In this document: one piece after another, positions 1 to 64,000 of the stretch
Layout of the letters: each line of letters opens with the position of its first letter
How positions within the stretch are numbered: the first letter of the stretch is position 1
Assembly (NCBI RefSeq): GCF_014695975.1
Contig: NZ_JACJPI010000084.1
Span: 124,001-188,000 of the forward strand
Origin: Leptolyngbya sp. FACHB-321
GTDB lineage: Bacteria; Cyanobacteriota; Cyanobacteriia; Leptolyngbyales; Leptolyngbyaceae
Direction: 5' to 3'
Length of the DNA: 64,000 nt
Position numbers and translations under genes: made by a program
Notes under the pieces: generated by a model
Told to the model about the DNA's origin: nothing
Database searches by the model: none
Seen by the model: the letters and a program-made list of their open reading frames with translations, nothing else

Positions 1-1253
1 CTTTCGGCAATTTGAGGACGACGTAGCTTTCGCATTGCTTTGCTTTGAATTTGCCGTACCCGTTCGCGTGAAAGGTTAAACAAGCCACCGACTTCTTCTA
101 ACGTGCAGGGTTTGCTAGAGGTTAGCCCATAGCGCAGGGAGATAATGTCTTTCTCGCGTTGGGTTAGCACATCGCCTAGCACATCCCAAATTTCCTGACG
201 CAGCATGGTTTCACTCATCTGTGCTTCTGGCGACTGAGTATCACCATCTTCCAGCAGATCCATGAGTTCTGTGTCCTCACCTTTACCCACACGATGGTTT
301 AGCGATAAGGACTTACGGCGCACTTGCTGCAAATTTCGTAGCTGCTCTGGTGTAACTTCTAGGGCATTCGCTAGCTCTACTTCAGTGGGGTTGCGGTTTA
401 ACTCTTTACGCAGATCGCGGTGCGCTTTCTTGAGCTTGTTCAGCTTTTCGACGATGTGGATTGGGAGACGAATGGTGCGGGCATCATTGGCGATCGTCCG
501 CGTAATACCTTGTCGAATCCACCAATAAGCGTAGGTCGAAAACTTATAGCCCTTGTCTGGGTCAAACTTTTCGGTCGCACGGTTCAACCCTAGGGCACCT
601 TCCTGAATTAAATCTAGAAAAGGAACGCCCCGGTTGAGATAGCGTTTGGCGATCGATACAACCAGCCGCAGGTTCGATCGAATCATCTTACGCTTGGCAA
701 CCCGGCTGCGGTACAAACGATGCTCTAGCTGCCGTTCGGTTAGTTCGACAGCGGCAGCAAGTTCTGCCCGAGTCGGAACGCGATCCAATTCCTCAATTAG
801 CCGCGATTGCACAGCATCCATGTCAACCAGATAGCGAATCCGCCGCGCTAGCTCAACTTCCTCATTCGGTTTCAGTAAGGGATAGCGCGCCATCTCTTTG
901 AAAAATGCACCTACCGCATCATCTGAACTAGTTTTGCTATAGCCAGACGGACGCGCACTGGCAATTTGATCTACATCCTCGTCCGTGCTCATCGCTTCGT
1001 CATCATCACTAGCGACAGCATCAAGCAGACTGGCATCGGTAATGACGGCATCAGCCGCGTCGTCGCCCTGAAAAAGTTCAGCTTCGGCAGCATCAATATC
1101 AGCAAAGTCGGGTTCAGCCAAATCGTCAGCAGCTAACCCAATAGGCAAATTTCCATCAGCCACCAGTTGCAACGATTCAAGCATTGCGTCAGCAGGCATT
1201 GCCTCATGCTCAAACGCCGCTACATCTTTAGATTGAATGGTCTCTTGGTGCAT
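1..1253 (-). CDS. RNA polymerase sigma-70 family factor (primary-like, group 1/2), C-terminus truncated by window edge
   Basis: Reverse-strand translation from ATG at 1253 gives ...NRGVPFLDLIQEGALGLNRATEKFDPDKGYKFSTYAYWWIRQGITRTIANDARTIRLPIHIVEKLNKLKK...LSRERVRQIQSKAMRKLRRPQ: sigma regions 2, 3 and 4. Open at window start, so absent from the ORF track. Confidence 0.93.
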   Translation of the reverse strand, partial: MHQETIQSKDVAAFEHEAMPADAMLESLQLVADGNLPIGLAADDLAEPDFADIDAAEAELFQGDDAADAVITDASLLDAVASDDDEAMSTDEDVDQIASARPSGYSKTSSDDAVGAFFKEMARYPLLKPNEEVELARRIRYLVDMDAVQSRLIEELDRVPTRAELAAAVELTERQLEHRLYRSRVAKRKMIRSNLRLVVSIAKRYLNRGVPFLDLIQEGALGLNRATEKFDPDKGYKFSTYAYWWIRQGITRTIANDARTIRLPIHIVEKLNKLKKAHRDLRKELNRNPTEVELANALEVTPEQLRNLQQVRRKSLSLNHRVGKGEDTELMDLLEDGDTQSPEAQMSETMLRQEIWDVLGDVLTQREKDIISLRYGLTSSKPCTLEEVGGLFNLSRERVRQIQSKAMRKLRRPQIAE

Positions 1254-2091
1254 AAAAATAATTGGTGTGAGGGGGGCTGCTTACTTAAAAGGGGGGGTAA
1301 GTATACGCTTTTCTAAGCGATGAAATCTCTGAATCCAGCTATGCAAGCTGAGTAAATTACTTAACCTCTAGATTTGCCGAACTCAACGACTCAACTAGGA
1401 ACGTGGGAAAAGGGTGTTGCCTGCAGGCGACATACCAGCAGAGAAACGCTTGACCAGTACCATGCCATGAGCCGATCGCCTTCTGTTAAACTACTTGAAG
1501 CAAATTTTTAGGCTGTTCGCTCGACTACAAAAAAGCCTTTCAACCCTGTTTAATCGCTTCAACAAGTTGGTAGAGAGAAACAAGTAACGCTATAAAAAGA
1601 GATGATGATCGGCAAACTCCAAGGTGCGAATCTCTAGAGCAGGTGCAAATCTTTGGAGTGGAAAGACTTTTGCCCGACAATCACAGTGAAAGTTGCTACC
1701 CCCTTTTCTCTTGCAAACTCTCGGCAGATGCCAGAGACAAACAGGTCTTGAGACGTGCCGCTCAACAGGCATCATTTATAGCTGAACGTAGTTGAACATT
1801 GTCATACGTTTGACAGGAAGACTCCTTGCTTGCTGCACTAATCCGCATACTGCGGTCAAAACGCTGGCTGTGCTCAACTGCTTATCCTTTTAAAAGAGTC
1901 CCATAGAGTTCATACGTCTCCTATCTATCGGTAGGGTGAAAACACCTCTTCCACAAGCTAGAGTGTGAAAAGCTGTAGGAAGAGGGAAAAGCAAACGCCG
2001 CACCTTTCTGGTAAGCAGAAGACGAGATTAAGTACTGAAGCCCTTTCCGTAAGCCTTCACCACGGCTATATTCTAAAGTCTGAATCCCCTG

Positions 2092-4686
2092 ATGTTTGTG
2101 TTGGCTGAACCTGGAACCGATTATTTTGCTGATGCACCCGTAGCTGCCTGGGTCGAAGTGCTGGTAGATTGTCCCGGTGCTCAAGGCGTTTTTACCTATC
2201 GGCTACCGCCCTCTCTGGTGGTTCAACCAGGCGATATTTTAAGCGTGCCCTTTGGGATGCAACAGGTAGGCGCGATCGCCATTCGTTGTCTTGCCACTCC
2301 GCCTGCTGACCTAGAGTCAACCCAAATTAAGGATGTTGATACGCTCTTACAGACGGGCTTCTTTTCGGCGACCTATTGGCAGCTCCTAACCCGCGTAGCA
2401 GACTATTACTGCACCTCTCTAATGCAAGTAGTGCGCGTTGCACTACCGCCAGGATTGCTGACGCGATCGCAACGGCGCGTACGGCTGGTAGACGGCAAGG
2501 CAAACGGCAAACGGCAAACGGCAAACGGCGAAACCGATGCTTCCCCTCCCTCCTCTCCCCTCTCCCCTGCCGCTCAACAACTCCTCACACTCCTAAATGC
2601 AAGCAAGACGGGAGACTATACCTGGCAGTACCTACAACGCCAGTGTCAGGGTGCACATCAAGGGCTGCAAGAACTTGTCCGCAATGGCTGGGTCGAAAAT
2701 TATCTAGAGCCGCCAGCAACCGTTCGCCCCAAGCAACGGTTGGCAGTCACCCTGGTTGCATCGTCTCCCACTGACCTTACCCTGACCACCCGGCAGCAGG
2801 AGATTCTGGCAGTGCTGCGACGGCAGGGCGGTGAGCTGTGGCTAGCGGATCTACTCCAGCAATGCCGTACCAGTTCCACAACGCTGAAAGGTTTGGCGCA
2901 GAAAGGGCAGGTTGTGATTCAGCCACGTGAAGTGCTCCGGCGTGAGCATGCCCCGACGATCGCAGCCGATGTGTCGAAGCCCTTGACTCCAGACCAGACA
3001 GCAGCGTTGGAGCAGCTTCAGGCACTCTCTGGCTTTGCTCAGGTGTTGCTACATGGTGTCACTGGCTCTGGTAAGACCGAAGTTTACCTACAGGCGATCG
3101 CGCCCATGCTGGAGAACGGGCAATCTGCTTTGGTGCTGGTGCCCGAAATTGGGCTGACACCACAATTGACTGATCGTTTTCGTGCCCGTTTTGGCGATCG
3201 TGTCTGCGTTTACCACAGTGCCCTCTCAGATGGCGAACGCTACGATACTTGGCGGCAAATGCTCAATGGCGATGCTCAAGTTGTAATTGGCACTCGCTCT
3301 GCCGTCTTTGCACCGTTGCCACGTCTGGGTCTCATTGTGCTGGATGAAGAACACGACTCCAGCTTCAAGCAAGACCAGCCTGCTCCTTGCTATCACGCCC
3401 GCACGGTTGCTAGCTGGCGAGCAGAGTTAGAAGATTGTCCGCTGCTGCTAGGGTCGGCAACGCCGTCGCTGGAAAGCTGGGTTTTCTGTAGAAGCCAGAA
3501 GGCAGAGGGCAGAAGGCAGAAGGCAGAAGTAACTCAAAACTCTCTAGCGCAGCGGCACGAAGTGCTACTTAAAACTTCCACCCCTCACCCCTCACCCCTT
3601 TTCCTCTCCCTTCCCACCCGCGTTCACGATCGCCCACTGCCCTCGATCGACGTGGTGGACATGCGTCGGGAACTTCATGAAGGCAATCATTCAATTTTTA
3701 GTCGATCGCTGCGAGCAGCACTCCTTACTATGAAGGAACGGCAGCAGCAGGGCATTCTATTTATTCACCGTCGTGGGCATAGCACCTTTGTTTCTTGCCG
3801 AAGCTGTGGTTACGTTGTCACCTGTCCTAACTGCGATGTCTCGCTGGCGTACCATCATGTTCACAGTGAGGCAACACCCCTATTACGCTGCCACTACTGC
3901 AACCACACCCGTTTACTACCCAACGACTGCCCAACCTGTCACTCGACCTACTTCAAGCATTTTGGCAGCGGCACTCAGCGTGTTGCTCAAGCGCTGGCGC
4001 AGGAATTTCCTGACCTTCGCCTGCTGCGGTTTGACAGCGATACAACGCGCACAAAAGGTTCGCATCGAGCACTGCTGAACCAGTTTGCGGCTGGCGAAGC
4101 AGACCTTTTAGTGGGCACTCAGATGCTAGCGAAAGGGATTGATCTACCGCAAGTGACGCTAGTTGGCATTGTGTCAGCCGATGGGCTACTGCACATGGCA
4201 GATTATCGTGCGAGCGAACGCGCGTTTCAAACGCTGACCCAGGTAGCGGGGCGCTGTGGACGTGGGGACGATCCGGGACGGGTGATTCTGCAAACCTATG
4301 CACCTGACCATCCAGTCATTCAAGCTGTACAGCAGTATGCCTACGAGCAGTTTGTGGCTACGGAACTGGGTCAGCGATCGCAGCTCAACTATCCACCCTA
4401 CGGTCGCTTGGTCTTATTGCGGTTTGGCAGTACCAGCCCGATCGCAGTGCAGCAAGCTGCCGAACGGGTAGCACTAGCACTGGCAGACTTAGAAGCGCAG
4501 GGTGTAGAGCGTCTAGGACCCGCGCCTGCTGTTATTTTGCGCGTTGCTCGTCGCTACCATTGGCAAATCTTGCTGAAGCTACCGCTTCATACCGCAGTGA
4601 CGCTGCCCGATAGCACCACACTCCGGGCACTCTGTGCCAGCAATGTTAGTTTAACGATTGATGTTGATCCACTAAATTTGTTCTGA
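2092..4686 (+). CDS. priA: Primosomal protein N' (PriA replication restart helicase) with two low-complexity insertions
   Basis: 864 aa; LLHGVTGSGKTEVYLQAI, LIVLDEEHDSSFKQDQ, LLLGSATPSLESW, Cys-rich zinc motifs (CRSCGYVVTCPNC...CHYCNHTRLLPNDCPTC), GTQMLAKGIDLP. Confidence 0.95.
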   Translation: MFVLAEPGTDYFADAPVAAWVEVLVDCPGAQGVFTYRLPPSLVVQPGDILSVPFGMQQVGAIAIRCLATPPADLESTQIKDVDTLLQTGFFSATYWQLLTRVADYYCTSLMQVVRVALPPGLLTRSQRRVRLVDGKANGKRQTANGETDASPPSSPLSPAAQQLLTLLNASKTGDYTWQYLQRQCQGAHQGLQELVRNGWVENYLEPPATVRPKQRLAVTLVASSPTDLTLTTRQQEILAVLRRQGGELWLADLLQQCRTSSTTLKGLAQKGQVVIQPREVLRREHAPTIAADVSKPLTPDQTAALEQLQALSGFAQVLLHGVTGSGKTEVYLQAIAPMLENGQSALVLVPEIGLTPQLTDRFRARFGDRVCVYHSALSDGERYDTWRQMLNGDAQVVIGTRSAVFAPLPRLGLIVLDEEHDSSFKQDQPAPCYHARTVASWRAELEDCPLLLGSATPSLESWVFCRSQKAEGRRQKAEVTQNSLAQRHEVLLKTSTPHPSPLFLSLPTRVHDRPLPSIDVVDMRRELHEGNHSIFSRSLRAALLTMKERQQQGILFIHRRGHSTFVSCRSCGYVVTCPNCDVSLAYHHVHSEATPLLRCHYCNHTRLLPNDCPTCHSTYFKHFGSGTQRVAQALAQEFPDLRLLRFDSDTTRTKGSHRALLNQFAAGEADLLVGTQMLAKGIDLPQVTLVGIVSADGLLHMADYRASERAFQTLTQVAGRCGRGDDPGRVILQTYAPDHPVIQAVQQYAYEQFVATELGQRSQLNYPPYGRLVLLRFGSTSPIAVQQAAERVALALADLEAQGVERLGPAPAVILRVARRYHWQILLKLPLHTAVTLPDSTTLRALCASNVSLTIDVDPLNLF
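2499..2526. repeat. Heptamer tandem repeat (GCAAACG)x4 inside priA
   Basis: Read directly: gcaaacg repeated four times, in frame in priA (ANGKRQTANGE). Confidence 0.9.
3493..3530. repeat. Heptamer tandem repeat of AGAAGGC type inside priA
   Basis: ccagaaggcagagggcagaaggcagaaggcagaag; same unit as intergenic spacers near 19.3, 22.1, 41.7 and 44.6 kb. Confidence 0.85.
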
Positions 4687-4909
4687 TTTGCTTCAAGAAA
4701 TGCTTTAACCGACGGGGAGGGAACGTTAGGCGAGACAGATACCGATCGCCTGCAAGTAGTGATGTGCTTACAGTCAAGCCTCTTAAATTCCATCCCTGCA
4801 AATACGGAATAGAGCAAGCGCGTCTCGTTTCTTTAAATGTAGACACTAGCCGCGCACAGACGACCATGCGAACTTTTCGCTGCATGGGTAAGAAAATGTC
4901 AAGCTTTAA

Positions 4910-5899
4910 GTGCCTGGACTAGCCAACGTCTTTATTCTACCGATTTCATCGAGACAAGCCCTTATGACCTTCCAACCTGTTAAACTGACTGCCCTCATTA
5001 TACTTTTAGCTAGCGTTGCTACGCCCCCCGATTCGGCGCAGGCAGCAGCATTGGGTCAAGTAACGCCTGCTAACCGTCCAGCGACCCTACTTCTTACACA
5101 AGCACAGCCTACTCCTGTTGCCCGTCTGCTCAAGGACGGCAATGCCTTGCTGAATGAGGGTAAGTCGGAGCAAGCGCTATCTTTGTTTAAGCAAGCGCTA
5201 GACGCTGACGCAAAAAATGTCCAAGCCTGGATTGGTCAGGGCACTGCGTTCTACAATTTGGAGCAGTATGACGAGGCGATCGCTGCCTATAAGCGTGCCA
5301 CAGAACTCGATTCGCGCTCAGTGTCTGGCTGGGTCGGGCTAGGCAATGCATTGGATGACAGCAAAAAGCCAGAAGATGCTCTGAAAGCTTATGACACAGC
5401 GCTGAAAATTGACGCTAACGATGCCAATGTCTGGTACAACCAAGGTGTAACGCTCAGTCGCCTACGCCGCTATCAGGACGCACTGACTGCGTACGATAAA
5501 GCGATACGCTTGCAACCAGCCTATGGAAGTTCCTGGTACAACCGAGGCGTAGTGTTAACCAAGCTGCAACGTTATCCTGAAGCGCTTGCGTCTTATGACC
5601 AGGCAATAAAAATCGCCCCTGATCGCGCGGATACCTGGATCAATCGCGGGAATGTGCAGTTTAACCTCAAACGCTATCAAGATGCGGTTAAATCCTACGA
5701 TCGAGCCATCACACTCCAAGCAAGTAACGAAGATGCCTGGTTTAATCGTGGTGTTGCCTTAGCCCAACTTGAGCGTTATCAAGATGCGATCGCGTCCTTT
5801 GAGAAAACGCTTAAAATCAACCCCAACAACACAGATGCTCGCGAAAACCGCGATCTCTTGCTCAAGCAAGTGGGACAACTTAATCAAGACGCTGTGTAA
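4910..5899 (+). CDS. Tetratricopeptide repeat protein
   Basis: Consecutive 34-aa TPR units (AWIGQGTAFYNLEQYDEAIAAYKRATEL...); start codon uncertain (ATG 4964 also possible). Confidence 0.88.
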   Translation: MPGLANVFILPISSRQALMTFQPVKLTALIILLASVATPPDSAQAAALGQVTPANRPATLLLTQAQPTPVARLLKDGNALLNEGKSEQALSLFKQALDADAKNVQAWIGQGTAFYNLEQYDEAIAAYKRATELDSRSVSGWVGLGNALDDSKKPEDALKAYDTALKIDANDANVWYNQGVTLSRLRRYQDALTAYDKAIRLQPAYGSSWYNRGVVLTKLQRYPEALASYDQAIKIAPDRADTWINRGNVQFNLKRYQDAVKSYDRAITLQASNEDAWFNRGVALAQLERYQDAIASFEKTLKINPNNTDARENRDLLLKQVGQLNQDAV

Positions 5900-6201
5900 G
5901 TGAGCGAAGCAGGCACTACTTGATGCCCAGCTTGCAACAATACTTGAACAGCTCTCTTCAAAACTGATTGCTTCACCAAAACGTAATCTGTGTTGTAGGC
6001 AGAGATAGCAAAAATGCTAATGTCAGCGGTCGGCGGGATGACTGCTTGGGTACACATAATCGAGAGTTTGTCCTGCGTCCGCGCCACAGCAAAAAATCCT
6101 TGCAGACTCCAAGCTGATATGGGCAGAGCGCGATCGAGCTGACAGATAGCAAACACCTCTTGCAAGATGGCAAGAGTAAGTTGCACGTCAGAGGTAATCA
6201 A
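5884..6201 (-). CDS. Small ACT-domain-like protein
   Basis: 105 aa, ...[50 protein letters not shown] resembles an ACT_7-type domain. TTG start overlaps the stop of the upstream gene (GGTGGTTGATTACC). Confidence 0.6.
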
Positions 6202-6473
6202 CCACCCGCGATCGCAGGAATAATGCTAACCTCATCGCCATCTTTTAGGGGGGTTTTAGCACCCTCTAAAAAGCGAATATCTTCACTGTTGACGTAGAAG
6301 TTGACGAAACGACGCAACTCACCTTTGTCATCACATAACCGCGCTTTGATGCCGGGACAGCTTGCTTCCAGCGATTCCAACAAATCAGAAACGGTATCAG
6401 CGTTACATTCAAGCGTTGCCTGATTGTTCGTCAGCTTTTGAAGTGGAGTCGGAATAAGAACTTTAATGGACAT
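6198..6473 (-). CDS. MoaD/ThiS family ubiquitin-like sulfur carrier protein
   Basis: 91 aa, beta-grasp pattern, ends ...[14 protein letters not shown] with terminal Gly-Gly. Confidence 0.9.
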
Positions 6474-6572
6474 GGGTTGAAAAGATAAAAGGATAAATCA
6501 TGAAATAGCACAAAGATGAAGTAAGAAAGGGCTGTTTTGACGTTTTAGCCTTCAGCCCTTATCCTTCTATTC

Positions 6573-7874
6573 TTAAACTAAAACTTGCTGCCATTCCAAG
6601 CGCTCTAACGTGTGTGAGCGTTCGAGTGCCCGCTCAAAGCTGTCTAGTTTGGGTTCGATCGTAAACGGTTCGCCGATGTAACCCTGCATTGCTTCTTGGG
6701 TTTTTAGACCATTGCCTGTGATGTAAACAACTGTCGTTTCATCAGGATCAATCTTGCCAGCTTCCACTAGCTTTTGCAGCACTGCTACAGTCGTGCCGCC
6801 AGCAGTTTCGGTGAAGATGCCCTCAGTTTCTGCTAATAGCTTGATGCCTTCAATAATTTCGGCATCGGTAACAGATTCAATATTGCCGTTGGTCTTGCGA
6901 GCAATGTCGATCGCGTAAACCCCATCTGCCGGATTGCCGATCGCTAGTGATTTAGCAATGGTGCTGGGCTTCACAGGTGTTACAAAGTCACGTCCCTCAC
7001 GGTACGCCTGGGCGATCGGAGAACAACCGTCCGCCTGCGCGCCGCTAAAGCGCACGTGCTTATCAGCAACCAATCCCACATCTACAAATTCTCGGAAACC
7101 CTTATAGATTTTCGTGAAGAGAGAACCTGAAGCTAGCGGTGCCACAACATGGTCGGGCAACTGCCAGCCTAGTTGTTCTGCCACTTCATAGCCCAGCGTT
7201 TTGGAGCCTTCAGAATAGTAAGGGCGCAGGTTGATATTGACAAAGCCCCAACCATGCGTGTTGGCAACTTCAGAACAGAGGCGGTTTACCTGATCGTAAT
7301 TGCCCTGCACCGCCATCACGGTGGGACCATAAATCAATGTGCCCATAACCTTACCAGCTTCCAGATCGGCAGGAATGAAGACACAACAGTCTAAGCCTGC
7401 ATGAGCCGCGATCGCCGCTGTAGAGTTTGCCAGATTGCCAGTGCTAGCGCACGAGACAGTCGAAAAACCTAACTCTTTTGCCCGCGTTAGCGCTACTGAT
7501 ACCACCCGATCCTTAAAGCTAAGGGTGGGCATATTCACTGCATCATTCTTGATGTACAGCTTATTCAAGCCAAGGCGACGTGCCAAGCGTTTCGCCTGCA
7601 CGAGCGGTGTCATACCTGTACCTACGTCGATCGGCTGGTTGGTTTCAACAGGCAAAAAGGATCGATAGCGCCAGATCGAATTTGGTCCTGCCTGAATCGT
7701 TTCGCGGGTCACTGTTTGACGTAGAGCATCGTAATCGTAAACAACTTCCAAGGGACCAAAGCAGTACTCGCAGACGTGCATAGCCTTGAGTTCGTACTCT
7801 TCGCCACACTCTTTACACTTAAGCGCACGAAAGGTTGCAGCAGATTTGGTTTTTGGTTGAGTTGCCTGGGTCAT
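6573..7874 (-). CDS. thrC: Threonine synthase
   Basis: FRALKCKECGEEYEL...LYIKNDAVNMPTLSFKDRVVSVALTRAKELG...ASTGNLANSTAAIAAHAGL (PLP-binding SFKDR). Start re-set to ATG 7874 (MTQATQPKT). Confidence 0.92.
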   Translation of the reverse strand: MTQATQPKTKSAATFRALKCKECGEEYELKAMHVCEYCFGPLEVVYDYDALRQTVTRETIQAGPNSIWRYRSFLPVETNQPIDVGTGMTPLVQAKRLARRLGLNKLYIKNDAVNMPTLSFKDRVVSVALTRAKELGFSTVSCASTGNLANSTAAIAAHAGLDCCVFIPADLEAGKVMGTLIYGPTVMAVQGNYDQVNRLCSEVANTHGWGFVNINLRPYYSEGSKTLGYEVAEQLGWQLPDHVVAPLASGSLFTKIYKGFREFVDVGLVADKHVRFSGAQADGCSPIAQAYREGRDFVTPVKPSTIAKSLAIGNPADGVYAIDIARKTNGNIESVTDAEIIEGIKLLAETEGIFTETAGGTTVAVLQKLVEAGKIDPDETTVVYITGNGLKTQEAMQGYIGEPFTIEPKLDSFERALERSHTLERLEWQQVLV

Positions 7875-8475
7875 AGTCAAAAGCTCTCGGTGATGGTGAA
7901 GGACACGATTAAAGACGAAGTTCGATTGATGGTAACACGGGTAACAAAACCAGTCAAACATACCCGACCTTTTTTATCGGGTATTAGTGCTGATGAGCAT
8001 TTCAGCCATTTTTACCGCGAATGCCGTAGAGAAGTGCCATATATCCTCTAAACGAAGAACGTCATCTTTACTACAGATAAAGTTGGCATGGTCTGACAAG
8101 CTACTCGCAGCTTTAGTCTGCCAGTCATAACTGCCAGTTAGCAGCGTAAAGGCTGTGCCAGAACAGCAGTATTAAGCGTGATTGAGTATGCTTCTGCAAA
8201 AACGCAAGTGATGTACAGCGAAACACATACTGCTTAGGGCAATCTTTGCAACCTGAAACAGTAACGAGAGCCGTAGTACAGGCACATACTAGCGAACTAG
8301 TCCGAGAGGGGGATGGTCACTTTGTCAAACAGTTGTTATATTTTGTAATAACAAGCGGATCACTAATTCTGACTCTTGGGAAACCGTAAGCAGAAGCAGC
8401 GAGCGCTAGAAACGTCCAACTGAAGCGATTCGCTATTGGGCGGTCAAAACACACTCTCTCAAACTGGAGCCGAAT

Positions 8476-8673
8476 ATGAGCCAACCTGTTGACCTATCTT
8501 TAGAACAGCAATTCAGTATCCGTTCCTTTGAATCCCAAGTGCAGAACATGAGCCGTGAACAAGCTCAGGACTTCCTCGTCAAGCTCTACGAGCAAATGGT
8601 AATGCGTGAGAACATGTACAAGCATTTTCTTAAGCACCAATGGGGATTAGAATCGGGTCCTCAGTTTCAGTAG
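8476..8673 (+). CDS. nblA: Phycobilisome degradation protein NblA
   Basis: 65 aa: MSQPVDLSLEQQFSIRSFESQVQNMSREQAQDFLVKLYEQMVMRENMYKHFLKHQWGL, characteristic NblA sequence. Confidence 0.95.
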   Translation: MSQPVDLSLEQQFSIRSFESQVQNMSREQAQDFLVKLYEQMVMRENMYKHFLKHQWGLESGPQFQ

Positions 8674-9033
8674 CGTTTTCTGCGCTGTGGACGACCTCTA
8701 TCTCTTGCTTTTTTCAGACTTAATGGAAGAGAGCTGGGGGTGCTGGGGCGTCAAGTGCAGTCTATTTAGTTTTTTTGATTGCCAGTACTGCTAATTTAAT
8801 TTGCTTGATTAACGTTTTACTCGTCTTTCTCAAGCGTTGATGTCAGCTATCATCTTGAACAGACCTTTGTCTTAAATGACTGGAAAACGCTGTCTGGCTC
8901 CGATCAGCGCGTGCCGACCAGTAAAAAAGCATTTAGCCAAAACCAATACCTTAATGAAATCACCACGCTGTTTTGTTCTGCAATGGTAGTTTAAGGACAG
9001 GTGAGCTGAAGAGCGCTTGCCAACCTGGATACC

Positions 9034-9909
9034 ATGTTTCAGCGTTTAATAATCTGTACAGACTTTTCGGACGGACTGCACCGCCTCGCAAGCTTCGTGT
9101 CTAGCTTTGCAGAAGGTGGTGTGAAGCAGCTTGTCTTTTTGCATAGTGTTCCGTATGTTGAGCGCAACAACGTTCCACGGATTAATGAGGAAGGGATCAA
9201 GCAGGCACAGGAACGCTTGAGCACTGCGCTGAAAAACCTTCCTCCGGGCATTGATGTACAAGTGGAAGTCGAGTGTGGTAATCCGGTTGACTTGATCTTA
9301 AAGGTAGCTAATAAATATGCGGCAGATCTAGTGCTCACTGGCACCCCAACCCGCAGCCTTCTGGCAGAAAAATTCTTTGGTAGTACGACTGTCGCGCTGG
9401 TACAACGGTTGACAGTGCCCTTGATGGTGATGCGTCCGCAGTTGATTGCAACTTATACAGCGGAGGAATTGTCTTTGCGCTGCCGTCATCTGTGCCGCTA
9501 CTTACTAGTGCCTTACCATGGAAGTCCTGCCTCAAAGTATTTGGTGCAGCAACTGAAGCAAAGCTTTCAACCGTCGATCGAGTTACAGCTACACCTATGT
9601 TGGGTTGTGGATGGGATGCGACGGCGCGACGTGCCTACCGACCATCAGCTTGCCAGCGCACGTAAAGAACTGGAGACGATTGCCGCTGAACTAAGAACGG
9701 CAGACATAACGATCGATCCGGTCGAAGTTCGGGAAGGCGACCCACTGACAGAAGTATTGGCAGCAGCACAGGAAGCCAATGTCAGCGCGATCGTTACGTC
9801 CTCAAGCGTACCCAATAAGCTGTTGAGTTGGTCTGCACCACAGTTTACAGACGAGCTGTTGCGTCGGAGTTGGCATCCAATTATCTACTTCCCACCGTCG
9901 CGACAGTAA
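9034..9909 (+). CDS. Universal stress protein (two tandem UspA-like domains)
   Basis: MFQRLIICTDFSDGLHRLASFVSSFAEGGVKQLVFLHSVP...ADLVLTGTPTRSLLAEKFFGSTTVALVQRLTVPLMVMRP, then a second degenerate domain. Confidence 0.88.
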   Translation: MFQRLIICTDFSDGLHRLASFVSSFAEGGVKQLVFLHSVPYVERNNVPRINEEGIKQAQERLSTALKNLPPGIDVQVEVECGNPVDLILKVANKYAADLVLTGTPTRSLLAEKFFGSTTVALVQRLTVPLMVMRPQLIATYTAEELSLRCRHLCRYLLVPYHGSPASKYLVQQLKQSFQPSIELQLHLCWVVDGMRRRDVPTDHQLASARKELETIAAELRTADITIDPVEVREGDPLTEVLAAAQEANVSAIVTSSSVPNKLLSWSAPQFTDELLRRSWHPIIYFPPSRQ

Positions 9910-10042
9910 GTAGAAAGGCTAAATCAAACACCACTGAAGGACCGGGTTTCGACTGCGCTCAACCTGCCGACACGCAGGACTAAGAGCATTGAGCGAAGTC
10001 GAGATGTGTCTCTATCAATAATTACGCCCAGCGACTTAGAAG
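9909..10042. repeat. Dispersed repeat, copy 1 (lacks the inner palindrome)
   Basis: agtagaaaggctaaat...accgggtttcgactgcgctcaacctgccgacacgcaggacta...caataattacgcccagcgacttagaa; second copy at 37461-37612. Confidence 0.85.
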
Positions 10043-10299
10043 CATTGCAACCTGTCCTTACACTTGATCAAAAATTTTGATCAGAGCTGCACTGGGTGGA
10101 ATATATTGCCGTAGTCCCTTTTAGGTCTAGTGCAGGGTTTGACAAAGCAGCAGGCGATCGACGTAGAAGCAGTGGCACTACGACTACCAGCCAGTAGTGG
10201 CGTGGGAAATAAGATTTACAACATTAAGATCTGTTCGCTTTAAAGTTTTGAAGGGTTGGGTCAACAATTAAAGAGACTTGTCTGCATAGCTGTACTGAA

Positions 10300-11934
10300 G
10301 TGTCTCAACCGTCTTCTCAAAAATTCACAGCGTCTGAGGCTCAGAAAGCCAAACAGTACGAATCCATGCAGGCAGAGCTACGCAAGCAGCAGCAACAGAT
10401 GGCACTGTTTGGTGAAGTGACGCTCAAAATTCGGCAGTCGCTTCAGCTCGAAGATATTTTGCATACGACTGTGACAGAGGTGCAGCGCCTTTTGCAAGTC
10501 GATCGCGTGTTGATTTACCATGTCTTACCTGATCACACTGGCAAGACCATTAGCGAGGCAGTGTCGCCAGAGTATCCGGCACTAATGCATTTAGAGTTTC
10601 CCGAAGAAGCGTTTCCTCAAGACTATCAGCAGCTTTATGCTCAAGGACGAGTGCGGACGATCGCCAACGTACGCGATCCGACCGCTGGTTTAGCGACTTG
10701 TTTAGTGAAATTTGTGGAGCAATTTGGCATCAAAGCAAAGTTAATTGTGCCGATCGTCCAGACGCTTACAGTTCAAACTCACGGTAATGCTCTTGTTCAG
10801 CAGCACCTCTGGGGTTTGTTAATTGCCCATCAATGCCAGAGCACCCGACAGTGGGTCGAGTTTGAGCGAGAGCTCATGCAACAACTGGCAGTGCATATCA
10901 GCCTTGCCCTCTCGCAAGCACAACGGCTAAAACAACTGGAAGCAGTTATAGAAGCCCGTACCGCAGACCTGCAAGCAGCTCAACACAATTTGCAGCAGGA
11001 AAGCAACGGGCGGATGCAAGCAGAAGCTGCCCTACGTCAAAACAATGAGTGCCTAGCTATCATCAGCCACGAACTGCGAACACCGCTAACCTCCTTGCAC
11101 AGTGCCCTCAAAATTTTGGCGACTGGGCGTTTAGGCAACCTCTCAGCCAAAGGGCAACAAATGCTGACGATCGCGGATGCCAGCACTGAAAGGCTTGTGC
11201 GGCTAGTCAACAACGTACTCGATTTACAGCGGATTGAGTCTGGTAACCTCATGATGCAACGACAAGCGTGTAATGCCGCCTACCTGCTCACTCAGGCAGC
11301 AGAGGCAATGCAACCGATGGCAATGCAACACGGCATTACCCTGGTGACCCAGCTAGAAGATATTTCTGTCTGGGCGGATGCTGATTACATTCTGCAAACG
11401 CTGACCAATCTACTTAGCAATGCCATCAAGTTTTCACCCCCATATGGCAAGGTCTGGTTGAGCGTTGCCCGTTCCGATGCCCTCTCTCCGTACCCTGCAC
11501 CCGCTCAGCAAAACATCTCGATGGTGGGTTCAACTGAAAGCCACGATCGTAGCCTAGACGAAACCCTACACCTCATACCCAAGCCCGTTCGGCTGCATAC
11601 TCACGCCGAAACCCAAGCCCGTTCAGCTGAGTTCATGTCGAAGCCACTCCCCACTCCCGTTCGGCTGAGCGCTCACGTCGAAGCCCACTCCCCGCTCCCT
11701 GAAGCAGTCTTCCGTATCCGTGATGAGGGGCAAGGCATCCCAGAGAATCAACTAGAACGTATTTTTGAGCGGTTCCAACAGGTCGATGCCTCCGATTCTC
11801 GCCAGAAAGGGGGCACGGGCTTAGGGTTAGCAATTTGCCGCAACGTTATTGAGCAACACAGCGGCAAGATTTGGGCTGAAAGCACCCTGGGCTGTGGCAG
11901 CACCTTTGTGTTCACCCTGCCTATGCCCAGGTAG
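10300..11934 (+). CDS. GAF (cyanobacteriochrome, green/red type) sensor histidine kinase, RcaE-like
   Basis: GTG start; bilin-GAF pattern LLQVDRVLIYHVLPD...DPTAGLATCLVKFVEQFGIKAKLIVPI...LWGLLIAHQCQSTRQW; HisKA ISHELRTPL; HATPase NAIKFSPP...DEGQGIPENQLERIFERFQQV...GGTGLGLAI. E103, C134-L135 and K147 match the spacing of the RcaE protochromic triad. Confidence 0.85.
   Translation: MSQPSSQKFTASEAQKAKQYESMQAELRKQQQQMALFGEVTLKIRQSLQLEDILHTTVTEVQRLLQVDRVLIYHVLPDHTGKTISEAVSPEYPALMHLEFPEEAFPQDYQQLYAQGRVRTIANVRDPTAGLATCLVKFVEQFGIKAKLIVPIVQTLTVQTHGNALVQQHLWGLLIAHQCQSTRQWVEFERELMQQLAVHISLALSQAQRLKQLEAVIEARTADLQAAQHNLQQESNGRMQAEAALRQNNECLAIISHELRTPLTSLHSALKILATGRLGNLSAKGQQMLTIADASTERLVRLVNNVLDLQRIESGNLMMQRQACNAAYLLTQAAEAMQPMAMQHGITLVTQLEDISVWADADYILQTLTNLLSNAIKFSPPYGKVWLSVARSDALSPYPAPAQQNISMVGSTESHDRSLDETLHLIPKPVRLHTHAETQARSAEFMSKPLPTPVRLSAHVEAHSPLPEAVFRIRDEGQGIPENQLERIFERFQQVDASDSRQKGGTGLGLAICRNVIEQHSGKIWAESTLGCGSTFVFTLPMPR
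11586..11683. repeat. Three palindromic elements in frame within the histidine kinase gene
   Basis: cgttcggctgcatactcacgccgaaa (11586-11611), cgttcagctgagttcatgtcgaag (11620-11643), cgttcggctgagcgctcacgtcgaag (11658-11683). Confidence 0.82.
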
Positions 11935-12129
11935 AGACGCGTAGACAGGCGCTTCCTCCGATGCTCCTACCAAATGCCCTAATGCCCTAGCTCGAACCGT
12001 TTGCAACACGCTGTGACTAGCAGTTCTTACCTAGACGGAAGGACACCTTGCAGCCTAGATTCATTAGCTGCACCACAATTGCCGAGAAAAGGCTATATGC
12101 TCATTCCCAATCTCAGGTAGTGGAAACTC

Positions 12130-12504
12130 ATGCCCACCAAACGAATCTTAATTATTGATGATGAAGAAACCATTCAAACCGTAGTGCAATTTGGCATCCA
12201 GATGAGCGCAGGATGGGACGTTTTGCTTGCCAGTTCGGGGGCGCAAGGCATTGTCATTGCCCAGACTGAACAACCCGATGTCATTTTGTTGGATGTTGTG
12301 ATGCCTGCTATGGATGGTCTTGCAACGTTCAAAGCGCTCCGATCTCATCTTGCGACAAAACATATTCCTGTAATCTTTTTAACGGCTAAGGTGCAAACGG
12401 CAGCAAGGGGTCAATTCGATGGCTTGGGAATCAGTGGTGTCATCACAAAACCATTCAATGCACTGCATTTACCAGAGCAAATTGCCCGCATTCTCCATTG
12501 GTAG
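12130..12504 (+). CDS. CheY-like single-domain response regulator (RcaF-like by size and context)
   Basis: 124 aa; RILIIDDEETIQ...PDVILLDVVMPAMDG...IPVIFLTAKVQ...GVITKPFN. Confidence 0.88.
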   Translation: MPTKRILIIDDEETIQTVVQFGIQMSAGWDVLLASSGAQGIVIAQTEQPDVILLDVVMPAMDGLATFKALRSHLATKHIPVIFLTAKVQTAARGQFDGLGISGVITKPFNALHLPEQIARILHW

Positions 12505-12512
12505 CGATCGCC

Positions 12513-14468
12513 ATGAAAATTCTGCTGGTTGAAGATGATGATGTCCTGATCAAGGTGCTGACGAAAACGCTGAAGGCACATCACTACATTATTGATGCTG
12601 TCAAAGATGGGGAGATGGGATGGACTTATGGGTCGACCTTTGAATACGACCTGATTGTGTTGGATGTTGTCTTGCCTAAGCTTGATGGCATTAGCCTATG
12701 CAAACGCTTTCGTGCTGAGGGCTATGTCACCCCTATTTTGCTGCTGACCTCTCAGACGGCAAACTCCGCTAAGGTACAGGGTTTGGATGCGGGAGCGGAT
12801 GACTATGTGGTGAAACCGTTTGATCAGGCTGAACTAGCAGCTCGGATGCGGGCATTGCTACGGCGGGGTAGTCCCAATCCCTTTCCACTGTTGACGTGGG
12901 GTGATTTAATGCTGAACCCCAGCACCTGTGAGGTGAGTTATCGGGGTCAACGCCTTGACCTGACCACAAAGGAATATGAGTTGCTGGAACTGATGCTGAG
13001 AGATACTCAGCACGTTTTTAGCTCAGATGAGTTGCTGGATCATCTGTGGTCGTCAGAAAAGTTTCCGTCTGAGGCAACAGTGCGTTCCCATATTCGGCGG
13101 GTGCGCCACAAATTAGCGGCGATCGGTGCGCCCCAGGACTTTATTGCCACCTTACATGGACGCGGTTATTACTTGAAAGCGCTTCAAACAGAGGTAGCTA
13201 TGCCGACAATAACCCCTCCACCCTTACGATCGCCCTCCCTAGAGGTTGCCTCTGAACCTAAGATTGATTGCTCGCACGACAGTACATCCTCCTTACCCGT
13301 TGACGATCGCTCAACCACTGCTCAACAGCAATATCTTGCCTTTCTCAACGAAACCTGGACGACAACACAGCCCGATAGTATCGACCAGGTAAGAGTTTTG
13401 CTCCAGGCGATCGGAGATTTGCATGCCGACCAACTGACTCCACAACATCAGACGCAGGCACAACACCTGGCACATAAGCTAGCTGGTACTCTGGGCATCT
13501 TTGGCTTGCATAAGGCAGTTCACCTAGCCCGCCAATTGGAGCATTGGTTGGGCGGTCAAGCCCCCCTACCTGCCAACCAGGCACCGTTAATGAAAGGGCT
13601 GGTAACGGCTCTCCAGCAGGAAATCGAGGCTACAAGCCAGATTCAACCGTCTCAAATCCCCAGTGGGCAGTCACCGCTACTCTTACTCTTAAGCGATAAC
13701 GAGTCGTTGAATCATGCGCTCCAAGCCATCGCCGCGAGCCGAGGTGTTCAGGTTGAGCTAGTGTCTCCACTCGCACTGGATACGACCTTGAGTGCACTGG
13801 ATGCCACGATCGACGAGATTGGACAAGCACCTGATGTCATTCTGTTGCACCTGTCCATAGATCGAGCGATGTACAGCCACTTAGGTCAGGCGCAACCGCC
13901 ATCTCTTTTGCAGATTTGCACTCAACGGTATCCAGCTTTGCCGATCATAGTTATGGGCGATCGCCAGGAATGGCGCACTCGGCTAGAGGTGGCACGGCAT
14001 GGTGGCAAGCTCTTTCTAGACACTTCAACGTCACCAGAACAGGTGATTGCTACAGTTGTTGATTTGTTGACACGATCAAAACTGCCCACCAAGGTCATGG
14101 TCGTCGATGACGATCATCATTGGTTACGCACCTTGCCTACCTTACTGAAACCATGGGGATTTAAAGTTACGACCCTGGCTGATCCGCAGCAATTTTGGAC
14201 TGTCTTGCAAGCTGTCACCCCTGATGTTGTGGTTTTGGATGTCAATCTGCCCGAAATCAACGGCTATGAACTGTGTCAGATGCTTCGCAGCGACCCTGAC
14301 TGGCAACGATTACCTGTATTATTTCTAAGTGCGCTGACAGATGCCTCTAGCCAGCAGAAAGCCTTTACCGTTGGCGCAGATGACTACTTACATAAACCGC
14401 TGATGGGAGGGGAATTGGCAACTCGGATTCTGAATCGCTTACAGCGCGTGCAAGCTTATCAGGGTTAA
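12513..14468 (+). CDS. REC-OmpR wHTH-HPt-REC response regulator (RcaC-like)
   Basis: 651 aa from ATG 12513: KILLVEDDD..VLDVVLPKLDG..GADDYVVKPF; wHTH LTTKEYELLELMLRD...VRSHIRRVRHKL; HPt AQHLAHKLAGTLGIFGL; C-terminal REC VMVVDDDHHW..VVLDVNLPEINGYEL..GADDYLHKPL. Confidence 0.88.
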   Translation: MKILLVEDDDVLIKVLTKTLKAHHYIIDAVKDGEMGWTYGSTFEYDLIVLDVVLPKLDGISLCKRFRAEGYVTPILLLTSQTANSAKVQGLDAGADDYVVKPFDQAELAARMRALLRRGSPNPFPLLTWGDLMLNPSTCEVSYRGQRLDLTTKEYELLELMLRDTQHVFSSDELLDHLWSSEKFPSEATVRSHIRRVRHKLAAIGAPQDFIATLHGRGYYLKALQTEVAMPTITPPPLRSPSLEVASEPKIDCSHDSTSSLPVDDRSTTAQQQYLAFLNETWTTTQPDSIDQVRVLLQAIGDLHADQLTPQHQTQAQHLAHKLAGTLGIFGLHKAVHLARQLEHWLGGQAPLPANQAPLMKGLVTALQQEIEATSQIQPSQIPSGQSPLLLLLSDNESLNHALQAIAASRGVQVELVSPLALDTTLSALDATIDEIGQAPDVILLHLSIDRAMYSHLGQAQPPSLLQICTQRYPALPIIVMGDRQEWRTRLEVARHGGKLFLDTSTSPEQVIATVVDLLTRSKLPTKVMVVDDDHHWLRTLPTLLKPWGFKVTTLADPQQFWTVLQAVTPDVVVLDVNLPEINGYELCQMLRSDPDWQRLPVLFLSALTDASSQQKAFTVGADDYLHKPLMGGELATRILNRLQRVQAYQG

Positions 14469-14550
14469 GATCGCATCGTCTTGGCACTAGCCTTATGTTG
14501 CCTGACACCAAATTATTAGCTACGTATTCAAATAAAACTATTAACAATTT

Positions 14551-15285
14551 ATGGAAGGGTCATTAAGAAGCCGCCAGCATCCTCTGATTTGCCGCTTGGC
14601 GGACACCATTGAAGACGTTTGGCGGCAAAACCTTGATCTGTCGCCGTATAGCGTGCCAGAGGATTTGGGCTATATCGAGGGCAGTTTGGAAGGTGAACGC
14701 TTAACGATCGAAAACCATTGCTATCAAACGCCACAATTTCGCAAACTGCATTTAGAACTGGCGCAAGTAAGCAACGGCTTAGATATTCTCCACTGTGTCA
14801 TGTTCCCCAAGCCGGAGTATGCGCTGCCAATCTTTGGTACCGATCTGGTAGGGACTCTCCGTGGTGGCATCAGTGCTGCAATCGCCGATCTGTCGCCCAT
14901 CCGAATCGATCGTACCCTGCCCGATCGCTACCAGCAGGAGTTAGCAGCGCTGACTAAACCCCAGTTTTCGCAGCCACGCGACTTGCCAGAGTGGGGCAAT
15001 ATTTTTTCGGATTTTTGTCTGTTTGTGCGTCCGGCTAGCGATCAAGAAGAGGAGCAATTTCTCGATCGGGTACGTGCTTTCCTTACCCTCCACTGCCAGA
15101 TTGCTAGCAGCGCAACGCCCCTAACTGCACCACTCGATATTCATGACGTTCTAGTTGGGCAACAAAACTACTGTACGAAACAACAGCAAAACGATAAAAC
15201 CCGCCGCGTGCTGGAAAAAGCCTTTGGCAGCGAGTGGGCTGATCGCTACATGAACACCATGCTTTTTGACTACGTAGCAGTTTGA
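14551..15285 (+). CDS. pcyA: Phycocyanobilin:ferredoxin oxidoreductase
   Basis: 244 aa ferredoxin-dependent bilin reductase: HPLICRLADTIEDVWRQ...LDILHCVMFPKPEYALPIFGTDLVGTLRGGISAAIADLSPI. Confidence 0.93.
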   Translation: MEGSLRSRQHPLICRLADTIEDVWRQNLDLSPYSVPEDLGYIEGSLEGERLTIENHCYQTPQFRKLHLELAQVSNGLDILHCVMFPKPEYALPIFGTDLVGTLRGGISAAIADLSPIRIDRTLPDRYQQELAALTKPQFSQPRDLPEWGNIFSDFCLFVRPASDQEEEQFLDRVRAFLTLHCQIASSATPLTAPLDIHDVLVGQQNYCTKQQQNDKTRRVLEKAFGSEWADRYMNTMLFDYVAV

Positions 15286-15326
15286 TGAGCAACGGTTGAG
15301 TTTAAATCAGCACTCAGCACCGTACA

Positions 15327-16193
15327 TTAGTGTTCCAGATTCGCCAACCAGCTTTCTAACGCTGGCAAACCGGAAAAATCCAACAACGCCTCACCGAAAT
15401 CTTCTAGTTGAGCGATCGACAAACCCTGAATCTGGTGCTGCAACGCTTGTGGGACAGTACCCAAGTGTTGGGTTAGCTGCCGCACAATTAAGTTAACCTC
15501 TGCTTACAGTCCTTCCTGCAATCCCTGCTGCAACCCCTGCTGCAATCCTTCCTGCAATCCCTCTCGAAGAATTTCTTGATAGATGACAGATTCTTTCATA
15601 GTGGCGCTCCGAAAAAATTGATGAATTTGTTCGCTATCAAAGACTAAGCCTGCAAGTAACTGGGCGCAGGTTGAGATCGTTTACCACAGACTGCTTGGCT
15701 CGATTATATTCACCTGCGCTGCCACTTGTTGTAATAAAGCAGCAGGCACGTCTGTTTGCGTGAGAACGGCTAAAGGTAGCAAACTGGGAATGCTCAACAG
15801 GGTTGTAGGTTCCTCTTCCCAGATCCGGATTACCCGGTGGCGGTGAGCGGTTTTGGTAGCAGTGAAGCGATCGATGAAGACGGCTTCTGAAGTGGTTGGT
15901 TTAAGGAAAATAACGACCTGTTCAACCTCACAATTGTACTGACGGTAAAACCTCACCCAATAGTCCAGCATTCTGATTGGGAGAGAAGGGCTGGAATGTG
16001 GCAATGTTTGAAACTCTAAATGCAAAATTTGGTTGCTTGCCCGCAAAAAGATGACTGAATCTGCTCGAACTGGCTTAAGGCTCAACTCAGTTTTGAGAAT
16101 TTGAACATCTGTTGAAGCGGTGCCAAGCAACCACTGAGCAGACGTTTCAGGATCTTACTCAACTAGATATTTGAGTGTGTTGTCATATGCCAT
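15327..16193 (-). pseudogene. Rpn/DUF4351-type putative PD-(D/E)XK nuclease, degraded
   Basis: MAYDNTLKYLVE*DPETSAQWLLGTASTDVQILKTELSLKPVRADSVIFLRASNQILHLEFQTLPHSSP..., frameshift near 15680, then TISTCAQLLAGLVFDSEQIHQFFRSATMKESVIYQEILREGLQEGLQQGLQQGLQEGL*AEVNLIVRQL...: two in-frame stops plus one frameshift. Confidence 0.88.
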
Positions 16194-16222
16194 ACAAAAG
16201 TGAGAAAACGACCCATCCAGCA

Positions 16223-17173
16223 TCAGCGCGGTACTGGCACTTGGCTTAATAAGGCACCAATCACTGCATCCACTTGAAGTCCGTCCAACTGCGCTTCGGG
16301 GCGCAAAATAAAGCGATGTCGTAAGGTTGGTGGGGCGATCGCTTTGATATCATCTGGTGTCACGAAATCGCGCCCGCTTAGCCAGGCATTTGCCTTACTT
16401 GCCTGGAGCCATGCCACTGCCGATCGCGGGGAAGCCCCCAATGCCAGATCAGGGTGCTGGCGCGATCGCTGCACCAGTCCCAGCAAATAATCAATTAAGG
16501 GGTCAGTTACTTTCACCGATCGTACTGCCTGCCTTGCCGCCAAAATTTGTTCGACTGAGAGTAATGGTTTTAGCTTTACCAGGTCTAAGCGCTTAGTTTG
16601 CAAACCTGTTTGGCTATTCAGCAACATTTGTTTCTCTGCTTTTGGCTCGGGGTACGCCACGATAAGCTTAAAGAGAAAGCGATCGAGTTGCGCTTCTGGT
16701 AGCGGGTACGTACCTTCAAATTCGAGTGAGTTTTGCGTCGCAACGACCCAAAACAGCTCTGGTAGCGCCAAACTCTGCCCATCCAGCGTCACTTGCTGTT
16801 CTTCCATTGCTTCTAGCAGCGCTGCCTGAGTTTTGGGCGGTGTGCGGTTCACCTCATCTGCTAGCAAAAACTGGGTAAAAACAGGTCCTTTTTTAAGGGT
16901 GAAGTTTTTAGTATTCAGGTCAAAGATGTTTGTGCCGAGAATGTCGGAGGGTAGGATGTCGGGCGTAAGCTGAATGCGGCGAAAGTCTGCCTGCACCAAT
17001 TGCGCCAGCACCTTGACTAGCAGCGTTTTGCCCGTTCCTGGTACGCCTTCTAAAATGACGTGCCCACCCGCTAGCAGCGCAACCATAAATTGGTGCACTA
17101 GAGCAGTCTGCCCAACTACAACCTGGCTAAGGGCTTTGGAGAGGCGATCGAAGGTGTCGTTAAGTTCAGACAT
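16223..17173 (-). CDS. MoxR-family AAA ATPase
   Basis: VILEGVPGTGKTLLVKVLAQ, FLLADEVNRTPPKTQAALLEAMEEQQVT, VVATQNSLEFEGTYPLPEAQLDRF. Confidence 0.94.
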   Translation of the reverse strand: MSELNDTFDRLSKALSQVVVGQTALVHQFMVALLAGGHVILEGVPGTGKTLLVKVLAQLVQADFRRIQLTPDILPSDILGTNIFDLNTKNFTLKKGPVFTQFLLADEVNRTPPKTQAALLEAMEEQQVTLDGQSLALPELFWVVATQNSLEFEGTYPLPEAQLDRFLFKLIVAYPEPKAEKQMLLNSQTGLQTKRLDLVKLKPLLSVEQILAARQAVRSVKVTDPLIDYLLGLVQRSRQHPDLALGASPRSAVAWLQASKANAWLSGRDFVTPDDIKAIAPPTLRHRFILRPEAQLDGLQVDAVIGALLSQVPVPR

Positions 17174-17319
17174 GAGGAGGTAAGGGGTGAAGAAGTAGAG
17201 GAGTGAAGGAGTTAGAAAGGCAGAGGAAGCTGGGGAGACTGAAAAAGCAGGAGAGGCAGGGGAAGGGAGGGAACTTGAATGAACTCAAAACTTTTATCCT
17301 TTAGCCCTCCTCCCTGCCG

Positions 17320-18546
17320 CTACAAAGCTAGCTGTTTCCGAACAGTCTGCATTGCCTCTAGCAACTTTGACAACTCTGCTTCGCTGCTTCGACGTGGGTG
17401 ATTGGTAGAGTTTAAGGCAGCCTCTAGAATAGCGGCGGGTTGACCAGTTTGTTGAGTCCAGGCATCAAGTAGCGTTGGCAGTGGGAGTGGTTCTGTACCT
17501 AGCCCCAGCGCTTTTTGGATTGCAAGCTGCTCTGCTTTACAGATGGTATCCACGACAAATTGATTGCTCTCAGCTTTCCGTAAGACGGCTGACATAGCTT
17601 GAATATATGCCTCGCTGTTGTCAACGATCGGGGTTGTGAGGGCGATCGCAGGACCGAACCGCCGATTTTGTCCCCAAAGGAGCACTAGCATCATGACGGT
17701 TACTTGAATCAAGACCAGCAGCAGGGGTGTTTTTGCCAGATAGCTGACTAAATTGCCATCTTCCTGCTTGATAACCTCTGCGTCTTTGTAGCCATGTGAG
17801 TATTCGTCTACCCAAATGGGCAGTTTCGTAGCTGTAACCAGCGTTGCCAAAAACTCAAAGTTACCTGGGGCATCTTGATAAGCATTGGCTGTTAGATGCG
17901 GTGTGGATGCAAAAACAACCCGTCCTTGCCCCATGGTCTGCTGCCAGACAACAGCACCAAACGAATCATTCAACAGTGGCTCGATTCTAGTGTCGCGATC
18001 GGTTTCGCGACGGCTCGTGTGGATTTGCACAGCACCAGCAGGACTGCCGATCGCGCTTTCAAACGGTGCTTTGGTAACTGGCGATTGCGCGCCCAGCAGT
18101 ATCAGCACATTACCGCGTTCGACCCATGCCATGCTTGCCACCGAGAGAGGTTCACCACTACTGACTTGCAGCAAGGTAATGGGGGAAGAGGTAGAGGCGG
18201 CAGGGGAAGCAAGGAGTTCAGGGGAAGCAGTAACAGACATGCTTATCTGTGCGTCTCTGTGTCTCTGCATCTCTGCGGTTTGGTTGGGATTGGCGGTTTC
18301 GATCGTCGGCGTTTTTAGCTCGCTGGGTTGGAATAGCAGCTTTAACGGCTTCTGCCAGCGCTGAATTGTGACGCCTCTGGATTCCATGAAGGCATACCAG
18401 GCTCCGTAGCCATCGGGCGATCGACCATAAGTGGAGCCACTTTGCTGCTGCTTGCCACCTGGAGCCGCAAAGAGACTAATGATCATCAGCGCAGCCAGGG
18501 CGATCGCGAGTATCCAGATTTGTCGCTTGGAGAGCGTCATGGGCAA
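17320..18546 (-). CDS. DUF4350 domain-containing membrane protein
   Basis: 408 aa, N-terminal TM, GSTYGRSPDGYGAWYAFMESRGVTIQRWQKPL...VDEYSHGYKD...TM LLLVLIQVTVMMLVLLWGQNRRFGPAI; position next to moxR fits. Confidence 0.78.
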   Translation of the reverse strand: MPMTLSKRQIWILAIALAALMIISLFAAPGGKQQQSGSTYGRSPDGYGAWYAFMESRGVTIQRWQKPLKLLFQPSELKTPTIETANPNQTAEMQRHRDAQISMSVTASPELLASPAASTSSPITLLQVSSGEPLSVASMAWVERGNVLILLGAQSPVTKAPFESAIGSPAGAVQIHTSRRETDRDTRIEPLLNDSFGAVVWQQTMGQGRVVFASTPHLTANAYQDAPGNFEFLATLVTATKLPIWVDEYSHGYKDAEVIKQEDGNLVSYLAKTPLLLVLIQVTVMMLVLLWGQNRRFGPAIALTTPIVDNSEAYIQAMSAVLRKAESNQFVVDTICKAEQLAIQKALGLGTEPLPLPTLLDAWTQQTGQPAAILEAALNSTNHPRRSSEAELSKLLEAMQTVRKQLAL

Positions 18547-18682
18547 GGAGTGAGGGGAGAAAGGGTAAGGGAGAAGAGAAGCAGGGGAGGGAGAGGAAGC
18601 AAAGGGTGAGGAAGAGGAGCAGCAGTAAGAGGTTGGTGCAAGCTCAATTCAATGAACTCAAAACTGAAAATTCAAAACTCTC

Positions 18683-19264
18683 TCAAGCGGTTTCAATGTC
18701 TTGATAAGCGCGTTGGCAGCGATCGAACTCATCGGCTGAGATCTCGGCGTTGTCAAAGCAAAGTTGCTCGTGGGTGCGGATCAGCACCCGGTAAGGGGCG
18801 GAACGGGGTAACGTTTGGATAATTTGCAGGTATTCGCCGTTGGTGCGGCTGGGTTCGTGGGGAATGGGTTCGGTGTCATTTAAGCGTTGAAGTGCAGCCA
18901 TATAGAGGGCACGGCTCGCTTCGCGGTAGTCACCTTGCTGGGCAAAGGTACGCGATCGCCGGAGCCATTCTGCCACCGTCAACGGGCGATCAGTGCGATC
19001 GGGTTGAACAACCTGCCCCTGTTGTGACGGCACCAGGGCACTAAGGTAGGGACGCAAGAACGTGTAAAGCTGCCAGCTTAACCAGCCCAGCATTGCCCCT
19101 GCAATCACCCAAAACAACAGCCGCAGCAACCACTCTGGCAAAATTTCATTAGGCAAACGGGCGCGATCGACAGGTGCAAACAGCCGCTCTAACCACTCAC
19201 TCACCCGCTGCTGCATCAGCCGCAACTGCCATCCAATGCTGGTTTTCTCGAAGGAGCCTGCCAT
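18683..19264 (-). CDS. DUF4129 domain-containing protein
   Basis: TM LLRLLFWVIAGAMLGWLSWQLY then AEWLRRSRTFAQQGDYREASRALYMAALQRLNDTEPIPHEPSRTNGEYLQII. Confidence 0.8.
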   Translation of the reverse strand: MAGSFEKTSIGWQLRLMQQRVSEWLERLFAPVDRARLPNEILPEWLLRLLFWVIAGAMLGWLSWQLYTFLRPYLSALVPSQQGQVVQPDRTDRPLTVAEWLRRSRTFAQQGDYREASRALYMAALQRLNDTEPIPHEPSRTNGEYLQIIQTLPRSAPYRVLIRTHEQLCFDNAEISADEFDRCQRAYQDIETA

Positions 19265-19312
19265 CGGTTCACCTTAATCGCGATCGAGTCTTTGCGTTCA
19301 GACTTTAATACT

Positions 19313-19354
19313 TGCCTCCTGCCTTCTACCTTTTGCCTCCTGCCTTCTACCTTT
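19313..19354. repeat. 21-bp perfect tandem duplication (3 x heptamer) in spacer
   Basis: tgcctcctgccttctaccttt x2. Confidence 0.9.
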
Positions 19355-19369
19355 TGCTTTTACCTGCCC

Positions 19370-20719
19370 CTAATCCACCCCCTCTATCTCTGGCATCTCC
19401 ACCAGAATGACACGCACACGCTGACCATCTTCAAGCACAGTAAGCTGCACGTTGTCAATTTGAAGACTATCGTTGGCTTCGGGTGGACGCTGCAACTCTT
19501 CAAGAAACAAGCCTGCTAGGGTTGCCGCTTCATCGCGCGGCAACTGAAGATTCAACTCGTTATTGACGGTCGCGATGCTAGCACGAATTTTGAAGATGCC
19601 TTCATGTTCACTAAGCTGACGAAATTCGCGTTCTTCTTCTGCATCATATTCGTCGCGAATTTCACCAACAATTTCTTCTAAAACGTCCTCTAGTGTTATT
19701 AATCCGGCTGTACCGCCAAACTCATCCTGCACAACGACCAGATGTAGCCGATTTTGCTTCATCTCTGCCAGAAGATCGGTTGCAAGCTTTGTTTCAGGAA
19801 CGTAGTGGACAGGGCGAAGCAACTCTTGGATGCCCGGAGCGTCTTCTGCGCTAACGGGAAAGGGGCGAATGAGATCTTTAACGTGCAGTATGCCTACGAT
19901 ATTGTCCAGGTCATCCTCGCAAACGGGCAGGCGAGTATGAGCATTCTCAGACACAATCTGGCAAGCATCTTGCAAGGATGTAGTGGTTTTAAGGTATTGA
20001 ATCTGCACTCGGGGCACCATGATTGCCCGTGCCGTGATGTGGCTGAGTTCGACAGCACCATGAATGATGCGTCGTTCTTGTTCGCCAACTGAGCCACCTG
20101 CAAGCCCAGCATCAACCATCGCTTTAATTTCTTCTGTGCTGATGGCTTCTTCTTCTTCGTTCGCTGCGTTGCCTGCCAGATCCAAAATCAAGTTGGTGGT
20201 TAGGCTCACAAGCTTAACCACAGGAGCGGTTAGCTTTTGCAGCAGACGCAGCGGACGAATGCAAACCAGCGCAAAGGACTCAGCATGACGGATTGCTAGC
20301 TTTTTAGGTACCAGCTCGCCGAAGATGAGACTAACAAGGGCGATCGCAACCGTCACCCCTACTAGCGCCACTTTTTCGGCTGTCGCTTCGGGGATAAATG
20401 GACTCAGCACCTTTGTCAGTGGTGTTGCCAAATTTTCAGCCGCGAAAGCACCGTTAAGGAAGCCCGTGAGGGTAATCACCAGTTGAATCGTCGCTAAAAA
20501 GCGGGTGCTGTCTGCCGTAGTTGCCAGCACCAGACGGGCACGACGGCTACCCTGATCAGCCAGGAGCTGTAGCCTCACATCACTCGCTGAGACAAGAGCG
20601 ATCTCTGCGGCGGCAAAAAAGGCATTGATGGCAATCAGCACAAGGTTGATGCCAATCAAAAGCGGAATATTGGTCGCTGTGTTCATGTTGCAGGTTGGCG
20701 AGCGGATGTCCAGACTCAA
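19370..20719 (-). CDS. CNNM/DUF21-CBS transporter-associated (hemolysin C-like) membrane protein
   Basis: DUF21 TM region (NAFFAAAEIALVSA), CBS pair (IMVPRVQIQYLKTT...VVVQDEFGGTAGLITLEDVLEEIVGEIRDEYD), CorC_HlyC C-terminus. Start may be internal (MNTATNIPLL). Confidence 0.93.
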   Translation of the reverse strand: MSLDIRSPTCNMNTATNIPLLIGINLVLIAINAFFAAAEIALVSASDVRLQLLADQGSRRARLVLATTADSTRFLATIQLVITLTGFLNGAFAAENLATPLTKVLSPFIPEATAEKVALVGVTVAIALVSLIFGELVPKKLAIRHAESFALVCIRPLRLLQKLTAPVVKLVSLTTNLILDLAGNAANEEEEAISTEEIKAMVDAGLAGGSVGEQERRIIHGAVELSHITARAIMVPRVQIQYLKTTTSLQDACQIVSENAHTRLPVCEDDLDNIVGILHVKDLIRPFPVSAEDAPGIQELLRPVHYVPETKLATDLLAEMKQNRLHLVVVQDEFGGTAGLITLEDVLEEIVGEIRDEYDAEEEREFRQLSEHEGIFKIRASIATVNNELNLQLPRDEAATLAGLFLEELQRPPEANDSLQIDNVQLTVLEDGQRVRVILVEMPEIEGVD

Positions 20720-20917
20720 AAAGACACATCCAACGATCGAGCCAATAAATCATAAAAAAGAACTCTCCAAAGTTTAGCGCCTATCTTGTGACCTTTCTTA
20801 AAGGGATTCCTACAGAGGGGCTAAGGCACCGTCTATACCTGCTCTAGCTAAGCAGCTTTCGCACGCGCGAAGCATCCGTTCGCCTGTGGTACAAATGAAT
20901 TGTTTAAGGGAGAAAAT

Positions 20918-21342
20918 ATGCATCCAAGACTTAATCTTGTAACGTTGGGAGTGCATGACCTGTCGCGATCGCTCCAGTTTTACCGCGATGGCTTGGGCTG
21001 GAAACCTTCTAGCGCTAGTCAAGCAGAAATTGCCTTTTTTCAGCTTGGTGGACTGGTGCTAGCGCTGTATCCAAGAACAAAGCTAGCAGAGGATATAACG
21101 ATTGATGCCGTAGGAACAGGCTTTCCGGGGATCACGCTAGCATACAACGGCAAAAGTCGGGCAGAGGTCGATGAAGTGCTACAGCTCGTTAAACAGTTAG
21201 GTGCAAGGGTTGTGAAACCGGCGCAAGATGTTTTTGGGGCGGCTATAGCGGTTATTTTGCTGATCCAGATGGGCACCTTTGGGAAGTTGCCTGGAACCCC
21301 TTTTTCAAGTTCGATGCGGCTGATCAGCTCATTTTGCCTTGA
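20918..21342 (+). pseudogene. VOC/glyoxalase family protein with a +1/-1 frameshift
   Basis: MHPRLNLVTLGVHDLSRSLQFYRDGLGWKPSS...VVKPAQDVF, then the other frame reads WGGYSGYFADPDGHLWEVAWNPFFKFDAADQLILP*. Break at tttttgggg (21231-21239). Confidence 0.85.
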
Positions 21343-21358
21343 TACAAGAGAGTTGTTT

Positions 21359-22048
21359 CTAGCGTGGGTTTGTTCCAAAGATCGCGGTAGTGGCACGTTG
21401 CAGTCTGTTCAAGCTTTTGAGAGAGCCGTACACTAAGCGGGCTGCCGCGATCGGCTGCTTCACCATACCCCACGCTAACGGTAGCGGTTGCAGGGCACCA
21501 TCCTGGTCGATCGCGTTAGCAAGATTAGGCAGATCATGCTGTGCGTTATCACTAACGACACGCAGCATGGCAACCGTTGCACCCAGTTGGTAGAGGCTAT
21601 CGAGTGCAGCAAAGCCCTCCATATCAACTACATCTGCTGCGTAGTCTTGGGCTAACTGGTGTTTTTCTTGGGCAGACGAAACCAGGCGATCGCTCGTCAA
21701 GGCTCTAACCAATGCTGGCGTTGTCAGTTTTGTGTGCAGCCAGTCTGTAAGAGCCGTATCACAGGGCAGCACGGAGGCAGGATGTGTGCGATCAACGCAT
21801 TCTCGGTACAGCACTACGTCGGCGATCGCGTAGCGCGGTATAAGCCCACCACACAACCCCATCACCAAAAGCTTCTGTCCAGCAACAATGCGCCCCACTT
21901 TCTGCTGAGCGTGCAAGTACTGACGCAAGGGTGCTGACCCGATCGGGATGGGCAAAACAATTCCTGCTGCTGCCCGACCAATGCCCCGACAGACGGCTTG
22001 ATATTCTGCCCCTTGCGGCACCAAAATTAGATCAATACGCTGACCCAT
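21359..22048 (-). CDS. Nucleoside phosphorylase superfamily protein (candidate hopanoid-associated HpnG)
   Basis: From ATG 22048: MGQRIDLILVPQGAEYQAVCRGIGRA...GQKLLVMGLCGGLIPRYAIADVVLY...AADVVDMEGFAALDSLYQLGATVAMLRVVSDNA. ORF-track start at 22189 runs into heptamer spacer. Confidence 0.75.
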   Translation of the reverse strand: MGQRIDLILVPQGAEYQAVCRGIGRAAAGIVLPIPIGSAPLRQYLHAQQKVGRIVAGQKLLVMGLCGGLIPRYAIADVVLYRECVDRTHPASVLPCDTALTDWLHTKLTTPALVRALTSDRLVSSAQEKHQLAQDYAADVVDMEGFAALDSLYQLGATVAMLRVVSDNAQHDLPNLANAIDQDGALQPLPLAWGMVKQPIAAARLVYGSLKSLNRLQRATTAIFGTNPR

Positions 22049-22241
22049 GCACCATCCGCCAAAATTGCTGTGCCCTGATACTACAGCAAGTTGAAGACTC
22101 TCCTCTCCTGCCGCCCTTGTCCTTCTACCTTCTGCCTTCTGCCTTTCGCTCTGCAATGATTCTCCAACGCTGTAGGATTGGCACCGCATGATTGTTGTGT
22201 TACTTGTTAAGGGTTAGTACCAAGGGATCAGGGTTATTGAT

Positions 22242-24611
22242 ATGACGAGGTTGCGTAAGCAAGAGACTTCAATCGTCTCCCTGACAATACTATTTACACT
22301 GTCTTTTGCTGCAAGTGTAGCTGGTGGCGTTGTCGCATCCAAGGCGACGGCTGCTAGACCGCTAGCAGGGATGTTGATGATCAATCCTATCCTGGGTCAG
22401 ACGGCTAGTACGATCGCCTTTCCGCTGCCAACAAACGTACCTGTAGGCACCTCAATTCGCATTGGTGGTTCCAGCGGTATGGGGACGATCAACCAGGCGC
22501 TGAAACAACGCTTTGAGCAACGATTCGTTGGTACGAAGGTTGAACTGAACACCCAGGGCACAGGTCCAGCGATCAAAGACTTGATGGATAACAATGCTGA
22601 CTTGGCGGCGATCGGTCGTACGCTCATGCCGCAAGAAAAGGCGCAAGGGCTGGTAGCGGTGCCAGTCTCACGGCATAAAATCGCCATCATTGTGGGTGCC
22701 GAAAATCCGTTTAAAGGTGGGCTGACGTTTGAGCAGTTCGCCAAAATCTTTCGAGGTGAGATTAAAGACTGGGCACAAGTAGGGGGTGAACCGGGTCCCA
22801 TTCGGTTTATCGATCGCCCCGGTAGCAGCGACACTCGCCAAGCCTTTCGCAACTATCCAGTTTTTAAGCAGGCACCCTTTGTTACAGGAAAAACTGCCCA
22901 ACAGCTTGGACAAGATAGTACTAGCCAGGTAGTAGAGGCACTTAAAGTAAGTGGTATTGGCTACGCGATCGCTGACCAACTGAAAGACTACAGCAATGTA
23001 CGAATCGTCCCGATTAACAACACGCTGCCGAGCAACCCCAAATATCCCTTTTCCCAACCGTTGATTTACGTTTATAAAGGACCGCAGCCAAATCTCCCAG
23101 CGCAAGCGTTCTTGGGTTACGCCGCTGCACCTGTGAGTCGTCAAACGATTGAAACGGCGCGGAAAGAAGCAACAGCAAGCGCCACGAACCCGGACGTTAC
23201 ATCCCCTAGCCCGCAAGAAACGATTCCGAGTCCTCAGCCGGTGTCATCGGATGTGCCCGTGCCGTCAACGGTAGCACAAGCCCCCAGTGTGAACGGAGAC
23301 ACTGACGCACCAACAAAGTCGTGGCTCTGGTTACTGGCGCTACCACTCTTAGGCAGCTTTGTTTGGTGGGTACTGAAAAATCGTGATGCTGAGTCTGAGC
23401 TAGCAGAACCAGAGCTGGAGGAAGACATTGAAGAGGGCTTTATTCCTCCTACAGTTAACCCTATGCCGACCGGGGAGCCACTAACGGAAGCGTCAATCGT
23501 ACCTATTGCTGATGTTGCTGCGCCACTGCTCGGAGCCATTCAACCACTGAGCAGCAGTCGTTTAATTCTGGTGCCCCGCGACTGCAAGAATGCGTATGCC
23601 TACTGGGAAATCCCTGCTGAGGCACAAGCGTCGCTACAGCAGCAAGGTGCCCAGAGGTTGGTCATACGGCTCTACGACGTAACGGGCATTGACATTAGGC
23701 GACAACCGCCAGAAAGTCTTCAGGAGTTTGAGTGTGAGGCTCAGGCACAAGATCGACATCTCCCGATTCGGACGGACGATCGAACGTATCTTACCGAGCT
23801 TGGCTACATTGCGGCTGAGGGACGCTGGCTCCAGGTTGCTCGATCGGAGCCTGTACACGTACCTGCTTGCCCTGTGGCACAAAAGGCGATCGCGCCGGAT
23901 GCCGCAAGCGACGAGATACCAAGTGACAGTGTAGTGTTGGCAGATGGAACACTCTCAACAGAGGGTGCTGCGTCTCCGGTCATTGCTGTCGATCGCAGTG
24001 GATTGTATGCTACTGCTGACGACAACCAGCTTGTGCAGGAACCCTATGCTACTAGCACTGCCTTGCAAACAGGTGAGATAGCACGAGCAAGCGCCTGGTA
24101 TGACGAGTCTGAGGATGCTGCCTCGTTGACCGCTGACACGATAGCAAAGGGTGAAGTGATGGATGGGATGGTGTGGCATCGATCGCTAGAAGCCATCGCC
24201 TCGGAAACGCCAAACATTTCGGAAACACCAGAACCAGTCTTCGCAGCAAGCGCTCTTGCCGAGCGAACGATTGCCGACAGCTCTCAGCCGACGAGCCAAA
24301 GTCAGCTTATGCTCATTCCTCGCGCTGACCAAGCTTTATACGTATATTGGGAAGCAGATCAAGCCGAAAAAGATGCGCTAAAGCAACAGGGTGGGCAGCA
24401 GATGGTGCTACGAGTGTATGCCGCCACTGGTACAGGCAATGCTTTCCCTCAAAGCGTGCAACAGTACTTTTGTAATGACTGGGATCAGGATCAACATGTC
24501 TCAGTGCCCGTTAGCAACCTGGAATACATTGCTGAACTAGGCTACATGGCGCTAGATGGACGCTTTCTTATGCTGGCGCGATCAACACCGACCTGGGTTC
24601 CTGGTGCGTAG
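22242..24611 (+). CDS. Phosphate-binding-like periplasmic domain + TM + two DUF4912 domains
   Basis: N-term GTSIRIGGSSGMGTINQALKQRFEQRF...IAIIVGAENPFKGGLTFEQFAKIFRGEIKDWAQVGG (PstS-like); TM SWLWLLALPLLGSFVWWVLK; repeats SSRLILVPRDCKNAYAYWEIP... and SQSQLMLIPRADQALYVYWEAD.... Confidence 0.82.
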   Translation: MTRLRKQETSIVSLTILFTLSFAASVAGGVVASKATAARPLAGMLMINPILGQTASTIAFPLPTNVPVGTSIRIGGSSGMGTINQALKQRFEQRFVGTKVELNTQGTGPAIKDLMDNNADLAAIGRTLMPQEKAQGLVAVPVSRHKIAIIVGAENPFKGGLTFEQFAKIFRGEIKDWAQVGGEPGPIRFIDRPGSSDTRQAFRNYPVFKQAPFVTGKTAQQLGQDSTSQVVEALKVSGIGYAIADQLKDYSNVRIVPINNTLPSNPKYPFSQPLIYVYKGPQPNLPAQAFLGYAAAPVSRQTIETARKEATASATNPDVTSPSPQETIPSPQPVSSDVPVPSTVAQAPSVNGDTDAPTKSWLWLLALPLLGSFVWWVLKNRDAESELAEPELEEDIEEGFIPPTVNPMPTGEPLTEASIVPIADVAAPLLGAIQPLSSSRLILVPRDCKNAYAYWEIPAEAQASLQQQGAQRLVIRLYDVTGIDIRRQPPESLQEFECEAQAQDRHLPIRTDDRTYLTELGYIAAEGRWLQVARSEPVHVPACPVAQKAIAPDAASDEIPSDSVVLADGTLSTEGAASPVIAVDRSGLYATADDNQLVQEPYATSTALQTGEIARASAWYDESEDAASLTADTIAKGEVMDGMVWHRSLEAIASETPNISETPEPVFAASALAERTIADSSQPTSQSQLMLIPRADQALYVYWEADQAEKDALKQQGGQQMVLRVYAATGTGNAFPQSVQQYFCNDWDQDQHVSVPVSNLEYIAELGYMALDGRFLMLARSTPTWVPGA

Positions 24612-24731
24612 GGAGTTTGTGGGCGATCGCTGGGACAATGGGGTTGAGACGTTAGCGCTATGCCAGCTTACGCTCGATCGTTTCAACGCCGTCGGTCATT
24701 GCTTTATCTAGCGTCAGCAAGGTATACAGTT

Positions 24732-25253
24732 ATGGGACTTTTTTTCGACATCCTTAGCGCCATTAATCATCCCAACCAGCAAGGCAGCGTCGAACAACTG
24801 AATATCATTGTAAGTGAGGCGCAACAGCTAGGCAGCAGCCACGGGTTCGATGATGCCATGCTCCAAACGCTGCTCTCGGTAGTAGGCGGTTTCTTGCAAA
24901 CAGTCTTTCGGCAGTCTGCTGTGATCGGTAGTGTGGCTAGTGATGCGCTAGTTAGTCAGACAGTCAGCACATCCCATTACGATGCTGCCTCGCTGCCAGC
25001 ATTTCTTACACCAGAGCGTCAGCAGCAGTTGCTTCAGGCTCTTGCCCAACGTACTGGCTTAAGTAACACGACGCTGCAAGCCGCACTGCCTGGTCTGGTT
25101 AAAGTGGCATTAGGGTTTCTCAATTTGGGAACGGGCACCTTCCGCACATCAGGAGCAAACCCTGTCCTGAAGTCATTTTTAATGACCGATCACAATGAGA
25201 ATATTGATTTAGGGGAGGTCTTTAAATTTTCTAATCGCTTGCTGCATCCTTGA
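24732..25253 (+). CDS. DUF937-like small protein
   Basis: MGLFFDILSAINHPNQQGSVEQLNIIVSEAQQLGSSHGFDDAMLQTLLSVVGGFLQTVFRQ...; family assignment by resemblance only. Confidence 0.6.
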   Translation: MGLFFDILSAINHPNQQGSVEQLNIIVSEAQQLGSSHGFDDAMLQTLLSVVGGFLQTVFRQSAVIGSVASDALVSQTVSTSHYDAASLPAFLTPERQQQLLQALAQRTGLSNTTLQAALPGLVKVALGFLNLGTGTFRTSGANPVLKSFLMTDHNENIDLGEVFKFSNRLLHP

Positions 25254-25355
25254 CAAAACCAGCAGTCGCCTAGGCGCTGTAATCGGTAGCCTAAAACGGT
25301 AGGATGACTAGTAGCAACTGAAGTACCTGTAAGTTGAGGGGTGGATCGTCCTGCC

Positions 25356-28076
25356 ATGTCTTTGCGAGAGCGTTTTAATATTTCTAGGCTAGCAATTCAG
25401 TATCCCTGGCTGACGCTAGGCTTCTGGATTGCCGTCTGTGTAGCAGGGTTGCTGGCTTTTAGCTCCCTCAAGTACGCCTTGTTTCCAGACGTTACCTTTC
25501 CGGTAGTAGTGGTTAATGCAACAGCTAGCATCCCTACAGCTCAGGAGACCGAAGCCCGACTTACGCAACCGATTGAGGAGACACTACAGCCCCTCGAAGC
25601 ACAGGGATTAAATTCCGTGCGATCGTCTACCTATCCAGGACGATCGATTGTCAGCCTTTCCTTTGCGGTGGGCACCGATCTTGACGAATCGGTGGCGCGG
25701 GTTGAGACGGAGCTTAAAAAACTCAAATTACCTGACAACAGCACTTACAAGATTACTCCGGTCAACCTGAATGAGTCAGCCGTTGTCAGCTACGCGATCG
25801 AAAATCCCAAACAAACCTTGGCGCAGTTGACCACACTAGCACAGGAGCGTATTCTCCCCACGATTGCTCAGGTGCCGGGTGTCTTAAAGGTCAACTTGCT
25901 GGGCGTTCCGGCTGGAGCCACAGTCACTACACCCACTGCTAAACCAAATGTGGCAGAACAAGCCGTATTGAATGCAGGTTCATCGGCGGTGCGCTTTGGT
26001 GGTCGCGATGCGCTAGCGCTTGAAGTGGTGAAGCGTGGCGATGCGAATACGCTGGATGTGGTTAAAGCAGTGGACAATGCTGTTGTCCAGTTGCGATCGC
26101 AGCTACCAGAGGTGCAGGTCAATCTAGCTGCGACCCAGGCAGAGTATATTCGTGAGGCAACTGATTCGACCGTCGAGGCGCTAGGGCTAGCGATCATCCT
26201 CTCCGTTATTGTCATCTTTCCCTTTTTGTGGGATTGGAAAGCCACGTTGATTTCGGCACTGGCGATTCCGACTTCGCTCTTTGGCACTTTCATTGTGATG
26301 GCGCTCTTTGGCTTCAACCTGGAGACGATCACCTTGCTAGCGCTAGCACTTGTTGTCGGGATCATTGTGGATGACGCGATCGTCGATGTTGAAAACATTG
26401 CCCGTCACCTGGATGAAGGTGGCAAATCACCCCGGCAAGCGGCGATCGAAGCTACGGATGAAATTGGCTTGACGGTGGCAGCTGCTACCCTGACGATCGC
26501 GGCAGTCTTCCTACCTGTCGCTTTTATGCGGGGCGTAGTCGGGCAGTTCTTTCAACCCTTTGGCGTTACCGTCTCAGCGGCAGTGCTGATTTCGCTGCTG
26601 GTTGCCCGCACCCTCTCGCCACTGCTGGCGGTCTACTGGTTGCGACCACGACCCCAAAAACCATCGGAGCAGGGTTTGTCAGGGTTTGTCAACGCCTACC
26701 GCAAGCTGTTGCAATGGTCGTTGAGGCATCGAGCCATTGTCATCGGCATTGCTCTGTTGAGCTTTGTTGCTGGTTTGGCACTTATTCCCATCATCCCCAA
26801 AGGGTTCATTCCTAAGCTCGATCGGGGTGAGTTCAACATTACCTACACGGCTCCTTTACCTGCGATCGCGCTTAATCAAGCTGCATTGGCTCAGGCGGCA
26901 CAGGCTCAAGCGGCTGGTGTGAAGCCAACCACGTTACCCCCTGGCGTAGACCCAGCCCTATTAGCAGCGGCACAGAAAGCACCCCCCATCAATCCACTTC
27001 AGGACTCTCTGGAAACAGCGAAAAAGCTAGAAGCCGTCGTGCTTCAGTCCCCTGAAGTCGAAAGTGTGTTTACAACGGTTGGCACTCGGCAGCAGCCCAA
27101 TAAAGGCACGCTTTACGTCAAGCTGCGAGAAGGGCATACCGTTTCAACCACAGCGCTGCAAGATCAGTTCCGGCAGCAGTTGCCTGTGCTTAAGAACGTC
27201 ACGACCAGCATCGAGGATATTCAATTTGTCGATACGGGTGGTGACAAACCGCTGCAAGTGGGGCTAATCGGTGATGATCCGCTGGTTCTCAGCCAGAGTG
27301 CTAAGACCATTAAAGAGCGGCTTGAAAAACTTCCTGGCTTTGCTGATGTGACAACCACTGGTGCTGCCAATACCGCAGATAGGATTGTTGAAATTGAGCG
27401 GCGCAATGCCCGTCGAGTAGCTTACGTCAGCGCCAATCTAGGAGAGAACATTGCGTTGGGTGATGCCACCGATCGCGCTGTGGCGATCGCCAACGAAGTT
27501 AAACCACCGTCCATATCACTCAATTTAGGCGGTGATTCAGCCAGGTTGGGCGAAATCTTCGGCAGTTTTGGCTTCACGCTGGGGCTAGCTGTGATTTGCG
27601 TACTGGCAGTCTTGGTGCTGCTGTTCCGCAGTTGGACTGATCCCCTTGCTATCATCTTCTCCCTACCGCTGTCGATCGTAGGTGCCTTGCTAGCTGCCCT
27701 CTTGACCCGCAGCGATTTTGGCATGATTTCCATCATCGGTATTATCTTTCTGCTGGGTTTGGTGAATAAAAGCGCCATTCTACTGGTGGACTATACTAAC
27801 CAGCTTCGTCGTAGCGGACTCTCCCGCTCTGAAGCCATCCTTACAGCCGCGCCTGTTCGCCTGCGTCCCATTCTTATGACGACCGCTGCAACCATTCTAG
27901 GGATGCTGCCGATCGCTCTTGGTTTAGGAGCGGGAGCCGAATTACGCGCACCGATGGCGATCGCCATCATCGGCGGACTGATTACCTCTACCCTTCTAAG
28001 CTTGATCGTCGTGCCCGTAGTCTACGCGCTACTCGATGACCTGAGGCTTCGGCTCAAGGGAAAGCGTGAGAATTAA
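25356..28076 (+). CDS. Efflux RND transporter permease subunit (AcrB/HAE1-like)
   Basis: FPDVTFPVVVVNATASIPTAQETEARLTQPIEETL, VVGIIVDDAIVDVENIARHLDEG, ...LGLVNKSAILLVDYTNQLRRSG, RPILMTTAATILGMLPIALGLGAGAELRAPMAIAIIGGL. Confidence 0.93.
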   Translation: MSLRERFNISRLAIQYPWLTLGFWIAVCVAGLLAFSSLKYALFPDVTFPVVVVNATASIPTAQETEARLTQPIEETLQPLEAQGLNSVRSSTYPGRSIVSLSFAVGTDLDESVARVETELKKLKLPDNSTYKITPVNLNESAVVSYAIENPKQTLAQLTTLAQERILPTIAQVPGVLKVNLLGVPAGATVTTPTAKPNVAEQAVLNAGSSAVRFGGRDALALEVVKRGDANTLDVVKAVDNAVVQLRSQLPEVQVNLAATQAEYIREATDSTVEALGLAIILSVIVIFPFLWDWKATLISALAIPTSLFGTFIVMALFGFNLETITLLALALVVGIIVDDAIVDVENIARHLDEGGKSPRQAAIEATDEIGLTVAAATLTIAAVFLPVAFMRGVVGQFFQPFGVTVSAAVLISLLVARTLSPLLAVYWLRPRPQKPSEQGLSGFVNAYRKLLQWSLRHRAIVIGIALLSFVAGLALIPIIPKGFIPKLDRGEFNITYTAPLPAIALNQAALAQAAQAQAAGVKPTTLPPGVDPALLAAAQKAPPINPLQDSLETAKKLEAVVLQSPEVESVFTTVGTRQQPNKGTLYVKLREGHTVSTTALQDQFRQQLPVLKNVTTSIEDIQFVDTGGDKPLQVGLIGDDPLVLSQSAKTIKERLEKLPGFADVTTTGAANTADRIVEIERRNARRVAYVSANLGENIALGDATDRAVAIANEVKPPSISLNLGGDSARLGEIFGSFGFTLGLAVICVLAVLVLLFRSWTDPLAIIFSLPLSIVGALLAALLTRSDFGMISIIGIIFLLGLVNKSAILLVDYTNQLRRSGLSRSEAILTAAPVRLRPILMTTAATILGMLPIALGLGAGAELRAPMAIAIIGGLITSTLLSLIVVPVVYALLDDLRLRLKGKREN

Positions 28077-28121
28077 AGAAATTCCCATGAGTCATACCAC
28101 CACAATTACAAGAACGACTTA

Positions 28122-29111
28122 ATGCAAGCATTTGTTACAGGTGGAACGGGGTTTATTGGCGCGAATTTAGTGCGCTTATTGCTACAAGAAGGATATGCGG
28201 TGAAAGCGCTAGCTCGATCGGGCAGTCGCTTAGACAACCTGCAAGGATTAGATGTAGAAATCGTCAAAAGTGACCTGAATGATCCTGACCTGTGGCAGCG
28301 CATCAATGGCTGTCAGTTTATGTTTCATGTCGCAGCGCATTACTCGCTGTGGCAGACCGATCGCGATGCGCTCTACCAGAACAATGTGGTGGGTACGCGA
28401 AACATTCTGGCAGCAGCCCAGAAGGCAGGCGTGGAACGCACCGTATATACGAGTTCGGTGGCAGCGATCGGCGTAGGTGCATCTGGCAGTGCCGTGGATG
28501 AAACTCATCAAAGCCCCATGGAGAAATTGGTTGGGCACTACAAAAAATCTAAGTACCTAGCAGAGCAAGAAGCGGTAAAAGCTGTTCAAGCAGGACAAGA
28601 TATTGTCATCGTTAACCCTAGCAGTCCGATCGGTCCCTGGGATATCAAACCGACACCCACAGGCGACATTATCTTGCGCTTTCTGCGTCGTCAGATGCCT
28701 GCCTATGTCGATACAGGGCTGAACTTTATCCATGTAAAAGATGTGGCTTGGGGGCATTTGTTAGCGTTGCAGAAGGGTAAGACAGGCGATCGCTATATCC
28801 TTGGCAATCAAAACCTTACTCTCAAGGAACTACTCGATCAGCTTGCTGCGCTTACCGGACAACCCGCACCCCAAAACGCTATTCCTGCCTGGATTCCCCT
28901 CACCGTTGCCTGGATTGATGAGCAGATTCTCGCGCCCCTCGGCAAAACCCCTTCCGTGCCACTGGATGGGGTGCGCATGGCACAGCAGCCCATGTATTAC
29001 AATGCCGCCAAAGCCGTTCGCGAACTTGGGTTACCCCAAACCCCCCTATCTACAGCTCTGCGCGATAGCATAGAGTGGTTCGTAAAAAATAGTTACGTCA
29101 AGAAAGACTAG
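28122..29111 (+). CDS. hpnA: Hopanoid-associated sugar epimerase HpnA
   Basis: NAD-dependent epimerase MQAFVTGGTGFIGANLVRLLLQEGYAVKALARSGSRLDNLQGLDVEIVKSDLND...; adjacent to hpnH. Confidence 0.85.
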   Translation: MQAFVTGGTGFIGANLVRLLLQEGYAVKALARSGSRLDNLQGLDVEIVKSDLNDPDLWQRINGCQFMFHVAAHYSLWQTDRDALYQNNVVGTRNILAAAQKAGVERTVYTSSVAAIGVGASGSAVDETHQSPMEKLVGHYKKSKYLAEQEAVKAVQAGQDIVIVNPSSPIGPWDIKPTPTGDIILRFLRRQMPAYVDTGLNFIHVKDVAWGHLLALQKGKTGDRYILGNQNLTLKELLDQLAALTGQPAPQNAIPAWIPLTVAWIDEQILAPLGKTPSVPLDGVRMAQQPMYYNAAKAVRELGLPQTPLSTALRDSIEWFVKNSYVKKD

Positions 29112-29211
29112 AGAAAAGCTAAAGGCTGAAAGCTAATTTTTTTATCTTTTAGACTTTATACTTCTCTTTTTCTCTTTCATCCGTGTTCCCGTTTTGAGGA
29201 GTGAAAAATGT

Positions 29212-30234
29212 ATGGCAGTTCTTCTACAGCAGGCGATCGAAGTTGGTAAGTACGTTGTCACCCAGCGCTTGACGGGTCGCAAACGTTATCCGCTAGTGCT
29301 TATGCTGGAACCATTGTTTCGCTGCAATCTAGCGTGCCCTGGCTGCGGCAAAATTCAGCATCCAACCGATATTTTGGTGCAGAACTTAACCCCTGCCCAA
29401 TGTTTTGCAGCAGTTGAGGAGTGCGGCGCACCCGTTGTCTCGATTCCTGGTGGCGAACCATTGCTCCATCCGCAAATTGATGAGATCGTGCGTGGCTTGG
29501 TGGAACGCAAGAAATACATTTACCTTTGCACAAATGGCATTTTGCTCGAAAAAAGCCTGAGCAAATTTACACCCTCGCCGTATCTCACCTTCAGCGTGCA
29601 TTTAGATGGGTTGCGTGAGCATCATGACAAGTGTGTCGATCGCAAAGGCATTTTTGACATCGCGGTCAAAGCTATCAAAGCTGCCAAAGCCAAGGGATTC
29701 CGCGTCACAACCAATACCACGGTTTTTGAAGGCACCGATCCAAAAGAAATGCAGGACTTCTTCGATTTCATTGCCACGCTTGGCACTGATGGCATGATGA
29801 TTTCTCCTGGCTATAGCTACGACTGGGCACCCGATCAAGAGCACTTCCTCAAGCGCGAACAGACCAAAGCGCTCTTCCGCGAAATTCTAGCGCCCCTCAA
29901 AGCAGGCAAAAAGAACTGGAACTTTAACCACAATCCTCTGTTTTTAGACTTCCTCACGGGTGAAAAAGACTATGAATGCACGCCTTGGGGCAGCCCTAGC
30001 TACAGTGTGCTTGGCTGGCAAAAGCCCTGCTATCTCTTGAACGAAGGGCATTATGAGACCTTCCAAGAGCTAATCGATCACACTGATTGGAGCAAATACG
30101 GGCGATCGAGTGGTAATCCTGAATGTGCTGACTGTATGGTGCATTGCGGCTACGAGCCTACTGCGGCTGTGGATGCCATGCAGCCACAAAATATGATGCG
30201 GGCGATCGGTAGCGTCTTTGGCATCGCAAACTAA
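29212..30234 (+). CDS. hpnH: Adenosyl-hopene transferase HpnH (radical SAM)
   Basis: [53 protein letters not shown]...[15 protein letters not shown]; CxxxCxxC present. Confidence 0.92.
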
Positions 30235-30261
30235 GTTCACGTACTAGAACATTGCAAATAC

Positions 30262-30294
30262 AAGACCCCCAGCCTCTTAAAAAGCCGGGGGTCT
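30262..30294. terminator. Hairpin after hpnH
   Basis: agacccccagcctcttaaaaagccgggggtct; strong GC stem but no long T tract. Confidence 0.6.
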
Positions 30295-30325
30295 AAATCA
30301 TTAGTAGTAACTTCTAACTGCGATC

Positions 30326-30709
30326 TTAATTAGTAAGATCCGTGGCTGCACGACCGGCAGCATCTCCAACTTGGTCAGCGGTTTTCTCAGCGCCTTTTGT
30401 ATAACCTGACCCAAATTCTTTGAAGGCTTCGGCTGACTCTTTACCAATGCGCTTCACGCGCTCACCAGGATTGCCTTCTACTTTCTTAGCTTCGCGGTTC
30501 CACTGTCCGGTTGTCTTGGGTCGATCGGCGTCATTTTGCTGAATACTCTCGCGCAGCTTTGCAGGTAACGGCTGGTCGTTCTTTCCTATATCAACGTTGG
30601 TTGTCAGTAGTAGAAACCCGACTAAACCAGCAGCAAAAAACTGCTTTACCTGTAGTCCTTCTAACAAAGTACTGATGTGAGCGATCGCCCTAGAAATCAA
30701 ATTTTTCAT
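30326..30709 (-). CDS. Hypothetical small membrane-anchored protein
   Basis: From ATG 30709: MKNLISRAIAHISTLLEGLQVKQFFAAGLVGFLLLTTNVDIGKNDQPLPAKLRESIQQ...; TM plus charged tail. Confidence 0.65.
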   Translation of the reverse strand: MKNLISRAIAHISTLLEGLQVKQFFAAGLVGFLLLTTNVDIGKNDQPLPAKLRESIQQNDADRPKTTGQWNREAKKVEGNPGERVKRIGKESAEAFKEFGSGYTKGAEKTADQVGDAAGRAATDLTN

Positions 30710-31140
30710 GCCATTACTCCAATAGTTCATTCTCAAACATTGCTGCTGTGATGTGTTTTGATTTGACTTAGAAGCTGCGATTTGCCTTGGTAAACCGTTA
30801 GCAATTGCGTATCGCATCAGCTCCAATAGGAATTGAGCAAGAAGTGGTTTATTCTTCTAAAAACCTATGCTCTTAAGCCAAGCCATATCCATAAGCACAA
30901 GGTTAAAGTTAACGCTCACGAGAGAACAATTCCTCTGACAAAAGTCATAGCTCAATGGTGAGAAAAGCTGTGAGTGGTGCAGATTATTAGTCATAACGTC
31001 AAGCCGCTTGCTGAACCATTTTCTTTAAGCAGGAAAGTAAGGCTATGGAGAAGCGTTACAACGGCAGACTATTTGCTGTCTCATGCTCAAACACTAAAAA
31101 CGTCTATCAACACAAAGTTTCAAGGCATTTGCAGTGTGGC

Positions 31141-31602
31141 TTAATCACCCGGCTCTCGTTGCGATGACTGGGGTGCAAGGAGTGGCGGTTGCGGTGATGG
31201 GTTGGGGCTTTGCAAAACGGCAAGGGCGATCGACCAACCGACAACAAGACCTAGTCCACCAAAACGTACGATTTGCCAAAAGGGTTCTCGCAGGCTGCCC
31301 CAAGAAAACAGACGGCTCTCAAGCTTTACCTCTAGTGCATCGAGTTGTGTTTGCAGTTGGGTTAACTCGGCTTTGAGCGCGGGGGAGGGAGACCGCTGGA
31401 TCTGCTGCTTCAGTTGCTTCTGGTGTTCTTGAAGCTGTGCCTGCGTTTGCTCATCCTGTTGCACCTGCATGTAACGCTCTTTGAGGCCAGTCAGCGATCG
31501 CTCAATGGCAGCTAGCTCCTGCTCAAACGTTTGTGCATCCGATAACGGCACATCCTTATCAGAGCTGGAGGCAGAATCAGGCGATGGTGGGGGCAACGAC
31601 AT
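31141..31602 (-). CDS. Hypothetical coiled-coil membrane protein
   Basis: QTFEQELAAIERSLTGLKERYMQVQQDEQTQAQLQEHQKQLKQQ... then TM FGGLGLVVGWSIALAVLQ. Confidence 0.65.
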   Translation of the reverse strand: MSLPPPSPDSASSSDKDVPLSDAQTFEQELAAIERSLTGLKERYMQVQQDEQTQAQLQEHQKQLKQQIQRSPSPALKAELTQLQTQLDALEVKLESRLFSWGSLREPFWQIVRFGGLGLVVGWSIALAVLQSPNPSPQPPLLAPQSSQREPGD

Positions 31603-31658
31603 AACAGCAGTAGTAGAGTGGAGATACCCTTGATTATGCCCACGATCGTCGTAACCCT

Positions 31659-31976
31659 ATGCCCGATACGTCTCTTTCTGCTACGTCATCCCAGGTCACT
31701 AGTGCTGACCGAGGTAACTTGAGCGCATTTAGCGCTGCCGAACTGGCTCAAGCATTGCTAGAAAAACTTGCGATCGCCGAACGAGACTGGCATCGCCTCA
31801 AGTCAAACCGCAAAGTCCGTGCTAATGAGCAAGCCGCTGCCGCGATCGTCTTCCTGCTTAAAGACCAACCCGATGAAGCTTTGCCGCGGCTCCAGCAAGC
31901 GGTTGCATGGCTTGATCGATCGATTTCGGCACCACCCTGCCCCTCTCATGGCGATCGGGCAAAGCGGGAGGAGTAG
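31659..31976 (+). CDS. Small conserved-looking hypothetical protein
   Basis: LSAFSAAELAQALLEKLAIAERDWHRLKSNRKVRANEQAAAAIVFLLKDQPDEALPRLQQAVAWLDRSI; helical. Confidence 0.65.
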   Translation: MPDTSLSATSSQVTSADRGNLSAFSAAELAQALLEKLAIAERDWHRLKSNRKVRANEQAAAAIVFLLKDQPDEALPRLQQAVAWLDRSISAPPCPSHGDRAKREE

Positions 31977-32094
31977 AAGGCTAGCCTATAAACAGATCTT
32001 GGGCAGGAGTTGCACTGCCATAGCCTTGAGAGCTGCTCCAGGATCAAGGGTTAGTCTTTCTAGCATTTAGTTACCTAGGCTACAACCACTCCTA

Positions 32095-32868
32095 ATGGAG
32101 AACGAGCTAGAATCGAGTCGAAATCTAGTCGCAATTAACGTGACGAGAATGACTAGCAGACTTCAATCTTCCTATACCAGCCAGCAGGTATCTGTCTGGC
32201 TACGTGGGCTTTTAACAATCGCTTGGGCTGATGGACATTTCGACCCACAGGAGCAACATCTGATTACTTCACTTGTCAACCAGGAACTCAATGCCGCCGA
32301 CACCTCAAAGGCATTAGAGCCTGTTTCACCCGCCGAGCTTGCAGAAGCGCTTGGGCACGACTCTGCTTTAGCCGAAAACTTCATGAGAATGGCTGTTATG
32401 GTAGCCATTGCTGACGGTGCCTACTCATCTTGCGAGGACGAAATACTCTTTCAGTACTGCCAAGCACTTGGATTAAACACAGAGGTGTTAGAAGTCCTTC
32501 GCACAACCTTAAATGAGCCAGAAAGTGAGTCAGAAGCTGCACCAGCAGAGGCAATGCTTGTGTCTAGTGGCGAACGACCGATGCAGGCTTACCTTGACCT
32601 AAAACCGCAGCCAACGTTGCTGAATCCCGTGCGCGATTGGTTGGATAAAATGGAGGTGCAAGATCCAAAAATTGCACGTCTTCTCTGTAAGCTGATTCCG
32701 CCTCAGTGCCCGTTTGAGCGTGACATTAATTTCTTTGGTCGTACGATCGCTCATATCCCACCGCTTTGCAAACTCAACCCTCTTTACGATCAACTAGTTG
32801 GCTTGCGCTTTCGGGCGCTCTCTTATTTAGCTGACGATTGCGGCGAAGACATCTCCGCTTATTGCTAG
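32095..32868 (+). CDS. TerB-like N-terminus + Mo-dependent nitrogenase C-terminal domain protein
   Basis: LRGLLTIAWADGHFDPQEQHLITSLVNQEL...VMVAIADGAYSSCEDEILFQYCQALGL (TerB-like) then LLNPVRDWLDKMEVQDPKIARLLCKLIPPQCPFERDINFFGRTIAHIPPLCKLNPLYDQLVGLRFRALSYLA (Mo-nitro_C). Confidence 0.82.
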   Translation: MENELESSRNLVAINVTRMTSRLQSSYTSQQVSVWLRGLLTIAWADGHFDPQEQHLITSLVNQELNAADTSKALEPVSPAELAEALGHDSALAENFMRMAVMVAIADGAYSSCEDEILFQYCQALGLNTEVLEVLRTTLNEPESESEAAPAEAMLVSSGERPMQAYLDLKPQPTLLNPVRDWLDKMEVQDPKIARLLCKLIPPQCPFERDINFFGRTIAHIPPLCKLNPLYDQLVGLRFRALSYLADDCGEDISAYC

Positions 32869-32872
32869 CTGA

Positions 32873-33724
32873 TTAGCTCACAAAGCTCCAGAGCAAGCCC
32901 CCTGTACCACAGAGTAGAAGCAGCCCCATGCCACCCGCAAGAGGCTGCTTTTTTATTCCGGTTAACCATTCAGAGCCGCGATCAGTGTAGCGAATGAGTT
33001 GAGCCGTATCAAGGCTTGCCATACCCCAGACCCAACCTGCATGAAGCCCACAGGCTAGTCCTAGGCTGCCACCGTCTGCCCAACGAGCAATGACTAAGAC
33101 CACTCCCATGAGCCAAAGCCCAGGTAACTGAGGTGCAATCTCCGTACCTTCCCAAACTAAGTGAAGCAACGCAAAAATGAGGCTAGAGCTAGCTGCTGCA
33201 ACCCAGGCAGCATATTCAAGCTGTAGCTGGTTAAGCAGGAAGCCGCGAAAGATTAATTCTTCAATCAGACTGATTAGCAGCCCCAGCGCAAGGGTAGGTA
33301 AAAGAGCGGCAACAAATTGGCGTTGGTTTGACTGCTCGATTTCGATCCACCCAGCCCAACGTTCAAGGCTAAATAAAAGTGCAATACCCAGAATGCCTAA
33401 TCCTAGTCCCAGTAGTAATGAGCTGAAGGTCGATCGCGCCAGTACAAGACCATATGCAGCAAAGGTACGCCCTTCAAGCTTCGCAAAGCCCCATAAAACG
33501 AGTGGTGCCAGCAAGTAAAGCGATAGAACCAGCGGAATTTTTTGAGCAATCGCCAGTGGCTTGGGAGGATGCCATTTCAGGCTAATTGCTAAGGGGATTG
33601 CAATCGGCAACCAAAGCAAAAGCCAAGCCACAAAAAAAGCGATGATTTTAACCACCGCCGAACTTGCTGCGATCACATCTAGCAAGGCATCTACTGGTTG
33701 AAATTGTTCAGACATTGGGCTCAA
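32873..33724 (-). CDS. CPBP family intramembrane glutamic endopeptidase
   Basis: SLIEELIFRGFLLNQLQ (EExxxR) and SSLIFALLHLVW (FxxxH) with multiple TMs. Confidence 0.9.
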   Translation of the reverse strand: MSPMSEQFQPVDALLDVIAASSAVVKIIAFFVAWLLLWLPIAIPLAISLKWHPPKPLAIAQKIPLVLSLYLLAPLVLWGFAKLEGRTFAAYGLVLARSTFSSLLLGLGLGILGIALLFSLERWAGWIEIEQSNQRQFVAALLPTLALGLLISLIEELIFRGFLLNQLQLEYAAWVAAASSSLIFALLHLVWEGTEIAPQLPGLWLMGVVLVIARWADGGSLGLACGLHAGWVWGMASLDTAQLIRYTDRGSEWLTGIKKQPLAGGMGLLLLCGTGGLLWSFVS

Positions 33725-33934
33725 AACTTGCTACCAACAGGCACAATCATAGTTTTTCAGCATTTTCCAAGCAAAGACATTTCACTTGTTCCAGGCGATC
33801 GCGCTGCACCCGTTCATTCTAATTCGAGTGAATTTGGCTCTAGTTTGGCTCTCATCTAGCTCCAGCAAAAGAAGTGCCAAAAACCTTCAGGAACAAAAAT
33901 ACAGTCCTACGTTGCTTAAAGAACAATAAATCCT

Positions 33935-33988
33935 AGCAAGAACTCCAACGGATAACAGACAAAGATGTTATCGACTAGAGTTCTTGCT
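33935..33988. repeat. Nested inverted repeat
   Basis: Outer AGCAAGAACTC (33935-33945)/GAGTTCTTGCT (33978-33988); inner GATAAC (33951-33956)/GTTATC (33967-33972). Confidence 0.8.
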
Positions 33989-34113
33989 TAGAGAAGCGAT
34001 CAGGCAACACAGTAGTGAAGCCACACAGTTTTCGTGGTTAAGTTTTAAGAACAGGAGCAGATAATACTACTCCATGCACTAATTCATCATTCAGAGAAGC
34101 ATCTGAATTTCTA

Positions 34114-34518
34114 TTAGGCTTCGTCATGAAAACCATTACTTTCACCCTTGCCAGCATCAAGCTGAATTAGATGAATGTGCTTGTAGCCAAGCTTAATCTC
34201 AAACTCATCTCCGGGCTTTAACCCCATTGCTTGAGTATAAGCAGCACCAATGACAATCTGACCGTTTTTGTGAACACTTACTCGATACGTTGGCTCGCGA
34301 CCGCGACCATCCTTAGAGCCTTCAGGACTCAACGGAATACCTCTAGCGCCAAGTACAGCGTCGTAGAAATCAGTTAGGTTAACGCGGGTCTGGTTGTTTT
34401 TCGTTACCGTATAGTACCCGCAGCGCTTTGCTGTTTCTCGGCGCGGCAAGTGTGAAAGTTCTTTTACTTTTTGAAGTAGGGCTTTTCCAGTAAGTGGAGT
34501 CGTTGCAGTATCAGTCAT
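34114..34518 (-). CDS. AbrB-like transcriptional regulator (cyAbrB)
   Basis: From ATG 34518: TTPLTGKALLQKVKELSHLPRRETAKRCGYYTVTKNNQTRVNLTDFYDAVLGARGIPL...; typical cyAbrB. Confidence 0.92.
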   Translation of the reverse strand: MTDTATTPLTGKALLQKVKELSHLPRRETAKRCGYYTVTKNNQTRVNLTDFYDAVLGARGIPLSPEGSKDGRGREPTYRVSVHKNGQIVIGAAYTQAMGLKPGDEFEIKLGYKHIHLIQLDAGKGESNGFHDEA

Positions 34519-35294
34519 CTCTCTATCCTGAGAACTCCAAGGCATTGAAGCATGATTAAACCAGTAATCTGGCGCTATAGAAAATATAGCCTTAAATCAC
34601 TTAAACCTAACAATATTTTTTTTGCAGTTTTAGTATTATTTTTTTGCTTTGTTTTGCCGCTTTTCGTGTAGGTAGATCAGTTGCAGAGGATGTCTTAAAA
34701 GTCAGAATCGTTTTCTTACAGCTTGCGTTCCGCAGCATTGAAAGTTATGTTGCACGTCGGCTGCTTCCCACAACACCCCTGACATTTTAGAAAGGCAGAA
34801 GCATTCCTGAAGTGTTAGATCAAAGTTCAGCCATTCGCTAAGTTTCTTTTCTAGATCTCGTGCTGCTCTTATAGAGACACTTCATAAGCAGCATGAAGAA
34901 TGGAGCGTAGCTCAGACAACCTTTAAAGAAGGGTGACATTGAAACTTTAGTCGCTTGAATCGCGCTGCGCCCTACTTACTAAGTTTCATCAGTAGGGCAC
35001 GATCGCATAGGCTACTCCTGCCTGACTTAACCCAGGTAACTGCTGCCCGTCTTGTTTTGGATGTGTTTTCTGTTAAAAGCCAGACCGATGTTGAAGTGAG
35101 ATTAAGAGCCAAAGCTAGATTGTCAACCGAAAGCAAGTAATACATTTAGCAGCGCCACGATCGAGCAAAACCATCCTTTGGGCGGTTGCGTTAATGCCAT
35201 ATATTAGGACACCAAAAAAATTGTTCTTGCACCAGGTTGAACTTTTTAGCGCTTCCTATCGTCTAACACTACGTACATGAAGTTCATCAGCTAA

Positions 35295-36053
35295 ATGATT
35301 GCATACCAGTCACCTGTAGCGGCATATTCGCCCCCGATCGTTGCTACTGCGCCTACCTTTTTGCCTCGTACTGCGTTAGCGATCACTGCTAAAAATATTG
35401 GCATGACCTTTCAATCTGGTGCCGAACGCTATCAAGCCCTTAAGCAGATTGACCTGGAGCTAAAGCATGGCGAAATGCAGCTTTTGATGGGTCCCTCTGG
35501 GTCAGGGAAGACGACGTTGCTGTCCATTTTGGCAGGCATCATGACTCCTACTGAAGGCAGCGTTCATCTGTTAGGGCAGGAGATTACAGGTTTATCGCGA
35601 TCGAAACTAGCGCGGTTTCGTTTAGAAAACATTGGCTTTATCTTTCAAGGCTTTAACCTGTTTCCAGCCCTCACTGCGCTCGAAAATGTAGAAGTGGCTT
35701 TGCATATCAAAGGCATTCGTAAACACGCCGCCACGAAGCAGGCACACGTATTGCTAGAGCAAGTGGGATTGGCAGAAAAAGCCCACCAATTACCCCGTGA
35801 CTTATCGGGCGGGCAAAAACAACGGGTGGCAATCGCACGGGCGCTAGGCGGCGAACCAAAGCTGATTATGGCAGACGAGCCAACAGCCGCCTTAGATTCT
35901 CATAACGGCTATGCGGTGATCGAACTGCTGCATCGGTTAGCAAAAGAGCAAAACCGCACAGTGCTGATGGTGACACATGATCCACGGATCATTGACTTTG
36001 CCGATCGTGTCGTTAATCTTGAAGATGGCACAGTCAAAGAAAAGGATTTTTGA
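35295..36053 (+). CDS. ABC transporter ATP-binding protein (DevA/LolD-like)
   Basis: LLMGPSGSGKTTLLSILAGIM, LSGGQKQRVAIARALGGEPKLIMADEPTAALDS. Confidence 0.92.
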   Translation: MIAYQSPVAAYSPPIVATAPTFLPRTALAITAKNIGMTFQSGAERYQALKQIDLELKHGEMQLLMGPSGSGKTTLLSILAGIMTPTEGSVHLLGQEITGLSRSKLARFRLENIGFIFQGFNLFPALTALENVEVALHIKGIRKHAATKQAHVLLEQVGLAEKAHQLPRDLSGGQKQRVAIARALGGEPKLIMADEPTAALDSHNGYAVIELLHRLAKEQNRTVLMVTHDPRIIDFADRVVNLEDGTVKEKDF

Positions 36054-36148
36054 AGCATCGCTTGTCTTTGCAGCCCAGATCTAAAAAGTAGAGTAAATAG
36101 ATCTGTTTAAGCGGAGAATGAAAGCGCAGTAAGCAAGGTGTCTAGGCA

Positions 36149-37339
36149 ATGCGTTTAAGCCTTTGCATGATTGTGCGCGATGAAGAAGCAACGCTACGCC
36201 GTTGTCTAGACAGTGTACGAGGCGTGGTCGATGAGATGATCGTCGTCGATACTGGCTCCCGCGATCGCACCATTGCGATTGCCAAAGACTGCAAGGCAAG
36301 CGTGTATCCCTTTACCTGGTGTAATGACTTTGCGGCTGCCCGTAACGAGTCGCTTAAGTATGCCCAAGGCGACTGGATTCTAGTGCTTGATGCCGATGAG
36401 GTGCTGGTGCCAGAGAGCGTGCCAGCACTACAACAAGCCATGCAATTGGATGATGCGATCGCCATTGCCCTTTTGCGAGAAGAAGTCGGCACCCATCATC
36501 CCGACTCACAGCTTTCTCGCGTGTTTCGCAGGCATCCGGCGATCGCCTTTACCCGCCCCTATCACGAATTGATTGACGACAGCGTGACTCGGTTGCTGCA
36601 ACAAGAGCCACACTGGCGGGTCGTTGCCTTACCAGACATTGCTATTCGGCACACAGGTTACCAGACAGCGTTGATTGATCAGCGTCACAAGGTCGAGCGT
36701 GCCCGCACTATCATGGAGCGCTACCATACTGCTCATCCTGACGATGCGTACATTTGCAGTAAGCTAGGGGCGCTCTACATCGATTTGGGCGATCGGGTAC
36801 GCGGGTTAGCCCTACTGCAAAAGGGTTTGGAGACTGCGGCTGAAGCGGCAGTGCTATACGAATTGCATTATCACTTGGGAAGCTTCTACGGTCAGCAGCA
36901 ACAGTTAGACCAGGCAGCATGGCACTACGAAGCAGCGATCGCTCAACCATTACATCCACGCTTGCAGTTAGGCGCTTACAACAACTGGGGCAACGTCCTG
37001 AAAGATCAGGGCGATCTGGAGAAAGCAAAAGCGCTCTATGAAACCACGATCGCGATCGACCCAACTGGTGCCGTTGGTTATTACAACCTGGGCTTGACGC
37101 TCAAAGCAATGGGGCAGCTACAGGAGGCGATCGTACAGTATCAGCGCGCCATTCAACTCCAGCCTAGCTACGCCGCAGCGCACCAAAACCTGGGCGTGGC
37201 GCTACTTAAAGTGGGCAATGTGGTAGCCAGCCTAGAGGCATTTCAACAGGCGATCGCGCTCTACGAACAACAGCAAGCGCCAGAAGCCGCGCACCTACGG
37301 GACGCACTCAAGCAGATGGGACTTCTCGGTTCGCTGTGA
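36149..37339 (+). CDS. Family 2 glycosyltransferase with C-terminal TPR repeats
   Basis: LSLCMIVRDEEATLRRCLDSVRGVVDEMIVVDTGSRDRT...WILVLDADEVL; TPR units at C-terminus. Confidence 0.92.
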   Translation: MRLSLCMIVRDEEATLRRCLDSVRGVVDEMIVVDTGSRDRTIAIAKDCKASVYPFTWCNDFAAARNESLKYAQGDWILVLDADEVLVPESVPALQQAMQLDDAIAIALLREEVGTHHPDSQLSRVFRRHPAIAFTRPYHELIDDSVTRLLQQEPHWRVVALPDIAIRHTGYQTALIDQRHKVERARTIMERYHTAHPDDAYICSKLGALYIDLGDRVRGLALLQKGLETAAEAAVLYELHYHLGSFYGQQQQLDQAAWHYEAAIAQPLHPRLQLGAYNNWGNVLKDQGDLEKAKALYETTIAIDPTGAVGYYNLGLTLKAMGQLQEAIVQYQRAIQLQPSYAAAHQNLGVALLKVGNVVASLEAFQQAIALYEQQQAPEAAHLRDALKQMGLLGSL

Positions 37340-37460
37340 CGGGTTCTGCAACGGATGAAGGCTTACTCGTAATGAGCACCCAAATGTCCGTCCTACCATT
37401 GCTTCAGTACCCTTGCTGACCCTGTAGAAACCAGGGCTTTGAGAGTTGTTTGCAGCTTTA

Positions 37461-37612
37461 AGTAGGAAGGCTAAATTACGCATCAGAAACCGGGTTTCAA
37501 CTGCGTTCAACCCGCCGACATACAGGACTGAGAGCTTGAGACTTCGGCATGAGTGCTCAGTCGAACGTGAAGTCGAAAGGCGTCTTATCAATCATTACGC
37601 CCAGCTACTTAG
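37461..37612. repeat. Dispersed repeat, copy 2 (contains an inserted palindrome)
   Basis: Aligns to 9909-10042; extra acttcggcatgagtgctcagtcgaacgt between ttgag and gaagtcga. Confidence 0.85.
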
Positions 37613-37716
37613 AGAAAGATGGCGAAGCAAGACCTACGCACATAGAACTGAGTCGCAATGCAGCAGCGATTCTAAAAGAGTTGTTTGGTGAACAGCGTAC
37701 GCCTTGGGCTTACAGC

Positions 37717-38073
37717 TTAAGGTGTCGCAGCAGCTGGTTCTGTCTTGGCAACTTCTATATCGTCACCTTCATTCAACCGTTCTAGGTCCTGTTCAGTTAA
37801 ATGAGGCGTACTCACCTCTTCTTGAATGCAAAGGCGATCGCACGGAATGGTATCAGACAGGATTGCGCTTGCCATCATGCCGGTATGAATTTCCAGATGA
37901 GCGGCTGGAATTGCTTCAAACACCAACCGCTGCCCTGGAAACACAACCCGCTCAAAATACCAGTTAGTAACATTGCTGATGCGAGCAATCTGAATATGGC
38001 TCGTGGCATTCACATAGCAGCAAAGAATTGGGTTATCGCTATGCGATGGTAATGGATCGAAGATTTGAGCCAT
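37717..38073 (-). CDS. DUF1830-like protein
   Basis: NPILCCYVNATSHIQIARISNVTNWYFERVVFPGQRLVFEAIPAAHLEIHTG. Confidence 0.78.
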   Translation of the reverse strand: MAQIFDPLPSHSDNPILCCYVNATSHIQIARISNVTNWYFERVVFPGQRLVFEAIPAAHLEIHTGMMASAILSDTIPCDRLCIQEEVSTPHLTEQDLERLNEGDDIEVAKTEPAAATP

Positions 38074-38587
38074 AAAAAAGACCCATACCGAAACTAGAGG
38101 GACTCTGTTGAACGTACCATTCTGTGATCCCCTTCGCTGTAAAGACGATTACCAATAAGCTAGCTGACGAAGATATCTACCAAAAGGTACAGATTGGCGA
38201 TCACGATGGGCAGATTTAAGCAAGCCTGATGGGCTCAAACAACCATCTAATCGCATTTGCGAGAAGATTTTCTAGTCTAGAGCAAAGACAAAGCGATCGC
38301 GCTACAGGTACAAAGGCAGCTGGTTTTTCTGTGCCTTGCTTTGAAAATGTCCATGCAGCAAAAGAAAGTCAGTGGTATCGTAAAGTTATATGAAAATCTT
38401 TTTCATAATTCATCTCGCCCGGGTTCCCAAGCATTTAGCAAGCCGTTAAATATCTGCAAACGGTTGTCTGGAGGATGGCTTCATAGCGAATGCTCTCCTT
38501 TACCAACACAGATGTTTGCACAATGGTTCTTCAAGGTGCTTTCACCCAGTTAGACCGATCGCTTTTACGTTAAGAACTCGCTTGCTC

Positions 38588-40162
38588 ATGGATAACCGGA
38601 TTCTCTACGTTCGTCTCCCCTGCAACCCGATTTTTCCGATCGGCGTCATCTATCTTGCCGATCATGTTCATAAGCAATTTCCAGCCGTTGAGCAGCGTCT
38701 TTTTGACCTGGGAACAGTGCCACCGCTGGATTATGCTTCGGCGCTGGACACCTGTATTGATGAATTTAAACCTAGCCTGCTGGTTTTCTCCTGGCGCGAC
38801 ATTCAGATCTACGCTCCGGTAGGCGGACGGGGCGGCAATCCACTTCAGCACACGTTCGAGTTTTACTATGCACGCAATCTTTTAGTGAAGCTGCGTGGTG
38901 CGATCGGGTTATTACGGGTCGCACAGGGTTACTATGGCGAACTCTGGCGTAACCTGGGCTTGATCAAGCGCGGCATGAAACGGGCAAGAAGATATAATCC
39001 GGCTGTGCGAGCGGTGGTGGGTGGTGGTGCGGTCAGTGTGTTTTATGAGCAGCTTGGACGTAGCTTGCCCAAAGGCACGATCGTGTCTGTAGGTGAAGGC
39101 GAAGCACTGTTAGAGAAACTGCTGCGCGACAAAGATTTTCTGGACGAACGATGCTACGTCGTTGGTGAAACAACAGCCCGCGATCGCATGATCCATGAAG
39201 TGCCCACACCAATTGAGAAAACTGCCTGCGACTATAGCTACATCGAAACAATCTGGTCAGAGTTTGACTACTACTTACAGGCACAAGACTTTTATGTCGG
39301 TGTGCAAACAAAACGTGGGTGCCCACACAACTGCTGCTACTGCATTTACACCGTTATTGAGGGCAAGCAGGTACGCATCAACCCAGCAGAGGAAGTGGTT
39401 GCCGAAATGCGCCAACTGTACGATCGCGGAATGCGTAACTTCTGGTTTACCGATGCTCAATTAATTCCAGCCCGCAAGTATATTGATGATGTGGCTGAAC
39501 TGTTGCAAAAGGTGCTGGATGCCGGAATGTCAGACATTCACTGGGCAGCATATATTCGGGCAGATAATCTTACGCCCGCCTTGTGCGACTTGATGGTGAA
39601 GACGGGCATGAACTACTTTGAAATCGGCATTACTAGCGGATCTCAGGAACTTGTTCGCAAAATGCGGATGGGCTATAACCTGAGAACAGTGCTGGAAAAC
39701 TGCCGCGATTTAAAAGCGGCTGGTTTCAACGATGTGGTCTCGGTCAACTATTCCTTTAACGTGATTGACGAGCGCCCAGAGACCATTCGGCAGACGATCG
39801 CTTATCACCGAGAGCTAGAGCGCATCTTTGGTGCTGACAAAGTTGAGCCAGCCATTTTCTTTATCGGCTTACAGCCTCATACCCATCTAGAAACCTATGC
39901 CTTCGCCCAGAATATTTTGAAGCCAGGCTATGATCCGATGAACATCACCCCCTGGACAGTCAGAAAGCTGCTTTGGAACCCAGAACCACTTGGCTCTTTG
40001 TTTGGTGAAGTTTGCCTCCAGGCATGGCAGCAGAATCCCAATGACTTTGGGCGTGAGGTCATGGCAATTCTGGAACAGCGGTTGGGGCGAGCCGAGTTAG
40101 AAACAGCCCTGACGGCTCCGATCTCGCCTGCCAAACCCCTAGCGCTTTCTACGTCCTCTTGA
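38588..40162 (+). CDS. B12-binding-type radical SAM protein
   Basis: From ATG 38588; VGVQTKRGCPHNCCYCIYTVIEGKQVR (CxxxCxxC), NFWFTDAQLIPARKYIDDVAELL, FEIGITSGSQELVRKMRMGYN. Confidence 0.85.
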   Translation: MDNRILYVRLPCNPIFPIGVIYLADHVHKQFPAVEQRLFDLGTVPPLDYASALDTCIDEFKPSLLVFSWRDIQIYAPVGGRGGNPLQHTFEFYYARNLLVKLRGAIGLLRVAQGYYGELWRNLGLIKRGMKRARRYNPAVRAVVGGGAVSVFYEQLGRSLPKGTIVSVGEGEALLEKLLRDKDFLDERCYVVGETTARDRMIHEVPTPIEKTACDYSYIETIWSEFDYYLQAQDFYVGVQTKRGCPHNCCYCIYTVIEGKQVRINPAEEVVAEMRQLYDRGMRNFWFTDAQLIPARKYIDDVAELLQKVLDAGMSDIHWAAYIRADNLTPALCDLMVKTGMNYFEIGITSGSQELVRKMRMGYNLRTVLENCRDLKAAGFNDVVSVNYSFNVIDERPETIRQTIAYHRELERIFGADKVEPAIFFIGLQPHTHLETYAFAQNILKPGYDPMNITPWTVRKLLWNPEPLGSLFGEVCLQAWQQNPNDFGREVMAILEQRLGRAELETALTAPISPAKPLALSTSS

Positions 40163-40255
40163 GTTGGATCACGTTAAGTTCTGTTTCAGGGCATACCACC
40201 ATTCCATCGCTGAGTTTACATCCACCTTGTTACTATCCCAACCGTCTCACTTGCA

Positions 40256-41704
40256 ATGCTAGAAGGTTCAATTCTCCAAGAGTTAGGCACTAATCATCAG
40301 GCTGGTCACCCTGGCAAACAGCCACTTAACTTTGGCGTTTACTACAAAAATACGCTAGTAGCGCTCTGTCATGCCCTCGAAGACTGCATTCTAACCAGCA
40401 GCAGTCAGCCATTGGTTGTGACTGCTTTTCAGCGTGGTAAGTGGTATTTGCAAGAAGCCGATCGCTACGCCGATTTGGCAGAGCGATCGCAGCAGATTGT
40501 GATCATGGCAGCGCCGGAAGGGGGCTTTGCCGAGCATCCCACTAGCCAAAAGGCGAACGTGGAGCTGGTCAGTCTTGATCCAGACGATCCAGTGTCACAA
40601 GAGTGGCATTTGATTATTTTTGCTCCGACCTATGCAGCCATGGTGTTGTGCCAGGAGTTGTCAGACGCTGATTATGGTGCACAAGGACAACCCACACAGG
40701 ATTTGGAACGCAAATTCTACGGTTTCTGGACGTTTGAGAGCAATCTAGTACAGGAGACGATTGAACTGTCGATCGCCCACATCCAGCGCTACGATGCGGC
40801 TCTCGCTGCAAAGCTAACCGCGCAAATGGAAGCCATTGCAGCAGCACAGACCGAGAAACGAGATGATCTGGGTCCCATCGTTGTACGTGTAGTGGACTAC
40901 TTGCAAGAAGGTCAAACCGCACTCAGCGCACAAATCAACGCTTACGATGCGGAACGGCTCCAGCGTGACCCTCTGGACAACAATCTGATCTCCAACGAAG
41001 TGCAGGCATTTCTCCGGATGGCGCAGTTGACTGATCAAGCAGATGCCACCAATTCTACGGCTGCTGCTGAGGTGGCATCACTGGCAGAAGCGATCGGGCA
41101 ACTGTTGGATTTACCCGTTTGGCAACTGCATCGTCTCAAGCTAGCAGGCTTACTGCACCGCCTTGCACCCTTGCAAGCGACAGAAACAGTTTTAAGTCCC
41201 GGCAGTTTTGGGCGCTACGGGGATGACGGTGCCCTCAGCACTGCGCCAAGCTGTCCCTTAGTGCCTGGAGCACAGGTTCTGCGGACGATGCCTCAACTGC
41301 GGGCAATCGCCACAATCATCACACACTTGACTGAATGCTGGAACGGTTCTGGTCAACCCGCTGGGCTAGCTGGAGACGAAATTCCACTGGAGTCGAGAAT
41401 TCTTGGGCTGGCAGCAGAGTTTCAGCAGCGCCTGGTAAAACTTCGCACCGCCATCACCGATACCCATACACCCTTGAGCCAAGATGAATGTATGACGAAA
41501 GCGCTGACTGACTGCCAACAGCAGCAGGGCGATCGTTGGGATCCTAAACTGGTCGATGCCCTGGCATTACTGGTTAACGGTTTTCAACAGGGGTTAGACC
41601 TATCAGTTAGCGTACCGAAAATTTCTGCTGGACTTTGGCTGATCGACTCTCACTATGGTGATGATTTATTTAAGGCAGTTAGTGAAGTTGAAGGTAAACG
41701 CTAA
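40256..41704 (+). CDS. DICT-type sensory domain + degenerate HD-domain protein
   Basis: N-term YYKNTLVALCHALEDCIL...QPLVVTAFQRGKWYLQEADRYADLAERSQQIVIMAAPEGG (DICT); C-term LHRLKLAGLLHRLAPL...ITHLTECWNGSGQPAGLAGDEIPLESRILGLAAEFQ (HD-GYP-like). Confidence 0.75.
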   Translation: MLEGSILQELGTNHQAGHPGKQPLNFGVYYKNTLVALCHALEDCILTSSSQPLVVTAFQRGKWYLQEADRYADLAERSQQIVIMAAPEGGFAEHPTSQKANVELVSLDPDDPVSQEWHLIIFAPTYAAMVLCQELSDADYGAQGQPTQDLERKFYGFWTFESNLVQETIELSIAHIQRYDAALAAKLTAQMEAIAAAQTEKRDDLGPIVVRVVDYLQEGQTALSAQINAYDAERLQRDPLDNNLISNEVQAFLRMAQLTDQADATNSTAAAEVASLAEAIGQLLDLPVWQLHRLKLAGLLHRLAPLQATETVLSPGSFGRYGDDGALSTAPSCPLVPGAQVLRTMPQLRAIATIITHLTECWNGSGQPAGLAGDEIPLESRILGLAAEFQQRLVKLRTAITDTHTPLSQDECMTKALTDCQQQQGDRWDPKLVDALALLVNGFQQGLDLSVSVPKISAGLWLIDSHYGDDLFKAVSEVEGKR

Positions 41705-41823
41705 AAAGCGAAAGGCAGAAGTAACTTAACGCTCAAAACTGCTCTTTCAGCCTCCGCTTTTCTCCTGCTTCCGCTTCTCTCCCTGCTCCACACTCTCTAT
41801 ACTTCACTCCCTCCCCCTCCTCA

Positions 41824-42549
41824 ATGAACATTGACGCAATTCGCTCTGGTAAGGTAAAACAGCTTTCGGGTGCTGACCTGGAAGACGAAGATTTGTCTGG
41901 GCAGAACCTTCAAGGTGTAAACCTGGCAGGGGCACGGCTCATTGGTACCGATCTCAGCCGAGCCAATTTGGCTGGGGCATCGTTGGATGGTGCAAATATG
42001 GTTGGTTGTCAACTAGTTGCTGCCAATGTGAGAGCGAGTCTTGTCGGCGCTAACCTGATGCAGGCTAATTTAACTGAAGCTGATCTACGCGGCAGCAATC
42101 TGCGAGGTGCAAACCTAATGCGGGCAAGCGTGAGCCGAGCCTCGTTCGCTGGGGCATTTCTCAGCGGTGCTAACTTGATGGGTGTCAACTTGCAAGGCGT
42201 CGATTTGCGGGGAGCTGATTTACGCGGTGCAAACCTGAGCGGTGCAAATTTGCATGGTGCCAACCTCAGTCAGGTTGATTTACAAGGAGCCCTATTGAAT
42301 GAAGCTAACCTTGAGGAAGCTGATCTCAAGGGCGCGAATCTAGCTGGAGCTAGCCTGTGTGGGGCAAACCTGCTATGTGCTGAGTTAGAGAATGCCAATC
42401 TGGATGGAGTAAACTGTGCTGATGCGTGTCTGGTCGGTACGAATCTTGATCGAACGGTCAATCGTCTCGATTTGAAGCTGGCTCTGAAGCAGCCTGAAAT
42501 CGCTTTAAAGCAGCCTGAGACGGAGCCTTCTTACCGCCCAACTCTGTAG
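41824..42549 (+). CDS. Pentapeptide repeat protein
   Basis: Long A(D/N)LXX pentapeptide runs. Confidence 0.95.
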   Translation: MNIDAIRSGKVKQLSGADLEDEDLSGQNLQGVNLAGARLIGTDLSRANLAGASLDGANMVGCQLVAANVRASLVGANLMQANLTEADLRGSNLRGANLMRASVSRASFAGAFLSGANLMGVNLQGVDLRGADLRGANLSGANLHGANLSQVDLQGALLNEANLEEADLKGANLAGASLCGANLLCAELENANLDGVNCADACLVGTNLDRTVNRLDLKLALKQPEIALKQPETEPSYRPTL

Positions 42550-42640
42550 ATTGCAGCCTTCAGGTTTTGGGCGTTCTAGTAAGATAGACCTTCCTGTAGA
42601 ATGACCTGAATTGTGCGATCGCACTGCAAACGCGAAACGA

Positions 42641-43711
42641 ATGAATGTAACTCAACTAAACAGCGCGTTTACGCTCTTTCTGAGTCTGCTGGTAGAAGCT
42701 GTTCCCTTTTTGCTCCTGGGGGTCTTGTTTTCGGGCTTGTTGCTTTTCTTTATTGATGAGCGCAAACTGGTAAGCTGGATGCCCAAAAATCCCTTCTTAG
42801 GAGCCTTAGCCGGTAGCTGCGTTGGCTTTCTGTTTCCCGTATGCGAATGTGGCAATGTGCCTGTTGCACGACGGTTGCTGATGCAAGGTGCGCCGTCTCC
42901 TGTGGCAATCGGCTTTCTTCTAGCAGCACCGACGATTAACCCGATCGTCTTCTGGGCAACATGGACAGCTTTTCGTGACCAGCCAGAGATTGTCTTTATG
43001 CGCATTGGCTTTTCGCTGGCGATCGCGACCATTATTGGTTGGGTCTTTAGTGCTCAGGCAGATTTGCGCCCCTTGTTGCAGCCTGCAGTAGCACGGGCAA
43101 TGCCTGGAAAAAGAGCGAAGGGAGAGGGGAGAGGGGAAGAACTGGGACTGAGAGGCGCAACATGGAATGAGCCGCAAGTCTCAACAGCACCACTGTTGCA
43201 GTCAGGAACGTATTTTTTGGGTCAGTCAGCGCAGCCGTTGCGGCTTGACACAGCAGAGCTACAGGCGAGAATGTTGGGAGCCAATACAGCCGACAAACCC
43301 CTATCCCACAAGCTGTTGCTGCTGTTGGAAAATACAGTGCAGGAGCTACGAGAACTAGGCGGTGTTTTGGTTTTGGGGAGCGCGATCGCGGCTATCGTTC
43401 AGGTCTTTGTGCCTCGCGATATCATCCTCAACCTGGGTCAAAGCCCCGTCACCTCGATTCTTGCCATGATGCTTTTGGCAGCCGTTGTCTCTATTTGCTC
43501 GACCGTCGATTCGTTTTTCGCCCTCTCGTTTGCCTCCACTTTTACCAGCGGTTCGCTTCTAGCCTTCCTCGTCTTTGGACCCATGATCGACCTCAAGGGC
43601 GTGGGCTTGATGCTGTCGATTTTCAAAGCGAGGGCTGTTTTCTACCTGTTTGCTCTGGCGGCTCTATTGACCTTTTTGTTTACGCTGCTTGTGAACCTGT
43701 ATGTGAGCTAA
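42641..43711 (+). CDS. Permease of the DUF318/ArsP-like family
   Basis: LFLSLLVEAVPFLLLGVLFSGLLLFFI...GSCVGFLFPVCECGNVPVARRLLMQGAPSPVAIGFLLAAPTINPIV. Confidence 0.9.
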   Translation: MNVTQLNSAFTLFLSLLVEAVPFLLLGVLFSGLLLFFIDERKLVSWMPKNPFLGALAGSCVGFLFPVCECGNVPVARRLLMQGAPSPVAIGFLLAAPTINPIVFWATWTAFRDQPEIVFMRIGFSLAIATIIGWVFSAQADLRPLLQPAVARAMPGKRAKGEGRGEELGLRGATWNEPQVSTAPLLQSGTYFLGQSAQPLRLDTAELQARMLGANTADKPLSHKLLLLLENTVQELRELGGVLVLGSAIAAIVQVFVPRDIILNLGQSPVTSILAMMLLAAVVSICSTVDSFFALSFASTFTSGSLLAFLVFGPMIDLKGVGLMLSIFKARAVFYLFALAALLTFLFTLLVNLYVS

Positions 43712-43799
43712 TCCAGAAGTCAGCAGCTAAACCTTGAAAGGCGAAAACCCAAGTTAACTCAAAAGCCCCTCGCTCCCTGCTCTCTCATCCCCTTTCCCT

Positions 43800-44594
43800 A
43801 TGCCTTCCCGCTCCACTCGCTCTTCCCCAGCCTTTCAAACCTTGCTGCCCTGGCTCGATGTGGTGGCGATCGCTGCCTGGGGGATTCTCTTCCTCAAATA
43901 CTGGTTTACTGGCAAGCTGAATCTGCTGATTCATCCCAACTATATGGGGCTAACAGTCGTGGCTGGGGTCGTTTTGCTGTTGGTTAGCGGCATCAAAGCA
44001 GTTCTTTTAGTGAAGCAAGCGCGCCGACCGGTGAGGGGTAGCGCGATAGGACAGCACCTGACGTTGTTCCCACCGGGCTGGAGTACGACACTGCTATTGG
44101 GCACTGCAATTCTGGGCTTGCTGATTTCGCCACGTGCCTTTGCCAGCCAAACAGCGATCGATCGTGGCGTGAACGACAACATCACCCTCACTCGTGTGAA
44201 ACCGCAGGCATTTCGTGTGAGCACTAACACTGCCGACAAAACCCTAGTGGATTGGGTACGAACGCTGGCAGTCTATCCCGAACCCGATGCTTATACAGGG
44301 CAAAAGGCAAAAGTGCAGGGGTTTGTTGTTTATCCCAAAGATCTGCCTGCTGATTATTTCTTGCTGTCGCGGTTTGTGCTGACCTGCTGTGCCGCAGACG
44401 CCTACCCCATTAGCTTGCCCGTAAAGCTGCCTCAAGGTTCTGATGCTCAGGGGCGCGAAGCCTACAAACCTGATATGTGGCTCGAAGTTGAGGGGCAGAT
44501 GATCACAGCCGAACTTGCTGGCAAACGTCAGTTGACGATCGCAGCTAAAACGCTGAAACCCATTTCAGAACCCCAAAGACCTTACGATTATTAA
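43800..44594 (+). CDS. TIGR03943/DUF1980-like putative permease subunit
   Basis: N-terminal TMs then VDWVRTLAVYPEPDAYTGQKAKVQGFVVYPKDLPADYFLLSRFVLTCCAADAYPISLPVKL; usual partner of DUF318 permeases. Confidence 0.85.
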   Translation: MPSRSTRSSPAFQTLLPWLDVVAIAAWGILFLKYWFTGKLNLLIHPNYMGLTVVAGVVLLLVSGIKAVLLVKQARRPVRGSAIGQHLTLFPPGWSTTLLLGTAILGLLISPRAFASQTAIDRGVNDNITLTRVKPQAFRVSTNTADKTLVDWVRTLAVYPEPDAYTGQKAKVQGFVVYPKDLPADYFLLSRFVLTCCAADAYPISLPVKLPQGSDAQGREAYKPDMWLEVEGQMITAELAGKRQLTIAAKTLKPISEPQRPYDY

Positions 44595-44730
44595 AGAGAT
44601 GAAGGCTGAAGGCTAAAAAGTTAACTGCTGATCGCTAGGCAGAAGACAGGCGGCAAAAGGCAGAAGTGAAAGGTTTAGAGGCAAGGCTTCTAGATTTAGC
44701 TGCCTGCTTCAGTGAGCTTTAAACTGCCGT

Positions 44731-45168
44731 ATGAGGCAAACTTTTGTGGAACCAGATGTCATCACGCAATACGCCTACGAGCATATCCCCATCACCAAAC
44801 ATATGGGAATAACGGTTCTGGCAGTAGACGATGTGCAAATTTCGCTGTTAGCGCCCTACGCGCCCAACATTAACCATCGAGAGACGATTTTTGGCGGCAG
44901 TATCTCTAGCCTGGGCATTTTGGCTGGCTGGGCGCTCCTATGGGTAAAACTCCAGGTGGAAGAGACGCCAAATCGCCTGGTGATTCAATCGAGCAGTACG
45001 AACTTCATGAAACCAGCGACGGACGCGATCATGGCTTGCTGTCAGTGCGATCGTGCTAGTTGGCTCACGTTCTACACTATGCTGCAACGGCATGGAAAAG
45101 CTAGAATCACCCTCAACACTGAAACGTCCTGTAGGGAAACCATTGTTGCCACACATACAGGACAGTAA
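44731..45168 (+). CDS. YiiD C-terminal-type thioesterase
   Basis: HIPITKHMGITVLAVDDVQISLLAPYAPNINHRETIFGGSISSLGILAGWALLWVKL (hotdog fold). Confidence 0.82.
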   Translation: MRQTFVEPDVITQYAYEHIPITKHMGITVLAVDDVQISLLAPYAPNINHRETIFGGSISSLGILAGWALLWVKLQVEETPNRLVIQSSSTNFMKPATDAIMACCQCDRASWLTFYTMLQRHGKARITLNTETSCRETIVATHTGQ

Positions 45169-45365
45169 GTTGCGATAAGAACCTGAAGGGGATAGCCATT
45201 AGCGGTCAGTTTCCAGCCTTCAGCCTTTAGCGCTTCCAGCCTTCAGCCTTTAGCTTTCATCCCTCATCTTTCTGCTTCCCCTGCATCCCCTTCCCCCTCT
45301 GCTCCCCCTTGCCTCCTATCTATGCTTTACTAATCCCTTAGTCACATACCTCTTTTCTCGCCACC

Positions 45366-46229
45366 ATGACTTCTACGCTCAACCAGCAAATTCAGCAGTT
45401 TTACGATGCCTCCTCCGGTCTGTGGGAGCAGATTTGGGGTGAGCATATGCATCATGGCTATTATGGTGCTGATGGTCGTCAACCCAAAGAGCGGCGGCAA
45501 GCCCAGATTGACCTGATCGAAGAACTGCTTCAGTGGGCACAGGTTGAGCAACCAGAGAGAATTTTGGATGTGGGCTGCGGCATTGGTGGCAGTTCGCTTT
45601 ACCTGGCGGAGAAATTTAGCGCGAATGTGACGGGCGTTACCCTCAGCCCAGTGCAGGCAGGTCGGGCAGCAGAACGGGCTAAAAGCGCAGGTATGGCAGG
45701 GAATGGTGCGGGAACAAGCGCGATCGCCCAGTTTCAGGTTGCCGACGCGCTCAATCTGCCTTTTGCCGATCAATCGTTTGACTTCATCTGGTCGCTAGAA
45801 AGCGGCGAACATATGCCCGACAAAGCTAAGTTTATGCAAGAGTGCTACCGAGTGCTGAAACCGGGCGGCACGTTCTTGATGGTGACGTGGTGCCATCGCC
45901 CCATCGATCGCCAACCGTTAACAGCCGACGAGCAGAAGCACCTGGCAGAGATCTATCGCGTCTACTGTCTGCCCTATGTGCTATCGCTACCAGAATACGA
46001 GGCGATCGCCCATACCCTCAACTTTCAGCAGATTCGTACCGCCGACTGGTCTACAGCCGTAGCACCGTTCTGGGACGTAGTGATTAGCTCCGCCTTCAAT
46101 TTTGAAGCGCTCGTCGGTCTACTCACATCTGGTTGGACAACAATTCAAGCCGCGCTCTCCCTCAGTCTTATGCAGCGTGGTTACCAAAGTGGACTAGTCC
46201 GTTTTGGGCTACTCCATGCAACGCGATAG
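45366..46229 (+). CDS. Methyltransferase, gamma-tocopherol methyltransferase-like
   Basis: FYDASSGLWEQIWGEHMHHGYYG...ILDVGCGIGGSSLYLAEKFSANVTGVTLSPVQAGRA. Confidence 0.85.
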   Translation: MTSTLNQQIQQFYDASSGLWEQIWGEHMHHGYYGADGRQPKERRQAQIDLIEELLQWAQVEQPERILDVGCGIGGSSLYLAEKFSANVTGVTLSPVQAGRAAERAKSAGMAGNGAGTSAIAQFQVADALNLPFADQSFDFIWSLESGEHMPDKAKFMQECYRVLKPGGTFLMVTWCHRPIDRQPLTADEQKHLAEIYRVYCLPYVLSLPEYEAIAHTLNFQQIRTADWSTAVAPFWDVVISSAFNFEALVGLLTSGWTTIQAALSLSLMQRGYQSGLVRFGLLHATR

Positions 46230-46486
46230 CAACCTTTTAGCGCTGCATCCCACTTTTGAAGACATAATTTGTCAAGACTTACGCTCAATACGAGCGAAAA
46301 AACGACCCGTTCATCCTGGAGCGATCGCCCCATAGCAGTCGAAGAGAACGCTAGGACAGACATCAACCTTGAAACTTCCTTTAAGCAAGGGCTTTTATTC
46401 ATCCCTCATCTTTCATCCTTTTGCTGCATCACACGTGCATTCAGCTTTAGCACTGTTCCCTACCACTATTCGAGAGCCATTAGCCC

Positions 46487-47134
46487 ATGCCGTTGTCATC
46501 ACCAAAAAAGATCCTCGTTGTCCTCAATGGCAAAGGAGGCGTTGGTAAGACAACCACTGCAATCAACTTAGCGGCGGCACTGGCGGCAAACCAGCGCGTC
46601 TTGCTGGTCGACGCTGATCCACAAGGGTCAGCGACCTGGTGGTTTAAGCATGGCAATCATCCTATGGGTTTTGATCTCAGGCAGGAGACTGAGCCAGCAG
46701 CACTTGCCGACCTGCGCGACGGAGGAGACTACGATCTGCTGGTCGTTGATACGCCTCCGGCTCTAGCTTCCGAAGGGCTGGCAGCCGTCATTCCTGTAAC
46801 GGACTACATGATTCTGCCAACACCACCTGCACCAATGGACTTAACGGCTTTAATTGAGACGGTACGGACGACAGTCACACCAAGAGGCATTGCCCATCGG
46901 GTGCTGCTGACACGAGTCGATCCTCGTAGCATCAATGAAGCAGTAGAAGCCCAACGCACGCTTAAAGAACTTGGTATTCCAGCCTGCACAACGTTCATTC
47001 GTGCCTACAAAGCCCACGAACGGGCAGCCTTAGAAGGACTACCAATTGCACTGTGGCACGGTAAAAATGCGCGTGAAGCTGAGGCTGATTATCATCAGGT
47101 TGCTGAAGAAATTCAGCGCGATTGGCAACAGTAA
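46487..47134 (+). CDS. ParA/MinD-family ATPase (McdA-like candidate)
   Basis: [25 protein letters not shown]...[12 protein letters not shown]...[13 protein letters not shown]. Confidence 0.92.
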
Positions 47135-47290
47135 AACAGCCATGAAAGATCAAAGGCAGAAAGTTCACAGTGCAGTTTCGCTGGCAAATGGCAGTATGGT
47201 TTGTAGAGGTGCTGAAACAGAACTCGACACCGCCTTACCTGAGAAGGTATCTATTTAGAGTATTAGTGATGCATGGGGAACGGAGGACGC

Positions 47291-47968
47291 ATGGCTAGGA
47301 GACGATTGTCAGATTTATTGCGCGAAGAAGCAAATAAACCCTCAGAGGAGGCAACGGCTGCGGCAGAAGCTAAACAATCAGCCGATAAGCCAAAAGCAGA
47401 CGCTGGGGATGCAGCAGGAGAAACGACAGCCACCATGACAGACTCAGTTCCTACTAAAGCCACTACAACGGCAAAGAGTCGGGCGACCAAACAGACTGAG
47501 GTTACAGAGCTGGACCCTGCTCCCGAACCAAAACAGGACGAAATCTTACTACAGAAGATTACAGATCTGACGGCTGCACTAGAGGCCCAAAAAGAGACGA
47601 TCGAGCAGTTGCAGACTGATTTGAAGCAGACCCGCAAAGACGCGCGCCAGCTGACAGATACTAATGTCAAACTCGCCGAAGAACTGAAGACGATCGAGCA
47701 GTTGCAGACCGATCTGAAGCAGGCTCGCAAAGACGTGCGCCAGCTGACAGATGCCAATGCCAAACTCGCCGAAGAATTGAAGACCTTACAAGCAAAAGAA
47801 ACAGCCGTAGACAATAGCACTCTTCCAGTACCAATAAAATTGGCTCCGCAAGAGTTGAAGTTGGCACCTGAGCCTGTAGCCTCTGAACGTGTTGAAGCCT
47901 CTGCACCTGTTGAAGCCTCTGCACATCCGCTTAACTCCTTTAACCGAGATGTCGGCTGGTTTGACTAA
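47291..47968 (+). CDS. Coiled-coil, low-complexity partner of ParA (McdB-like candidate)
   Basis: Basic N-terminus MARRRLSDLLREEA, Q/K-rich coiled coil, C-terminal NRDVGWFD; directly downstream of parA. Confidence 0.7.
   Translation: MARRRLSDLLREEANKPSEEATAAAEAKQSADKPKADAGDAAGETTATMTDSVPTKATTTAKSRATKQTEVTELDPAPEPKQDEILLQKITDLTAALEAQKETIEQLQTDLKQTRKDARQLTDTNVKLAEELKTIEQLQTDLKQARKDVRQLTDANAKLAEELKTLQAKETAVDNSTLPVPIKLAPQELKLAPEPVASERVEASAPVEASAHPLNSFNRDVGWFD
47597..47782. repeat. 93-bp tandem duplication (31 aa) in coiled-coil gene
   Basis: TIEQLQTDLKQTRKDARQLTDTNVKLAEELK / TIEQLQTDLKQARKDVRQLTDANAKLAEELK, units 47597-47689 and 47690-47782. Confidence 0.93.
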
Positions 47969-48070
47969 TTGCTGTACTGACGCTTGTCACACTACGGATG
48001 CTCGCTACTTCCATTGTCAACACACAGTTACCGACACATTAGTTAGTTGCAAACCCACTTCATATCTGGC

Positions 48071-48769
48071 ATGGCAAACAAACTGATTCAAACGCTTGCC
48101 GTTGACATCGGTGGCAGCGGTATCAAAGTAATGGTGTTAGACGAGGAGGGCAATCCCGTCACAGAGCGCGATCGCGTTGAAACGCCCCAGCCTGCCAAAC
48201 CAGACGCAGTGATTGCTGCGATCGTTGGGTTGGCAAAGGGCAAGGAATACGATCGCGTCTCTGTAGGTTTTCCTGGTGTTGTTAAAGCAGGTGTAACCAA
48301 AACAGCCGCTAATGTTGACGCTGAATGGATTGGCTTTGATTTAGAAACGGCGCTCTCTCAGCAGCTAGAGAAGCCTGTGCGCGTCATTAACGATGCGGAT
48401 ATGCAAGGGCTAGGATCGATCGCTGGGAAGGGGGTAGAGCTTGTACTGACGTTTGGCACGGGACTTGGTGGTGCGCTCTTCCTTGACGGCAAGTTGGTGC
48501 CCAATCTGGAGCCAGGACACCACGAGTTTCGGAAGGGAAATACCTACGAACAACAATTGGGCAACGCCGCACTCGAAGAAGCGGGCAAGAAAAAATGGAA
48601 CGATCGGGTAGAAAAAGCGATCACGTCCTTGGAGCATCTGTTTAACTACGACATGCTCTATATTGGTGGCGGCAACGCAAAATTCATCACCGCTACCCTG
48701 CCTAAAAACGTCAAGATTGTACCAAATATTTCTGGCTTGCTCGGTGGCATTGCTCTGTGGCGGGAGTAG
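48071..48769 (+). CDS. ROK family protein, polyphosphate glucokinase-like
   Basis: LAVDIGGSGIKVMVLDEEGNPV...VRVINDADMQGLGSIAGKGVELVLTFGTGLGGALFLDGKLVPNLEPGHHEFRKG. Confidence 0.85.
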   Translation: MANKLIQTLAVDIGGSGIKVMVLDEEGNPVTERDRVETPQPAKPDAVIAAIVGLAKGKEYDRVSVGFPGVVKAGVTKTAANVDAEWIGFDLETALSQQLEKPVRVINDADMQGLGSIAGKGVELVLTFGTGLGGALFLDGKLVPNLEPGHHEFRKGNTYEQQLGNAALEEAGKKKWNDRVEKAITSLEHLFNYDMLYIGGGNAKFITATLPKNVKIVPNISGLLGGIALWRE

Positions 48770-48903
48770 AGAGCTTGAAGACGTAGGTTTAGTGCTCAGG
48801 TTTGAGTTCACCCTACACGTTCTTGAAGCACTCGTATTAAGGCACGCTGTCTATTAAGCAGCCATAACAGGTTAAGATAGACGACGTACTGCACCGACCT
48901 CAC

Positions 48904-48988
48904 GGAGAGGTGGCAGAGTGGTCGAATGCACTCGACTTGAAATCGAGCATCGCGAAAGCGATCGGGGGTTCGAATCCCCCCCTCTCCG
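48904..48988 (+). tRNA. tRNA-Ser (anticodon TGA)
   Basis: Acceptor GGAGAGG/CCTCTCC, anticodon arm CTCGA-CTTGAAA-TCGAG, long variable arm, T arm GGGGGTTCGAATCCCCC; CCA not encoded. Confidence 0.96.
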
Positions 48989-49012
48989 CTTTAAGCAATA
49001 CTCATGCTACTA

Positions 49013-49054
49013 GCTACATCCCATTGCTACTTTGTGTTAGCAGTGGGATGTAGC
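49013..49054. terminator. Long hairpin after tRNA-Ser
   Basis: GCTACATCCCATTGCTA / TAGCAGTGGGATGTAGC, 17-bp stem with one mismatch, loop ctttgtgt; no T run. Confidence 0.6.
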
Positions 49055-49164
49055 AATAAATAGGGAAATATTACTTACAGAAGACGCTTAAGCACCCCAG
49101 CAGCGTGAGGCATCTACACGATCGCAGTCGTCGATTTTTGTTGCCTCCAAGGACTTTAATGGCT

Positions 49165-49965
49165 TCAGGTGCGTAGAGAAAATGAGACCGATCGCTGTTT
49201 ACGTAGTTCCAACTGATCAGCCAGTCTAGCTTCCCCCCAATCGAGAGGCGATTTTTCTTCGGGCGGGACAACCGTGACCGAGGCAACTTTAACTGGCGCG
49301 ACTTTGGCTAGCGCAACCGTTGGCTGCCCAGCAGCAGGCGCTGCCTTCGTTTGCTGAGCTTGATTCAATTGCATTTGAGCAAGCTGCATCAAGGTTACAG
49401 AAGGAGTAGCCTTAGTTGTCTGGTTACGACGTGGCTCCAGCACAAAAGAAGGCGCTGGGGCTGGGGCAGGCGGGGATGATGGGGTCGGTATAGAGAGTTC
49501 CATTGGCTCTGGCGCACTTGGAGTCTCCTCTAACGCACTTGGAGCAGGATGGGGCGCAAGGTGCTTTAGCTTCAGTTTAGGAGAGCGAACCTGAGGACGG
49601 GATGGGCGCATTGCCTGCTTAGCAACCAGCATAGAACCAGCTGCACAGCTTAGGGCGATCGCTCCAAACAGCCACAGTGGCAAACGACTTTGTTGCTCTC
49701 TCTGAGGCGTTTTAGCCATCGTTCTTACGATCGCCGCTTCTGTAGTTCTTTTCCCATCAGATGATTCAGGACTCAGCAAACCGCTGACTGCAACAAGAGA
49801 AATCACAACCATAACGACCCAGGCACCCCCCAAAACAGCGAAGGGGCGAGTCCATAGAAACCGACTAAAAGCAACTGTTATGACTGACTTTTGACGGTTC
49901 GGTTGGCTCGCTCGTGCAGGCATTGGTAATTGCGGTGGTTTTGATCGGTGCTGCTGCCTTTTCAT
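49165..49965 (-). CDS. Hypothetical protein with two TM segments and Pro/Ala-rich tail
   Basis: 266 aa; TM FAVLGGAWVVMVVISLVAV and LPLWLFGAIALSCAAGSMLVA. Confidence 0.68.
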   Translation of the reverse strand: MKRQQHRSKPPQLPMPARASQPNRQKSVITVAFSRFLWTRPFAVLGGAWVVMVVISLVAVSGLLSPESSDGKRTTEAAIVRTMAKTPQREQQSRLPLWLFGAIALSCAAGSMLVAKQAMRPSRPQVRSPKLKLKHLAPHPAPSALEETPSAPEPMELSIPTPSSPPAPAPAPSFVLEPRRNQTTKATPSVTLMQLAQMQLNQAQQTKAAPAAGQPTVALAKVAPVKVASVTVVPPEEKSPLDWGEARLADQLELRKQRSVSFSLRT

Positions 49966-50180
49966 ACCACTCCCAGGTGCATGAACTCTTCTCTAGTTAG
50001 ATTTTACTCAATGCACTCAATAAGCAACATTAATCTCAGGAATTAGAAGCCTAAGCAATCGGTAAGCATGAAAAGCATTAAAAAAAGAAGCATGATGCGA
50101 ACGCGATCGCCGCTAGAATCGTCCATCTGCTAACCAACACGATTAAACTAAAGCAGCAGCCAATCTCAAAACGCTCCATC

Positions 50181-50603
50181 ATGTCATTGCCACCCTTGCC
50201 GCTTTCCACTCCAGCAGTGCTGCTGTATGCCATTGCTACCGCGGCTGTATTGGTATACCTACCCTTTCTTGTCGTCGCTTACGGTCGGCTTCAAGCTGGT
50301 TACGATATGGCGCAACCTCGTGCTCTTTTTGATAAGCTGCCAGCCTATGCCCAGCGAGCGACGTGGGCGCACGAAAATGCGTTTGAGTCTTTTGTACTGT
50401 TTGTGGCGGCGGCATTAATGGCATACGTCACGGGGCAGCAGTCCGCTTTAGCAGGTTGGGCAGCGATCGCCTACATCGTCGCGCGTTTGCTTTATCCCAC
50501 CTTCTACATTTTGAATGTGCCGATCGGGCGATCGCTCATGTTTCTGACTGGCTCACTGAGCATTACAACACTTATTGGCTTGAGCTTGCTTACAGTCAAA
50601 TAG
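50181..50603 (+). CDS. MAPEG family membrane protein
   Basis: 140 aa, four TMs, YDMAQPRALFDKLPAYAQRATWAHENAFESFVLFVAAALMA. Confidence 0.88.
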   Translation: MSLPPLPLSTPAVLLYAIATAAVLVYLPFLVVAYGRLQAGYDMAQPRALFDKLPAYAQRATWAHENAFESFVLFVAAALMAYVTGQQSALAGWAAIAYIVARLLYPTFYILNVPIGRSLMFLTGSLSITTLIGLSLLTVK

Positions 50604-50651
50604 TGCGTGAGATCATCCAGCAATAACAGCCCTACCTTTCAGGAGATACCC

Positions 50652-51332
50652 ATGACCGAGCGATCAAGTGGGTCGATTGACCTCGCTCCTTTTATTGATC
50701 ACACGTTGCTACATCCGACCGCAACACTAGAGCAAGTCGAGCAGTGGTGTGAGGATGCCGACCAATTTAACTTTGCGGCTGTTTGCGTTCATCCCGCTTA
50801 TGTGAGGCAAGCCGCCGCTTTACTACATGGCAAGCGACCCAACGTGTGTACCGTCATTGGGTTTCCTTACGGTGCCACCACCTCAGCCGTGAAGCTCTAT
50901 GAAGCGCAAGAGGCAGTAGAAAACGGGGCGATCGAGCTGGATGTAGTAATTAATATCGGTTGGCTAAAGGCAGGCAATATGGATGCCGTACATCGCGAAA
51001 TTGCCGAAATACATGAAGCGACTGGGCAAACAATTAAAGCAATTTTGGAAACCGCATTACTGACGGATGCCGAAAAACGATCGGCGGCTGAAGTTTGCAT
51101 GGAGGCTGGTGTTGCTTACCTCAAAACCAGCACCGGCTTGTATGGTGGGGCAACGGTTGCCGATGTCCGCCTACTGAAAGAACTGACTAAAGACCGGGTG
51201 GGGATTAAAGCCTCTGGGGGCATTCGTACGGTGGAACAAGCGTTAGAGTTAATCATGGCTGGAGCAACTCGACTCGGCACATCACATGGTCCTGAATTAA
51301 TCAGGCAGCGCGAAGGTAAAGCGATACGCTAA
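50652..51332 (+). CDS. deoC: Deoxyribose-phosphate aldolase
   Basis: [22 protein letters not shown]...[21 protein letters not shown]...[20 protein letters not shown]...[10 protein letters not shown]. Confidence 0.95.
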
Positions 51333-51518
51333 AAAGAGAAAGGCGGACGTACTTTAGCTTAAAAGATAGAGGGCAGAAGCGGCATAAAGCTGTTAACTGT
51401 TAGATTCAGGAAGGGCAAGACCCGATCTAGCCTAGAGATTTTCTCAAGACAAAATCCCCTTTCTTTCCCTCCGCACCTTTGCTCCTACTCTCCATATACC
51501 CATTGCATCACCGCCTGC

Positions 51519-52487
51519 ATGAGCCGTACTTATAAAGCGACTGGAATCAATCTCAAAAGTATGCCGATGGGTGAGTCCGATCGGTTGCTGACGATTTTGA
51601 CGCGCGAGTTTGGCTTGGTGCGGGCGATTGCCATGGGGTCGCGCAAACACAACTCGCGGATGGGTGGACGGAGCGAACTGTTTGTAGTCAATGAACTGAT
51701 GTTTGCGAAGGGACGGTCGCTCGACAAGATCACGCAAGCAGAAACGCTGGAGTCTTATCCGCGCTTAGGACAGGATTTAAGGAAGCTGATTGCCAGCCAG
51801 TATCTCGCTGAACTGTGTCTGCATCAGGCGTTGAGTGATCAGCCGCAAGAAGAATTGTTTTACCTGTTCAACGAACATCTGGCACGGTTGGAGCGATCGC
51901 CCGCATCACAGGTATTGGCTCATTTGACTCATGCAGTTTTTCAACTGCTTGTCCTAGCAGGTGTTGCACCCCAGGTGCATCTCTGCTGCATGACCCGAGC
52001 AACGCTGCCGCCTGACTTGACTGATTGCAACTGGCGCATTGGTTTTAGCATTCCAGCTGGCGGTACCGTGACGCTGGCAGTGCTTGAGCAATTGCTTGTT
52101 AAACCAGCACCGCGCCGTCATCAGGTTGCAGAAGCCACAGCCGTAAGGGTGCCACAGGTGGGGGAGCCGCACGCTATGTCTGACACTACCGCCATTACAA
52201 GTCGCCCAGTTAAGGTCTACCAGCCGTCACCAGCGATCGCCAGTTTGCATCGCCGTTTAAGTGCCCCGGAACTGATGCTGATGCAGCATCTCGCTGAAGC
52301 AACGTTGCCTGAGCCAGAAGCGTTGCTAGCGCAAATGCAGATGGCAGGAGAGTCTTACGGAACGCTCGACCCACTATGGCAGTCTGTTGAGCACGCCTTA
52401 CGCTCCTATGCTCAGTATTACCTCGATCGCCCGATCCGCTCTGCTAGCCTCATTGATGCCTGTTTTGCCACTGCCAATCCTGCCTAA
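51519..52487 (+). CDS. recO: DNA repair protein RecO
   Basis: MSRTYKATGINLKSMPMGESDRLLTILTREFGLVRAIAMGSRKHNSRMGGRSELFVVNELMFAKGRSLDKITQAETLESY. Confidence 0.92.
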   Translation: MSRTYKATGINLKSMPMGESDRLLTILTREFGLVRAIAMGSRKHNSRMGGRSELFVVNELMFAKGRSLDKITQAETLESYPRLGQDLRKLIASQYLAELCLHQALSDQPQEELFYLFNEHLARLERSPASQVLAHLTHAVFQLLVLAGVAPQVHLCCMTRATLPPDLTDCNWRIGFSIPAGGTVTLAVLEQLLVKPAPRRHQVAEATAVRVPQVGEPHAMSDTTAITSRPVKVYQPSPAIASLHRRLSAPELMLMQHLAEATLPEPEALLAQMQMAGESYGTLDPLWQSVEHALRSYAQYYLDRPIRSASLIDACFATANPA

Positions 52488-52511
52488 TTCCCTCAAACAC
52501 CTCTTCAAGTT

Positions 52512-54248
52512 ATGATGCGATTGTCCAGCTCTGACCTACAAGCAACGCTGATGTTGTCCTTGAATCCAACGAATTCAGGTGACATGATCAACCACGAGTC
52601 ACGTAAGGTAGATCTTGATGCTTTACTCGGTGATCCAGCGTTGGCTTCGTCAAATGATTCGTCAGATGATTCCATGTCACCTCTAACCAGCCAGGACGCT
52701 GGCAAACCCAGATTGGCAGAGGACATCTTTAAAGCGGCAGAGGACAGAGTGGCAGATGACTTATCGCCGCAGCGCCGACTAGCGCAAGAGCCGTGGCAGC
52801 CAGCAGACGCCGAAACAATGCCTTTACCAGCATTGGAGCCACAGAACAATGGAAATGGAAATGGTCATGGGTCAGCGAACGGACTAGAATCGCTTGACAG
52901 TACCCCAACGAATCATCAAGCACCAGAGCCAGAGCAGGGCTTTTTTCCTGTTTTGAAGAACCGCAATTTTCTAACCTTGTGGAGTGGTCAGGTTTTTTCG
53001 CAACTGGCAGACAAGGTTTATCTGGTACTGATGATTGCCCTCATTGCCAGTCGTTTTCAGAGCGATGATCAGTCGATTAGTGGCTGGGTATCGTCGATTA
53101 TGATCGCGTTCACGATTCCAGCAGTGCTCTTTGGCTCGATCGCTGGTGTCTTTGTCGATCGCTGGTCAAAGAAAACGGTGCTGGTGCTGACCAATCTTCT
53201 GCGTGGCGGCTTGGTTTTTGCATTACCGCCGCTGCTCTGGCTATCGAAAGGTTGGTCGCCACTGGCAGGCTTACCCGTCGGCTTCTGTGTGCTACTTGGC
53301 ATCACGTTTTTAGTTTCAACGCTGACTCAGTTTTTCGCGCCAGCCGAGCAATCAACGTTGCCGCTAGTAGTGGAGCGACGGCATCTGCTGTCTGCCAACT
53401 CGCTTTATACCACCACAATGATGGCGTCGGTAATCATTGGTTTTGCCGTCGGTGAACCGCTGTTAGCGTTGGCAGATACTCTCATTAGCAAGCTCGGCTG
53501 GACGGCGATCGGGCTAGGTAAGGAACTGGTTGTTGCGAGTGGTTACACGATCGCGGGTGTTATCTTGCTGTGGCTGCGGACTGGCGAGAAAAGCCGTTTA
53601 GCAACCAACGCGACGGAAGAGGCGATCGATGCTGAGGCACCCCATGTTTGGCAGGACATCCGTGACGGCTTACGCTTTCTGGCAGAGCAAGGTCGCGTGC
53701 GGAGTGCGTTGATTCAACTAGTCATTCTATTCTCGGTTTTTGCAGCGCTGGCAGTCCTTTCGGTACGCTTGGCAGAGGTAACACCAGAAATCAAGTCTTC
53801 TCAGTTCGGCTTTTTGCTGGCAATGGGTGGCGTTGGTATGGCGATCGGGGCAACGTTTATCGGACAGTTTGGTCAGCGGTTTCCCCATACACAACTGAGC
53901 CTGGTTGGTTCATTGGGCATGGCAGCGTCGTTATTTGGTATTTCTCTCTCTGTTACACGGCTGATACCGACGCTACTACTGATTGCAGCCTTGGGAGGCT
54001 TTGCGGCTGTTGTCGGTGTACCGATGCAAACGGCGATTCAGGAGGAGACACCCGAAGCCATGCGGGGCAAGGTTTTTGGCTTACAGAACAATGCCATTAA
54101 CATTGCCCTTAGCCTACCGTTGGCGCTTGCTGGTGTGGCTGAAACGTTTTTTGGCTTACGTGCCGTCTTTATCGGTCTAGCTGTTTTGGTCGTCGCAGGA
54201 GGGGTCTTAACCTGGTATATTTCCCGTACAGGATTAAACCAGCGTTAG
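52512..54248 (+). CDS. MFS transporter
   Basis: NRNFLTLWSGQVFSQLADKVYLVLMIALI..., FVDRWSKKTVLVLTNLLRGG; low-complexity N-terminal extension. Confidence 0.9.
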   Translation: MMRLSSSDLQATLMLSLNPTNSGDMINHESRKVDLDALLGDPALASSNDSSDDSMSPLTSQDAGKPRLAEDIFKAAEDRVADDLSPQRRLAQEPWQPADAETMPLPALEPQNNGNGNGHGSANGLESLDSTPTNHQAPEPEQGFFPVLKNRNFLTLWSGQVFSQLADKVYLVLMIALIASRFQSDDQSISGWVSSIMIAFTIPAVLFGSIAGVFVDRWSKKTVLVLTNLLRGGLVFALPPLLWLSKGWSPLAGLPVGFCVLLGITFLVSTLTQFFAPAEQSTLPLVVERRHLLSANSLYTTTMMASVIIGFAVGEPLLALADTLISKLGWTAIGLGKELVVASGYTIAGVILLWLRTGEKSRLATNATEEAIDAEAPHVWQDIRDGLRFLAEQGRVRSALIQLVILFSVFAALAVLSVRLAEVTPEIKSSQFGFLLAMGGVGMAIGATFIGQFGQRFPHTQLSLVGSLGMAASLFGISLSVTRLIPTLLLIAALGGFAAVVGVPMQTAIQEETPEAMRGKVFGLQNNAINIALSLPLALAGVAETFFGLRAVFIGLAVLVVAGGVLTWYISRTGLNQR

Positions 54249-54353
54249 TGGGTGATGGGCTGTGCGGTTTTGGTTAGGTGTACCCATGCTAATGGCTCGC
54301 TAATGACTGACCATTAATCACTGCACCCTATCCCTTTCGTTTCTATACCCTGA

Positions 54354-55505
54354 ATGCATATCGCCTGGCTCGGAAAAAAGTCGCCTTTCTGCGGCAATGT
54401 TACCTACGGTCGAGAGGTGACAAACGCGCTCTTAGATCGAGGTCACCAGGTCAGTTTTTTTCACTTTGCTCAACCGGAACCACCGCCGGACAACTGGCCT
54501 GACTTTCAAGAGATTTCGATACCGTTCCTTTACAAGTCGCAAATTTATACCATACCGACGTTCAAATCGAGCAAGATTCTGGCGCAGGCGCTTTATCGGC
54601 TCAAGCCTGATGTGGTTCACGCTTCACTGACCCTATCGCCGCTTGACTTTTTGCTGCCAGAAATCTGTCTTGAGCTGGGTATTCCGCTTGTTGCCACGTT
54701 TCATCCTCCCTTCGATCGCAAACCGCGTAATCTAACATCGGGCACACAGCATCTGATGTACCAGCTTTATGCACCGTTTCTAGCGAAGTACGATCGCGTC
54801 ATTATCTTTTCTCACATTCAAAAGGAACTGCTAATCCGCCTTGGTGTACCAGCCTCCAAGTTGGCAGTAATTCCTAATGGGGTAGATATACAGAAGTATT
54901 CTCCAGGACCATCAAGCCTCAAAGCAGAGTTAGATGCCGATCGCATCTTTGTCTACCAGGGACGCATCGCACCCGAGAAAAACATCGAATCCTTGCTTAA
55001 AGCCTGGAAACAATGTCGGATGGACGATCGCACCAAGCTAGTAATTGTGGGCAACCACGGCTCACTCGCAGCCTCTTTAATTCCGTTCTACGGTCCAGAG
55101 CACGGCATCATCTGGTCAGGCTTTATCGCTGACGAGCAGCAGCGGATTAACATCCTGCGTGGCTCTGATGTTTTTGTGCTGCCATCTCTGGTCGAAGGAC
55201 TGTCGTTGTCGCTCTTGGAAGCGATGGCATGTGGATTAGCCTGTGTTGCTACCGATGCGGGCGCTGATGGCGAGGTCTTAGAACATGAGGCAGGCGTGAT
55301 CTTAAAGACCCAAAACGTCGCGACCCAACTTAAAACGTTGCTTCCCCAACTATGTGAACACCCAGGCTGGACAACGTTGCTGGGGCAAAATGCTCGGCAA
55401 CGAGTTAAAGAGCGCTACACGCTCACCGACAATATCACACACTTGGAAAGCCTTTATGATGAGGTTTTACGGCATCAGCCTGCACCATTAAGGCGAGTTT
55501 CATAA
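54354..55505 (+). CDS. Family 4 glycosyltransferase
   Basis: HVVATFHPPFD-type acceptor region, IFVYQGRIAPEKNIESLLKAWK, VLPSLVEGLSLSLLEAMACGLACVATDAG. Confidence 0.92.
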   Translation: MHIAWLGKKSPFCGNVTYGREVTNALLDRGHQVSFFHFAQPEPPPDNWPDFQEISIPFLYKSQIYTIPTFKSSKILAQALYRLKPDVVHASLTLSPLDFLLPEICLELGIPLVATFHPPFDRKPRNLTSGTQHLMYQLYAPFLAKYDRVIIFSHIQKELLIRLGVPASKLAVIPNGVDIQKYSPGPSSLKAELDADRIFVYQGRIAPEKNIESLLKAWKQCRMDDRTKLVIVGNHGSLAASLIPFYGPEHGIIWSGFIADEQQRINILRGSDVFVLPSLVEGLSLSLLEAMACGLACVATDAGADGEVLEHEAGVILKTQNVATQLKTLLPQLCEHPGWTTLLGQNARQRVKERYTLTDNITHLESLYDEVLRHQPAPLRRVS

Positions 55506-56912
55506 ATGAATTTGACTGATTTGGCTTTTACTCCTGCCCTGGAGCAGGCACGGTTGATTCGCCAGCGGGAAATCTCGCCGCTAGAGCTGGTTGAGCTTTA
55601 CCTGCAACGCATTGAGAAACTGAATGGGCAGTTGGGCAGCTATGTCACGGTGGCAGCAGAACTTGCCATTGCTGACGCTACAGCTAAAACGGAGGCGATC
55701 GCTCACAACAGCGAGGAGCTACCACCGTTTTTTGGTGTGCCAATCGCCATCAAAGACCTGAATGCAGTGGCAGGGTTGCCCTGTGCATATGGTGTCAAAA
55801 TTCTTAAAAAGCGCATTTCCACTGAAGACGATGGTGTTGTCTCCCGCATCAAGCAAGCTGGCTTCATCGTTCTGGGCAAAACTGCTACATCCGAAGTTGG
55901 GATGCTGCCTTATACCGAACCAGATGGCTTTCCACCTGCCCGTAACCCCTGGCATTTAGACTATACGCCCGGTGGTTCCAGTGGTGGCTCAGCAGCAGCT
56001 CTAGCAGCAGGACTCTGCGCGATCGCTCAGGGATCAGATGGGGGTGGCTCCATTCGAGGACCGGCATCGTGCTGTGGGCTCGTTGGTATCAAGCCTTCAC
56101 GGGGACGTGTAACCCATGCGCCCTATGGCGATCGACTCAGTGGTATTGCCACCAATGGACCAATGGGTCGCACAGTTGCTGATGCAGCAGCATTGCTCGA
56201 TGCTATGTCCGGTTATGTCGTTGGTGACCCTTACTGGCTACCCGATCCAGACCCCTCTTTTCTAGCAGCAGCCCAGAAACCACCGGGTCATCTACGTATT
56301 GCTTTTGCAACGACCATTGAACCAGTCGGAGCAGCAGACCCAGGCTGTAAGCAGGCTGTTTTAGATACAGTGCATTTACTACAGACGATGGGGCATACGG
56401 TAGAGCCAGGTTGCCCTGATTTTAGTGATCTGATTGAGCCGTTTAGCGTGGTCTGGCAGGCTGTCCTTAGTGAGGCAGGCATCCCGTTTATTTTTCTTGG
56501 CAAGATGAATCGGTGGTTACTCAATCGATCGCGCTTTCACTCCAGCGGCAAATACCTGCGAGCCGTTGGCAAAATGCAGATGGTTGCCCGTCGCATAGTC
56601 GCCTTCTTTGATGCAGTGGATGTGTTAGTGCTACCAACTTATCTACACTCCACTATCCGCGTGGGCGAGTGGGCAACACTTCGACCCAGCAAAACTCTGG
56701 AAAAAATCATCAACTGGGTAGCGCCCTGCCCCCCATTTAATGCAACTGGGCAGCCTGTAGTCACGATTCCCACTAGTTTTGACCAAAACGGTCTGCCGAT
56801 CGGCATCCAATTGATTGGTCGTCCCGCTGCTGACGCCACTGTAATTGCCCTAGCCGCCCAAATCGAAGCAGCAAAGCCTTGGATTCACCATCGCCCAGCT
56901 TTTGCCAAGTAA
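55506..56912 (+). CDS. Amidase signature family protein
   Basis: GVPIAIKDLNAVAG...TPGGSSGGSAAALAAGLCAIAQGSDGGGSIRGPASCCGLVGIKPSRGRV. Confidence 0.94.
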   Translation: MNLTDLAFTPALEQARLIRQREISPLELVELYLQRIEKLNGQLGSYVTVAAELAIADATAKTEAIAHNSEELPPFFGVPIAIKDLNAVAGLPCAYGVKILKKRISTEDDGVVSRIKQAGFIVLGKTATSEVGMLPYTEPDGFPPARNPWHLDYTPGGSSGGSAAALAAGLCAIAQGSDGGGSIRGPASCCGLVGIKPSRGRVTHAPYGDRLSGIATNGPMGRTVADAAALLDAMSGYVVGDPYWLPDPDPSFLAAAQKPPGHLRIAFATTIEPVGAADPGCKQAVLDTVHLLQTMGHTVEPGCPDFSDLIEPFSVVWQAVLSEAGIPFIFLGKMNRWLLNRSRFHSSGKYLRAVGKMQMVARRIVAFFDAVDVLVLPTYLHSTIRVGEWATLRPSKTLEKIINWVAPCPPFNATGQPVVTIPTSFDQNGLPIGIQLIGRPAADATVIALAAQIEAAKPWIHHRPAFAK

Positions 56913-57287
56913 GACTAGTAGCCTCTTAAGGCTGAAGTATCTGCTAAGTCAAGAGGCTAGCTCAAGAGCAGGGATATAAGCACATGTCTTTCCTCTTCAC
57001 TCATCGACCCTTTACTTTATTACCCACTTATTAACCTCTCACTCTAGACCTTCCCCCTGCTAGCCAAACTCGTTAGCAAAATTAGTACAACTTTTATGCC
57101 TAAGCTAGAGACACAAAGCGAAATATTGGGTATGATACCTTCAAGAGTGTAGCTAGCAGGACAAAATGCTCTTGCTCTAGAGTCTAATGTTGATTACGCT
57201 TGAGTACGTCAGCTTGCTAGACAATCTGTAGTTACAAGCAACCTTGACAGTTGCTCTGTATTGGTGTGTGGAGGATAAATTACCGTC

Positions 57288-59168
57288 ATGTCGAATCTCT
57301 TCTTGAAATCTCTGCTAGTTAGCCCCGCAGTTCTTGCTGCTGCTCTGGCAGTGTCTACATCCGCGATTGCAACTGAAGCTAAAGCAACAAACGATGTTGT
57401 GCAGTCTCAAGCTTCAGCCCTTCAGCCTCTTTCACTGGCTGCTGCGCCACAGATTGCTGCACCAGAAGTATCTGCTTCAGATGTTGCACCGATTGCGTCT
57501 GATCATGCGGTCACCAGCTTAGAGCCAAAAGCTTTACCTGCACCAGTAGAAGTTGCACAAGCAGCTCCCGCAGCCTCTGAGCCTGCTCTTTCTGAGTCGC
57601 CCTCGAACTCTCTGAATCAAATCAATCGGTATACCCGCGAAGGTCGTACCTCAAATGCTCAAGTAACTTCGGTTTCTCAACTTTCTGATGTTCAGCCAAC
57701 CGATTGGGCATTCCAAGCGTTGCAATCGTTGGTCGAGCGCTACGGTTGTATTGCTGGTTATCCTGACCGTACCTACCGTGGTAATCGTGCTACCACCCGT
57801 TACGAGTTTGCGGCTGGCTTAAATGCCTGCCTTGATCGCGTCAATGAACTCATTGCTGCTGGCACTGCCGATTTGGTGAAGAAAGAAGACTTGGCTGTGC
57901 TGCAAAAGCTACAGGAAGAGTTTGCGGCTGAATTGGCAACCCTTCGTGGTCGCGTTGATTCTCTAGAAGCTCGGACAGCAACCCTTGAGAAGCAACAGTT
58001 CTCAACTACCACCAAGCTTTCGGGTGAAGTAATCTTCGCTATCACCGACGAGTTCGGTCAGCCAAGAAGCAACGAGACTGTGTTCCAGGACCGGGTTCGT
58101 TTAGCTCTCAACACCAGCTTTACGGGTAAAGACTTGCTGGTCACTCGTCTTGCGGCTGGTAACTTTAGATCTTTCAACCTTGGAGATGACTTCTCAGGCG
58201 TTGGTTTACAGACATTCCAGTTTGGTAGTACAAATAACAACCAAGTCTTCGCTGACTGGGTTGCTTACTACTTCCCATTGGGTGAAAAGATTAGTGTTTA
58301 TGTTCCAGCCTTCGCAGGTCTGCAATATGACTACGCCCCTACTCAGTCAGGTCTGATGGAAGGCTTTGATGGTGGTTCTGGACCACTTAGCGTTTTTGCT
58401 CAACGCAACCCAATTTACAACATTGGTGGTGGTTCAGGTCTTGGTGTGAACTTTGACCTTACCAACAACTTCAAGATCAGCCTTGGTTATTTGGCAGACA
58501 ACTCCACTTTGAACGCAGAGGGCGGAACTCTTCAGCCACCAGCGGCTGCTTTTGGAGCGAATAACCCTGCTGAGAAGAACGGTTTGTTCAACGGTAGCTA
58601 CTCCGCTTTGGCTCAAGTTGCCTTCAATACTGATTTCTTCTCCATTGGTCTCACCTACGTGAATGCGTATCGTCGTGGTGCGATCTTTGACACCGGTAGC
58701 GGTGGTGCAGTTGTGGGTACAAGCCTGGCAAACCTAGCGTTTCTTAACCCCAATGGCACATTCACATCATCTCGAGTGAATGCTTACGGTATTTCAGGGT
58801 CGATTAACCTTGGCAGAAATATCTCGGTAAATGCCTTTGGTTCGTACATCGAAGCTGATAAAGTGGGCGATGGTTTTGATGCGGGCGATATCTGGACTTA
58901 TGGTATCGGTCTTGCCTTTGCTGATTTTGGCAAAAAGGGAAACCTGCTGGGTCTAATGGCAGGTGTTGAACCTTATCTGGGCAACAGCCAACAGCTTGGT
59001 CGTGGGACAGGAAACTCTGAGCCAATCCACCTTGAGGCGTTCTACAGATATCAGTTGACTGATAATATTTCTATTACGCCTGGTGTTATCTACGTGATTA
59101 ACCCTGGTCAAGTCAACAACAGCTCAGACATCTTCATTGGTACTTTGAGAACGACCTTTACGTTCTAA
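57288..59168 (+). CDS. SLH-domain porin, copy 1
   Basis: Signal peptide, SLH block VTSVSQLSDVQPTDWAFQALQSLVERYGCIAGYPDRTYRGNRATTRYEFAAGLNACLDRVNEL, coiled coil, beta-barrel ending in TFTF. Confidence 0.93.
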   Translation: MSNLFLKSLLVSPAVLAAALAVSTSAIATEAKATNDVVQSQASALQPLSLAAAPQIAAPEVSASDVAPIASDHAVTSLEPKALPAPVEVAQAAPAASEPALSESPSNSLNQINRYTREGRTSNAQVTSVSQLSDVQPTDWAFQALQSLVERYGCIAGYPDRTYRGNRATTRYEFAAGLNACLDRVNELIAAGTADLVKKEDLAVLQKLQEEFAAELATLRGRVDSLEARTATLEKQQFSTTTKLSGEVIFAITDEFGQPRSNETVFQDRVRLALNTSFTGKDLLVTRLAAGNFRSFNLGDDFSGVGLQTFQFGSTNNNQVFADWVAYYFPLGEKISVYVPAFAGLQYDYAPTQSGLMEGFDGGSGPLSVFAQRNPIYNIGGGSGLGVNFDLTNNFKISLGYLADNSTLNAEGGTLQPPAAAFGANNPAEKNGLFNGSYSALAQVAFNTDFFSIGLTYVNAYRRGAIFDTGSGGAVVGTSLANLAFLNPNGTFTSSRVNAYGISGSINLGRNISVNAFGSYIEADKVGDGFDAGDIWTYGIGLAFADFGKKGNLLGLMAGVEPYLGNSQQLGRGTGNSEPIHLEAFYRYQLTDNISITPGVIYVINPGQVNNSSDIFIGTLRTTFTF

Positions 59169-59178
59169 CTCTATACAG

Positions 59179-59220
59179 AAAGCCTCCCTGCACTAGTTGC
59201 AGAGGCTTTTGTACCGTTAA
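59179..59220. terminator. Hairpin after porin 1
   Basis: aagcctccctgcactagttgcagaggctttt. Confidence 0.7.
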
Positions 59221-59225
59221 CTTTG

Positions 59226-59258
59226 AAAGCTCTCCCTTTACACGGAGAGCTTTTTTTA
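59226..59258 (+). terminator. Rho-independent terminator after porin 1
   Basis: aaagctctccctttacacggagagcttttttt. Confidence 0.85.
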
Positions 59259-59602
59259 TGGTTTTCTTGTTTGTAACAATCTTTACCAGCTTTATGTGAT
59301 GATTTTTACTGAAAACCTTAAGAGTTTACCTTTCTAAAACAAGTGCTAGAAAATAACCAGGGAAATAGTGTATATATTTAAAGTCCTGTTAACCATCGTC
59401 CCTAATAATCAGTAGAGAAGGTCGGTAGTACTATCCAACAGAGTGGTATTGCAGATTGCAAAATCGTCTCTTGAGTGACCCTTCTAAACCATTACTTTTG
59501 TTGAGGTTTCTAGCTTCTCTTTGAATCAGAGAAGTTGTCGAGGAACAGCGCGTTGATGAGTAATGTGGACGGTCTGTAAACGGAATCTTTTGTCTTTAAG
59601 GT

Positions 59603-61426
59603 GTGAGTGTGAAAGCAATGATGTCAAGAAAATTTTGGAAGCCTTTGTTGGCAGTCCCTTCTCTTTTGGGTGCAACGATCGCAGTATCTGCAATCGCAGC
59701 GACAAGCGTTGCCGCTAATGCTGCTGAAACAGCAACCGTATCAGTGTCTTCAGTAGAAGCTGCAGAGCCTGTAGTGGAAGCATCAGCAGCTCCTGTGGAA
59801 ACGACAACGATTGCTGACGCAACGATCGCTAACGCAGCACCAGCGCCAACGCAGTCTGCTACAACAGCGTCAGCTCAAGAAAATGAGGCTACTGCTGATT
59901 TAGCAGCGACAGGGATTGCAGGTCAAGTGACATCTGTTTCTCAGTTGTCAGACGTGCAGCCGACCGACTGGGCTTTCCAAGCACTGCAATCGCTGGTTGA
60001 GCGCTATGGCTGTATTGTTGGTTATCCTGATCGCACCTATCGTGGCAATCGGGCACTGACTCGGTATGAGTTTGCCGCTGGCTTAAATGCTTGCATGGAT
60101 CGGATCAACGAGTTGATTGCTGCAGGCACCGCTGATCTAGTCAAAAAAGAAGACCTCTTAGCAGTTCAAAAGCTGCAAGAAGAATTTGCGGCTGAACTAG
60201 CCACGCTGCGCGGTCGTGTCGATGCGGTAGAAGCACGGACAGCAACGCTGGAGAAGCAGCAATTCTCCACCACCACCAAGCTGGTTGGTGAAGCCATCTT
60301 TACGATCGCAGACACCTTCGGCGATAGCGCAACTAGAACCGGTAATGGCACCCTGATTCCTGGAACAACCGAGAACGACAACACAGAAACCATCTTTGCC
60401 GATCGTGTTCGTCTTAACCTAGACAGCAGCTTTACTGGTAAAGATCAGTTGCGGATTCGCTTGCAGGCACGCAACATCACGCCTTTTTCGGGTGCTGCCT
60501 TTACTGGAACGAATGAAACGCGGTTAGGTTTTGATGGCAACAACTCAAACTCTCTTGAAGTCAGTAAGGTCTTCTACCGTTTTGCTCTCAGCAACAACTT
60601 TAGATTGCAGGTTGATGCAGTCGGCAATGAGTTTTACAACGGTCTTGTTAGTACCCTAAGCCCCTTCACAAGCAGTGGTAATGGCGCACTGTCGCGTTTT
60701 GGACGGTTTAGCCCTATCTACCGGAGCAATGCAAACGGCGCTGGTTTTACGTTTGAGTACAAGTTTAGCGATTTTCTCGCTCTTCAAGGTGGCTATATTG
60801 CTGACACCCTTAGCAACGACCCAACTCCAACAAATGGTCTTTTCAACGGGGCTTACACTGCTTTAGGGCAGGTCGTTCTCAAACCCAGCAGAGCTCTTGA
60901 AGTCGCGCTGACCTATGCTCGCTCTTACTACCCTGGTAACGAGGTCAACATCACCTCAAGTACTGGTAGTGGGTATGCGTCTAACCCCTTTGCTTCCAGT
61001 GCAGCGATTCGTCGAGCCACATCATCTGATGCATTTGGTGTGCAGGCGCAGTTCCGCCTCAGCCCTAAATTTATTGTTGGTGGCTGGTTTGGCTACACCA
61101 AAGCCTATCAAGCTGGGAATGCAAATGAAGCCGATGTTCTTAACGGTTCTGTCTTCTTAGCCTTCCCCGACCTGGGCAAGAAAGGCAACTTGGGCGGCAT
61201 CATCGTGGGTATTCCACCGAAAGTTACTGGCAACGACTTTATTGCTGCTAATGGGCTGCGCCGCATTGATGACGACACCACATACCATGTAGAAGCGCTG
61301 TACCGCTACCGTGTGACCAACAACATTGCGATTACACCTGGTGTCATCGTTATCTTCAACCCAGAAGGAAACAACGACAACGCAACACAATATGTTGGCG
61401 TGATTCGGACAACCTTCTCGTTCTAG
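59603..61426 (+). CDS. SLH-domain porin, copy 2
   Basis: Same SLH block (GCIVGYPDRTYRGNRALTRYEFAAGLNACMDRINEL) and barrel C-terminus TTFSF. Confidence 0.93.
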   Translation: MSVKAMMSRKFWKPLLAVPSLLGATIAVSAIAATSVAANAAETATVSVSSVEAAEPVVEASAAPVETTTIADATIANAAPAPTQSATTASAQENEATADLAATGIAGQVTSVSQLSDVQPTDWAFQALQSLVERYGCIVGYPDRTYRGNRALTRYEFAAGLNACMDRINELIAAGTADLVKKEDLLAVQKLQEEFAAELATLRGRVDAVEARTATLEKQQFSTTTKLVGEAIFTIADTFGDSATRTGNGTLIPGTTENDNTETIFADRVRLNLDSSFTGKDQLRIRLQARNITPFSGAAFTGTNETRLGFDGNNSNSLEVSKVFYRFALSNNFRLQVDAVGNEFYNGLVSTLSPFTSSGNGALSRFGRFSPIYRSNANGAGFTFEYKFSDFLALQGGYIADTLSNDPTPTNGLFNGAYTALGQVVLKPSRALEVALTYARSYYPGNEVNITSSTGSGYASNPFASSAAIRRATSSDAFGVQAQFRLSPKFIVGGWFGYTKAYQAGNANEADVLNGSVFLAFPDLGKKGNLGGIIVGIPPKVTGNDFIAANGLRRIDDDTTYHVEALYRYRVTNNIAITPGVIVIFNPEGNNDNATQYVGVIRTTFSF

Positions 61427-61457
61427 TGAGCTAAAAGCTCAGGTTAATAAATAAACT

Positions 61458-61483
61458 AAGCCCCGTCGCGACGGGGCTTTTTT
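61458..61483 (+). terminator. Rho-independent terminator after porin 2
   Basis: aagccccgtcgcgacggggctttttt. Confidence 0.93.
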
Positions 61484-61731
61484 CATGCATCAGTTGCTTA
61501 TAGGAATGCAATACATATAGCTAAAGGATAAAGGATGAATAGAAGCTCCTGCTCAAAGGAGGTCTTAAGGTTCAAGCCTGTCCTAACGTTCTCTTTGGCT
61601 GCTATAAAAGCATAATCATCAAAAAGCACCTAAGCTTCGAGCTTTTTTGCTTAAGTCAGTGTAAAATCTGACGAGTTGAAAAAAACTCATTCGATGGGTT
61701 CTTTCAGCAGCTTTTAAGTAGGATTTGTCTC

Positions 61732-63612
61732 TTGAGTGTGAGGTGTGTGGGAATGAAAGAAATGATGTCAAAACAGTTTTGGAAGCCTTTACTAACAACT
61801 CCAGCGCTTCTGAGTACTGCTGTTGTTATTTCTACGATCGCAGGTACAACGTCGGCTGTAAAAGCGACGGAAACGATTGCTAGCGAGACTCAAACTCTAA
61901 CTGCATCGGCGCGTTCTGAAAGTCCCGCGCTTACAGCGGACGCTTCAGCCGTAACAGCTCAGCCTGTTGCATCAACAGCCCCTGTGAATCAACTGTCGGT
62001 TTACAGCGCTGAAGGTAAAGTTGAACCCGATGGTGTGAGTCAGGTGACATCTGTTTCTCAGTTGTCAGACGTGCAGCCAACTGACTGGGCTTTCCAAGCA
62101 CTGCAATCGCTGGTTGAGCGCTATGGCTGTATTGTTGGTTATCCCGATCGCACCTATCGCGGCAACCGAGCGCTGACTCGGTATGAGTTTGCTGCTGGCT
62201 TAAATGCTTGCATGGATCGAATTAACGAATTGATTGCTGCTGGCACAGCTGATCTGGCTAAGAAAGAAGATTTGCTAGCAATCCAAAAACTGCAAGAAGA
62301 ATTTGCGGCTGAATTGGCGACCTTGCGTGGTCGTGTCGATGCGGTAGAAGCACGAACAGCAACGCTTGAGAAGCAGCAATTCTCCACCACCACTAGGTTG
62401 GTTGGTGAAGCCATCTTTACAATCGCAGATGCGTTTGGTGATTTCCCACAGCAAGGAGGCACTAATACTGTCTTTAACGATCGCATTCGCTTAAACTTGC
62501 TGACGAGCTTTACAGGCAAAGATCGCTTGAGAGTACGCCTTCAAGCTGGTAACGCGACACGACTGCTCAGCAATCCCAGCATTCCTAACGCGCAAAATAA
62601 CTACCAGCGTACTAACGAAGGGAACTTACCCTATGACGGTGGTAACCCTGCTGCTGATGGCACAGTCACCGACCCAAACAATAGCGGCAATGCAGTCGCT
62701 TTGGAAGCACTCGATTACCGCTTCCCCATTGGCAACAATATCTTTGCGAACGTTTTTGCGAATGGTGCGTTGCACCACTACTATGCTGATACAGTCAACC
62801 CCTTCTTTGAAGGTAATGGCGGCGGTCAGAACGCACTGTCGCGTTTTGCTGAACGGAACCCAATCTACCGCATTGGACCCTTGGGCGCAGGGGTTGGGTT
62901 TAACGTTAAGTTTAGCAATAGCCTCAAGCTCGACCTTGGCTACATTTCTAACACTGCCAGCAACCCTGGACCTGATGCCGGTCTCTTTAATGGCAACTAC
63001 TCAGCGTTGGCGCAGTTGGTCTTTAACACGGGCGGCTTCAAGCTTGGTTTAACTTATGTACGGGGTTACGAGCGTAATACTCCTGGGCTGACGGCTGGTA
63101 ACAACTTCAACCTGGGTGGTACGGGTACAACGTTTGCCAACCTAAACAATAATTCCCTTTTGAGGGGACGATCGTTTCCAGTTGAAAGCAACTCGTTTGG
63201 TGTGGAAGCATCTTTTCAGCCAACCTCCAGCATCGTTGTCAACGGTTGGCTAGGCTATAGTGACGCGAATATCATTGGTCTAGGTGACGCAGATATCTGG
63301 AACTTTGCAGTTGCAGTTGGCTTCCCCAACCTGGGTAAGAAAGGCAACTTCTTGGGTATTGTTGCTGGGGCAGAACCAACATTGAGGGGCACTGATTTTG
63401 ACCCTGTTAACTTGAGTCCAGCCTTCGCTAGCAGAAGTCAGGATTTTGCTTACCACATCGAAGTTTTCTACAAGTACCAACTTACAGACAACATTTCGAT
63501 TACTCCCGGTGTGATTTATCTCCCCAGTGTCAACCAAAATGCAGGCATTCCTGGAGACAACTCCAACGCAGATGTCTTTATTGGAGTTTTACGCACAACC
63601 TTTACGTTCTAG
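61732..63612 (+). CDS. SLH-domain porin, copy 3
   Basis: Same SLH block and C-terminal TTFTF. Start may be the downstream ATG (MKEMMSKQFWKPL or MMSKQFWKPL). Confidence 0.93.
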   Translation: MSVRCVGMKEMMSKQFWKPLLTTPALLSTAVVISTIAGTTSAVKATETIASETQTLTASARSESPALTADASAVTAQPVASTAPVNQLSVYSAEGKVEPDGVSQVTSVSQLSDVQPTDWAFQALQSLVERYGCIVGYPDRTYRGNRALTRYEFAAGLNACMDRINELIAAGTADLAKKEDLLAIQKLQEEFAAELATLRGRVDAVEARTATLEKQQFSTTTRLVGEAIFTIADAFGDFPQQGGTNTVFNDRIRLNLLTSFTGKDRLRVRLQAGNATRLLSNPSIPNAQNNYQRTNEGNLPYDGGNPAADGTVTDPNNSGNAVALEALDYRFPIGNNIFANVFANGALHHYYADTVNPFFEGNGGGQNALSRFAERNPIYRIGPLGAGVGFNVKFSNSLKLDLGYISNTASNPGPDAGLFNGNYSALAQLVFNTGGFKLGLTYVRGYERNTPGLTAGNNFNLGGTGTTFANLNNNSLLRGRSFPVESNSFGVEASFQPTSSIVVNGWLGYSDANIIGLGDADIWNFAVAVGFPNLGKKGNFLGIVAGAEPTLRGTDFDPVNLSPAFASRSQDFAYHIEVFYKYQLTDNISITPGVIYLPSVNQNAGIPGDNSNADVFIGVLRTTFTF

Positions 63613-63716
63613 CTAGCTGTAGTCACTGTTCCTCTAACTTATGTATCTGACCTGATGATCTGCACTAGAACAGTTACTTAGTCACACTGCTAGTAAGAAG
63701 TGGTAACGGAAATGTA

Positions 63717-63760
63717 AGTGTATGAAAAAGCCCTGCGATCGCAGGGCTTTTTCATACACT
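63717..63760. terminator. Perfect 44-bp palindrome, bidirectional terminator
   Basis: agtgtatgaaaaagccctgcga|tcgcagggctttttcatacact; HIP1 core GCGATCGC at apex. Confidence 0.92.
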
Positions 63761-63849
63761 TTCTTAAATTCACACAAACCCCAGCAAAGAACCGTAGTAT
63801 GATAGTGATGACTTAAACAGATCAATCTACTCTTTATTTAATTTTGCCT

Positions 63850-64000
63850 GTGGAAATTTCTAGTAAGAATGAGTATGCAATCCTGGCACTTATTGAACTG
63901 GCATCACATTATGCCAGTGGTGAGCCACTGCAAATCCGTCAGATCTCTGCTCAGCAACAAATTCCTGATCGTTACCTGGAGCAATTATTAGCTACACTCA
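63850..64000 (+). CDS. Rrf2 family transcriptional regulator, N-terminus only (runs off window)
   Basis: GTG start: MEISSKNEYAILALIELASHYASGEPLQIRQISAQQQIPDRYLEQLLATL. Confidence 0.9.
   Translation, partial: MEISSKNEYAILALIELASHYASGEPLQIRQISAQQQIPDRYLEQLLATL

Follow-up and report, generated by a model that had tools for sequence, protein, structure and literature searches.

The window, by which we mean the entire 64,000-nt stretch of Leptolyngbya sp. FACHB-321 DNA under study, contains two copies of a dispersed repeat, a histidine kinase gene, and a family of short palindromes found both in that gene and in one copy of the repeat (Table 1). The outer dispersed repeat is MITE-like and about 131 nt long, with inverted ends TAAGTAG...CTACTTA, which are present in most copies, and two internal hairpins, H1 (GGGTTTCGACTGCGCTCAACCC) and H2 (GCATTGAGCGAAGTCGAAATGC). 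About 40 alignable copies occur in the 6.7-Mb genome: searches with copy 1 and copy 2 as queries returned 44 and 49 matches, respectively, and the resulting alignment holds 43 records, of which about 40 are distinct and usable. A target-site duplication of the outer repeat would be TA at most and is inseparable from the repeat ends. The copies in the window are the same elements as those in the preliminary description, with their ends refined to the positions in Table 1. Two other repeats were observed in the window, one consisting of two tandem copies of a 93-nt sequence (47595-47780; a multiple of three, 90% identical) and the other of three spaced copies of a 300-nt sequence (57658-62338; 77-90% identical) that looks like repeated genes.

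Table 1. Positions of the repeat copies, palindromic units, and kinase gene in the window.
Feature	Position	Strand	Evidence
Copy 1 of the outer repeat, H2 site empty	9907..10038	+	ends TAAGTAG...GACTTA; alignment to about 40 genome copies
First internal hairpin (H1) GGGTTTCGACTGCGCTCAACC in copy 1	9944..9964	+	sequence and alignment
Empty target TTGAGCGAAGTCGA in second internal hairpin (H2), copy 1	9989..10002	+	alignment
GAF-HisKA-HATPase_c histidine kinase gene	10300..11934	+	domain matches
Related unit in kinase gene, degenerate core	11586..11611	+	sequence, model match
Related unit in kinase gene, degenerate 24-nt form	11620..11643	+	model match
27-nt unit, type G.T, within CCCACTC-type heptamer array of kinase gene	11658..11684	+	pattern match
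Copy 2 of the outer repeat, H2 site filled	37459..37611	+	alignment
Left half of interrupted target, TTGAG	37536..37540	+	sequence, alignment
Inserted 27-nt palindromic unit, type A.C, bottom strand CGTTCGACTGAGCACTCATGCCGAAGT	37541..37567	-	sequence, alignment
Right half of interrupted target, (C)GAAGTCGA, C-to-T at 37568	37568..37576	+	sequence, alignment

A filled and an empty H2 site

At the H2 site, copy 1 reads TTGAG|CGAAGTCGA, the whole uninterrupted target being TTGAGCGAAGTCGA, and copy 2 reads TTGAG followed by ACTTCGGCATGAGTGCTCAGTCGAACG (37541-37567) and TGAAGTCGA. The 27 extra nucleotides of copy 2 thus lie exactly at the uninterrupted position of copy 1, in agreement with the original reading of these copies as a filled and an empty site. 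The difference had been given as 28 nt versus 1 nt; the net gain of 27 nt stands, and the event is better described as a clean 27-nt insertion plus a C-to-T change at 37568, with C retained at the equivalent position in several filled copies. Copy 2 scores as +26 in the alignment only because one upstream base is also missing. No target duplication was found beyond one ambiguous C.

As had been proposed, the inserted piece matches the kinase-gene palindrome in reverse complement, with 4 mismatches over 26 positions, and the insert and the kinase-gene palindromes form one family. The three units in the kinase gene sit in a hypervariable linker, and none of 11 aligned homologues has them. Such matches are rare by chance: two unit matches (≤3 mismatches) were found in the window and none in 100 shuffles, and the 6.7-Mb genome holds 16 matches, with none for the reversed pattern.

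Across the 38 outer-repeat copies used for a tree, H2 was empty in 12 and filled in 26, and H1 was empty in every aligned copy from this genome. Eight of the filled copies carry a single 27-nt unit at one H2 position. Net inserts of 56 nt (L024 and L031) consist of the 27-nt unit interrupted at its TGAGC^GCTCA by a 29-nt unit, TTTCGACCTGAGCGCTCAAGCCGAAGGGC, and deeper nesting in other copies produces inserts of 67-99 nt with hairpins within hairpins; some of these nested states look inherited. The few shorter inserts are compatible with later deletions between TCGAA repeats (L010 and L052, minus about 12 nt). The tree was star-like, with the filled and empty labels unclustered (10 changes versus a shuffled mean of 10.4), so that the number of H2 insertion events cannot be read from it.

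The hairpin core is inverted in 4 of the 12 copies that are empty at H2. With the stems conserved, cores of either orientation were observed for H2 (L022, L027, L032, and L047) and for H1 (L052), a pattern resembling flips caused by template switching.

Structure, spread, and insertion sites of the 27-nt unit

The unit has the form of an imperfect single hairpin, TTCGRC-TGAGCGCTCA-C-GYCGAA. Among 145 flanked copies, 72 are of the type AG^[CGTTCGACTGAGCGCTCACGCCGAAGT]^CT, 51 are of the type C^[CGTTCGGCTGAGCGCTCACGTCGAAGC]^C, and 9, from other cyanobacteria, are a 25-nt variant with a TGAGCTCA core. There are two subfamilies, in which the internal bases, the last base, and the flanks are coupled. 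The pair at positions 7/21 is A.C, G.T, G.C, or A.T, and in the AG^CT type the variable internal pair forms its G-T wobble on the bottom strand, the C^C type having it on the top strand. Folding energies of the single 26-nt hairpin were no better than those of shuffled sequences, with the exception of the C-type unit (z -3.2).

A covariance model found 18 units in this genome at E below 1e-5 and at least one (E≤0.001) in 21 of 194 genomes sampled from the phylum, with the highest count, 27 matches, in genome G062. An exact degenerate pattern matched at least 119 stretches in GTDB genome contigs, and the 80 matches listed with their taxonomy are nearly all from Cyanobacteria. The sole non-cyanobacterial record among the matches listed is an exact unit in a contig of a Phycisphaerae MAG (L170), which may reflect transfer or mis-binning. 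Plasmid matches were mainly cyanobacterial, with one partial match on a Streptomyces plasmid. The phage sequences searched contained no match, and no curated Rfam family matched the unit. Solitary units are common across Cyanobacteria and often lie in C/T-rich heptamer arrays. In another genome, a unit lies inside a unit of its own family at GAGCG^CTCA (L121), and in a genome of another genus (G214) a relative of the outer repeat (L270) has the unit in H1 and an empty H2.

We used the heptamer arrays and a protein-coding gene to distinguish insertion from divergence. For 22 heptamer-flanked copies, excision of 27 nt gave a lag-7 identity of 0.81, against 0.17-0.38 for other lengths, with the alias length of 34 (27 + 7) giving 0.80. 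Over unselected loci the peak at 27 was weak (0.41), which would be expected with most copies located away from heptamers, and other lags peaked at other lengths; the register argument thus rests on the selected subset of 22. The gene is egtB-like (DinB_2 and FGE-sulfatase domains) and in this genome reads CTCCCCACTCCCCACTCC[27 nt]CCACTCCCCACTCCCC, which amounts to nine extra codons in frame. A congener (L283) has identical flanks, CTCCCCACTCCCCACTCC and CCACTCCCCACTCCCC, without interruption, and the nine codons were absent from all five congeners compared (L283 and four others). The unit therefore arises by discrete insertion, without target duplication beyond one ambiguous C. Continuous divergence among genomic copies, named in the preliminary description as the observation that would count against insertion, was not seen.

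In-frame units were found in the egtB-like gene and the kinase, in a variable linker in both cases. The unit is open in four of the six frames, and a 27-nt insertion can therefore pass through a gene. This agrees with the earlier idea that the family enters reading frames without a frameshift in so far as the 27-nt form adds nine codons; the broader idea that insert length is always 3n is refuted by the 25-nt variants and by the 29-nt nested unit. Because these other lengths exist and most outer-repeat copies are non-coding, frame preservation seems to be a by-product and not a rule. The length of 27 nt looks like a structural one that equals nine codons by coincidence.

Probable origin and movement of the unit

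The unit inserts exactly and discretely, nests within its own family, prefers particular sites, and is present at some orthologous sites and absent from others. We consider the 27-nt piece to be, very probably, a mobile small dispersed repeat whose clean insertions favour certain short sites. One kind of site would be the centre of another hairpin (CG^CTCA and AG^CT), including hairpins of the unit's own family, and the other kind would be a heptamer array rich in pyrimidines (C^C). The insertion in copy 2 would have hit H2 of a MITE-like element.

One alternative is that the unit is a REP element that depends on a RAYT (TnpA-REP) for its movement, as REPINs do. The hairpin is of similar size, the lack of target duplication recalls single-strand transposition of the IS200/IS605 type, and this genome, with nine Y1-transposase matches, encodes one clear RAYT (215.6 bits). 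The search for such an enzyme, which the preliminary description had recommended, thus had a positive outcome, yet the RAYT is adjoined by a different REP. Its gene (L093, G000:C61:32174-32896) has inverted GTAG-type REPs on both sides (GTAGGTTGGGTTGAG..CGAAACCCAAC), these two being the only exact copies; as a separate observation, H1 of the outer repeat is similar to their core, GGGTTGAG..CGAAACCC. All nine Y1 matches are free of the unit to a distance of about 1.5 kb, and in 5 of the 21 unit-bearing genomes (G091 with 8 units, G125 with 5, G058 with 4, G121, and G018) no RAYT exceeds the curated cut-off; some match at E≤0.001 occurs in all unit-bearing genomes. For these reasons a REP/RAYT origin is unsupported. 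In addition, flank and end composition revealed neither a GTAG nor a CGTC tag at a fixed end of the unit's hairpin, and units often occur in tandem arrays and inside hairpins instead of in paired doublets. We regard a RAYT as an unlikely mover of the unit. Mobilisation by a divergent enzyme is possible.

It is also conceivable, and in our view very improbable, that the filled form is ancestral and that the empty copies lost 27 nt by slippage between TCGAA or similar repeats. L010 and L052 seem to have undergone secondary deletions between copies of TCGAA, label shuffling on the star-like tree is compatible with loss, and the empty egtB-like state in the congeners could in principle be a loss. 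However, that empty site is common to all five congeners, the unit also occurs alone outside the outer repeat and in H1 of the relative L270, and empty sites show a small palindrome or a heptamer array in unbroken form. Such an unbroken array argues for gain over loss. Hairpin-templated replication errors (template switching), which would copy short palindromes locally with no dedicated mobile element, are consistent with the two orientations of the hairpin cores in the outer repeat but are a most improbable source of the unit, because errors of this local sort do not scatter a single exact sequence, and here a fixed 26-nt sequence is exact in many genera at unrelated loci with subfamily-specific flanks.

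Movement of a mobile 27-nt repeat may involve a hairpin intermediate of single-stranded DNA or RNA on which some enzyme acts in trans. The one-strand G-T wobble, the lack of target duplication, and the preference for hairpin tops all point to such an intermediate. More tentatively, and as a possibility rather than a probability, the unit could be a phylum-wide, protein-free 27-nt hairpin transposon moved by an unrecognised non-RAYT enzyme, with the two subfamilies differing in the folded strand (G-T wobble on opposite strands) and, in step with it, in the insertion context (AG^CT versus C^C).

Relation to known repeats and significance

Short tandemly repeated heptamers (STRR) are known in cyanobacteria and are the host sequence of many solitary units, that is, the target and not the mover. 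The small dispersed repeats SDR1-SDR8, reportedly described in cyanobacteria by Elhai and colleagues in 2008, are said to be hairpin-forming sequences of 21-27 nt, embedded in heptamer arrays and minitransposons, with two families nested in their own copies and with a distribution largely confined to one cyanobacterial subgroup. The 27-nt unit fits this description in its length and many dispersed loci, its heptamer arrays, minitransposon host, and self-nesting, and its near-confinement to Cyanobacteria (the Phycisphaerae MAG and Streptomyces plasmid matches excepted). Because these features match, we file the unit as a member of the SDR kind, and it may be one of the named SDR families. The two subfamilies with different insertion contexts, the 25-nt variant, the 29-nt nesting partner, and the orthologous filled and empty coding sites go beyond that description.

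Cyanobacterial small dispersed repeats are cited in three papers (PMC3116915, PMC3733652, and PMC4390886), and PMC4390886 cites an SDR5 inserted precisely within the HIP1 octamer. REPs and REPINs with their RAYTs (PMC3116915, PMC3733652, PMC6006769) share with the unit a short imperfect hairpin, high dispersion, and possible single-strand mobility; unlike them, the unit has no GTAG/CGTC tag, is not associated with this genome's RAYT, and nests in hairpins and tandem arrays. The outer repeat resembles Nezha-like cyanobacterial MITEs, with inverted ends TAAGTAGG.GGGC / GCCC..CTACTTA, whereas the 27-nt unit lacks comparable terminal repeats.

At this length, the elements are among the smallest apparently mobile DNA sequences. 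The filled and empty orthologous sites, the two subfamilies with their different insertion contexts, and the high-copy genome G062 provide material for finding the enzyme and a means to decide between a DNA and an RNA intermediate. The unit also shows a route by which protein linkers gain short peptides (RSAERSRRS and its frame variants).
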